Below are positions 1 through 42,105 of a DNA stretch of 42,105 bases, piece after piece (the first letter of the stretch is position 1; every line of letters begins with the position of its first letter). Under the pieces are notes generated by a model. The model was given only the letters and a program-made list of their open reading frames with translations. It made no database searches and had not been told where the DNA came from. The DNA is from Nitrospirae bacterium GWC2_57_13. GTDB taxonomy: Bacteria > Nitrospirota > UBA9217. The position numbers were made by a program, and so were the translations under genes. The stretch is taken from positions 28,844 through 70,948 of the forward strand of contig MHDZ01000010.1 of assembly GCA_001805055.1 (NCBI GenBank). The letters are read 5' to 3'.

Positions 1-756
1 CTCTTGAACACGGAAGATCTTTCCTTTTCCTTCCCGGACGGCGGGCAAAAGCTGATCAACGAGCTGAGGGTCGCCGTGGGTAAGAAGGACCGGATTGCAG
101 TGATCGGCAAGAACGGCAAGGGCAAGACCACGCTGCTGAACCTGCTCGCGAACGAGCTTTCCCCCACGTCCGGCGAGGTAAAGCTGCATCCCAACGTGAA
201 ACTTGCATATTTCGGCCAGACGAACATCAACCGGCTGAACCCGGCCAAGACAGCGCTGGAAGAGATCATGGCTGCCCATCCGGAGCATAACCACGGCATG
301 GCGCGTTCCATTTGCGGGGTCATGATGTTCGAAGGCGACAATGCTCTCAAGAAGGTGAGCGTCCTCTCCGGGGGAGAGAAGAGCCGCGTGCTGCTGGGCA
401 AGCTCCTCGTCTCGCCTGCCAACCTGCTGTTGCTCGACGAGCCCACGAACCACCTTGACATGGAATCCATCGATTCACTCGTTGAGGCCATCGAGGTTTT
501 CGACGGCGCCGTAGTTATTGTGACCCATAGTGAGATGATCTTGAACGCTGTGGCAACAAAGCTGATCGTGTATGACAACGAAACGGTAAGCGTCTTCGAC
601 GGCACGTACCAGGAGTTCCTTGAGCGTGTGGGTTGGAACGACGAGGGCGGGGTCCGCGTGAAGAAGACAAAAAAACAGGATGTCGATAAGAGCATGAGCG
701 GCAAAGACCGGAAACAAGCACGGAGAGAAAAAGCTCTGGAACGGGCAATGGCATAA
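1..756 (+). CDS. ABC-F family ATPase, C-terminal part (gene starts before the window)
   Basis: The reading frame is open at base 1, so the gene is cut by the window edge; the TTG at base 4 is unlikely to be the true start. Counting from that codon, it shows the second nucleotide-binding domain of an ABC-F protein: Walker A GKNGKGKT (~35-42), a Q-loop Gln (~72), signature LSGGEKSR (~121-128), Walker B LLLLDEPTNHLD (~141-152) and a switch His (~175). A Lys/Arg-rich tail follows. There are no membrane segments. ABC-F ATPases act on the ribosome (translation regulation, antibiotic protection) rather than as transporters; the subfamily (Uup/EttA/YbiT type) cannot be decided from this half. Confidence 0.9.
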   Translation, partial: LLNTEDLSFSFPDGGQKLINELRVAVGKKDRIAVIGKNGKGKTTLLNLLANELSPTSGEVKLHPNVKLAYFGQTNINRLNPAKTALEEIMAAHPEHNHGMARSICGVMMFEGDNALKKVSVLSGGEKSRVLLGKLLVSPANLLLLDEPTNHLDMESIDSLVEAIEVFDGAVVIVTHSEMILNAVATKLIVYDNETVSVFDGTYQEFLERVGWNDEGGVRVKKTKKQDVDKSMSGKDRKQARREKALERAMA

Positions 757-783
757 GGCCCTAATTCCCGGGAAAGCATTACG

Positions 784-802
784 ACGCGGATTTTCGCGGA
801 TA
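784..802. repeat. short dispersed intergenic repeat (ACGCGGATTTTCGCGGAT type)
   Basis: ACGCGGATTTTCGCGGATA is itself an internal duplication of CGCGGAT. Related sequence occurs at 13726-13761 and, inverted, at 13834-13857 (ATCTGCGAAAATCTGTGTCC). All copies are intergenic, as expected for a REP-like element. Confidence 0.5.
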
Positions 803-835
803 CCTTCTGATAGAGCAACTCCTGCGAAGCACATC

Positions 836-864
836 TTGACAATCCCATCCCTGGCTGTTAAAGT
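836..864 (+). promoter_or_regulatory. sigma-70-type promoter for the MBL-fold gene
   Basis: TTGACA (836-841), a 17-base spacer and TAAAGT (859-864) make a good vegetative promoter. Its -35 box overlaps a TTG that could be read as an early start codon, which argues that translation starts further downstream. Confidence 0.55.
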
Positions 865-916
865 ACGCACGGCAATGCGGGAACAATCAAAACAACCGGA
901 AGCTTCACGGGAAGGC

Positions 917-1678
917 ATGATCGCGATCTCGCTCCAGTCGGGGAGCAACGGGAACTGCATCTACGTCGAGGCTGGCGGCGTGAAGCTGCTCTTCGACGCG
1001 GGCATCAGCGGCGCAGCGGCCGATGAACGGCTCGCAGCCCACGGCCGCGACATCCGGTCCGTCGATGCCGTGATTATCTCCCATGACCACGGCGACCATG
1101 TGCGCTGTGCCGGCATCTACCAACGCAAGTACGGCCTTCCCCTCTATACAACGCAAAGAACAATCGACCGCGCCTGCTCACGCCTGCCCCTGGGGAAGCT
1201 GCGGGACGTACGCCACTTCACGGCCGGGGACACGCTTCACTTCAACGGCGTTACCGTCGAGACAACGCCCACGCCGCACGACGGCGCCGACGGCGCTGTT
1301 TTCGTCGTGAGCAGCGGAGGCGCGCGGCTCGGCATCCTGACGGATCTGGGCCATGTTTTTCCGGGCCTGCAGCCGCTGGTGGCCTCCCTTGATGCGGTCT
1401 TTCTCGAAAGCAACTACGACCCCGGCATGCTTGAATGCGGGCCCTACCCGGAGTTTCTTCGGCAGCGCATCCGTGGAGAAGGCGGGCACATCTCGAACCG
1501 CGAAGCAGCGGAGCTGCTGTGTTCAGCCGGGAACCTGAAATGGGCCTGCCTGGCCCACCTCTCGGAGCAGAACAACAGTCCTGACGTGGCCCTGCGAACG
1601 CACCGGGCCATTGTGCCGAAGATCCTTCCGATCCACGTGGCAAGCAGGTACCGTGTGTCGGATGTATTCAGCGTCTGA
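917..1678 (+). CDS. MBL-fold metallo-hydrolase, YycJ/WalJ-like
   Basis: About 253 residues of a metallo-beta-lactamase-fold hydrolase. The metal-binding motif SHDHGDH is present, followed by further His/Asp ligands (PHDG, LTDLGH) and a late HLSEQNN segment, as in the YycJ/WalJ group of putative nucleases/phosphodiesterases. I chose ATG 917 because the family usually begins directly with the first strand (here MIAISLQSGSNGN) and because a promoter lies at 836-864. ATG 875 is the alternative; TTG 836 would sit inside the promoter. The ribosome binding site does not decide the matter: GGGAAGG is only one base from ATG 917. The substrate is unknown. Confidence 0.85.
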   Translation: MIAISLQSGSNGNCIYVEAGGVKLLFDAGISGAAADERLAAHGRDIRSVDAVIISHDHGDHVRCAGIYQRKYGLPLYTTQRTIDRACSRLPLGKLRDVRHFTAGDTLHFNGVTVETTPTPHDGADGAVFVVSSGGARLGILTDLGHVFPGLQPLVASLDAVFLESNYDPGMLECGPYPEFLRQRIRGEGGHISNREAAELLCSAGNLKWACLAHLSEQNNSPDVALRTHRAIVPKILPIHVASRYRVSDVFSV

Positions 1679-1852
1679 GTCAAGAAGACAGCACGCGCAA
1701 CCACGGGTCCTGCTTCGCATGACACGCGGATGCGCACGGTCTTTACGAAGTGCAATCGTTGCATTTGAAGGCGCTCTGCGAGAGATTATATTGAATCTTG
1801 CTTTGCAGTAGCGGTTTTTGCGCTGTTTTGTTCTTGTCCAGTCCTTTGTAGG

Positions 1853-1905
1853 GCAACCCTTCAGGGTTGCGTTTTCGACATCTTCTTGCAAGGCTGAAGC
1901 CTTGC
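1853..1905. repeat. pair of perfect short inverted repeats (REP-like)
   Basis: Two hairpins lie side by side. The first is GCAACCC-TTCA-GGGTTGC (1853-1870); the second is GCAAGGC-TGAA-GCCTTGC (1888-1905). Each has a perfect 7-bp stem and a 4-base loop. The second is enclosed by CTTGCA/TGCAAG. No long T-run follows, so they look like repeat elements rather than a terminator. Confidence 0.6.
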
Positions 1906-1982
1906 CCTGCAAGCGATTCTGCGCCTGGTGTGCGAGAGACGATTTTTTATCCGGCATTGTTTTCTCTGGAAGGAGCATCTCT

Positions 1983-2387
1983 ATGGAAATCAACATTACT
2001 TTTCCCGGCGGCAAGAAGGTGAACGCCGACCTGAACGGCATGGTCATCGCCACGGACCAGCCGAAACTGCAGGGCGGCGATGGCTCGGCGCCGGCGCCCT
2101 ACGCCCTGTTTCTCGCTTCCCTGGGCACCTGCGCGGGTATCTATGTGCTGAGCTTCTGCCAGGAGCGGAAGATCCCCACGGAGGGCATAACGCTTACGCA
2201 GCGGATGGAATACGTGAAGACGCCTGAAGGACGGTCCAGCCTCGACCGGATCGTGATCGATATCAATGTTCCAGCCGACTTTCCCGAAAAGTATCACAAA
2301 GCGATGGTGAAGGTGGCTGACCAGTGCGCCGTGAAAAAGACGATCCTGAACCCGCCGAAGTTCGAGATCAACACCGTGGTGCGGTAG
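1983..2387 (+). CDS. OsmC family protein
   Basis: A 134-residue OsmC/Ohr-superfamily protein. The two reactive cysteines of the family are present: Cys50 in SLGTCAGIYV and Cys115 in DQCAVKKT. Such proteins reduce organic hydroperoxides or handle reactive sulfur species in the cytoplasm, but the exact substrate cannot be read here. ATG 1983 is chosen because AAGGAG lies 7 bases upstream; an in-frame start at 1818 would add an unrelated tail across the repeat hairpins. Confidence 0.9.
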   Translation: MEINITFPGGKKVNADLNGMVIATDQPKLQGGDGSAPAPYALFLASLGTCAGIYVLSFCQERKIPTEGITLTQRMEYVKTPEGRSSLDRIVIDINVPADFPEKYHKAMVKVADQCAVKKTILNPPKFEINTVVR

Positions 2388-2477
2388 CGTTCGGCTTTCG
2401 CGTTTCCCGTCCTCGTGGTACAATATTAACATGACGTCCGCCCCGGACATCGGGGTGCCTTCCGGAAGCGCATACTC

Positions 2478-4559
2478 ATGAAAAAGACCGACCTCTCATC
2501 TATCCTCAGGATCCTCGCGCTCTATGTGGTCTTCAGCGGCCTCTGGATCGCCGTGTCCGACCGCGTACTCGCGGGCCTCATCACCGATCTGCACCGCCTC
2601 AGTCTGTTCCAGACCTACAAGGGCCTCGCCTTTATCTTCGCAAGCGCGGCCATCCTCTTCTTCCTGGTGCGCCACGAGTTCATTGCCCGCGAGCGGGCTG
2701 AGACGGACCGGCGCGCCTCGGAGGAGAAGTACCGAACGCTCATCGAGACGGCCAATGACGCTATATTCGTTTTTGACGCTGAGACAGGCATTGTTCTCGA
2801 AGCGAACCGGAAGGCCTGCGAGATCCTGGACCTGCCCGAGGAAAAGGTCGTGGGAATGCGCCAGGTGGATCTGCACCCGGCTGAGGAAGCCGAACGCTGC
2901 CGCGGTATCTTTCAGGAGGCCCTCCAGAAGGGAAGCCTGACCATTGAGACGTCCTGCCTGTCCCGCAATGACGGCGGGACCATCCCGATGGAAGTGAGCA
3001 TCAGTGTCGTGGAGTTCGGCGGCAAGAGGATCGTGCTGAGCATCTTTCGGGACATTACGGAGCGGAAAGAAGCGTCGGAGACGCTGCGGCAGGAAAAAGA
3101 GCGCGCCCAGAGTTATCTCGACGTGGCGGGCGTGATCATCGTCGTAATCAACACCGACGGAACAGTAAGGCTGATCAACCGGAAGGGCGCCGAGATCCTC
3201 GGCTTGGGCGAAGGGGAGATCACGGGGAGCAACTGGTTCGACCGGTTCATGCCGCAGCGTGTGCGCGAGCGTGCCCGGGCAGTGTTCGGCAGGATCGTTT
3301 TCGGAGAGGCCGGCCCCCATGAGTACCTGGAAATGCCGCTGCTGACCCTCGACGGAGCGGAGCGGATCATCGCCTGGCACAACACGGTCCTAAAGGACGA
3401 GCGGGGGAGGATCACCGGCACGCTCAGCTCCGGCGAGGACATAACGGCGCGCACGCGGGCCGAGGCGTCCGCCCAGACCCGGCTGCAGCACCTCTCGGTC
3501 CTGCACTCACTCGATTTGATCATAAGCTCCAGCCTCGACCTGCGCTTTACGCTCAAGGAGCTGCTGCAGTTCGTCACGTCCCAGCTGGGCGTGGATGCCG
3601 CGGACGTGCTGCTTCTTGATCAGAACACGCAGACACTGGAGCACGCCGCGAACCGTGGATTTCGGACCAGGGACATCGAAAAGGTCCGGCTCCGGCTCGG
3701 CGAGGGCATTGCCGGCGCCGCGGCCCTGGAGCACAAGAGCATCAGCATCCCCGACATTCTCGATCCGGCAAGCGGTGTGTCGCGCACGTTCCTGTTCGCT
3801 GCGGAAGGGTTCCTGGCCTACATCGTGGTGCCGCTCATGGCCAAGGGAAAGGTGCAGGGCGTGCTCGAGGTTTATCACCGCACACCGCTGACGCTCGACC
3901 TGGAGCAGCAGAGCTTTCTTGAGTCCCTGGCAGCCCAGGCGGCGATCGCGATCGACAACGCCGCGCTCTTCGACGATCTCCAGCGCACGAACATCGATCT
4001 TATGATCGCATATGACGCAACACTGCAGGGATGGGCGCGGGCACTGGACCTTCGCAGCCGCGCCACGGAGCGGCACACGGAGCGCGTGACCGAGATGACG
4101 ATGCGGCTCGCCAAGGCCATGGGCATCGACGGCAGGGAGCTGGTCCATGTCCGGCGGGGCGCGCTGCTGCACGACGTGGGCAAGATCGGCATTCCCGACA
4201 GTATCCTCACGAAACCCGGACCGCTTACCGACGAGGAATGGGAGATCATGCGGCGTCATCCCCAGTACGCCTTTGACATGCTGAAGCCAATCGCCTATCT
4301 CCGGTCGGCACTGGACATTCCCTATGCCCATCATGAGCACTGGGACGGTACGGGCTACCCGCGGGGGCTTAAGGGCGAGCAGATCCCTCTTGCCGCGCGC
4401 CTCTTCGCCGTGGCCGACGTGTGGGAGGCGATGATCGCGGAAGACCGCCCCTACCGCCAGCCGAGCTCCGAGGGCGAAGTGCGCAGGCAGATCCGCGCTC
4501 TGGCAGGCACACAGCTTGACCCGGAGATCGTGGAGCTTTTTCTGAAGATGGAATGGTGA
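2478..4559 (+). CDS. membrane PAS-PAS-GAF-HD-GYP protein (c-di-GMP phosphodiesterase)
   Basis: 693 residues. Two N-terminal membrane segments (~10-30 and ~45-65) lead into PAS 1 (~85-200), PAS 2 (~205-325), GAF (~345-500) and a C-terminal HD-GYP domain (~510-690). The HD-GYP signature is complete: LLHDVGKIGIPD, HHEHWDGTGYPRGL and ADVWEAM. This family hydrolyses cyclic di-GMP at a di-iron or tri-iron centre. The input is probably a small molecule or redox/light cue read by the PAS and GAF domains. It seems to be a single-gene unit; a TACAAT -10-like box lies near 2420, with no clear -35. Confidence 0.93.
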   Translation: MKKTDLSSILRILALYVVFSGLWIAVSDRVLAGLITDLHRLSLFQTYKGLAFIFASAAILFFLVRHEFIARERAETDRRASEEKYRTLIETANDAIFVFDAETGIVLEANRKACEILDLPEEKVVGMRQVDLHPAEEAERCRGIFQEALQKGSLTIETSCLSRNDGGTIPMEVSISVVEFGGKRIVLSIFRDITERKEASETLRQEKERAQSYLDVAGVIIVVINTDGTVRLINRKGAEILGLGEGEITGSNWFDRFMPQRVRERARAVFGRIVFGEAGPHEYLEMPLLTLDGAERIIAWHNTVLKDERGRITGTLSSGEDITARTRAEASAQTRLQHLSVLHSLDLIISSSLDLRFTLKELLQFVTSQLGVDAADVLLLDQNTQTLEHAANRGFRTRDIEKVRLRLGEGIAGAAALEHKSISIPDILDPASGVSRTFLFAAEGFLAYIVVPLMAKGKVQGVLEVYHRTPLTLDLEQQSFLESLAAQAAIAIDNAALFDDLQRTNIDLMIAYDATLQGWARALDLRSRATERHTERVTEMTMRLAKAMGIDGRELVHVRRGALLHDVGKIGIPDSILTKPGPLTDEEWEIMRRHPQYAFDMLKPIAYLRSALDIPYAHHEHWDGTGYPRGLKGEQIPLAARLFAVADVWEAMIAEDRPYRQPSSEGEVRRQIRALAGTQLDPEIVELFLKMEW

Positions 4560-4575
4560 AGATGAAAGGCAAGTC

Positions 4576-4662
4576 ACAAATGCGAAATGCAAACTCGCAT
4601 AAAGGGGCATTGAAAATTGTAAATTGGAAATATCAAATTGTAAATGTGCGGTATGGCCGCAC
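4576..4662. repeat. AT-rich intergenic repeat with a small hairpin
   Basis: Tandem-like units TTGAAAATTGTAAATTGG and CAAATTGTAAATG (about 4608-4645) resemble sequence around the tRNA genes at 30130-30222. A GTGCGG/CCGCAC stem with loop TATGG follows (4646-4662). Confidence 0.45.
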
Positions 4663-4711
4663 TTTCAGGATTAGCGCGGCCATGTCAAGTCTCGTGGAGA
4701 AATAACATACC

Positions 4712-5344
4712 ATGCCCGGCGTAACGACCTTTGATCAGCATAGCCGCGAGTATGAGGCCTGGTTCGAGGCGAATCCGCGTGCATACGAGGCAGAGCTGCG
4801 AGCCATCAGAGAGCTTCTTCCAAAACAGGGCAAGGGGCTCGAGATCGGCGTGGGCAGCGGGCGGTTCGCGGCTCCCCTGGGCATCCGCTACGGCGTGGAG
4901 CCGTCAAAGGCCATGCGTGATCAGGCGCGGCTGCGAGGCATCAAGGTGATCAAGGGCGTGGCGGAGTCGCTGCCTTTCACAGAAAGTGAGTTCGATCATT
5001 GTCTCATGGTAACCACGGTCTGTTTTCTTGACGACATTGAGCTTGCCTTCAGCGAGGCGCACCGGGTTCTGAGGCCCGGCGGCTCATTCCTCATCGGTTT
5101 TGTTGACCGCGACAGCCCTCTGGGAAGGGACTATCTGGCGAAACAGGACAAGAGCGTCTTCTATCAAGATGCCACGTTCTACTCTACAAAGGAGTTGATT
5201 GTCCACCTGGAAAAGGCGGGGTTCAGCGACTTCCGTTTCCACCAAACCCTCTTCGGACCTTTGAAGGATATCGGCGTTAATGAGCCGGTGAAGGAGGGGT
5301 TCGGTGATGGGTCATTTGTGGTGGTGCGGGGAGAGAGGATGTAA
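4712..5344 (+). CDS. class I SAM-dependent methyltransferase
   Basis: 210 residues with a Methyltransf_11-type Rossmann fold. Motif I is LEIGVGSGRFAAPLG (~43-57), an acidic/motif II strand is followed by FDHCLMVTTVCFLDD, and the post-motif loop is HRVLRPGGSFLIGF. Nothing shows the methyl acceptor. GGAGA lies 11 bases before ATG 4712. It has no close partner gene. Confidence 0.88.
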   Translation: MPGVTTFDQHSREYEAWFEANPRAYEAELRAIRELLPKQGKGLEIGVGSGRFAAPLGIRYGVEPSKAMRDQARLRGIKVIKGVAESLPFTESEFDHCLMVTTVCFLDDIELAFSEAHRVLRPGGSFLIGFVDRDSPLGRDYLAKQDKSVFYQDATFYSTKELIVHLEKAGFSDFRFHQTLFGPLKDIGVNEPVKEGFGDGSFVVVRGERM

Positions 5345-5527
5345 GAAGATATTTATTGAGCTTCTTCGGTATCAGGGAAGCTGTCCTGACGGTGAAGCTT
5401 ATGACGAAATGAGACACCTTTTTTCTTAGTATTTTCTTCAGCACTTCTTACCAAGTCTCATTAATTATATTACATAAAAACTGCGGGCGTCAGATTAAGA
5501 AAGAGCGACTATGAAATAGCGGCCCGA

Positions 5528-5812
5528 TTGAAAGCCAGGCTTTCAGGAGTGGTCGAGCTCGTGGACTTCCGGGTATTCGGATCACGGGCGCGCGGAGAAG
5601 CGGACGAATTCTCCGATTTCGATGTTTTCATCGAAGTTGAAACACTCGATGCGGAGATCAAGCAGAAAAGTAGAGATATTGCCTGGGAAGTCGGGTTCGA
5701 GCATCTCATACACATTTCGCCCCTTGTTTTTTCACGACATGAAGTTGAAGACTCCCCGCTGAAAGTGTCACCGATCATAGCGAATATATCGAGCGAAGGG
5801 GTTTTCATATGA
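5528..5812 (+). CDS. MNT-type minimal nucleotidyltransferase (probably lacking its original start)
   Basis: 94 residues from a TTG at 5528. It has the polymerase-beta-like core VFGSRARGEADEFSDFDVFI (GS plus DxD) found in MntA antitoxins, which AMPylate HEPN RNase toxins. Homology-like sequence continues upstream in frame: KTAGVRLRKSDYEIAARLK preceded by ATA at 5474, where an ATG would be expected. The original start has therefore probably mutated, leaving a weak TTG with no ribosome binding site. Its stop overlaps the start of the HEPN fragment (ATGA), the usual coupling in MNT/HEPN pairs. Confidence 0.75.
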   Translation: MKARLSGVVELVDFRVFGSRARGEADEFSDFDVFIEVETLDAEIKQKSRDIAWEVGFEHLIHISPLVFSRHEVEDSPLKVSPIIANISSEGVFI

Positions 5813-5925
5813 CGGATCGGGAAACACTGTATGCTTGTCGACTTCAGCAGGCAGAAGAAACCTATCGTGAAGCTGAGAAGATGATTGTCGAAGGTTTCAG
5901 TCCCCGATCGATTGCTACGAGGTAA
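5809..5925 (+). pseudogene. HEPN-domain gene, truncated after 38 codons
   Basis: Starting with ATG 5809 inside the ATGA overlap, 38 residues read MTDRETLYACRLQQAEET...SPRSIATR and then stop (TAA 5923-5925). This matches the first helix of HEPN-domain proteins, which usually continue with an R-A-Y-Y-x-M-F-Y helix and run to ~130 residues. The break falls exactly before that helix. The last 11 bases overlap the 3' end of the opposing histidine kinase, so the rest of the gene is absent. It cannot encode a functional HEPN RNase. Confidence 0.75.
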
Positions 5926-8629
5926 GAATTTCCCGGATCTTTTTGAGCAGCTCCGTCGGCGATGCTGGCTTGGAGATGAACGGAACGCCTTCGTCGAGAA
6001 CGCCTTTCTTGTGTACGATGTCGGCTGTGTAGCCGCTCATGAACAGGCACTTGACGTCGGGCCTGATAGCGGCGATCCGGTCCATGGCTTCTTTTCCGTT
6101 CATCGTCGGCATCACCACATCGATGATCACGAGATCGATCCGGTCCTTCTGTTCCTTGAAGAGCCTGACTGCCTCGGCCCCGTCCCGGGCTTCGATCACC
6201 TTGTAGCCGAATTCTCTCAGCACCATGGTGGTGATCGTTCGCGTCGCTGTATCGTCCTCTGCCACGAGTACGGTCTCCGTGCCGCCCAGTCCCATGGTCT
6301 GTGTTTCCCGCCGTTGCATCTGCGGCGCTGCATCGCTGAGCGGAAGGTATATCTTGAAGGTGGTGCCGCGGCCCGGCTCGCTGTATACATTGACGTAGCC
6401 GTTGTGCTGCTTCACGATCCCGTAAACGATGGAGAGGCCGAGGCCCGTGCCTTTGCCGACATCCTTTGTTGTATAGAAGGGATCGAAGATGCGCTTTTGC
6501 GTCTTTGCATCCATTCCCTCACCCGTGTCGCTCACGTACAGCACGCCGTACCTGCCTGTCGCCCCATAGCCGTGAGCGCGGATAAAGCCGTCATCGATCT
6601 CCTTGAAACCGGTCTCGATCGAGAGTGCGCCTCCGCGGGGCATGGAGTCTCGGGCGTTCGTGGCCAGGTTCATGAGTACCTGCTCGATCTGCCCGGCGTC
6701 GGCCAAGACAACGAGCGGCTCCGGAGAATGCAGAACGTTGAATTCAATGTCCTCGCCGATGAGGCGGCGAAGCAGCTTCTCCACGCTGCGGACCACGGCG
6801 TTCAGATCCGTCGGCCGGGGATTGATGATCTGTTTTCTGCTGAAGGCGAGGAGGCTGTGGGTAAGGCGGGCTGCCCGCTCCGAGGCAGAGAGTATCTGCT
6901 CCACATTCAGCCTGCCAGGATCCTCGTCAGACATTTTCATCTCGAGCAGGTTCGCGTAGCCGATGATGGCCGTCAGGATGTTATTGAAGTCATGGGCCAC
7001 GCCTCCCGCAAGCTGGCCCACGGCTTCCATCTTTTGGGCCTGCCGAAGCTGCGCTTCGAGCTGCCTGCGAGCCGTTACATCGTGCACGAGTGCGACCTCA
7101 GCGTCGGCGCCGGCCCAGGTGATGGGGCGCGAGGTGATCTCCGCCTCGATGACATCTTCGTTCTTTGCACGGTGCCGCACGGTCTGCGGCCATGCCGGCC
7201 CCGGCAAAGCATCCCGACCCGGAATGGCCGGCGGCAGGGAAGGAAGCAGGATGTCATGCTCGGTCAGAGAAAGGAACTCCTCTCGGCTGTAGCCATAGCG
7301 CTTTACCGCAGCGGCGTTCATAGCCAGAAAACGGCGTGTCTCTCTCTCGATGACCCAGAGGGGGTTAGGGTTGTCCTCGAAAAGCAGCCGGTAGTGCCGC
7401 TCAGAATCTGACAGAGCCTCCTGCCTTCTGCCGAGCTCCTGATCCAGCGACCGAAACTCCGATGTAAGAGTCCCTATCTCGTCAGCTCGGCTGCTTACAG
7501 GGATCGTCATGGGTCCGCCCCGGCTGAATTTTCTCACAATCGTCGTGATCCGGCGCAGAGGCAGGAGATAAAAAAATATGAACAGGGCGCTTGATGCCGC
7601 GAGAAGACCGAGAAAAAGATAAAATTTGGTCCTGCTCTGCCAGGCAAAATTTTCGAGCAGCGTCCTGCGGGGGATCGTGAGCAGGATGAACAGATCGTCG
7701 CCGTCAGACAGCCGGACGGCATCGATGCGCGCAAAGAGCGTGCGGCCCTCGGATTGATAGGTAAAAAAAGCGCTGCCACCTTCGCGGTGAGGGTGGAACG
7801 CACTGACCAGCTCCCTGAAACCTTCATCAAGAAGGTGCGGAAGGGACGGGTTGTCTCCCTGAAGCAGCAGGTCAAAGGCAAGGGCCTCTGATGAGGCCAG
7901 TACGCTCCTGTCCGGTGTGATCACATGGATCGTGATGTCTTTCCAGTTTGCAGTAAGCCCCTCCAGAAACCGCGACAGGTCCTTTAACATGATGTCCACG
8001 CCGAGAACGCTTCCTCGCACCCCGTTTTTCTCAAAGCGACGCGAGGCAGTCAAGCCCAGGTCCCGCGTTGTCCGAAAAACGTAAGGCTCGCTCCACTGAA
8101 TGCCGCGTCGGTCTCTTGCTTCGGTGTACCAGGGGCGGAGGCGGGGGTCGTAGTTGTCCGAAGACCTTCTGTGCGAGCTGGCTTCGCCATGATCAGTGAG
8201 CTTAGCCCAGATAACCGTATCGCGCTCAATGCTCTGTTTTATGCGGTTACGCCACGACGACCCCTCCCGCAGGATGAGGTATCCGTTGCCTGATGCGTCA
8301 CCGTAATTAATGGACGTTATATAGGGATAGCGCCGCATGTAGGGCATGAACAGACGGTTCATGGCCCCGGTGTCGTCGGGATCAAGCGTGCCGGCTCCGT
8401 AATAGAGTTGAGCTGTATTCAACAGGAAGGTTGCGGAGTCCGTAATGGCACGTAACTCTTCTTTTGCTTCACGGCCCGCTTCTGTCAGGGCCTGGCGGCC
8501 CATTTTTTCAGCAGTGGAAAGGTTGACATAATAATCGTAGGTAAAGTTGATGCCGTAGAGAAATATGATGAATATGAGGAAAGCCTCGAGCATCCCGAAT
8601 CGGGTTATAGTGGCGATGAAATGCTTCAT
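5915..8629 (-). CDS. hybrid histidine kinase: dCACHE-HAMP-PAS-HisKA-HATPase-receiver
   Basis: 904 residues from ATG 8629 (GTG 8677 would add 16). In order: membrane segment (~13-32), a double-CACHE-like periplasmic sensor (~35-310, with the RPWYTEARD motif), a second membrane segment (~325-350), HAMP (~350-400), PAS (~415-520), HisKA with [13 protein letters not shown] (phospho-His ~544), HATPase with [12 protein letters not shown], and a C-terminal receiver (~785-900) with [11 protein letters not shown] (Asp ~837) and SKP. It senses an extracellular ligand. No DNA-binding partner is adjacent, so output probably goes through phosphorelay to another protein. Its last bases overlap the broken HEPN gene. 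Confidence 0.92.
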
Positions 8630-8739
8630 GTCTGCAAAAGCCCCCTCTGCGCAGTTGTGGGTGCAAATGTACAGCACCCGGTACGCCGCGCAAACAGAAT
8701 CTATTTTAGCACGTTTCCGCCATTATTTTGGGATAAAGA

Positions 8740-8750
8740 GGGACCGTCCC
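8740..8750. repeat. GGGACCGTCCC palindrome, part of an intergenic repeat
   Basis: GGGAC-C-GTCCC, followed at 8765-8780 by a second, imperfect GGG..CTGTCCCTGTC. The whole 8700-8836 gap between two minus-strand genes is otherwise featureless. This resembles dispersed 'gggac-n-gtccc' elements of other genomes; only this copy was noticed here. Confidence 0.35.
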
Positions 8751-8836
8751 CTTTGGTTCCCGGGGGGCTGTCCCTGTCATAAAGGAAGGGGGCAAAAGGG
8801 TCAGCGACTATCCGGTAGGGGCGTGCTGAGGAGGTA

Positions 8837-9412
8837 TCAGAAGAGATGGCCCAGTCTGATGGTGATGAAATTCTCGCCGTTGTTCGGGCCGTCCCAGTTG
8901 AACAGCAGCTTGCCGTTCGAAAAGTGCGCGTAGCCTGCGGACAGGTCCCAGCGGCCGAAGGTCCGTCCCAGGGCGAGATGAAAGGCCATTTGGTAGCGCG
9001 TTCCGAGGTTGTCGGTGGTGCGGTCAAGATAGGCGATGCCTGCCGAACCGCTCAGGTACCAGGGGTCGCTCCAGTGCCAGCGGGCGCTCCGGGCAAGTCC
9101 GACAGCAGAGGCACGGCGTTTGCCGTTCCAGCCCGAGAGCAGCGCCTCATAGTGTCCGGGCAGGCCAAGAAGATCGGGCGCGTCCCAATGATAGCGGAGG
9201 GTGAATATCTCGGAATGGGAGGATCGATGAAAGCCCCTGCCGGTCTCGACAGACAGCATGTCGGCGCGGGTCGTTTGCGGGTAGAGAAAAAGGAAGAGAC
9301 TGAAGACAAAACAGCCCATCCCGCGCAGGAGAAGCGGAATGGGCCGGAACGTATCGTTGACCGCCGAAGACGCCACGCTACGATGCCGGCGTGGCCATGA
9401 GCTTTCTGACAT
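8837..9412 (-). CDS. PagL-like lipid A deacylase / acyloxyacyl hydrolase family outer-membrane protein
   Basis: 191 residues from ATG 9412, overlapping the end of yidC by 35 bases; ATG 9319 (MGCFVFSLFLFLYPQTTRAD) or GTG 9376 are alternatives. A hydrophobic signal segment ends near TTRA-D. Amphipathic beta strands end in Phe (GHLF), as in outer-membrane barrels. The C-terminal block AHFSNGKLLF...PNNGENF carries the PagL-type His-x-Ser and the downstream Glu. PagL removes the 3-O-acyl chain of lipid A in the outer membrane. Deacylase activity is inferred from these motifs. Confidence 0.75.
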   Translation of the reverse strand: MSESSWPRRHRSVASSAVNDTFRPIPLLLRGMGCFVFSLFLFLYPQTTRADMLSVETGRGFHRSSHSEIFTLRYHWDAPDLLGLPGHYEALLSGWNGKRRASAVGLARSARWHWSDPWYLSGSAGIAYLDRTTDNLGTRYQMAFHLALGRTFGRWDLSAGYAHFSNGKLLFNWDGPNNGENFITIRLGHLF

Positions 9413-11045
9413 AGAGCTGCTGCACGATCGAGAGCAGATTGCTCAGGGTGATGTACAGGAGCAGCCCAGCCGGGAGCCAGGCGAACAGGAAGATGAATGC
9501 CACGTTCATGTACATGAAAAGCTTGGCCTGCTTGGGGTCAGCGGTGGTGGCTGTGAGCTTCATGGTCAGGATCATGCTGAGGCCCATCATCACCGGCAGG
9601 ATATAGAACGGGTCATGAACGGACAGGTCCTTGATCCAGAAGGAGATGAAGGGGGCCTGGCGCAGCTCGATGGAGACGGACAGCACATTGTAGAGGGCGA
9701 TGAAGAAAGGGAACTGCAGCAGCATGGGCAAACAACCGCCCAGGGGATTCACCTTCTTTTCCTTGTAGAGCTTCATGATCTCCTGGTTCATGCGCTGGGG
9801 GTCCTTCTTGTACTTCTCGCGCAGCTCCGCCATCTCGGGCTGGATGGTCTTCATTTCCTCCATTGCCTTGGCGCTCTTGAGCGAGGGGTAGAACAGCAGC
9901 ACCCGGACAACGATGGTCAGGAGGATGATGGCGATGCCGTAATTGCCGATAAATGAATAGAACCAATTCATGAGCCAGAACATGGGCCGGGCAAGGATGC
10001 CGAACCATCCGAAGTCAATGAGCCGCTCCAGTCCGCGTCCCTGCGGCAGAAGAAGCGCATAGTTCTTGGGCCCTGCATAGAGCGTGAATGTTCGCTGCGC
10101 GGCCTGATCTTTCACGAGGAGGTCGGTGGTGAGAAGGTCGCCCGTCTCTTTGGGCGCCGTTTTTTTTGTGGTGGTGATGATGCCCTGGCCGCCGGACAGG
10201 ATGACTGCGGTGAAGTATTTGTCTTGATGGCCGAACCATTCGATGACGCCCGCATGCTGAACTTCCGCGGATACCTTGTCGAGCTTTTCCGTGATCAGCT
10301 TGCCGTCAAGCAGGGCTGCGGTCCCCACGCGGCCCTCTGCCGCACTGCTTACCTTGTCTTCGATGCCGAAGTCCGTGCCGAGGGAGAGCGAGTATCCGTC
10401 AAGCCGCCGGGTGGAGATCTCCATATCGACGGCGTAGGAGTCGTTCGAAAAAGTCAGCCGTTTCTCCACCACGATGCCGCCCGGGCCGGCGTAGGTCAGC
10501 ACGAGGGTGTCTTTCGGGCGGCTCGCGTCAAGACGCAGCGCCTCACGGTTCGAACGGTATTCTCCCTGTGCCATGGGCGCCAAGGCAGCATTGAGGGGCA
10601 GAAGCGTCAGGGGGTACAGCACGCCGCGCTGGTCCGCAAGCTCGGGAGCCTGGAGCAGCTCCACATTACCCTGGTCCTCGTCCTGCAGTGTCTTCTTCCG
10701 CGGGCCCGTAATCTTTTTCCACAACGCCTTCATGCCCGTCTCTTCCTTGCTCGCGGCGCGGAAATGCTTTAGCTCCCAACGGGTGATCACGCCTCCGGTC
10801 GTATTGACCACGGCCCTTACCAGGTCCGTTTCGATCACGATGTCCCTGCCTTTGGACGCGGGCGCGAGCCGCAGCGAGGCAGCATCGATCCTCGACTCCG
10901 CAGTGACAGCCTTCTTTTCCATGGACGCGGGCGCAGGCTCAACCGGGGTCTGCTGCGGCGGGGGCGCAGGCGCAAAAAAGCGCACGTATATAAGGAACAC
11001 CATAAAGGATAAGGCAAGAGCAAGAATGAACCTTCGAGTTTCCAT
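9378..11045 (-). CDS. yidC: membrane protein insertase YidC
   Basis: 555 residues, the usual size of the Gram-negative form. One N-terminal membrane segment (~5-24) is followed by a Pro-rich linker, the periplasmic P1 beta-sandwich (~60-330) and the conserved five-helix insertase core (~345-545). The core contains the cytoplasmic hairpin KSAKAMEEMKTIQPEMAELR and the GGCLPMLLQFPFFIALY helix. It inserts membrane proteins alone or with SecYEG. It lies 15 bases behind yidD in the rpmH-rnpA-yidD-yidC unit. Confidence 0.97.
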   Translation of the reverse strand: METRRFILALALSFMVFLIYVRFFAPAPPPQQTPVEPAPASMEKKAVTAESRIDAASLRLAPASKGRDIVIETDLVRAVVNTTGGVITRWELKHFRAASKEETGMKALWKKITGPRKKTLQDEDQGNVELLQAPELADQRGVLYPLTLLPLNAALAPMAQGEYRSNREALRLDASRPKDTLVLTYAGPGGIVVEKRLTFSNDSYAVDMEISTRRLDGYSLSLGTDFGIEDKVSSAAEGRVGTAALLDGKLITEKLDKVSAEVQHAGVIEWFGHQDKYFTAVILSGGQGIITTTKKTAPKETGDLLTTDLLVKDQAAQRTFTLYAGPKNYALLLPQGRGLERLIDFGWFGILARPMFWLMNWFYSFIGNYGIAIILLTIVVRVLLFYPSLKSAKAMEEMKTIQPEMAELREKYKKDPQRMNQEIMKLYKEKKVNPLGGCLPMLLQFPFFIALYNVLSVSIELRQAPFISFWIKDLSVHDPFYILPVMMGLSMILTMKLTATTADPKQAKLFMYMNVAFIFLFAWLPAGLLLYITLSNLLSIVQQLYVRKLMATPAS

Positions 11046-11060
11046 GGATCCTCCGAAGAA

Positions 11061-11270
11061 TTATTTTACAGGATCGTATCCGCCCGGATGGAAGGGGTGG
11101 CACTTCAGGATCCGCACAGCCGTCATCCAGAGCGCCCGCAGAGTGCTCTTGGTCTGAAAGGCTTCAAGAGCGTATGCGGAGCAGGTCGGCACGAACCTGC
11201 AGGTCGGTGGGAAGAGCGGCGACAGGTAGCGCCGGTAGAGGCGGATCAGAAAAAGAAAGCATGGTTTCAT
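11061..11270 (-). CDS. yidD: membrane protein insertion efficiency factor YidD
   Basis: 69 residues with the family pattern [31 protein letters not shown] and the closing [11 protein letters not shown]. It is a small amphipathic protein that assists YidC. Its start overlaps the rnpA stop by 4 bases (11267-11270), showing translational coupling. Confidence 0.95.
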
Positions 11271-11635
11271 GGTGCTGTGCCTTCCGGTCGCCGGCTGCGC
11301 AGGACCGTACGCTGCAGGACAGCCGTTACGATCCTGATAAGCTCTTCATGGCCCGCGTCGGCGATCTGCGATCTTGCCACGAAGACCAGGTCGTATCCCA
11401 GGGAGTCGTTCCTGAGCGTCCTGCTGATGCAGTCCCGCAGGCGCCGGCGCAGCCTGTTCCTGTGTACGGCATTTCCCAGTTTCTTGCCGACCGACAGGCC
11501 GACCCTGAACCGGCCGGTATCGTTAGGTGCATAAAAAAGAGAAAGACCGTCGAACGACAGTCTTTTCCCTTTCATAGCGGCAATGAAGTCCCTGTTTTTT
11601 CGTAACCGTTCGTCCTTGCGGTACCGGTACGGCAT
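11267..11635 (-). CDS. rnpA: ribonuclease P protein component
   Basis: 122 residues, basic, with the RNR signature [15 protein letters not shown] (~54-68) that contacts the RNase P RNA. The N-terminal [14 protein letters not shown] and the strand LSLFYAPND also fit. It binds RNase P RNA and supports 5' maturation of tRNAs. It sits 14 bases behind rpmH and overlaps yidD. Confidence 0.95.
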
Positions 11636-11649
11636 GCCTCGTCCGTTCG

Positions 11650-11787
11650 TTAGACCGAGAGGCGTGTCCTGCCCTTGGCCCGTCTGCGGTTGATGGTTTT
11701 CCTGCCGCCTGCTGTGCTCATGCGCTCGCGGAAACCCTGCTTCCGCTTCTGCTTGAGCTTGCTCTTTTGCGCTGTAGTGACTGACAT
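11650..11787 (-). CDS. rpmH: 50S ribosomal protein L34
   Basis: A 45-residue protein: the C-terminal part ([20 protein letters not shown], then AKGRTRLSV) is typical L34. The N-terminus is unusual: [12 protein letters not shown] replaces the common MKRTYQPSKLK, so the aromatic residue and the Pro of the TYQPS motif are missing. AAGGAG lies 8 bases before the ATG at 11787. It is first in the rpmH-rnpA-yidD-yidC operon. Confidence 0.93.
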
Positions 11788-11825
11788 CTCGTTACTCCTT
11801 ACCCAGTAGTGACAGATAAAGGCGT

Positions 11826-11853
11826 ATTATAAGCATATAATGGAATAAGTCAA
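11826..11853 (-). promoter_or_regulatory. sigma-70-type promoter of the rpmH operon
   Basis: On the minus strand, TTGACT (11853-11848), a 16-base spacer and a perfect TATAAT (11831-11826) stand 38 bases before the rpmH start. The same TTGACT-16-TATAAT design is used before tusA. Confidence 0.75.
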
Positions 11854-11977
11854 GCAAAAAACCGGGTTTTTTCGGCATCCTGACCAGCAACGCCCTATTT
11901 ACACGGCAAGTCCGTCCGTTCCTCCCGACGAAGGTGAGCGCCCGCCGCTGCGGTCCAGAAGGGGGAAGATGAACTTC

Positions 11978-12007
11978 TTGACAAGAGCCACCACTCAAGG
12001 GTACTAT
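11978..12007 (+). promoter_or_regulatory. sigma-70-type promoter for the pyrophosphatase gene
   Basis: TTGACA (11978-11983), an 18-base spacer and TACTAT (12002-12007) precede the start at 12045, with AAGGAG just before the ATG. Confidence 0.65.
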
Positions 12008-12044
12008 TTGAATCCTTTTTCCAAAGGCCGAAAAGGAGCTCACT

Positions 12045-13709
12045 ATGCCGCAGGAACGCGCAAAAACGGTCCATGTCATCGGCCACACGAACCCGGACGC
12101 GGACTCGGTCTGCTCAGCCATCGCCTACGCCCACTTCAAGAACGTGACGGACAAACGCTTTCTGTTCACTGCAGCCCGGGCGGGAGCGGTGAACGACGAG
12201 ACACGGTTTGTGCTCGACCGGTTCAGCGTGCCGGCACCGGTCGCGCTCGAAAGCCTCGCGGCGACGGTGAGCGACCTGGACCTATCGAAGCCTATCTCGA
12301 TCACCGTGGACGACTCGATCCAGGCCCTTGCCCTGCTGATGCGCGAAAAGGGCGTGCGGGCTGTGCCTGTGGTGGACGCAACGGGACGGCTGGCCGGGAT
12401 CGTGGGGCTCAAGGATATTGCGCGGCATTACATGGACAGCGTGGGCTTTGCGAACCTGAACCGGACGCCCGTGGAGATCGACATCCTCGTTAAGACCCTC
12501 GATGGCCGGATCATCAGCAACACAAAGCGTCGTTCGGTGCTGACCGGGTCGGTGTTCATCGCCACCATGCCGCGGGCCGCACTGCTGAACCGTGTCGAGT
12601 CCGGCGATGTAGTGATCGTCGGAGACCAGCATGACGTCCAGCTCGACCTCATTCGATCCGGATGCTCCGCCCTGATCGTGGCCGACAACGCGCCTGTCGC
12701 AGCCGAGGTGGCGTCCGCCGCCGCGGACCAGGGGGTGCTTCTGCTGTCGTCACCGCACCCCGCCTTTGCCACGGTGCAGCTCATGACCATGTCGGAGCCT
12801 GTCTCGGCCATCATGACGCCGCAGTGCCCGACCGTGGGCCTCTACGCGCCCATGTCGGAAGTGCGAGACCAGATCGTGAAGTCCGAGTACCGGTCAGTGG
12901 TGGTGGTGGACAGCGACAACCGGCTGATCGGATTCATCACCCGGACAGACCTGATCCGTCAGGTGCGCAAGATGGCCATCCTCGTGGACCACAACGAGCT
13001 TTCTCAGGCCGTGGACGGGATCGAAGAGGCGGAGATCCTGGAGATCATCGACCACCACCGGGTGGGCGATATCTCGACCACGGCGCCCATTTACGTATAT
13101 AACGACCCCGTGGGCAGCACCTGCACGGTGGTCGCCGGGATCATGTTTCTGTACCGGACGCACATGCCGCGGGAGATCGCCGGGCTGCTGCTGTCAGGCA
13201 TTTTGTCCGATACGCTGCTGCTGACCCTCTCGACGACGACGGAGCGTGATCATGTAACGGCGAAACAACTTGCCGGGATCGCCGGCGTGGACATCAAGGA
13301 TTACGGCAGGGACCTGCTGCATGCCAGCATCAATATCGAAGGCCGGAGCGCGCAGGAGCTTATCGCGGCGGATTTCAAGGAGTTCCTGATCGGCGGAAAG
13401 AAGCTCGGCGTGAGCCAGTTGATGTCCCTGGACTGCGCTGAGATCGACCGGCGCGAGGAGGAACTGCTGGCCGAGCTGGAGCGGCTGCGGAAGGCGAACG
13501 GCTACGATCTGACGGCGCTGCTTATAACGAACCCGCTCACGGAAGGCCACGAGCGCATCCTGCTGAAGGGCGAGGTCTGGATCGTTGAAAAGGCCTTTGA
13601 TGTGCGCGTGAAAGGCGACAGGACGAGCGTGCCACGGGTGCTGTCGCGCAAGAAGGACTTTATTCCCGCCATCGGTCAGGTGCTCAGCCAGTCGCGCCAT
13701 AACCGGTAA
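12045..13709 (+). CDS. ppaC: Mn-dependent inorganic pyrophosphatase with regulatory CBS and DRTGG domains
   Basis: 554 residues, the long CBS-PPase form of family II pyrophosphatase. It opens with the DHH-family metal motif HVIGHTNPDADSVCSAIAYA (~10-29). Then come CBS 1 (~70-130), a DRTGG-like region (~150-250), CBS 2 (~255-310), a second catalytic part with EIIDHHRVGD, and a DHHA2 domain (~400-550). It hydrolyses PPi in the cytosol; the CBS pair binds adenine nucleotides, so activity probably follows cell energy charge. It is monocistronic with its own promoter and AAGGAG. Confidence 0.94.
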   Translation: MPQERAKTVHVIGHTNPDADSVCSAIAYAHFKNVTDKRFLFTAARAGAVNDETRFVLDRFSVPAPVALESLAATVSDLDLSKPISITVDDSIQALALLMREKGVRAVPVVDATGRLAGIVGLKDIARHYMDSVGFANLNRTPVEIDILVKTLDGRIISNTKRRSVLTGSVFIATMPRAALLNRVESGDVVIVGDQHDVQLDLIRSGCSALIVADNAPVAAEVASAAADQGVLLLSSPHPAFATVQLMTMSEPVSAIMTPQCPTVGLYAPMSEVRDQIVKSEYRSVVVVDSDNRLIGFITRTDLIRQVRKMAILVDHNELSQAVDGIEEAEILEIIDHHRVGDISTTAPIYVYNDPVGSTCTVVAGIMFLYRTHMPREIAGLLLSGILSDTLLLTLSTTTERDHVTAKQLAGIAGVDIKDYGRDLLHASINIEGRSAQELIAADFKEFLIGGKKLGVSQLMSLDCAEIDRREEELLAELERLRKANGYDLTALLITNPLTEGHERILLKGEVWIVEKAFDVRVKGDRTSVPRVLSRKKDFIPAIGQVLSQSRHNR

Positions 13710-13725
13710 TCCTGAAAGGGCATTT

Positions 13726-13857
13726 GGACGCGGATAAGATCTGAAACAGCGGATAAAGATAGACAAAAAGACTCTTTTGCTGCTGAACAGGAATCACCTT
13801 TGGGGTGAAGATTCTTTCTGCCTGAGTGCCTTATTTTATCTGCGAAAATCTGTGTCC
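13726..13857. repeat. inverted copies of the ACGCGGAT-type repeat
   Basis: The left arm has GGACGCGGATAAGATCTG and GCGGATAAAGATA (13726-13761); the right arm, TTTTATCTGCGAAAATCTG followed by TGTCC (13834-13857), is its inverted relative. Between them a hairpin TCACC/GGTGA with flanking GAATC/GATTC (about 13791-13812) may end ppaC transcription. It shares sequence with 784-802. Confidence 0.5.
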
Positions 13858-13884
13858 TGCTGCCTTTTTTTGGTAGATGGAGCG

Positions 13885-14205
13885 CTATGAGTTCAGGGAG
13901 CCGCTCTCATCTCTCAGTTTGCCCAGCAGGAGGAAGGCAGGTTTGTATCCAGGCCCTTCTTCATCAAGGACGAGTCCGTAAAAGTCGCATTTTTCGCAGT
14001 TAACGTACTTTTTGGCAAATGAGCCTTGCACCTGCTTGTCGCAGAGGGTTCCCGCCACAACCCAGCAGGCCCTGCCCCCGTTCTTGCCGCCGTGGATGCT
14101 GTCGAGACGTGTCTCCATTGCGGCCGGACAGACGCCGAGGTCATGATTAACGCCCATCGGCTCGCGCCCGCATTTTTTGAACTCCCAGCAATTCTGTTTG
14201 TCCAT
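13885..14205 (-). CDS. two-CW domain-containing Cys-rich protein (copy 1)
   Basis: 106 residues. It has the pattern NCWEFKKCGREPMG, GVCPAA, GRACWVVAGTLC and NCEKCDFY: eight Cys in CW, CxxC and single positions, plus VQGSFAKKY. Proteins with this layout are annotated as 'two-CW domain' and have no proven role; the cysteines could bind a metal or Fe-S cluster. Two close paralogues occur at 28659-28970 and 29236-29547. A GATAGCA/TGCTATC inverted repeat (about 14243-14260) lies upstream of the start. Confidence 0.85.
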   Translation of the reverse strand: MDKQNCWEFKKCGREPMGVNHDLGVCPAAMETRLDSIHGGKNGGRACWVVAGTLCDKQVQGSFAKKYVNCEKCDFYGLVLDEEGPGYKPAFLLLGKLRDESGSLNS

Positions 14206-14242
14206 ACGATCCCCTCCCGCCCACAGCGCACAGTATTATGCA

Positions 14243-14260
14243 AAGGATAGCAGAATTGCT
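14243..14260. promoter_or_regulatory. perfect inverted repeat upstream of two-CW copy 1
   Basis: GATAGCA-GAAT-TGCTATC, 38 bases before the two-CW start at 14205. It could be an operator. It overlaps a weak GG-N10-GC (sigma-54-like) match read on the minus strand. Confidence 0.35.
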
Positions 14261-14341
14261 ATCGACTGTCCATGCCTCGGTCGAAGGGGGGGCGGCGCTG
14301 TCGATTCAGAAAAGGCGTTTATCGGAAAGAGCCTGCCGGGC

Positions 14342-15349
14342 TCATGCTGCCCGACGGTCCTGGATCTCTTTCAGCAGTCCTGCCTGGCGGTCGCGGCGTT
14401 CCAGGTCTTTCGGGTCGATGCTCCTGCGGATCTCGTCCTTCAGCCGTCTGTTCTCGGCATCAAAAGATGCCAGCTCCGCATCGGTAAAGGGACGCTCCTG
14501 GCCCGCCTTGACCAGTATCCTTTCATAACCGAGGGCGTCGAGCATGGCGCCCGCCGCGGTCTCAAAGATGCGCAGGTCCTGTTCGCTCATTTCCCGCATG
14601 AACTTGAAGCTGTTATTCTTCATGACGGGGTTTGTCACATTGATCCACAGGTCGCTTGAGGTGGCCGCGCGTTTCGCTTCATCAGTCTTGTTGAAGTCCA
14701 GCATGGAGGGCAGATAGGGAACGCCGAGGAAGGCGCAGATCGCGCGGGCCGCCTTCTCTGCGTCATGGATCAGGTCCTCATAGCGGACGGCCAGAAATCG
14801 CGGCGGCTCGATCGTTTCCCGGATCTTGAGGGCCAGTTCCTGGATCGAGGCCCACTCCCTCGCGATCTGGTAGTAGTGCTTCTCGCCCACCACGGCCTTT
14901 CGGAACGACAGGGCCACGTCGCGTCCGTCCCGGTAGAGGTAAATGTACTTGGGTGTCTTGAAATACGCCTCTATCTGCGGGACATACTGGATGTTCGCAA
15001 GGCTCTTGCAGCACCAGGTCCTGGCGCCCTGGGACTCTGCGCAGATATCGTACACGGCGCCGTGCACGGCCACGAGGTTCTTCTCCCTGCAGAGGGCGGC
15101 CACGTCTTTCCTGTCCAGCTTCACTCCCTCCCAGGCCACAGGATTCAGTTCCACCAGGCGGCAGGCATCGTCCACCAGGCGGCTGAAGTTCTCCTGAGCG
15201 GACAGATCGCCGTATGAGGCCTGCAACGGCATCAACCGCTGAAGGATGTGCGGCGGGTGGGGTGCCGCGACCTCGGGAAGCTGGTTCAGCATCAGGCGCA
15301 GCAGGTTCGATCCCGAGCGCTGTATGCCGATCATGAATATGGGGTCCAT
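14342..15349 (-). CDS. PAPS-dependent sulfotransferase family protein
   Basis: 335 residues. The 5'-phosphosulfate loop is FMIGIQRSGSNLLRLML (~5-21), and the 3'-phosphate-binding region is YLYRDGRDVALSFRK (~137-151), both typical of the sulfotransferase fold. The last ~40 residues are charged and helical. It would move a sulfuryl group from PAPS to an unknown acceptor (polysaccharide, lipid or small molecule). It is separated from the chromate transporter by 44 bases on the same strand, so the two may be co-transcribed. Confidence 0.85.
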   Translation of the reverse strand: MDPIFMIGIQRSGSNLLRLMLNQLPEVAAPHPPHILQRLMPLQASYGDLSAQENFSRLVDDACRLVELNPVAWEGVKLDRKDVAALCREKNLVAVHGAVYDICAESQGARTWCCKSLANIQYVPQIEAYFKTPKYIYLYRDGRDVALSFRKAVVGEKHYYQIAREWASIQELALKIRETIEPPRFLAVRYEDLIHDAEKAARAICAFLGVPYLPSMLDFNKTDEAKRAATSSDLWINVTNPVMKNNSFKFMREMSEQDLRIFETAAGAMLDALGYERILVKAGQERPFTDAELASFDAENRRLKDEIRRSIDPKDLERRDRQAGLLKEIQDRRAA

Positions 15350-15393
15350 CGTACCACTCCTTCCTTGCTCAGCACGTTATTTGGTATCACCCT

Positions 15394-16599
15394 TTAATAC
15401 AACAATAAACCCGCAATACCTGCAACGGGAATGATCCAAGCCACTTCGATCTTGAACCGCAGCAGCGCGATCAGGGCCGCTGCGAAGACGGCGAGGGACA
15501 CCCAGTTCGGCTGGGCCGTCAGTGCCACAACCACAGCAGCCGCGGCGATCATGCCGATGACGCCTGCCCGGATGCCCCGCAGGGACGCTTTGATGGCCGG
15601 GGAGCGCTTGATCCTGTCAAGAAAGCGAGCGCTCAGGAGCATGATAAGCGCCGGCGGCGTATAGATGCCGATCGTCGCAGATGCTGCTCCCAGAAGGCCG
15701 GCGACCTTGTAGCCGAAAAAGGCTGCGCTGATCAGGATGGGACCAGGAGTGACCTGGCCCAAGGCAATTCCGTCGATGAACTCCTGCTGCGTGACCCAGC
15801 CGTGGCCGGTCACTACGATCTCCTGGATCAACGGGATGAAAACGTAGCCGCCGCCGAAAAGCAGCACGCTCATGCCCGCAAAGGTAACGAAGAGCTTTCC
15901 GGCCAGGGCAAGGTCCATGCTCAGGAAGGGTACGGCAACCATGGCCGCGGCAGCGCTGTTCAGACGCGCTCCCGTGAGTCGCTCTTTCTTGGGCTGCGAC
16001 GGCGGGCCGGAGCTCTGCCGGAAAGCGAGCAGGCCGATGATGCCGCTTCCGGAGATGATCCCGAGGGTGACGACGAAACCGCCGATGCCGAGCAGCAGCC
16101 CGAAGGCAGCAAGCGTGATGAGCATTTCGACCATGCCGGTTATCGCCTTCTTGCCCATATTCCACGAAGCAGCAGCGATAATGGCCGCGACTGCCGGTAT
16201 GAAGCCCATGAAGAACTTCTCCACCGCAGGCACCTGGTCGAAGCGGAAATAGGCGTAGCTCAGACCAAGGAGAAGCAGAAAGGAGGGCAGCAGCACGGCG
16301 ACAGCGCAGACGACGGCGCCGGCTACTCCGCGCACGCGGTAGCCCACATAGGCCACGACGTTCACGGCAACAGGGCCGGGCAGGATCGTTGCGAGGGAGA
16401 TGCCGTCAAGCATGTCCTCTTCCTCGATCAGTTTTCTGCGAACCACGGCATAGTTCTGCACCACCGAGATCAGGGCCATGAAGCCCCCGAAAGCGGTGCT
16501 CCCGATCTTCAGGAAGGTCAAAAAGAGCGACCCGAGGGACGGCGCAGAAGGGACCGTCTTTTCATGGGTTCCAGCGGGCGATTGGTCAAGGTGATTCAT
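15394..16599 (-). CDS. chrA: chromate transporter (CHR family, two-domain)
   Basis: 401 residues from ATG 16599, chosen because GCAGGAG lies 9 bases upstream; the upstream in-frame GTG 16617 falls at the edge of that site. Two homologous halves each carry the CHR motif: FGGFMALISVVQNY...LPGPVAVNVVAYVGYRVRG in the first and FGGGYVFIPLIQEIVV...GQVTPGPILISAAFFGY in the second. About ten hydrophobic segments are visible. CHR proteins export chromate, or move sulfate-like anions, across the inner membrane. The natural substrate is uncertain in this sulfur-rich setting. Confidence 0.92.
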   Translation of the reverse strand: MNHLDQSPAGTHEKTVPSAPSLGSLFLTFLKIGSTAFGGFMALISVVQNYAVVRRKLIEEEDMLDGISLATILPGPVAVNVVAYVGYRVRGVAGAVVCAVAVLLPSFLLLLGLSYAYFRFDQVPAVEKFFMGFIPAVAAIIAAASWNMGKKAITGMVEMLITLAAFGLLLGIGGFVVTLGIISGSGIIGLLAFRQSSGPPSQPKKERLTGARLNSAAAAMVAVPFLSMDLALAGKLFVTFAGMSVLLFGGGYVFIPLIQEIVVTGHGWVTQQEFIDGIALGQVTPGPILISAAFFGYKVAGLLGAASATIGIYTPPALIMLLSARFLDRIKRSPAIKASLRGIRAGVIGMIAAAAVVVALTAQPNWVSLAVFAAALIALLRFKIEVAWIIPVAGIAGLLLY

Positions 16600-16910
16600 T
16601 GCAAGATTCTCCTGCACAAGACAGATATTCGAGACTATGAATAGTTATACTTTCTTTAGCAATATCCATACCGAAGGAGATAAAAAAGCAAGACAATGAT
16701 ATTAAAGAGAAATATGTATATATCGGGGCAGTAGCGTCTGGTAAAGGGTCAGGGAGATTGTCCAGGAACCGACCGGGAGTGGCAGATATCGTCATTAAGA
16801 GGCGGATTCGCTACTGTTTTGGTAATCCAAAAAAAATCTGTCTGCAAACTAAGAAAGGCTTCGAAGTGAAGCAAGGCTGTGAAAAAGAAAACAAGATAGG
16901 ATCTTTCCAG
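16600..16910. other. 311-base gap between chrA and a USP gene
   Basis: No gene is supported. On the minus strand a GG-N10-GC match, CGGTATGGATATTGCTA (16673-16657), lies 58 bases before chrA and could be a weak sigma-54 promoter: its -12 half TTGCT is good, its -24 half is poor. A GCTTC/GAAGC hairpin near 16860-16875 lies past the USP stop without a strong T-run. Confidence 0.3.
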
Positions 16911-17705
16911 CTAAGCGGTGGTCTCCGCAGGCACAAGGAACAGGGTCCTTCTGAGGCGATGCGGTTCGTCGAGCAGTACAGAGGCTGCCTTGCTGAGTTC
17001 CGAGGGCACTGCGCTTCCAGCGGGCAGAATGATAAGGGATGCATCATGGATATCTGCAGCCTTCAGGATCTCTTCATCAGGAAATCCTGCGCGGATCGCA
17101 TCCGTCACCGGGATGCCGCGTTCGTGAATGAGCTTCTTCGTTCTGCGTACGCAGTCAGCGGTCCTCTTTTTCACAGCAGCCAGTTCCTTTTTTTCCGAAG
17201 AGCTGTAAATATGCACGGGGACAATGCCGAGAACCACGACCTCCGAGGCCGTCGCTATGGCTTCCCGAGCCACATACTCAACTGTTCCTGGGGCGGCGCA
17301 GGCGTTGTCAACTGGTATGAGGATAGTTCCCGGAATGACCTGCACCGGGACAGGGGATGTTTTAACAAGCCCCTTGCTGCGAGGAGGGGCCAGGATCAGG
17401 TCTGCTCCTTCGGACCCGGCAAGCTGGGCTGCAATAGTGTCCGGATCGCCGTCTGCTGTTATGTAGCGAACATTCACCAGGGTCCGCTCTTCTTGAACGA
17501 GAGTTTTCGCTTCCTGGACTCGCAGAAGAAACTCCTGCCGGGCACGGTCTTCAGCGGCTAATCCCGCCTCGTAGTCCACGAAGAGACCCCTATCGAACAC
17601 GCTCAGCAACATAACTTCACCGCCTTTTTCGGCGCATTGGCTGATGCCGTACCTGAGGGCCCGCTTCGCGTGAACCGTTCCGTCATAGACCACGAGAATC
17701 TTCAT
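16911..17705 (-). CDS. universal stress protein, tandem-domain
   Basis: 264 residues from ATG 17705, with AGGAGG 9 bases upstream. The first USP fold begins MKILVVYDGTVHAKRALRYG; the second half begins GTILIPVDNACAAPGTVEY. The ATP-binding G-x2-G-x9-GS/T motif of UspF-type proteins is not evident, so it is nearer the non-binding type. USPs are cytoplasmic and induced by energy or redox stress. It has a sigma-54-type promoter (17749-17765) and a conserved upstream element (17805-17848). Confidence 0.88.
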   Translation of the reverse strand: MKILVVYDGTVHAKRALRYGISQCAEKGGEVMLLSVFDRGLFVDYEAGLAAEDRARQEFLLRVQEAKTLVQEERTLVNVRYITADGDPDTIAAQLAGSEGADLILAPPRSKGLVKTSPVPVQVIPGTILIPVDNACAAPGTVEYVAREAIATASEVVVLGIVPVHIYSSSEKKELAAVKKRTADCVRRTKKLIHERGIPVTDAIRAGFPDEEILKAADIHDASLIILPAGSAVPSELSKAASVLLDEPHRLRRTLFLVPAETTA

Positions 17706-17748
17706 AATTGTAAGCCTCCTATCGGAGCGATTTATCTGAAATGTAATT

Positions 17749-17765
17749 CTGCACATCGCATGCCA
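17749..17765 (-). promoter_or_regulatory. sigma-54 (RpoN) promoter of the tandem USP gene
   Basis: Minus strand TGGCATGCGATGTGCAG has GG and GC separated by exactly 10 bases; the -12 half is GTGCA (consensus TTGCA). The predicted start is near 17739, giving a 34-base leader. Confidence 0.7.
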
Positions 17766-17804
17766 GAAACATTGTCCTGGTAAATCAATATATTAGCAAG
17801 GTGA

Positions 17805-17848
17805 GCGCAGTATTCCTACTGCACTGAGGGCGCAAGAAAATACTGCAG
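17805..17848. promoter_or_regulatory. upstream activator element B (dyad GCAGTATTCCTACTGC plus half-site)
   Basis: GCAGTA-TTCC-TACTGC (17808-17822) is followed by a spaced AAAATACTGCAG half-site (17837-17848). It aligns with 19388-19432 at about 35 of 45 positions, in the same orientation and at the same distance (54-55 bases) from the -12 GC of the sigma-54 promoter. That fits an enhancer for an NtrC-type activator. Confidence 0.7.
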
Positions 17849-17906
17849 ACATCAGGTAGGTGCCGTTGATGATGGATTCAGAGCAAACATGCACTCCTTC
17901 TTCACT

Positions 17907-18005
17907 GATGCACTTAAATGATGCGGCTGCAGGGCAAGCTAATTTCCTTTGTCTCTCGCGGGTTACAATTGCGGGCCAAGTCCGCAGGCATCATTAAAGT
18001 GCACC
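17907..18005. promoter_or_regulatory. long-range inverted repeat in the divergent regulatory region
   Basis: GATGCACTTAAATGATGC (17907-17924) and its near-perfect inverse GCATCATTAAAGTGCACC (17988-18005) differ at 2 of 18 positions and flank ~63 bases. The right arm lies about 75-95 bases before the predicted start of the 18055 sigma-54 promoter, a normal enhancer position. Confidence 0.5.
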
Positions 18006-18054
18006 AGTAAAATTACATGCTCATATAATGCAATAAATTCAGCAAGTTGAATGG

Positions 18055-18070
18055 TGGCATAAGCATTGCT
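18055..18070 (+). promoter_or_regulatory. sigma-54 (RpoN) promoter of the small-protein operon
   Basis: TGGCATAAGCATTGCT fits the RpoN consensus TGGCAYR-N4-TTGCW without mismatch, with GG and GC separated by 10 bases. The predicted start is near 18081, 63 bases before the first ATG. Confidence 0.8.
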
Positions 18071-18143
18071 ATTACTGAAGCAGAACTGAGGGCACGGATA
18101 AGCCTCGGGGAAAGTCCAGAACGCGAATCTCACGGAGGATGCC

Positions 18144-18293
18144 ATGAAACGATTTATCGAGAAGCTCGAGAGCTACTGGGTAGCAGCGGCCTTTGCCGAG
18201 GAAGGCGTGTACGATCAGCTGGCTTTGGACAGGGTGAACAATACAATCTACAGGGAATCGATCACGGTACAGACTGCCCGGGAATGCGCTTAG
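18144..18293 (+). CDS. small 'FAE-G' protein, 49 residues (function unknown)
   Basis: A 49-residue ORF that starts MKRFIEKLESYWVAAAFAEE and ends TVQTARECA, with GGAGG 5 bases before the ATG and a near-perfect sigma-54 promoter upstream. It is clearly related to 25785-25958: both read M-x-[RK]-[FL]-I-x-K-[LF]-E, then VA-x-x-FAE-x-G, then a few acidic residues and NR/NN. The predicted fold is one amphipathic helix with no membrane segment. The stop codon TAG overlaps the ribosome binding site of the next gene, so the two are coupled. Confidence 0.75.
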   Translation: MKRFIEKLESYWVAAAFAEEGVYDQLALDRVNNTIYRESITVQTARECA

Positions 18294-18304
18294 GAGGGGA
18301 ATTC

Positions 18305-18529
18305 ATGTACAGCATCGAAATGATGATCGGCATCCGGAATATCCTGCTGGTTCAGATGGTCCTGGCAATGCTTCTTCTTCCTGGTGCTTCCACCGGCCTC
18401 GGTCAAGCGGCAGCTCGCATCAAGGGCCGGCTGTTTGCAGCCAAAGGCAAAGAGGATCGCCGCCGGCCCTCGTCAACGGAGCAGGCGGGCGACTTCTGCG
18501 AGATCGATATGTCGAAGTTCGATGAGTGA
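18305..18529 (+). CDS. small single-pass membrane protein, 74 residues (unknown)
   Basis: ATG 18305 follows TAGGAGGGG, in which the previous gene's stop and the Shine-Dalgarno overlap. Residues ~10-27 (RNILLVQMVLAMLLLPGA) form one membrane segment, followed by a basic stretch (RIKGRLFAAKGKEDRRR) and an acidic tail. The positive residues after the helix suggest the C-terminus is cytoplasmic. I do not recognise the family. Its place behind a sigma-54 promoter suggests a stress-related membrane peptide. Confidence 0.7.
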   Translation: MYSIEMMIGIRNILLVQMVLAMLLLPGASTGLGQAAARIKGRLFAAKGKEDRRRPSSTEQAGDFCEIDMSKFDE

Positions 18530-18546
18530 TCAGAAGCGTTCCGAAT

Positions 18547-18753
18547 TCAGCTCAGGTGAGATATCTTGTAGAGGATATAGAGCAGCATTGTGACGGGTGT
18601 AAAGCTCACGATGTACGACGCTGCAGAAGCGACAAAGGACCGGTAGAGGTCTACCCTCCCGACGGCAGCGGGAACGAGCAGGGCGCTCACCATAAGCATC
18701 TGAAGCGCCATGACGTTCGCCTGAGTAGCAGTTATCATATGTTCCAGTTCCAT
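18547..18753 (-). CDS. small two-helix membrane protein, 68 residues (unknown)
   Basis: AAGGAG 6 bases before the ATG supports it. There are two hydrophobic segments: MLMVSALLVPAAVG (~19-32) and ASYIVSFTPVTMLLYILYKI (~45-64). It converges on the previous gene (stops 17 bases apart) and lies downstream of the USP gene at 18827-19273 on the same strand, separated by a hairpin at 18777-18801. It may be co-transcribed with that USP. Function unknown. Confidence 0.6.
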   Translation of the reverse strand: MELEHMITATQANVMALQMLMVSALLVPAAVGRVDLYRSFVASAASYIVSFTPVTMLLYILYKISHLS

Positions 18754-18776
18754 TGCATCTCCTTCGAAAGATGAGC

Positions 18777-18801
18777 ACGCCCCGGTTCGTCGCCGGGGCG
18801 T
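18777..18801. terminator. GC-rich hairpin behind the single-domain USP gene
   Basis: A 9-bp perfect stem ACGCCCCGG/CCGGGGCGT with a 7-base loop. In neither direction is there a clean T-run (the plus side reads TTCCTGTTTT), so it may be a terminator, a partial terminator or an mRNA-stability hairpin. Confidence 0.5.
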
Positions 18802-18826
18802 TCCTGTTTTGCTCCCCTATCTACAG

Positions 18827-19273
18827 CTAGTTCTTTCTGCCTGCCACAACGGCCGCAAGCGTGAGCTGCGCAGCATCAGCCAGCTCAGTCGTGTTCACAG
18901 CGCGTCCTTCCTTCTCAAGCGCCTTCTGGTACCGTGCGATGACCGAGCGATACTTCGGCGGGCAGAGCAGAATGTCCACACCCTCTTCCTTTGCAAAGGC
19001 CACGACCTCTTTCTCGGGATCGCCGTCCATGGTCACGATGCTTGCCTTCAGCCCCTTGTCTTTGATCATCGCTTCCGCCTCGGACAAGAACCGCGCGCAC
19101 TCACTGCGAGCTGCTGTTTCAGCGGTAAGAGAAGCATCGTAATCCTTGAACGCCCAGGCGTTGAATACGTGCTGTACGATCAATGCGGCGTTCTTTTCCT
19201 TTGCCTTGCCGATACCATAAGCAAGCGCCTTCTTTGCCTGGAGCGTTCCATCATAAGCCACGAGAATCTTCAT
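18827..19273 (-). CDS. universal stress protein, single-domain
   Basis: 148 residues. It starts MKILVAYDGTLQAKKALAYG, very like the N-terminal half of the tandem USP at 16911-17705 (MKILVVYDGTVHAKRALRYG), including FKDYDASLTAE versus FVDYEAGLAAE. The conserved segment GDPEKEVVAFAKEEGVDILLCPP is present, but no G-x2-G-x9-GS ATP loop is evident. AGGAGG precedes the ATG. The promoter is sigma-54 type (19331-19347) with activator element A upstream. Confidence 0.9.
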   Translation of the reverse strand: MKILVAYDGTLQAKKALAYGIGKAKEKNAALIVQHVFNAWAFKDYDASLTAETAARSECARFLSEAEAMIKDKGLKASIVTMDGDPEKEVVAFAKEEGVDILLCPPKYRSVIARYQKALEKEGRAVNTTELADAAQLTLAAVVAGRKN

Positions 19274-19330
19274 TGTTATTTCCTCCTTTGAATTGAATGA
19301 GTAGTGCTGTGCTGCATTCTATCGCCTATA

Positions 19331-19347
19331 ATGCATGCTCTGTGCCA
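19331..19347 (-). promoter_or_regulatory. sigma-54 (RpoN) promoter of the single-domain USP gene
   Basis: Minus strand TGGCACAGAGCATGCAT has a perfect -24 half TGGCACA and GG-N10-GC spacing; the -12 half is ATGCA. The predicted start is near 19321, giving a 48-base leader. Confidence 0.75.
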
Positions 19348-19387
19348 GATGGTAAATCATCATTATTTCAATCAGTTGACAATATCC

Positions 19388-19432
19388 GTGCAGTATAAAT
19401 ACTGCAGTGACGCATGCAAGGAAATACTGCAC
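19388..19432. promoter_or_regulatory. upstream activator element A (dyad TGCAGTATAAATACTGCA plus half-site)
   Basis: A perfect 18-bp palindrome TGCAGTAT-AA-ATACTGCA (19389-19406) is followed by the half-site GAAATACTGCAC (19421-19432). It starts 55 bases upstream of the -12 GC of the sigma-54 promoter, against 54 for element B. The TGCA-N10-TGCA layout resembles NtrC-type enhancers. Confidence 0.75.
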
Positions 19433-19480
19433 AAGTGGGGAGAGATCCAGGAAAAGGCGCAGCGAGCAAGGCCAGGGTAA

Positions 19481-20869
19481 CTAGTGGGTGGTAATGGAGT
19501 CCATATTGATCTCGAGGAGGTGGATCTTCTGCTGCAGGTTTTGGCGATGGATCTTGAGAAGGCGCGCAGCTTCGGATATGTTGCCGCCGGCCTCGACGAG
19601 CGCTGCGATAATGATATTGCGCTCGAACTGTGCCTTCGCATCCTTGAGCGGCATGAGAGGGATCTTCTGGGCGTCGCCGCCGGGCTTCCTTTCGTCAAGT
19701 ATATAAGGAGGCAGATCGTCCCTGCTGATCTCGGGTCCAGCGGTGAAGGCAATGGAGTACTCAAGGGAGTTTTCAAGTTCCCGAACATTGCCAGGGAAAT
19801 GATAGCTCAGAAGCGCCTGCACGGCCTCCTTTGCGATGCCCTGGATGTTCTTCTCCGCTGCCTTTCCGCGGTGTTTCTCGATCAAATGGGCCACCAGAAG
19901 CGGAATGTCATCCTTGCGCGCTCTCAGCGGCGGCAGCTCAATGGGGATCACATTCAACCGGTAGAACAGATCTTCCCGAAACAGCTTGTCTGCGATGGCC
20001 TTTTTCAGGTCCCGATTGGTGGCGGCGATGACGCGCACGTCGACAGTGCGGGGCTGCGTGTCGCCGACACGCAAAAAACCGCCGTCCTGGAGCACCCTCA
20101 GCAGTTTGACCTGGAGGGGCGGTGAAAGTTCTCCCACCTCGTCCAGGAACAGCGTGCCCCGGTCCGCCTCCTCGACCAGTCCTTTTTTGTCAGCGATGGC
20201 GCCGGTAAAGGAGCCTTTGGCATGGCCGAAAAGTTCGGACTCGATGAGATTCTCGGGAATGGCGCCGCAGTTGACGGTCACAAATTTTCGTTTGGCGCGA
20301 ACGCTGTTGCTGTGCACCGCGCGCGCGACCAACTCCTTGCCGGTCCCGCTTTCGCCGGTGATGAGCACGGTGCTTTCGCTGGATGCCGCGTGGCGCATGA
20401 TGCGGAACACTTCGTGCATTTCGGGGCTGTTCCCGATAATGCTGCGGAAGGAGTAGCGCGCCTCGATCTGCGTCCGGAGGGCGATGTTTTCCCGCTCCAG
20501 TCCTTTTCGCTCCAGGGCGCGCCGCACCGGGATCCGCACCTCATCAGGCGTAAAAGGCTTGGGGATGTAGTCGTATATGCCCTGCTTGATGGCCTCCACG
20601 GCCGATGGGATGGTGCCGAAGGCCGTGATGATCATGAAGATGCTGTCCGGCGCCAGATCCTTTACTCGCTCGTAGAGCTCCAGCCCGTCCATCTTCGGCA
20701 TCTTCAGGTCCGAGATAATCAGGTCGAAGCTGTGGTTCCCGAGGATGCCGACACCCTTTTCGCTGCTCGTCGTCGTTGTGACGTCGATGTTCAGCGTTTC
20801 CAGGATCGCCTTGACGGCTTCACAGACGCTCGCTTCGTCATCAACGACCAGCGCTTTGAACTTATCCAT
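19481..20869 (-). CDS. NtrC-family sigma-54-dependent response regulator
   Basis: 462 residues. The N-terminal receiver (~1-120) has VVDDEA, phospho-Asp in LIISDLKMP and PKP. The AAA+ domain (~140-380) has Walker A GESGTGKE, the sigma-54 contact loop as GSFTGA (usually GAFTGA), and Walker B GTLFLDEVGE. The C-terminal Fis-type helix-turn-helix is GGNISEAARLLKIHRQNLQQKI. It should activate RpoN promoters when phosphorylated by the kinase whose gene overlaps it by 8 bases (20862-20869). The nearby USP sigma-54 promoters, one only ~130 bases beyond its stop, are obvious candidate targets. Confidence 0.95.
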   Translation of the reverse strand: MDKFKALVVDDEASVCEAVKAILETLNIDVTTTTSSEKGVGILGNHSFDLIISDLKMPKMDGLELYERVKDLAPDSIFMIITAFGTIPSAVEAIKQGIYDYIPKPFTPDEVRIPVRRALERKGLERENIALRTQIEARYSFRSIIGNSPEMHEVFRIMRHAASSESTVLITGESGTGKELVARAVHSNSVRAKRKFVTVNCGAIPENLIESELFGHAKGSFTGAIADKKGLVEEADRGTLFLDEVGELSPPLQVKLLRVLQDGGFLRVGDTQPRTVDVRVIAATNRDLKKAIADKLFREDLFYRLNVIPIELPPLRARKDDIPLLVAHLIEKHRGKAAEKNIQGIAKEAVQALLSYHFPGNVRELENSLEYSIAFTAGPEISRDDLPPYILDERKPGGDAQKIPLMPLKDAKAQFERNIIIAALVEAGGNISEAARLLKIHRQNLQQKIHLLEINMDSITTH

Positions 20870-22352
20870 GTAGTGGCAGCCTCACGGTAAATGTTGTGCC
20901 CGTGCCGATCTCGCTTGAGACCTTGATGTCGCCGCCGTGTTTTTTAATGATGCCATAGCTCACGGCCAGCCCGAGTCCGGTTCCCTTCAGGGCGTCCTTG
21001 GTCGTATAAAAGGGGTCAAAGATCTTGTTCAGATGCTCAGGGGCGATGCCGCTGCCCGAATCAGCGATTGCGATATCCACAGTCTTGCCGGCATTTCGCG
21101 TTGCAACGTGGATCTTGCCCGGCCGTTCGATCGCGTGGATCGCGTTCAGCAGCAGGTTCAGCACCACCTGGCCGATCTGGGCGGGGTCGGCTGAGACCTC
21201 AGGAATATCGCCGGCGAGATCCATGGTGAGCGTGATGTCCTGGAACGCTTCCTGGGCTTCGAGTGATTCGATGATCTCGACCACCGGGTTGTTGATGTTG
21301 AGGTGTTCCGGTTTGATGATGATCTCCCGGCCGAAGTTCAGAAGTTGACGCACGATGTTCCGGGCCCGCGTCGTCTCCCGGGCGATCAGTGCCAGCTTGT
21401 CGCAGCGCGGATCATCCTTCAGGCATTGTTCGAGCATGAGGTTCGAAAAAGTAAGGACAGCCGTGAGCGGATTGTTGATCTCGTGGGCGATCCCGGCCGC
21501 CAGGCGGCCTACAGAGGCGAGTTTTTCGGCCTCCACAAGCCGGGCCTGCTTTTCCTGCAGTTTGTGGATGGTCTCCTCAAGCGCCGTCATAGCATGATCA
21601 AGCTTGTCCTCCATCTGGTTGAAGGACTCGCCGAGGGAAGCGATCTCGTCCTCGCCCCGCACCTCGATGCTTTCGGAGAAGTCTCCCCGCGTTATTTTTT
21701 TTGTGATCCGTTCCAAATTTTTGATCGGCGTGACAATGCTCCGCGCCAGCTTGCTGTTGATGACCGATCCGAGGATCACGATCAGGCCCACCGTGATGAC
21801 CAGAAGGATGGAGGAAACTTTCAATATGCGGGCGATGTCGCTCCGCTCCGCCTGCGAGTTCTCCGCGACGTAGACCTGGACCTCGCGGGCGACCGCGCGC
21901 AATTGCTCCACCTTGACCTTTTCCTCGAGCTGCAGCGCGAGAATTCTTTTATCGATGCCGCTGCGATCCGCTCTCCGGAGACGCTCCTGCTCACTCCGGG
22001 CCTTTCCAAGACCGCCGATGCGGTCCTCGTATTCTGCGATCCATAGCATCATTTTCGCAACATGTTCCTCGCCGATGTTCCGTGCCGCCTCGTCCCTGAT
22101 CTTAGCGATGGAGTCTTTCAATACGGCGAGATACTTCCCGATCTCTTCGAGACTGTCCGCATCGCCGTAGAGCAGGTAATTCTTCTCGTAGCGCCGTACT
22201 TCCAGCAGGGTATTCGTGATGTCGTCCGCAGTCTCGAGGTGCAGGAGGTGAGTGCTGATGGTGTTCAGGTCCTTGTAGGCAAGGATGCCGAACGCGACCG
22301 CGAAGAAAAGATAGAGGCCGAAGCCGAGGAACAGTTTTTCACGGATCTTCAT
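20862..22352 (-). CDS. membrane sensor histidine kinase, partner of the NtrC-type regulator
   Basis: 496 residues: membrane segment (~7-27), a helical four-helix-bundle-like periplasmic sensor (~30-185), a second membrane segment (~190-212), HAMP (~213-265), a coiled linker, HisKA with GIAHEINNPLTAVL (phospho-His ~288) and HATPase with NLLLNAIHAIE, DSGSGI and GTGLGLAVSYGI. It is likely to phosphorylate the overlapping downstream regulator. A TATAAT box (near 22366) precedes it, with a weak -35. The signal is unknown; such bundles often sense small ligands or envelope state. Confidence 0.93.
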   Translation of the reverse strand: MKIREKLFLGFGLYLFFAVAFGILAYKDLNTISTHLLHLETADDITNTLLEVRRYEKNYLLYGDADSLEEIGKYLAVLKDSIAKIRDEAARNIGEEHVAKMMLWIAEYEDRIGGLGKARSEQERLRRADRSGIDKRILALQLEEKVKVEQLRAVAREVQVYVAENSQAERSDIARILKVSSILLVITVGLIVILGSVINSKLARSIVTPIKNLERITKKITRGDFSESIEVRGEDEIASLGESFNQMEDKLDHAMTALEETIHKLQEKQARLVEAEKLASVGRLAAGIAHEINNPLTAVLTFSNLMLEQCLKDDPRCDKLALIARETTRARNIVRQLLNFGREIIIKPEHLNINNPVVEIIESLEAQEAFQDITLTMDLAGDIPEVSADPAQIGQVVLNLLLNAIHAIERPGKIHVATRNAGKTVDIAIADSGSGIAPEHLNKIFDPFYTTKDALKGTGLGLAVSYGIIKKHGGDIKVSSEIGTGTTFTVRLPLHG

Positions 22353-22380
22353 GTGGCGCTATTATAGCGTAACCGGCGCG

Positions 22381-22416
22381 GAAAAGAAATAGGGGCACGG
22401 TGTCGCCGCCGGCCCC
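22381..22416 (-). terminator. intrinsic terminator of the GntR-TauE-USP operon
   Basis: On the minus strand the stem GGGGC..CGG/CCG..GCCCC (one bulged base, 8-base loop; 22392-22416) is followed by TATTTCTTTTC, 14 bases beyond the USP stop. Confidence 0.65.
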
Positions 22417-22429
22417 CGTGATTGAGTAA

Positions 22430-22873
22430 TTATATCCAGCAGGGCTCTTTTACCACGTATACGCAGCAATGGCTGTATTTCACGACTTTCGATGCGACGC
22501 TGCCGAGCAGGAAGCGGGCGCTCGCGCTCTTTCCTTTGCTTCCAATCACGATCAGGTCGGTCTTTTCTTTTTCCGCGAAGGCAACGATCTCCTGCGCCGG
22601 CGAGTCGCCGGTAATCAGTACCGTGCTGATGTCGGTCACGCCGTGCGCCTTCATCTGCTGCCTGGCCTTTGCCAGCAGGTCCTCGCCGCGGCGCTTCAGG
22701 CTTTCCAGCAGCTTGTCGCGCTCTGACGCAGAAAGCTCGAGGTCCACATCGGCCACCGAAACAATGACGTTGAGAATAGTAATCCGGGCCTTATTGGTCG
22801 TTGCAAAATGGGAGGCGACGCGGAGGCCTTCCGTAGATGGCTTGGAGCCGTCGATCGGCACGAGAACGTTCAT
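22430..22873 (-). CDS. universal stress protein, ATP-binding type
   Basis: 147 residues, MNVLVPIDGSKPSTEGLRVA at the start and the nucleotide loop GSKGKSASARFLLGSVASKV near the end (G-x2-G-x9-GS pattern). It therefore belongs to the ATP-binding USPs, unlike the other two USPs to its left. It is the last gene of the unit GntR-TauE-partner-USP, 7 bases after the partner's stop. USPs joined to transporters often bind or gate them according to nucleotide state; that role is inference here. Confidence 0.92.
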   Translation of the reverse strand: MNVLVPIDGSKPSTEGLRVASHFATTNKARITILNVIVSVADVDLELSASERDKLLESLKRRGEDLLAKARQQMKAHGVTDISTVLITGDSPAQEIVAFAEKEKTDLIVIGSKGKSASARFLLGSVASKVVKYSHCCVYVVKEPCWI

Positions 22874-22880
22874 GGTTGTC

Positions 22881-23609
22881 TTAGACCTCCTTTTTCACCT
22901 TTGCTTTTTTCATGGTCAGGCCGATCCCGTCGAACATGTAGAAGATCGCGAAGCCCCACCACATGGTGTATGCCACGTAGAAGATCAGGAGCCCGGTCAT
23001 GATGCCGGCCTTTTCAGATACCTGCTGTGCATTAATTCCGTAGTAATTGTAGGCGGGTTCCACGGCCTTCTTCATTACATCCGAGACGATCTTCGCCTCC
23101 TCGATCCTGCCCTGCTTCTTGAGCGATTTGTCAATGACCTTCAGCACGCTCCACCAGGAGGTCATGGCCTCTTTTTCGTCCATGCCGTAGCGGTCAGCGA
23201 CCTTTTTTCCGTCGTTCTTGTACATATCGTCGGCGTCCTGCAGTACCTTCGCCATCACTGCGCCGAGGTCGGCCTTCAGCTCGATGCCGGCGCCGGTATT
23301 CTGCGCTGCAGCCCCAGACGTTGTCAGGAGCTTCAGGGCATTGGCATTCTGTTCGGCCTTCTCAAGCTTGATCGTCAGCGAAACCTGCGTCCCTTTGATG
23401 GCCTCGTTACTCTTGGAAACCTTGGGAATGAAGTAGGATGAACCCTTCGAGAGCTTGTTGAACATATCGTCGGCGTAGACCAGCCCGTTCATGTCTTTTC
23501 CGTCCTTGTCTTTTCCGAAAACCGGCGAGAAGATAAGCGCGAGCACGCCGATAAATGTCACCGCAAGGAACACGCCTTTGAAAAGCTCAGTTTTATTTTT
23601 AACAAGCAT
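22881..23609 (-). CDS. membrane-anchored protein of unknown function, TauE partner
   Basis: 242 residues from ATG 23609, with GGGAGGAGG upstream, starting 2 bases after the TauE stop. An N-terminal membrane segment (~9-31) is followed by a helical, Lys- and Asp-rich domain (~33-195), probably on the periplasmic side. A second hydrophobic stretch (~198-226, GIMTGLLIFYVAYTMWWGFA) and a basic tail KKAKVKKEV follow. I do not recognise the family. Tight coupling between a TauE/SafE exporter and a USP suggests an accessory or sensing subunit of the exporter. Confidence 0.8.
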   Translation of the reverse strand: MLVKNKTELFKGVFLAVTFIGVLALIFSPVFGKDKDGKDMNGLVYADDMFNKLSKGSSYFIPKVSKSNEAIKGTQVSLTIKLEKAEQNANALKLLTTSGAAAQNTGAGIELKADLGAVMAKVLQDADDMYKNDGKKVADRYGMDEKEAMTSWWSVLKVIDKSLKKQGRIEEAKIVSDVMKKAVEPAYNYYGINAQQVSEKAGIMTGLLIFYVAYTMWWGFAIFYMFDGIGLTMKKAKVKKEV

Positions 23610-23611
23610 GG

Positions 23612-24865
23612 CTATGCCTCCTCCCTGAGGGTCTTGATGTTCGCAAAGAACTTGCTGAAAATCCATAGGCCGAAGATTGCGACAACGATCCAGAAGACTA
23701 TATTTCCGACGAACTCAATGCCGTTGATCACGCCTTTGGATAGGCTGATGTATTCAAGCTCTACCATTTTCTTGGGCAGCGTGGCTGCTCGGTTGATGAA
23801 ACCTGCAAGGATCGAAACAGCATAAAATCCGCGGATATGGATACCTTTCACGACCTTTGTCGTGAGTGCGCCGACCTGGATGCCTATGAGCGATCCGATC
23901 AGCATGCCCATGGCCAGCGTGTAGAACACGTACCCGTAAATGGCATACTGGGCGATGGAGGCAAGACCGGCGGTAAAGATGATCTGGAGAATATCGGTGC
24001 CCACCGTTGTGGCAGTGGACACGCCGAAGGTGTACACGAACATGGGGAAGGTCACAAATCCGCCGCCCACACCCATGATGGCCGCAAGGATACCAACGAT
24101 CACACCGCCCATGGCCACGAAGACGCCGGAGATCTTCTTGCCGCCTTCGACATAGTCCTCATCGAACGTGATCATGGGTGGAACGTTCATCTTCTGGAGC
24201 TTGCTCGCAAAAGCAGTGGTGCCGGCTGGACCGCCGTGTGCATCACCGCCCCCTGTTGCCGGTCCTCTCGTGGACTTCCAGAAGTCTATTGCAGCGTACG
24301 TGCCGAGGAAACCGAGCAGGATGGCATAGACCAGGCTGATAAAGGCCTCGGACAGCAGCGGGTCCTTATCATAGAGCAACCTGTTGATATACCCGCCGAT
24401 GAACGTTCCGGCGCCCGAACCGAACAGGAATGCTACTGCAAGCTTTACTGATACATTGCCGAGCTTTTTGTGGACCGTGGTGCCCATGATCGCCTTGGCA
24501 AAAATATGGAACACGTCCGTGCCCACGGCGAGGATGCCTTTCACGCCTGCGGCCATCAGGGCAGGCGTAATGATGAACCCGCCTCCTGCGCCGATGCAGC
24601 CGGTAATCAGACCGGCGGCCAGCCCGATGGCGATGGAAACCATGAAGATGCTGGTCGAATAGAATGCAGGTGCATAGGCCGTTTTGCCGCCCAGCATGCC
24701 GCCTGCGTCGGCCAGCGACACGGCCACGATCGGCAGCAGCAGCAGCAGCAGTATCCACATTTTCTTGCGGTTGTGGATAATGCTCATGGATACCTCATAG
24801 TCCCACTTGGCGTGCGCCACTGACGCCGCCTGAAGAAAGTCATACATGTGTCTGAAAAAAGCCAT
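23612..24865 (-). CDS. sulfite exporter TauE/SafE family permease
   Basis: 417 residues. Two repeats each carry the family's Gly-rich helix: GLITGCIGAGGGFIITPALMAAG and GILAAIMGVGGGFVTFPMFVYTFG. About eight or nine membrane segments are visible, plus a ~45-residue cytoplasmic loop. The amphipathic N-terminus (MYDFLQAASVAHAKWDYEVS) before the first helix is an extension relative to short TauE proteins. The family moves sulfite, sulfonates or other sulfur anions across the inner membrane. AGGAGG lies before the ATG. A run of six CTG codons (24732-24749) encodes Leu in helix 1. Confidence 0.9.
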   Translation of the reverse strand: MAFFRHMYDFLQAASVAHAKWDYEVSMSIIHNRKKMWILLLLLLPIVAVSLADAGGMLGGKTAYAPAFYSTSIFMVSIAIGLAAGLITGCIGAGGGFIITPALMAAGVKGILAVGTDVFHIFAKAIMGTTVHKKLGNVSVKLAVAFLFGSGAGTFIGGYINRLLYDKDPLLSEAFISLVYAILLGFLGTYAAIDFWKSTRGPATGGGDAHGGPAGTTAFASKLQKMNVPPMITFDEDYVEGGKKISGVFVAMGGVIVGILAAIMGVGGGFVTFPMFVYTFGVSTATTVGTDILQIIFTAGLASIAQYAIYGYVFYTLAMGMLIGSLIGIQVGALTTKVVKGIHIRGFYAVSILAGFINRAATLPKKMVELEYISLSKGVINGIEFVGNIVFWIVVAIFGLWIFSKFFANIKTLREEA

Positions 24866-24899
24866 TTTGTGGAGCCTCCTTTCAATGAGTGGTGCTGAT

Positions 24900-25640
24900 T
24901 TATGCGATTCGCTCCAGTTCGGTCTGGATCTTGTACTTTCTGCCGCTTCCGGTCAGGCGAGTGTAGGCGATGGGCGAGCCGTCAGCGCCCACCAGGATAC
25001 GGTGCAGCAGCAGTACGGGCGTGCCTTCGTCAGTCTTCAGGATCGATGCCGCGTCCCCGCGGATCTCCGCTACCTCGATCGTCTGTACGACTTTGGAAAT
25101 TATTTTTCCCGCACGCTGTTGGATGAGATCGTAAAGAGGCGTCTGGCAGATATCCTCTTCTTCTATTCCGGGAAAAAGCGTGAGGGAGATATAGGATTCC
25201 TCAAGATAGGCGGGCTCGCCGTCCACGACGCGTTTGCACAGAATGTAATAGATGGCGTCGTGGGAATTGAGGCACGCCCTCACGTCCTCCGTCGATTCGA
25301 TGGCTCCTTTGACCAGGATTTCCTTCCGAACATTCACCCCCTCTCCGAACATGCCTTCCGTCAGTCTCGTCTTCATGGCTAGTCCGAGATCGGGCGCCCT
25401 GTAGGTGACGAAGGTTCCTTTTCCCTGTTTCTTTTTTAGACTGCCCTTGCGTTCAAGGTCTGAAATTGCCATGCGGATCGTTGCCTTGCTGACATTGAAA
25501 ATTCTGCAGAGCTCGTCCTCAGTCGGTATCTGCGATCCCGCGGGCCATTCGCCAAGGGCGATCTTCTCCTCGATGATCTCCGATGCCTGCACATAAAGCT
25601 TCTGCTGGCTTTGTCTGTCGATTTTTTTATTAATGGTCAT
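24900..25640 (-). CDS. GntR-family regulator with UTRA ligand domain (HutC subfamily)
   Basis: 246 residues. The winged helix is at ~15-85 (GEWPAGSQIPTEDELCRIFN, then VSKATIRMAISDLERKG and GKGTFV); the UTRA effector domain is at ~95-240 (ending LTGSGRKYKIQTEL). These usually repress a transport or catabolic operon until a small ligand binds. It ends 34 bases before the TauE gene, so it probably controls its own operon. No Shine-Dalgarno is seen before the ATG. GTCATGT occurs twice, 16 bases apart (25636-25642, 25652-25658), over the start and could be its operator. Confidence 0.92.
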   Translation of the reverse strand: MTINKKIDRQSQQKLYVQASEIIEEKIALGEWPAGSQIPTEDELCRIFNVSKATIRMAISDLERKGSLKKKQGKGTFVTYRAPDLGLAMKTRLTEGMFGEGVNVRKEILVKGAIESTEDVRACLNSHDAIYYILCKRVVDGEPAYLEESYISLTLFPGIEEEDICQTPLYDLIQQRAGKIISKVVQTIEVAEIRGDAASILKTDEGTPVLLLHRILVGADGSPIAYTRLTGSGRKYKIQTELERIA

Positions 25641-25658
25641 GTATTTCGTATGTCATGT
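25636..25658. promoter_or_regulatory. possible GntR operator over its own start codon
   Basis: Direct repeat GTCATGT spaced 16 bases, one copy covering the GntR start codon. A TATAAC box lies just upstream (minus strand). Autoregulation is inferred from the location only. Confidence 0.35.
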
Positions 25659-25784
25659 TGTTATAATGATTCTAAAAAGACAAAAAAAGTCAGGAGGTTG
25701 GCCCCCTCTTCATTTCATGATCTTCGCGCCATGCGCGACGATCTTAGATCAGGAGCTCCAATATCCCGAAGCTCTTACATCCGG

Positions 25785-25958
25785 CTAGTTAGCCTTTTGG
25801 CTGGCCAGTCTCTGCTGGTCCCCGACAGCCGGCTGCGAAAGAGCGGTATCGTCTTCCACGCGGTTGTGAGCCACCTTGTTGGCTTCATCGAACTCGCCTG
25901 CTTCGGCAAAGGTGATGGCTACCATGAGATCTTCGAATTTTGCAATTAACTTATTCAT
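25785..25958 (-). CDS. small 'FAE-G' protein, 57 residues (paralogue of the 18144 gene)
   Basis: ATG 25958 with GGAGG 5 bases upstream. The sequence opens MNKLIAKFEDLMVAITFAEA, continues GEFDEANKVAHNRVEDD and ends SQKAN. It matches the 49-residue product at 18144 over the first ~30 residues (I-x-K-x-E, VA-x-x-FAE-x-G, later NR/NN). It is soluble, helical and acidic in the middle. Its promoter region has a sigma-54-like element (25988-26003) and a palindrome (26068-26085). It lies between an NtrC-like regulator gene and the GntR/TauE operon. Function unknown. Confidence 0.75.
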   Translation of the reverse strand: MNKLIAKFEDLMVAITFAEAGEFDEANKVAHNRVEDDTALSQPAVGDQQRLASQKAN

Positions 25959-25987
25959 GGCACCTCCATTTCTATGGAATTGTATTA

Positions 25988-26003
25988 TTCAATCCTTGTG
26001 CCA
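25988..26003 (-). promoter_or_regulatory. sigma-54-like promoter of the 57-residue protein gene
   Basis: Minus strand TGGCACAAGGATTGAA has a perfect -24 half and correct spacing, but TTGAA replaces TTGCA at -12. The leader to the ATG would be about 19 bases. Confidence 0.5.
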
Positions 26004-26067
26004 GACAATAATGTATTGAAAATCCTGACTAAAATAATTAGGCCTATCGGTTGGTGCAACATAATGA

Positions 26068-26085
26068 TGCTTATAGAAATAAGCA
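26068..26085. promoter_or_regulatory. 18-bp palindrome TGCTTATAGAAATAAGCA
   Basis: 6-bp arms TGCTTA/TAAGCA around TAGAAA, 79 bases upstream of the -12 element, in the usual enhancer zone. It has the same TGC-N12-GCA frame as elements A and B, with a different core. Confidence 0.5.
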
Positions 26086-26139
26086 ACAATGTAGAATAAC
26101 GGGGAAATGAAGAAGCAACAATTTGATGCGGAGAGAGGG

Positions 26140-27432
26140 TTAGATTGCGATGCGGTATTCTTTGATCTTTCGCTGGAGTTGCTGCCGATAAATTCCGAGG
26201 CTTGCAGCAGCCCGGGAGATATTGCCGCCAGCCTCGATAAGGGCCGCCGCTATGGTTTGTTTTTCAAAGTCAGCGAGCGCATCCTTAAGGCGCGGTGAGG
26301 CCGCGCGGGGCCGCGTCGGTTCCTGCCTGAGAAAAGCTGGAAGATCTGAGGGAAAAATTTCAGCAATATCGGCAAAGGAGATGGCCCGCTCGATGATGTT
26401 CTCAAGCTCGCGGACATTGCCGGGAAAGGAATAGGCGGTCAGAACCGCCATGGCCTCGGGAGAGATCCCCTTGATCAGAACGTCCTTGCGCTTGGATGCG
26501 TGCTTTGTGACGAAGTGCTTGGCCAGAAGGGCGACATCGGCGGTGCGTTCGCGCAGCGGCGGGAGGTGGATATTGATGACATTCAGACGGTAATAGAGGT
26601 CTTCACGGAAACCGCCGCGCTGGCAGGCAGCGCGCAGGTCTTTGTTCGTCGCGGTGATGAAGCGCACATCCACATGCATGGGGCGGCTGCCGCCGATCCG
26701 CATGATCTCGCCTTCCTGAAGGACGCGCAGGATCTTTGTCTGGAACAGCGGGGAGACATCTCCGATCTCGTCGAAGAACACCGTGCCGCCGTCAGCCAGT
26801 TCGAGCAGCCCCTTCTTGGTGTACTGGGCTCCCGTGAAGGAGCCCTTTTCAAAACCGAAGAGCTCTGATTCCAGAAGCGTATCGGGAATGGCGCTGCAGT
26901 TGATCGTCATGAAGGAGCGGTCGCTGCGCGGGCTCCAGCGGTGGATCGCCCGGGCGAGCAGCTCTTTTCCCGTGCCGCTCTCACCCGTGATCAGGACACT
27001 GCTCTCGCTGGCTGCGGCCCTCTTGATCAGTCCGAATATCTCCTGCATCGGTCCGCTGGCGCCGATGATCTCGTCGAACCCGTATTTGTGCGTCAGCAGT
27101 TCATGGCGGTGGCGGGCCATGACTTCGGCCAGGGTGTCGGCGGTCAATGGTTTTTCGAGGTAGTCGCCGGCGCCCAGTTTCATTGCTTCGACGGCCTTGC
27201 GCACGTCGGGCCGGGAGAAGGCGACGACCGGCATGCGGTGGCGAACCTCCATCAGCCGCTCGCGCCAATTCTCGGTGTCCAGGTCCACAAAGGCTATGTC
27301 GTATTCCCTACGACCGGCCGGAAGTGCAGACGCTGACGAAGACGCGTTCTGCCCTTCGGACGAAGCTTTTTCGGCCTTGAACAGGCCGTACAGCTCCTTC
27401 GCTTCATCAGAGATGACAAGAATATTCAACAT
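26140..27432 (-). CDS. NtrC-like sigma-54 activator with a divergent receiver
   Basis: 430 residues. The N-terminal ~115 residues resemble a receiver but are altered: ILVISDEA has one acidic residue fewer, an Ala/Ser-rich insert follows, then AFVDLDTEN at the phospho-Asp place and YLEKPL for the Lys. AAA+ (~125-360) has GESGTGKE, GSFTGA and GTVFFDEIGD. The Fis-type helix-turn-helix is GGNISRAAASLGIYRQQLQRKI. No cognate kinase is adjacent. It starts 17 bases behind a tandem USP gene and is probably co-transcribed with it; no clear ribosome binding site is present. Confidence 0.93.
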   Translation of the reverse strand: MLNILVISDEAKELYGLFKAEKASSEGQNASSSASALPAGRREYDIAFVDLDTENWRERLMEVRHRMPVVAFSRPDVRKAVEAMKLGAGDYLEKPLTADTLAEVMARHRHELLTHKYGFDEIIGASGPMQEIFGLIKRAAASESSVLITGESGTGKELLARAIHRWSPRSDRSFMTINCSAIPDTLLESELFGFEKGSFTGAQYTKKGLLELADGGTVFFDEIGDVSPLFQTKILRVLQEGEIMRIGGSRPMHVDVRFITATNKDLRAACQRGGFREDLYYRLNVINIHLPPLRERTADVALLAKHFVTKHASKRKDVLIKGISPEAMAVLTAYSFPGNVRELENIIERAISFADIAEIFPSDLPAFLRQEPTRPRAASPRLKDALADFEKQTIAAALIEAGGNISRAAASLGIYRQQLQRKIKEYRIAI

Positions 27433-27449
27433 GCCGGTTTAGGGAAACG

Positions 27450-28346
27450 TTATGCCGCTGTCTTGACAGCGAGCACGGCGCATTCAGCTGTGACGATCAC
27501 CCGCTCCGTGACGCTGCCCATCAGCAGCCGGTCCATGCCGGTCTTGCCGAGGGTGCCGAGGATGATGAGATCGGCCTTCTTTTCCTTTGCAGCCTCTAGA
27601 ATGCCTTCCGACGGTTTTCCGCCAAGCACCAGGCCGCTCACCGTGATGCCCTCTTTGGCTGCTGCGTCCTTGGCCTCCTTTACGGCCATCTCGGCGATCT
27701 TCAGCTCCTTTTCCACGATCAGGTCCTTCCGCAGTTCTGAGTGTACGATATCCATGGCGGCTACAGACTCCGATGGCACGACGGAGAGGATCGTGAGCTC
27801 GCTTCCGCAGCGCTTTGCGATGCCCATGGCCTCAGACACGGCCGCGTCGCCGTACCGGGAACCGTCGGTGGCGACCAGGATCTTCTTGCACGAGAACTGA
27901 GCAGCCCGGGGAACGACGAGCACATTGCACGGTGCCTGGCCGATAACGCGGGCAGTGACGCTTCCCATCATGAGCCGCGAAAGCCCGGTTCTGCCGCGTC
28001 TGCCCATGATGATCATTGTCGTCTTCCGTTCTTCGGCCTCCTGAGCGATCAGCGCAAAGGCCTCGTCGCCCCGCCGAACGACGGTCTCGCAATCGACACC
28101 CGCCTTCTTTGCCCGCTGTTTGATCGCCTCCAGATGTTCGCGCACCTCTGCATCGATCTTTTCAACTATCTGCGGCGCCATGGCGTCAAATTCCGGATTT
28201 ACCTCAATCACCGACATGACGGTCAAGGAGCTTGAGCACTGCTTCGCGAGCGAAAGGGCTTCCCTGATCGCCCCCTCGTTGAACGCGGACCGGTCTGATG
28301 CCAGAAGCAACTTCTCAACTCTTGCCGTAGGACAGAACGTTGCCAT
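27450..28346 (-). CDS. tandem universal stress protein with two ATP loops
   Basis: 298 residues from ATG 28346, with AAGGAGGG upstream. Both USP domains keep the nucleotide motif: GRRGRTGLSRLMMGSVTARV (~146-165) and GTLGKTGMDRLLMGSVTERV (~268-287). The order of family signatures is regular in both halves (VEKLLLASDRS; KKILVATDGSRYGDAA). It is a cytoplasmic stress protein. It has a strong sigma-70 promoter with a 22-bp near-palindrome just behind it and shares an operon with the NtrC-like regulator. Confidence 0.93.
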   Translation of the reverse strand: MATFCPTARVEKLLLASDRSAFNEGAIREALSLAKQCSSSLTVMSVIEVNPEFDAMAPQIVEKIDAEVREHLEAIKQRAKKAGVDCETVVRRGDEAFALIAQEAEERKTTMIIMGRRGRTGLSRLMMGSVTARVIGQAPCNVLVVPRAAQFSCKKILVATDGSRYGDAAVSEAMGIAKRCGSELTILSVVPSESVAAMDIVHSELRKDLIVEKELKIAEMAVKEAKDAAAKEGITVSGLVLGGKPSEGILEAAKEKKADLIILGTLGKTGMDRLLMGSVTERVIVTAECAVLAVKTAA

Positions 28347-28406
28347 ATGAATACCCTCCTTACGATAGTTAAGATGATGTTGATGGGTGCAACAGGCGGG
28401 ACGCAG

Positions 28407-28428
28407 AATTTGTTGCATGCAGCAAATT
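28407..28428. promoter_or_regulatory. 22-bp near-perfect palindrome, likely operator
   Basis: AATTTG-TTGCATGCAG-CAAATT has a single mismatched pair. It lies about 10-30 bases downstream of the predicted transcription start of the tandem USP gene, a repressor position. Confidence 0.6.
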
Positions 28429-28443
28429 AATGCGTCTAGCCTA

Positions 28444-28472
28444 ACTATAGACGTTCAGGGAGGGTTTGTCAA
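28444..28472 (-). promoter_or_regulatory. sigma-70-type promoter of the tandem USP/regulator operon
   Basis: Minus strand TTGACA (28472-28467), a 17-base spacer and TATAGT (28449-28444). Confidence 0.75.
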
Positions 28473-28658
28473 CCAGGGTCGTTGCTCGCAGCAGAATCTG
28501 ATGTATCTGGAGTTTTTATGGGGAAAAAAGAGATGCGTGAGCCGGATCAGATGAGTCTCAGATATGCTGGAATCATAAAAAAGGGAGCGAGAAGCGATGA
28601 TGGCCTCTCGTCCCAGTATTTGATGGGCCTGTCGGGAGAGGTGTTCTTTGGTCAGCAT

Positions 28659-28970
28659 CTACGCAGCCTGCATTGCCTTGAGCTGTTCGAGGAGGAGGAT
28701 GGAGAGCTGATAGTCAGGACCTTCTTCTTTCTGGACCTGCTGAAAGAAATAGCATTTCTCGCAATTGTGGTACTTTTTCGCGAAGAATCCCTGTTCCTGC
28801 CCTCCACACATGGTTCCTGCGACGACCCAGCAGGCTCTGCCGGCATTCACTCCACCATGCGAGCCGTCGAGCTTTTTTTCGACCGTCGCAGGACAGATGC
28901 CGAGCTTCTGGCTAATGCCGCCGGGTTCGCGACCGCAGTTCATGGTTTCCCAGCAGTTCTTTTTCCGCAT
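28659..28970 (-). CDS. two-CW domain-containing Cys-rich protein (copy 2)
   Basis: 103 residues from ATG 28970 (GGAGA 10 bases upstream); a longer start at 29030 would add an unrelated basic leader. Motifs are NCWETMNCGREPGG, GICPATVEK, GRACWVVAGTMC and HNCEKCYFF, then a helical tail SILLLEQLKAMQAA. It is nearer to copy 3 (29236-29547) than to copy 1; GGQEQG-x-FAKKYHNCEKC is shared. The role is unproven; the eight Cys suggest metal or cluster binding. Confidence 0.87.
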   Translation of the reverse strand: MRKKNCWETMNCGREPGGISQKLGICPATVEKKLDGSHGGVNAGRACWVVAGTMCGGQEQGFFAKKYHNCEKCYFFQQVQKEEGPDYQLSILLLEQLKAMQAA

Positions 28971-29235
28971 AATAAGTATTCTCCGTTTCCTATAATCTGC
29001 GTCGTGTAAACGTTTTGAAGCAACCATCAATTATTTACGAGTTGCTTGCCGGCTATCGATAAAATCTGAGATCGAGCTTGAAAGGTTCTTTGATTTCGGA
29101 TTTGAAATGATTCCCCCGCAGCAATTAAGGCGTGCCAGCGTCGTGTTATGAAAAAGCTGCGCAGGGGGGTGAAACAGAGATTTCATCCGCACGCCTGCGC
29201 GCAAACAGTTTTTGTCGAGCCGCCACGCGTAACGA

Positions 29236-29547
29236 TTATGCTGGCTGGAGTTCCCGCAGCTTCTTGAGGAGAAGAATTGACAGCTGATAGTTCGGACCCT
29301 CCTCTTTCTGGACCTGACGAAAGAAATCGCACTTCTCACAATTGTGATATTTCTTCGCAAAAGTACCCTGCTCCTGACCTCCGCACAGGGTGCCGGCAAC
29401 GACCCAGCAAGCCCGTCCCGCATTGGCACCCTCGTGTTCGCCATCGAGCCGCGCCTCCTTGGCAGCGGGACAGATGCCGAGTTCCGGGTGTGCTCCTCCG
29501 GGCTCCCGTCCGCACATCTTTGCTTCCCAGCAATTCAGCTTAATCAT
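29236..29547 (-). CDS. two-CW domain-containing Cys-rich protein (copy 3)
   Basis: 103 residues: NCWEAKMCGREPGG, GICPAAKEA, GRACWVVAGTLC and HNCEKCDFF, ending LRELQPA. It is a near-duplicate of copy 2, with 265 bases between stop and start. It has its own sigma-70-type promoter (29593-29621), so the copies are transcribed separately or overlap only by read-through. I see no signal peptide, so it should be cytoplasmic. Confidence 0.88.
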   Translation of the reverse strand: MIKLNCWEAKMCGREPGGAHPELGICPAAKEARLDGEHEGANAGRACWVVAGTLCGGQEQGTFAKKYHNCEKCDFFRQVQKEEGPNYQLSILLLKKLRELQPA

Positions 29548-29592
29548 GTTCAGGCCCTCCGTCTGAAGTTGAAGAAAAAGTATCTGAACAAC

Positions 29593-29621
29593 AACATATC
29601 TAGTTTAAATGGTTTTGTCAA
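29593..29621 (-). promoter_or_regulatory. sigma-70-type promoter of two-CW copy 3
   Basis: Minus strand TTGACA (29621-29616), a 17-base spacer and TATGTT (29598-29593), 46 bases before the ATG. Confidence 0.6.
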
Positions 29622-29629
29622 TTAATTTT

Positions 29630-30036
29630 AGTTTAACGTCGCGGCAAGCCTAAAATTATGGTTTTCAGATCATGGAATGTCTGGGATTATAGCGATCCAA
29701 AAAAGTACCCTGTCGAGAGACGTATGCTGTATCAAGCACCAATCCTGAATCCTTCGCTGGGCGTCATCACATGGCAGCTCCGGCATGCGTGCAAACAGTA
29801 TTAACTGCTTATGCCATGGAAGTCAGGCATGCGAGGATGACGGAAGGAGTCGCAAAAAGACGACAAGGAGTTGGGCGGACAGAAAAAACGATACGGTATC
29901 CAAGCGATAGGGAAGCGGACAGTAAGCAGAAATAAGATTGCACATTGTGTTCGAAACGGAAACGATGCAAAATGGGCGTTTGAGCCCCTGATCGGGGGCC
30001 ACGTTGAAAGGATCGGCGCAGTTTGTTGACTGAAGA
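29630..30036. other. gene-free stretch before the tRNA genes
   Basis: About 400 bases with no convincing gene: the short ORFs lack ribosome binding sites and recognisable sequence. A CAGTATTAACTGC segment with TGGCATAAGCA on the other strand (near 29795-29815) recalls the sigma-54/USP elements, but the pieces are not arranged as a promoter. Confidence 0.4.
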
Positions 30037-30038
30037 AG

Positions 30039-30114
30039 TGGTGGTCCCAACGGGAATCGAACCCGTGTCTCCGGCGTGAGAGGCCAGCGTCCTAGGCCGC
30101 TAGACGATGGGACC
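30039..30114 (-). tRNA. tRNA-Glu (anticodon CTC)
   Basis: A 76-base cloverleaf read on the minus strand: acceptor GGTCCCA.., D-arm CTAGCGGCCTAG, anticodon loop CTCTCAC inside the GCTGGC/GCCGG stem, T-arm CGGGTTCGATTCCCG, and an encoded CCA (30041-30039). Confidence 0.95.
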
Positions 30115-30129
30115 GTATTACTTATAGAG

Positions 30130-30222
30130 AATTGAAAATTGTAAAAGTAAAATTGTAAATTTATGAATGCTTCTAATTCTTTCGCTTTGCAATTTAAAAT
30201 TTACAACTTCCAATTTCCAATG
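30130..30222. repeat. AT-rich inverted intergenic repeat between the two tRNA genes
   Basis: ATTGAAAATTGTAAAAG at the left and CAATTTAAAATTTACAAC plus TTCCAATTTCCAAT at the right form a loose inverted repeat. It is related to 4608-4645. Confidence 0.45.
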
Positions 30223-30232
30223 ATGTTAAATA

Positions 30233-30306
30233 TGGTTGGGGGAGGAGGATTCGAACCCCCGTAAACAGGTTCAGAGCCTGTCGTCCTACCACTGGACGAT
30301 CCCCCA
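30233..30306 (-). tRNA. tRNA-Gln (anticodon CTG)
   Basis: 74 bases on the minus strand: acceptor TGGGGGA/TCCCCCA (the U1-A72 pair is typical of bacterial tRNA-Gln), D-loop CCAGTGGTAGG, anticodon stem-loop CAGG-CTCTGAA-CCTG, T-arm GGGGGTTCGAATCC, and an encoded CCA. Confidence 0.95.
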
Positions 30307-30565
30307 ATTTTTGGATTCGATGACTATAAACAAATCATCCTGATGTGTCAAGGCAAAAAAGCATTGTCTTTCGCGACTATACCGAATTGTACTGTTTCAA
30401 CACATTGTTTTGAAAGGCAGATATAAAAAATTCTCATTCGCGCAAAGGGCACTGCCGTGGTACATTGCCTGAAGAAACGATAAGGGACCGACGCTGGTCC
30501 GGATGCGATCCGCAGACCCTCTTCATACAGGGATGCGCATTCTCATCATCATTTAGGAGGACACC

Positions 30566-30934
30566 ATGGAAAACAAGGAATTCGTGTTCATCATTTCGCA
30601 CTCGTACGACAAGATCGAGAAGGCAGCTGCCGCCCTTCAACTCGCCACGAACATGGCCGCCTTTGACGCTAAGATCGATTTCTTTTTCATGAACGAGGGC
30701 GTCCATCTGGCGCGCAAGGGATTTGCCGAGTCTGTCACGTGGCAGAAGGGCTATTCTCCTGTGGCGGAACTCATGAAGAGCCTGCGGGAGGACTTTGGGG
30801 CGAATTTCTATGTTTGCGCGTCCTGCGTCAAGCCCTATGGTCTGGAAGGTGTGGAGCTCATCGAGGGAGCGGCCGTCAAGCCCGGCTCCTACCTGGGTGA
30901 GCTGCTTATGAAGCGCCAGGGACTGACGTTCTGA
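30566..30934 (+). CDS. DsrE family protein
   Basis: 122 residues with the DsrE/F alpha-beta fold: an N-terminal strand FVFIISHSYDKIEKAAAALQ, IDFFFMNEGVHLARKG, and the Cys-bearing segment NFYVCASCVKPYGL (Cys84 and Cys87). Members carry sulfur as persulfide on a Cys, often with TusA. AGGAGG lies 6 bases before the ATG. It stands alone in orientation; the sulfur partners DsrE2 and TusA lie at 33.0-33.7 kb. Confidence 0.88.
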   Translation: MENKEFVFIISHSYDKIEKAAAALQLATNMAAFDAKIDFFFMNEGVHLARKGFAESVTWQKGYSPVAELMKSLREDFGANFYVCASCVKPYGLEGVELIEGAAVKPGSYLGELLMKRQGLTF

Positions 30935-31064
30935 TCCCTCGCGCCGCAGAGAGCATGGGGCAGAGGGCAGGGGTGCGCCGCAGCTTTTTTTCCGGATACG
31001 CTGCCTCGCGAGCCATGTCTGCGACGCCGTTGCATCACCGGCTGGAACATGCTATAACAGTGCC

Positions 31065-31640
31065 ATGAAGAACATCGCGAATTTTCTTTTTGAAGCCGGC
31101 ATGCTGAAGCGCACACCCCGGAGCGGATTTCAGTTCCTCGGGTCCGGCGCCGAATCAGTGGCAGAGCATGTCTTTCGGACCTGCTATATCAGCTACGCCC
31201 TGGGACGTCTTGTCGCGGGAGCGGACGTGGACCGGCTGCTCAAGATGTGCCTGTTCCACGATCTGCCCGAGGCCAGGACAGGCGACCTTAATTATGTGAA
31301 CAAGAAATACGTCACCGCTGACGAGGCAAGAGCAGTGGACGATCTGGCAGCGACCCTGCCCTTCGGCGACGAGATACGCGAACTGGTGATGGAGTTCCAT
31401 GAGGGAAAGACCGAGACGGCCCGCCTTGCCCGCGATGCCGATCAGCTCGAGATGATCCTTGCGCTGAAGGAGTACAAGGACCTGGGAAATACCTACGCCG
31501 AGGACTGGCTTGCCTTTTCCCTGCGCAGGCTTCAGACCGACGCAGCCCGGGAGCTGGCCAGGACCATTCTCGAGACGGACTCATCGCTCTGGTGGTTCAG
31601 CGACAAGGGCGACTGGTGGGTGAACGGCGGCAAGAGCTGA
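31065..31640 (+). CDS. HD-domain phosphohydrolase (YfbR/HDDC2-like)
   Basis: 191 residues. The HD metal motif is complete: His35 in SVAEHVFR, His65-Asp66 in FHDLPEARTGDL, and a later Asp in RDADQLEMILALKEY. The same layout is found in YfbR and HDDC2, which hydrolyse (deoxy)nucleoside 5'-monophosphates. It is cytoplasmic. Its last 60 bases overlap the 3' end of the convergent kinase gene. Confidence 0.88.
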   Translation: MKNIANFLFEAGMLKRTPRSGFQFLGSGAESVAEHVFRTCYISYALGRLVAGADVDRLLKMCLFHDLPEARTGDLNYVNKKYVTADEARAVDDLAATLPFGDEIRELVMEFHEGKTETARLARDADQLEMILALKEYKDLGNTYAEDWLAFSLRRLQTDAARELARTILETDSSLWWFSDKGDWWVNGGKS

Positions 31641-32258
31641 GAGCTTCCGGCAGGCCTCGTCGGCCGTCGTGGCTTCCGATATCTCCAGCCGATAGATCTT
31701 GCTTCCCCGTGCTTCGTAATGTGCGATGAGCGGTGCGGTCCGTTCCCGGAATGTCTCGAGCTTCTTCTGAACCAGTTCCCACCCGTCATCGGAGCGCTCG
31801 GCCCGGTCGCCACCCGCGTTATTCCGCAAACGACAGGCTACGGCAGCAGCAGAACAATCAAGCACCACAAGGCCCTGAATGTCGGCGATCCGCTCCATAT
31901 CGCGCGCCTGGCCGGCGTGGCGCGGCATCCCGTTCAAAACCAGGACGTCCTGTACCGTGAAGCTTCTTCGTTCCAGAAAGAGCCTGATGATCTTCTCGGC
32001 AAGGACAAAGTGTTCGTTCTCGAGCAGCAGCCCCCGTTCCAACACGCCTTCGATAAATGCGAACTCATCCCTGGTATACGTTCCAGCCTCATGTCCGCCC
32101 GAAGTGACGGCCCTCAGTTCGTCTCCGAAATCCAGATGATGGGCCCGGCGGCCGAACAGGCCACGGCGTCCAATAACATCGCCCAGCGGGCTCTTGCCGG
32201 ACCCGGTGGGTCCAAGAAGGAGCAGGGCATTGACAGGGAAGGCGATGACAGGTTTCAT
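31581..32258 (-). CDS. adenylate-kinase-like P-loop nucleotide kinase
   Basis: 225 residues. The P-loop GPTGSGKS is at 16-23, and LNGMPRHAGQARDM occupies the place of the adenylate-kinase lid/NMP-binding segment (GFPR-x-x-x-QA). An Arg-rich lid CRLRNNAGGDRAERSDD and the C-terminal helix fit nucleoside-monophosphate kinases. The exact substrate is unclear. It overlaps the HD-phosphohydrolase gene tail to tail by 60 bases, and both act on nucleoside monophosphates, which suggests linked nucleotide salvage. Confidence 0.78.
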   Translation of the reverse strand: MKPVIAFPVNALLLLGPTGSGKSPLGDVIGRRGLFGRRAHHLDFGDELRAVTSGGHEAGTYTRDEFAFIEGVLERGLLLENEHFVLAEKIIRLFLERRSFTVQDVLVLNGMPRHAGQARDMERIADIQGLVVLDCSAAAVACRLRNNAGGDRAERSDDGWELVQKKLETFRERTAPLIAHYEARGSKIYRLEISEATTADEACRKLSALAAVHPPVALVAEPPER

Positions 32259-32371
32259 GATATGTTCCCTATGTAACTGCTGCTCGCGCGGTATGAATGA
32301 TGAGCAAGAGCGCTACCCACCTGAAGAAAAAAAGCGACTAGCCACGAGAACAGGATCACCGCGATTGCTTG

Positions 32372-32815
32372 TCAGGGATCTTCCATCGCAGCTAATCTCT
32401 TCTTCAGGCTTTCCAGGCTCTTTTTTGATGCGATGGACAGTTTTTGGACAGGGATATCTTCCAGCCTGAACCAGCCGATCTCGTCGCATTTATGAGGCTC
32501 CAGGATGCTCGGCGCGCCGCTCGTGACCCGGCAGAGAAAGGTGGGCGAGACCCAGTGCTGTCCCTCGTCGGGAATAATATGATTCACCACGTCGAGCAAC
32601 TCCACTACTTCGATCTCGAATCCGTATTCCTCGCGGACCTCCCGGATCAGGGCATGCTCAAGCCCTTCGCCGAACTCTACGCCTCCGCCGGGGAACTCCC
32701 ATGTGCCGGCTTCATTACGCGCAGCTTTACCGCGCAGGGCAAGGAATAATTTTCCTTCGCTGTTTCTGATGACCGCGCCGACCCCGACGCCGATGTAGTC
32801 TATTCCTTGTTTCAT
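32372..32815 (-). CDS. Nudix hydrolase
   Basis: 147 residues from ATG 32815 (the frame is open to 32872). The Nudix box is complete: GGGVEFGEGLEHALIREVRE followed by EYGFE, matching G-x5-E-x7-REUXEE-x-GU. The N-terminal strand is GVGVGAVIRNSEGKLFLALRG and a conserved W-F segment closes the fold. It hydrolyses a nucleoside diphosphate linked to X in the cytoplasm. The substrate (oxidised dNTP, dinucleoside polyphosphate or sugar nucleotide) cannot be read. Confidence 0.9.
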   Translation of the reverse strand: MKQGIDYIGVGVGAVIRNSEGKLFLALRGKAARNEAGTWEFPGGGVEFGEGLEHALIREVREEYGFEIEVVELLDVVNHIIPDEGQHWVSPTFLCRVTSGAPSILEPHKCDEIGWFRLEDIPVQKLSIASKKSLESLKKRLAAMEDP

Positions 32816-32952
32816 GCGCAGGGTGAACGTACCAGAAAAGGGCGGACTCGTCAATACAGGCGAGCGCAGCAATATCGGACCCTGTTGCTGTCGTCAGGTT
32901 CCGGGGAAGCTCTCCGGCTTCTCGGCTTCGCCGGGCCATCTCGCCATGCCGG

Positions 32953-32993
32953 CAAAATAAAAAGCCGGTCTCAGTATGTACCTGAGGCCGGCT
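32953..32993 (-). terminator. strong intrinsic terminator of the tusA-dsrE2 operon
   Basis: Read on the minus strand: the 12-bp stem AGCCGGCCTCAG/CTGAGACCGGCT (one G-T pair) with a 7-base loop is followed by TTTTTATTTT, just beyond the DsrE2 stop at 33021. Confidence 0.9.
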
Positions 32994-33020
32994 GCGAATT
33001 TGTTCCTACCGAAGGTCTGA

Positions 33021-33482
33021 TTACACGAACAGCGAGATCTGCGAGTCCGCGGCGATGTCCATGAAGGTCGCGGCGCCGCCGAACTCCACTCCATCGATAA
33101 TGTCCGACTGCTTGATGCCAAGCACATCCATGGTCATCTGGCAGGCAATCAGTTTCACGCCGCTCTCCCTGGCAAGCTCCAGGAGCTGCCCGATGGTAGC
33201 GACGCCATGCTTCTTGAACATGGACTTCATCATCTTCGTTGCAATGGCCGTCATGCCGGGGAGGGCTCCGACAATGTTGGGCATGGGCATCGAGGTGTTG
33301 CCGAGGGGCACTACCTGGAGGTTATCAGCCTGGCCCTTTTTAACGATCTCGAGGCCGTAAAAGGTAAAGAAGATAGTGACGTCCATATCCATTGCTGCGG
33401 CCGTGGTGGCCAGGATGAGCGGCGGGTAGGCCATGTCGAGCGATCCTTTGGATGCGATGATGGCCATTTTCTTCTGATTCAT
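33021..33482 (-). CDS. DsrE/DsrF-like sulfur carrier (DsrE2 type)
   Basis: 153 residues: MAIIASKGSLDMAYPPLILA, MDVTIFFTFYGLEIVKKG, a Met-rich flexible loop, and the reactive Cys114 in KLIACQMTMDVLGI. This layout is typical of DsrE2 proteins encoded next to tusA, which bind sulfur and may sit near the membrane. It starts 13 bases after the tusA stop, and both share one promoter and the terminator at 32953-32993. Confidence 0.92.
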   Translation of the reverse strand: MNQKKMAIIASKGSLDMAYPPLILATTAAAMDMDVTIFFTFYGLEIVKKGQADNLQVVPLGNTSMPMPNIVGALPGMTAIATKMMKSMFKKHGVATIGQLLELARESGVKLIACQMTMDVLGIKQSDIIDGVEFGGAATFMDIAADSQISLFV

Positions 33483-33495
33483 TACGAGAGTCTCC

Positions 33496-33738
33496 TTACG
33501 CGGTTTTTTTAATGTAGAACGTGAACGTTCCTGTGCCTTCCTCCACGCCTACGATCTCATTGCCCGTTCTCTTGGCCCAGGCATTCATATCGTTCTTCGA
33601 TCCCGGGTCCGTTGTCTCCACCTTCAGCACCTGACCCTTGGTCAGCGATTCCACTGCCTTCTTGGTCTTCAGGATCGGCAGCGGGCAGTTCATACCCTTG
33701 GCGTCAAGAACCTGATCAGCTTTGATATCGGCAGACAT
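33496..33738 (-). CDS. tusA: TusA-family sulfurtransferase
   Basis: 80 residues with the TusA core DAKGMNCPLPILKTKKAVE (active Cys18) and the second half LKVETTDPGSKNDMNAWAKR. TusA carries a persulfide and hands it to partners such as DsrE proteins, for tRNA thiolation, molybdenum cofactor or sulfur metabolism. It is first gene of a two-gene operon with dsrE2. Confidence 0.95.
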   Translation of the reverse strand: MSADIKADQVLDAKGMNCPLPILKTKKAVESLTKGQVLKVETTDPGSKNDMNAWAKRTGNEIVGVEEGTGTFTFYIKKTA

Positions 33739-33792
33739 TCTTTCTTCACCTCCCTTAGATCGAGCTATGGAACCAAGTCTCAGGGGAAAGTT

Positions 33793-33814
33793 TGCGGACT
33801 GCCTGCGGACTGCC
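33793..33814. repeat. perfect tandem 11-bp repeat in the tusA leader
   Basis: TGCGGACTGCC occurs twice without a gap (33793-33803, 33804-33814). CAGGGG (33781-33786) and CCCCTG (33813-33818) can pair around it, so the tusA leader RNA may fold into a large stem-loop. Confidence 0.6.
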
Positions 33815-33837
33815 CCTGAAACACTTGTTTGAACGGT

Positions 33838-33865
33838 ATTATAATGCGCATCAGGCTAAAGTCAA
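33838..33865 (-). promoter_or_regulatory. sigma-70-type promoter of tusA-dsrE2
   Basis: Minus strand TTGACT (33865-33860), a 16-base spacer and a perfect TATAAT (33843-33838). The leader is about 90 bases. Confidence 0.8.
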
Positions 33866-33941
33866 GTATTTTTTCAGTTTGCAGAGGCATGCGCGTCGTA
33901 CATGATCAGGCTCTGTGGCCAGGTATCTGGAGAAAAATACC

Positions 33942-33970
33942 TTGCTACCCATACCCTCTTCTGGTATAGT
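33942..33970 (+). promoter_or_regulatory. sigma-70-type promoter upstream of dnaA
   Basis: TTGCTA (33942-33947), a 17-base spacer and TATAGT (33965-33970). A leader of about 220 bases would cover the AT-rich stretch before dnaA. Confidence 0.55.
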
Positions 33971-34029
33971 CGTCGCTTGGCACGAGAAGAGTACAACTTA
34001 TGTTGTGCAAGATGCGTGCTCGCCCCCGG

Positions 34030-34165
34030 CAACTGTAGACATCAGAAAACCGCCAATAACAAGGCGTCAAAAAATGGACAAAATGCCTCCCCGCATTGAT
34101 TCAATCAATTGAAATATAACGGTAAATATTGTTTTCAACACCTGTGGACAAGCATGTGCGTAACT
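34030..34165. other. candidate part of oriC upstream of dnaA (weak)
   Basis: An AT-rich stretch (about 34095-34138: ATTGATTCAATCAATTGA, then AATATTGTTTTC) is next to one DnaA-box-like site TGTGGACAA (34143-34151; inverse TTGTCCACA, one base from consensus). Only one good box is visible, so either the working origin lies elsewhere or its boxes are divergent. Confidence 0.35.
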
Positions 34166-34199
34166 AGGAGCATTTCAGGCTGATTTTCGGAGCTTTTTT

Positions 34200-35525
34200 A
34201 TGGATACTGTACGCGTCTGGGAAGAGATCCTTCTGCTGATAGAAAACCGTGTTTCCAAGCAGGGTTACGACACCTGGTTCAGCCATTCCCATCTGCGCTC
34301 CTTTGAAGGGACGACGATGGTGATCGAGGTGCCGAACAAGTTTCACCGCGACTGGATCAGGGAGCATTACTGGGATTCGCTGACGGAGATCATCCGCGAG
34401 GTGACGAAGAAGGACGACATGGAGATCGAGTTCTTCGTACAGCCCCAGGAGAAAAAGCAGGCCAAGGCGGCGAAGGAAGACAAAAAAGAAGTACGCGACC
34501 AGAAACCGACCCACCTGGAGAAGAAATATACCTTCAGTAATTTCGTGGTAGGCCCGAGCAACCAGTTCGCCCATGCCGCTGCCAAGGCGGTGGCCGACTC
34601 GCCGGGACGGACCTATAATCCCCTGTTCATCTACAGCGGCGTGGGGCTCGGCAAGACGCACCTGCTGCACGCCATCGGGCATCATGTCCAGTCGCGCTCC
34701 CCTCGCCTGAAGGTGACCTATCTGTCGTCAGAGCAATTCACCAACGAACTGATCAACCGCATGAGCCATCAACGGATGGAGGAGTTCCGGCAGAAGTATC
34801 GCCACATGGACATGCTCCTGATCGACGACATTCAGTTCATCGCCGGCAAGGAGCGGACCCAGGAAGAGTTCTTCCACACCTTCAACGCCCTCTACGATGG
34901 ACAAAAGCAGATCGTCGTGACCAGCGACCGCCAGCCCAAGGAGATCCCCGACATCGAGGAGCGGCTTCGGTCGCGCTTCGAGTCAGGCTTGATCTCGGAC
35001 ATTCAGCCGCCGGACCTGGAGACCCGCATTGCGATCCTGAAGACAAAGGCGGACTTCTGGGGCATCCGTCTGCCCGACGAAGTGGCCAACTTCCTCGCCT
35101 CGTTGATGAAGAACAACATCCGGGAGCTGGAAGGCGGACTCGTGAAGCTCGGCGCCGTGTCGTCCCTGACGAACACGGAGATCTCGCAGGAAATGGCGCA
35201 GAACGAGCTCAAATACCTCATCGACGGCAGGGAACGGGTGATCACCAATGAGTTGATCCAGAAGGTGGTGGCCGAATCCTTCGGCGTCAAGATATCAGAC
35301 CTGAAATCGAAGCGGCGCACCAGAACGGTCGTCCTGCCGCGCCAGGTGGCCATGCATCTCTGCCGCACCCTTGCCGGCACATCGCTCCCCGAGATAGGAA
35401 GCCTTTTCGGCGGAAAGGATCACAGCACGGTGATCCACTCCTGCAAAGTGATCGAACTACGGAAGGAAAAAGACCCTGAACTGAGGTCCCGGATCGAGAC
35501 GTTGACAAAGCTGTTAAAGGGTTGA
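34200..35525 (+). CDS. dnaA: chromosomal replication initiator protein DnaA
   Basis: 441 residues. Domain I (~1-80) and a Lys/Glu-rich linker (~82-105) are followed by AAA+ domain III with Walker A GVGLGKTH (147-154) and Walker B MLLIDDIQF. Domain IV carries the DnaA-box-binding signature MHLCRTLAGTSLPEIGSLFG, then GKDHSTVIHSCKVI. It binds DnaA boxes and opens the origin. It is the first gene of the dnaA-dnaN-gyrB-gyrA block. Confidence 0.98.
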   Translation: MDTVRVWEEILLLIENRVSKQGYDTWFSHSHLRSFEGTTMVIEVPNKFHRDWIREHYWDSLTEIIREVTKKDDMEIEFFVQPQEKKQAKAAKEDKKEVRDQKPTHLEKKYTFSNFVVGPSNQFAHAAAKAVADSPGRTYNPLFIYSGVGLGKTHLLHAIGHHVQSRSPRLKVTYLSSEQFTNELINRMSHQRMEEFRQKYRHMDMLLIDDIQFIAGKERTQEEFFHTFNALYDGQKQIVVTSDRQPKEIPDIEERLRSRFESGLISDIQPPDLETRIAILKTKADFWGIRLPDEVANFLASLMKNNIRELEGGLVKLGAVSSLTNTEISQEMAQNELKYLIDGRERVITNELIQKVVAESFGVKISDLKSKRRTRTVVLPRQVAMHLCRTLAGTSLPEIGSLFGGKDHSTVIHSCKVIELRKEKDPELRSRIETLTKLLKG

Positions 35526-35535
35526 TTTTTAAAAC

Positions 35536-35584
35536 AAATAGCCAGACAAAAAAAGTTGCTATTTAGTGCCCGTTCTGATACTAT
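35536..35584 (+). promoter_or_regulatory. dnaN promoter overlapping an inverted repeat
   Basis: TTGCTA (35556-35561), a 17-base spacer and TACTAT (35579-35584); the same TTGCTA -35 is used before dnaA. The inverted repeat AAATAGC/GCTATTT (35536-35542, 35558-35564) covers the -35 box. Confidence 0.55.
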
Positions 35585-35612
35585 CATCCATTCGCCACAG
35601 GAGGTTTCTTCG

Positions 35613-36731
35613 ATGAAACTGAAGATCAAAAAGGACGAGTTTCTGAGGGGCCTGCAGCGAGTGCAGGGGGTGGTGGAGAAGCGGAACACCATGCCCATCC
35701 TTTCGAACATGCTCCTTACGGCGGCGAAAGACGGCATCGAGATCGTGGCCACGGACCTCGAGATCGGGCTGCGGGGCAGCTATGCAGCGGAAGTGAAGGA
35801 CCCCGGAGCGGTCTGCGTGTCGGCGAAAAAGCTGTTCGAGATCGTGCGCGAGGTTCCCGAGGAAGAGATCCAGATCGAAACGACGGACGCGAACGGGATC
35901 AAGATCAGTTCGGGTCACGCCCAGTTCAAGCTCGTCGGCCTGCCGCAGGAAGAGTATCCGGCCCTGCCCGAGGTGCCCGAGGAGGGCATGATCGCCATCG
36001 AGGGCTCGACGCTGCGGGACATGATCAGGAAAACGCTCTATGCCGTCGGCGATAATGATACACGGTATGTACTGAACGGGCTCTTTGTTCAGATGCTGCC
36101 GGCAAAAGAGGGGCTGAAGATCCGCATGGTCGGCACCGACGGCCACCGCCTGTCCATGGTGGACCGCACGGTGAAAGCGCAGCATGCTGAAGAGACCGTG
36201 ATCATCCCGAAGAAGGCCATGATGGAGCTGCGCAGGCTGCTCGAGGAGGACCCATCGTCTACGGCCGAGCTCCGGATGGGTTTCAGCAAGAATCATGCGC
36301 TGTTCAAGCGCGACGGGCTGGTGCTGGTGTCGAAGCTGATCGACGGCAATTATCCCAATTACCAGCAGGTGGTCCCGGCGCAGAACAAGAAAAAAGTGTC
36401 CGTAGGCAAGGACGCCTTCGCTCATGCCGTCAAGCGCGTCTCCATCCTGTCCCGGGAGAAGACGAATGCCGTCAAAATGCAGCTGGAAAAGAACCGGCTC
36501 ATCCTTTCGACGAACAATCCCGAGCTGGGCGAGGCCGTTGAGGAGCTTGCCGTGGACTTTGCCGGAGAGGGCCTGGCCATCGGGTTCAATTCGCGATACG
36601 TCATGGACGTGCTCGGGGCCATGGACAAGGATACGATCAATCTCGAACTGAACGACCCGCTCAGCCCCTGCCTCATCACCGAGGCCGATGATCCCGACTA
36701 CCGGTGCGTGGTGATGCCCATGCGGGTGTAA
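35613..36731 (+). CDS. dnaN: DNA polymerase III subunit beta (sliding clamp)
   Basis: 372 residues in three clamp domains. MKLKIKKDEFLRGLQRVQGVVEKRNTMPILSNML-type opening, a middle segment with DNDTRYVLNGLF, and the terminal MPMRV that closes the clamp's hydrophobic pocket. ATG 35613 has CAGGAGG 8 bases upstream; the in-frame extension to 35556 would cross the promoter. It forms the ring that tethers the replicative polymerase. Confidence 0.98.
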   Translation: MKLKIKKDEFLRGLQRVQGVVEKRNTMPILSNMLLTAAKDGIEIVATDLEIGLRGSYAAEVKDPGAVCVSAKKLFEIVREVPEEEIQIETTDANGIKISSGHAQFKLVGLPQEEYPALPEVPEEGMIAIEGSTLRDMIRKTLYAVGDNDTRYVLNGLFVQMLPAKEGLKIRMVGTDGHRLSMVDRTVKAQHAEETVIIPKKAMMELRRLLEEDPSSTAELRMGFSKNHALFKRDGLVLVSKLIDGNYPNYQQVVPAQNKKKVSVGKDAFAHAVKRVSILSREKTNAVKMQLEKNRLILSTNNPELGEAVEELAVDFAGEGLAIGFNSRYVMDVLGAMDKDTINLELNDPLSPCLITEADDPDYRCVVMPMRV

Positions 36732-36825
36732 GTCTTTGCCGCCGGAAGTCTGCGGCGGTGTTGCGGTAGCGGCGCGCGGATTGATGTCCGTTCCCCCATG
36801 CAGGAAATTGCCCTTGAGCGATGAA

Positions 36826-39285
<2,460 letters not shown>

Positions 39286-39434
39286 TTTGGACCGAGTCGA
39301 CCCTATCGGCGTCCTTATGAATGGCAGTATGGTTGTCCCGGTCAAATCTTTTTGCGACCCTTGCGGTTTTGTTAGAGACAGAATAACGCCCCGGCGTGAC
39401 TACTGGAGGGGCTGCACCGGCGGCATGGAGACAC

Positions 39435-39617
39435 ATGATCGAGCGGGTCGTTCGAAAAAAGCGCATGCAGGACATTTCGGAAATCAGGGAGAACCTGCTC
39501 TTTTGGTTGTCCAAAACGCCGGATGAGCGCATTGCCGCCGTTGAACGTTTGCGGAGAGAACGCGATGGAAACGCAGACCGATTACAAAGAACTGCTCGCG
39601 TTGTTCAACGCGCATGA
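39435..39617 (+). CDS. small partner of a nucleotidyltransferase (60 residues)
   Basis: ATG 39435 with GGAG 4 bases upstream. The protein reads MIERVVRKKRMQDISEIREN, then LLFWLSKTPDERIAAVERLR, and ends RLQRTARVVQRA. Short helical proteins of this style (W-L-x4-P-x-ERI-x-AVE-x-LRR, then RLQR-x-x-RVV) are commonly coupled to a following nucleotidyltransferase gene, as here: the next gene starts at 39565, overlapping by 53 bases in another frame. Function unknown; it may be an antitoxin-like or regulatory partner. Confidence 0.75.
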   Translation: MIERVVRKKRMQDISEIRENLLFWLSKTPDERIAAVERLRRERDGNADRLQRTARVVQRA

Positions 39618-40014
39618 GGTCCGCTATATGATCGTCGGCGCCTATGCTCTCGCATTTCACGGCGCGCCGAGATATACGGGAGATTTGGACATTCTCGTGC
39701 GTCCCGACCGAGAGAACAGCGGTCGAATCCTCCGAGCCCTGGATGCTTTCGGTTTCGGATCCTTGGGATTAACGATCGATGATTTTGCAGTGCCGGACCG
39801 GGTCGTTCAGCTCGGAGTGCCGCCGGTCCGCGTAGATATCGTGACGTCGATCACCGGCGTATCCTGGGACGAGGCTGAGGCAAGCCGCGCTGCAGGGCGT
39901 TTCGGGAGCGTCCCTGTATCCTACATCGGGAAGGACGCGTTCATTCGGAACAAGCGGGCTTTGGGAAGAATGAAAGATCTTGCTGATGCCGAGGCTCTCG
40001 GCGCAGATCAATAA
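39565..40014 (+). CDS. nucleotidyltransferase (DUF6036-like), between gyrB and gyrA
   Basis: 149 residues. The nucleotidyltransferase core is YMIVGAYALAFHGAPRYTGD and LDILVRPDRENSGR (G-A-x-A-L-x-x-H-G, R-x-T-x-D-x-D), with a third acidic position in VRVDIVTSI. The last helix is FIRNKRALGRMKDLADAEAL. This is the nucleotidyltransferase class found in small toxin-antitoxin-like modules. It ends 9 bases before gyrA, so it sits inside the gyrase transcription unit. The target of nucleotide transfer is unknown. Confidence 0.85.
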   Translation: METQTDYKELLALFNAHEVRYMIVGAYALAFHGAPRYTGDLDILVRPDRENSGRILRALDAFGFGSLGLTIDDFAVPDRVVQLGVPPVRVDIVTSITGVSWDEAEASRAAGRFGSVPVSYIGKDAFIRNKRALGRMKDLADAEALGADQ

Positions 40015-40023
40015 CTATTGCCT

Positions 40024-42105
40024 ATGGAACCTCAGGAAATAAAATCACAGATAAATATCGAGCAGGAGATGAAGACCTCCTATCTCGATTATTCCATGAG
40101 CGTCATCGTGGGCAGGGCCCTGCCTGACGTGCGCGACGGGCTGAAGCCCGTGCACCGCAGGATCCTCTACGCAATGTTCCGCGAAGGTCTGCTGCACAAC
40201 AAGAAGTACTCCAAGAGCGCGGGCGTTGTCGGCGAAGTCCTCAAGAAATATCATCCCCACGGCGACAGCGCCGTCTATGACACCATGGTGCGCATGGCCC
40301 AGGACTTCAACATGCGCTATCTGCTCGTGGACGGTCAGGGCAATTTCGGGTCCGTTGACGGCGATTCCGCGGCGGCCTATCGCTATACCGAGGCGCGCCT
40401 CACGAAGCTCGCCGAGGAACTGCTGGCCGACATCGACAAGGAGACCGTGGATTTTGCGCCGAACTTCGACGATACCACGGTCGAGCCTTCCGTGCTTCCC
40501 ACGCGGGTACCGAACCTCCTGATCAACGGCTCAGCCGGCATTGCCGTGGGCATGGCGACAAACATTCCGCCGCACAATCTCTCGGAGGTCGTGGACGGGC
40601 TGGTCCTGCTGATCGACAATCCCGAGACAACGGTGCAGGAGCTTATGGCCGTGATCAAGGGGCCGGACTTCCCCACGGCAGGGTTCATCCACGGCTACGA
40701 AGGGATCCGCCAGGCCTACCTGACCGGCCGGGGGCTCATTCAGATGCGCGCCCGGGCTGAGATCGAGGAGGCGAAGGGCGACCGTGAGAACATCATCATC
40801 ACGGAACTGCCTTATCAGGTGAACAAGGCCCGGATGCTCGAGAAGATCGCCGAGCTGATCCAGGACAAGAGGATCACTGGCATCTCGGAGGTGCGCGACG
40901 AGTCGGACCGCGAGGGCATGCGGGTCGTGATCGAGCTGAAGAAGGGCGAGATCTCGAGCGTGGTCCTGAATCAGCTCTACAAGCACACGGCCATGCAGTC
41001 CACCTTCGGCGTTATTATGCTGGCCCTGGTGAACAATCAGCCCCGGGTCCTGAACCTGCGCCGGATCCTGACGAACTTCATTCAGCACCGCCGCGAAGTG
41101 GTCGTGCGAAGGTCGCGCTTCGAGCTCAGGAAGGCCGAGGAGCGGGCCCATATTCTCGAAGGCCTCAAGATCGCCCTGGAGAACCTCGACGCAGTGATCG
41201 CCCTGATCAAGGCGTCCAAGACCCCTGATGAAGCGCGGGCAGGGCTGATCCGCGAGTTCAGCCTCACCGACGTCCAGGCCCAGGCCATCCTGGAGATGCG
41301 GCTCCAGCGCCTGACAGGGCTGGAGCGCGACAAAATCCTCGATGAGTACGAGATCACGCTGAAGGAGATCGAGCGGCTGAACTCCATCCTGGCCTCGGAC
41401 GCGCTGGTGATGCAGATCATCAGGGACGAGCTGCTGGCGATCAAGGCCGAGTACGGCGATGTCCGGCGCACGGAGATCGTGGCCGAGACCACGGAGATCG
41501 GCATCGAGGACCTGATCAAGGACGAGGAAATGGTGATCACCATCTCCCACGCAGGCTATATCAAGCGGAACCCGCTCACCTTCTACCGCGCCCAGCGCCG
41601 CGGCGGCAAGGGCAAGATCGGCATGGAGACGCGGGAGCAGGATTTCGTCGAGCGGCTCTTTACCGCCACCATGCACAGTTATCTCCTCTTTTTCACGAAC
41701 AAGGGGCGGGTATATTGGCTCAAGGTGCACCAGGTGCCTGAGGCGGGCAGGCAGGCGAAGGGCAAGGCCATCGTGAACCTGATCCAGATCGGACAGGACG
41801 AGCGGGTCACTGCAGCGCTGCCGATCAGGGAGTTCACGCCCGGACATTTCATCCTCATGGCCACCAAGCAGGGCATCATCAAGAAGACGGAGCTTGCCGC
41901 CTACAGCCATCCCCGGCCGTCGGGCATCATTGCCATCACGCTCGAGGAAGGTGACGACCTGATCGCGGCCGAAGTGACCGACGGCAAGCGGGAGATCTTT
42001 CTCGGCACGCGCGGAGGGCTCTCGATCCGCTTCGCCGAAGAGGATGTGCGCGAGATCGGCCGGACCGGCAAGGGAGTAATCGGCATACGCCTTGTTGACG
42101 GCAAC
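40024..42105 (+). CDS. gyrA: DNA gyrase subunit A (3' end beyond the window)
   Basis: 694 codons are present of an expected ~810-840. The start [20 protein letters not shown] matches the family, with no clear Shine-Dalgarno. The catalytic Tyr lies in [14 protein letters not shown]. The quinolone-resistance region [12 protein letters not shown] keeps the Ser and Asp of sensitive enzymes. The GyrA box QRRGGKG, present in the C-terminal domain, separates it from ParC. It depends on read-through from gyrB and the inserted module unless it has an internal promoter. Confidence 0.98.

Follow-up and report, generated by a model that had tools for sequence, protein, structure and literature searches.

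Analysis of a 42,105-nucleotide stretch of DNA from Nitrospirae bacterium GWC2_57_13 (the window) strongly supports a shared sigma-54 (RpoN) enhancer-promoter architecture before two universal stress protein (USP) genes, USP1 and USP2, as a sequence-only reading of this DNA had proposed; the architecture is conserved in 15 genomes and its motif co-occurs with one regulator gene. Nearly all genomes in which this control region occurs also encode one particular sensor-regulator pair, so the region and the pair very probably belong together as a small dedicated stress switch. With a probability of roughly 0.8, we propose that a dedicated histidine kinase-NtrC system would switch on USP1 and the operon of USP2 and a small membrane protein via sigma-54 and IHF (Table 1).

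Table 1 Features of the USP module in the window, with positions counted from its first letter
Feature	Position	Strand	Description or basis
USP1	16911..17705	(-)	264 aa, two-domain length; Pfam Usp 79 bits
USP1 sigma-54 -24/-12 core TGGCATGCGATGTGCA	17750..17765	(-)	GG 17764-17763, GC 17752-17751; script and relatives
USP1 IHF-like site TAATATATTGATT	17783..17795	(-)	9/9 specified positions
USP1 UAS2, dyad TGCAGTAGGAATACTGCG	17806..17823	(-)	script, pattern search and relatives
USP1 UAS1, imperfect dyad TGCAGTATTTTCTTGCG	17831..17847	(-)	script and 21-promoter alignment
Small hydrophobic membrane-type protein	18547..18753	(-)	68 aa; downstream of USP2
USP2	18827..19273	(-)	148 aa; Pfam Usp 51 bits
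USP2 sigma-54 -24/-12 core TGGCACAGAGCATGCA	19332..19347	(-)	GG 19346-19345, GC 19334-19333; script and relatives
USP2 IHF-like site CAACTGATTGAAA	19366..19378	(-)	8/9 specified positions
USP2 UAS2, perfect dyad TGCAGTATTTATACTGCA	19389..19406	(-)	script, pattern search and relatives
USP2 UAS1, imperfect dyad TGCAGTATTTCCTTGCA	19415..19431	(-)	script and 21-promoter alignment
NtrC-type response regulator, proposed activator	19481..20869	(-)	Pfam: receiver, sigma-54 AAA+, Fis-type HTH
Histidine kinase, proposed partner	20862..22352	(-)	Pfam: HAMP, weak four-helix-bundle sensor match

A sigma-54 -24/-12 element and an enhancer-like element had been claimed before both USP genes (ATG at 17705 and 19273), and their coordinates were confirmed. 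Both cores have the form GG-N10-GC close to TGGCACG-N4-TTGCW, as expected of sigma-54 promoters, and are conserved in relatives; the genome encodes RpoN (PF04552, 203 bits). Transcription is predicted to start about 12 bases past the GC, near 17739 for USP1 and near 19321 for USP2. Measured by script on the minus strand, 53 (USP1) and 54 bases (USP2) separate the end of the dyad from the -12 GC, replacing the 54 and 55 given before, and the common orientation stands. The upstream half-site TGCAGTATTT lies 24 (USP1) and 25 (USP2) bases ahead of the dyad start in identical orientation. Compared by eye, the two elements agree at about 34 of 43 positions (previous count about 35 of 45), only when a 1-base gap is placed between the two boxes. 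The description as a dyad plus half-site holds for the dyad (UAS2), while the supposed half-site turned out to be a second imperfect dyad, TGCAGT-N6-TTGC (UAS1). The sequence-only reading had overlooked a further conserved element, an IHF-like site located between the enhancer and the promoter.

In the GWC2_57_13 genome, the dyad alone with at most one mismatch gave 2 matches versus 2 for a reversed control and is not beyond chance; since with one to two mismatches it remained about as frequent as the control, it was dropped as evidence. The combined pattern, GCAGT-N6-ACTGC followed after 36-48 bases by GGCA-N7-TGC, gave exactly 2 matches in 3.3 Mb, corresponding to the USP1 and USP2 promoters, with 0 for the reversed control and about 0.005 expected per genome by chance. 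Relaxing the dyad to GCAGT-N8-TGC yielded zero extra sites in this genome, and its other USP genes showed no sigma-54 core with an enhancer of the TGCAGT-N6-ACTGCA type.

The element had been expected to recur before USP orthologues in relatives, and it was indeed present there, with the promoter layout observed in 21 promoters of 15 Nitrospirota genomes from seven families. It stands ahead of a USP1 and/or USP2 orthologue in G001 (a genome from the same family as GWC2_57_13), G002, G003, G009, G010, G012, G033 and G034, and is also present in G008, G141, G183, G208 and G353, as well as in G291 with a degenerate dyad. The USP1 and USP2 orthologues adjoin each other in several relatives. Alignment of the 21 promoters by their anchors gave a mean information per base of 1.38 bits for UAS1, 1.32 for UAS2 and 1.07 for the sigma-54 stretch, compared to 0.13 to 0.27 bits for the intervening DNA, demonstrating that the boxes are kept and the spacers are not. 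In most relatives UAS1 is an imperfect dyad, YGCAGT-N6-TTGCR, separated by 7-8 bases from the main dyad downstream. The equal spacing in the window had been taken as equal helical phase; as the dyad-to-GC spacing among relatives spans 51-54 bases, this phase is preserved only approximately. The surroundings of 80 more distantly related NtrC-type genes yielded zero sites of this dyad-plus-core form, and 2 isolated matches in 247 genomes from the phylum of Geobacter sp. OR-1 were judged from their sequence to be chance.

Most of the promoters contain a sequence near YAANNNNTTGATW, which corresponds to the IHF consensus WATCAANNNNTTR in reverse; 9-10 bases separate it from the dyad and 27-29 from the -24 stretch that follows. 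The summed score of these IHF-like sites was 168, while 500 shuffles averaged 129 and never exceeded 139, and their mean information in the promoter alignment is 0.93 bits; the site is weak or missing in three promoters, those of G002 (USP1), G291 and G353. Both USP1 and USP2 of GWC2_57_13 have the consensus between enhancer and -24 element. The genome encodes an IHF-beta-like protein scoring above one cut-off (PRK00199), and a second homologue matches no named model, leaving one recognised IHF-type subunit in a genome that is incomplete.

The regulator encoded at 19481-20869 had been suggested as the activator, and both motif co-occurrence and a near-invariant recognition helix support it in that role; the co-occurrence also points indirectly to it as the putative binder of the dyads. 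All domains of an NtrC-type activator are present in it, a GSFTGA loop is readable in its sequence, and the histidine kinase adjoins it in relatives. With orthologues of this regulator defined by E values up to 1e-150 (68-77% identity outside GWC2_57_13), 16 of the 396 genomes of the phylum have the exact motif and 13 a close regulator orthologue, with 12 common to both (Fisher P = 9e-19, ignoring relatedness). The four genomes with the motif only are G002, which has a partial regulator gene beside its USP genes, G003, whose assembly is 74% complete, and also G155 and G185, in which the pattern matches were rejected as chance, since an IHF-like site is absent and the surroundings contain neither a USP nor a close regulator match. 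The regulator is present in G291, where the motif is degenerate, and in G008, G009 and G010 it lies 27 kb off or on another contig and the motif is still kept. The core of the recognition helix, HRQNLQQK, is identical in 14 regulator orthologues.

The presence of a second NtrC-type activator, encoded at 26140-27432 with a degenerate receiver domain, nearly tracks the module too. The promoters could be true sigma-54 promoters whose enhancer is bound by this protein instead, given that its orthologues occur in most motif-bearing genomes and that its HTH resembles that of the 19481-20869 regulator. However, G005 encodes a 74% identical orthologue of it yet has no close regulator orthologue, USP2 orthologue or motif, which disfavours this activator as the dyad binder; furthermore, the usual neighbour of the USP genes is the 19481-20869 regulator, and the recognition helices of the two proteins differ (GIYRQQLQRK versus NIHRQNLQQK), making this assignment improbable. 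Palindromic sites alone cannot separate an activator from a repressor, and the dyads might be occupied by a separate repressor or another factor while the sigma-54 activator binds elsewhere. We consider this less probable still, because transcription from sigma-54 promoters depends on an activator, the presence of the motif follows that of an NtrC-type regulator, and two dyads upstream at a fixed distance with an IHF-like site between form the classical enhancer layout. The likeness of the two regions might also be a relic, devoid of present function, of the duplication of one USP gene together with its upstream DNA, as the paralogous USP1 and USP2 share 39% identity in the first domain and the dyad alone does not exceed chance in GWC2_57_13. 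This explanation appears extremely unlikely, since the spacers have diverged to 0.1-0.3 bits per base and the boxes persist across seven families.

USP1, USP2 and their orthologues lack the ATP-binding signature G-2x-G-9x-G(S/T) at the position where it normally stands, and two neighbouring USPs (22430-22873 and 27450-28418) carry it. The 68-aa protein, for which no family match was obtained, is found behind USP2 in equal orientation in G001, G002, G008, G009, G010, G012 and G208, and weakly in G033. As it follows USP2 with its orientation kept in relatives, the two genes probably form one operon driven by the USP2 promoter. The chances appear even that the USP pair without ATP signature and the small membrane protein constitute the whole conserved sigma-54 regulon of the kinase-regulator pair, which would have been gained or lost as one module across Nitrospirota with its own enhancer code.

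Several further features were observed nearby. A third strong sigma-54 core, TGGCATAAGCATTGCT, lies at 18055-18070 (+) in the gap between USP1 and the USP2 operon, roughly 90 bases ahead of a small ORF at 18144-18293 (+), and was not found before the relatives of small ORFs that were checked. Upstream of it is a 24-base inverted repeat pair (17901-17924 and 17988-18011, 88% complementary), which might serve as the enhancer of another activator. The 49-aa ORF at 18144-18293 and a 74-aa ORF at 18305-18529 (+) face the USP2 operon and gave no family match; relatives of both occur in the corresponding gap of G002, G009 and G012, and of the 74-aa ORF also in G001, G008 and G010. A cluster at 22430-28418 (-), upstream, is conserved alongside the kinase and regulator genes in several relatives and encodes the ATP-signature USP (22430-22873), a protein without family (22881-23666), a TauE/SafE-type exporter, a GntR-type regulator, the activator with the degenerate receiver and a tandem USP (27450-28418). 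In locus L161 of G012, an extra receiver-like match (8834-9193) lies between regulator and kinase, with 53% to the first 120 residues of the regulator.

Combining these elements, we propose that the histidine kinase would sense a signal, probably periplasmic, and phosphorylate the NtrC-type regulator, dimers of which may bind the two dyads, UAS1 and UAS2, that lie side by side ahead of both USP1 and USP2. IHF would bend the DNA at its conserved site, which separates the enhancer from the promoter, the AAA+ ring of the regulator would contact sigma-54 RNA polymerase at the -24/-12 core, and the operon of USP2 and the small membrane protein would be switched on jointly with USP1 as a small dedicated regulon. 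This would assign probable targets and a probable binding site to an uncharacterised NtrC-type regulator, and would present a case in which a sensor kinase acts mainly through USPs, which are usually studied under other controls; the module may also offer a reference point from which sigma-54 control in Nitrospirota can be annotated.

The regulator shares its receiver, AAA+ and Fis-type HTH domains with activators of the NtrC, AtoC and ZraR types, and its best NCBIfam scores are those for AtoC and NtrC, all far below the equivalog cut-offs (AtoC 434/714 bits, NtrC 413/559, ZraR 377/760). No description of the Nitrospirota site, its regulator or the apparent restriction to USP targets was found in the open-access literature searched, and the main text of a paper on the Desulfovibrio sigma-54 regulome mentions neither a USP nor a site of this type. 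In Planctomycetia, UspA-type genes are enriched behind predicted sigma-54 promoters (PMC12316311); the passage concerned names no activator or enhancer, and Nitrospirota is unmentioned in its text. A closer counterpart is NmpR of Myxococcus xanthus, an NtrC-like regulator that acts through paired dyads to activate sigma-54 promoters, with the USP gene mxan_3966 among its targets (PMC11841059). Therefore, this kind of system is already known and the novelty claimed for an RpoN-driven USP regulon was too strong, with the Nitrospirota site itself not found described. The NmpRSTU regulon resembles the Nitrospirota module in its NtrC-like response regulator, its paired dyads before sigma-54 promoters and its USP target (PMC11841059). 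Likened by description, the sites themselves are distinct: those of NmpR read GCGCA-N5-TGCGC and stand 14-15 bases apart in most promoters, and those in Nitrospirota read TGCAGT-N6-ACTGCA; the NmpR regulon is also wider, being devoted to oxygen utilisation, and its USP carries the ATP signature, unlike USP1 and USP2 (PMC11841059).
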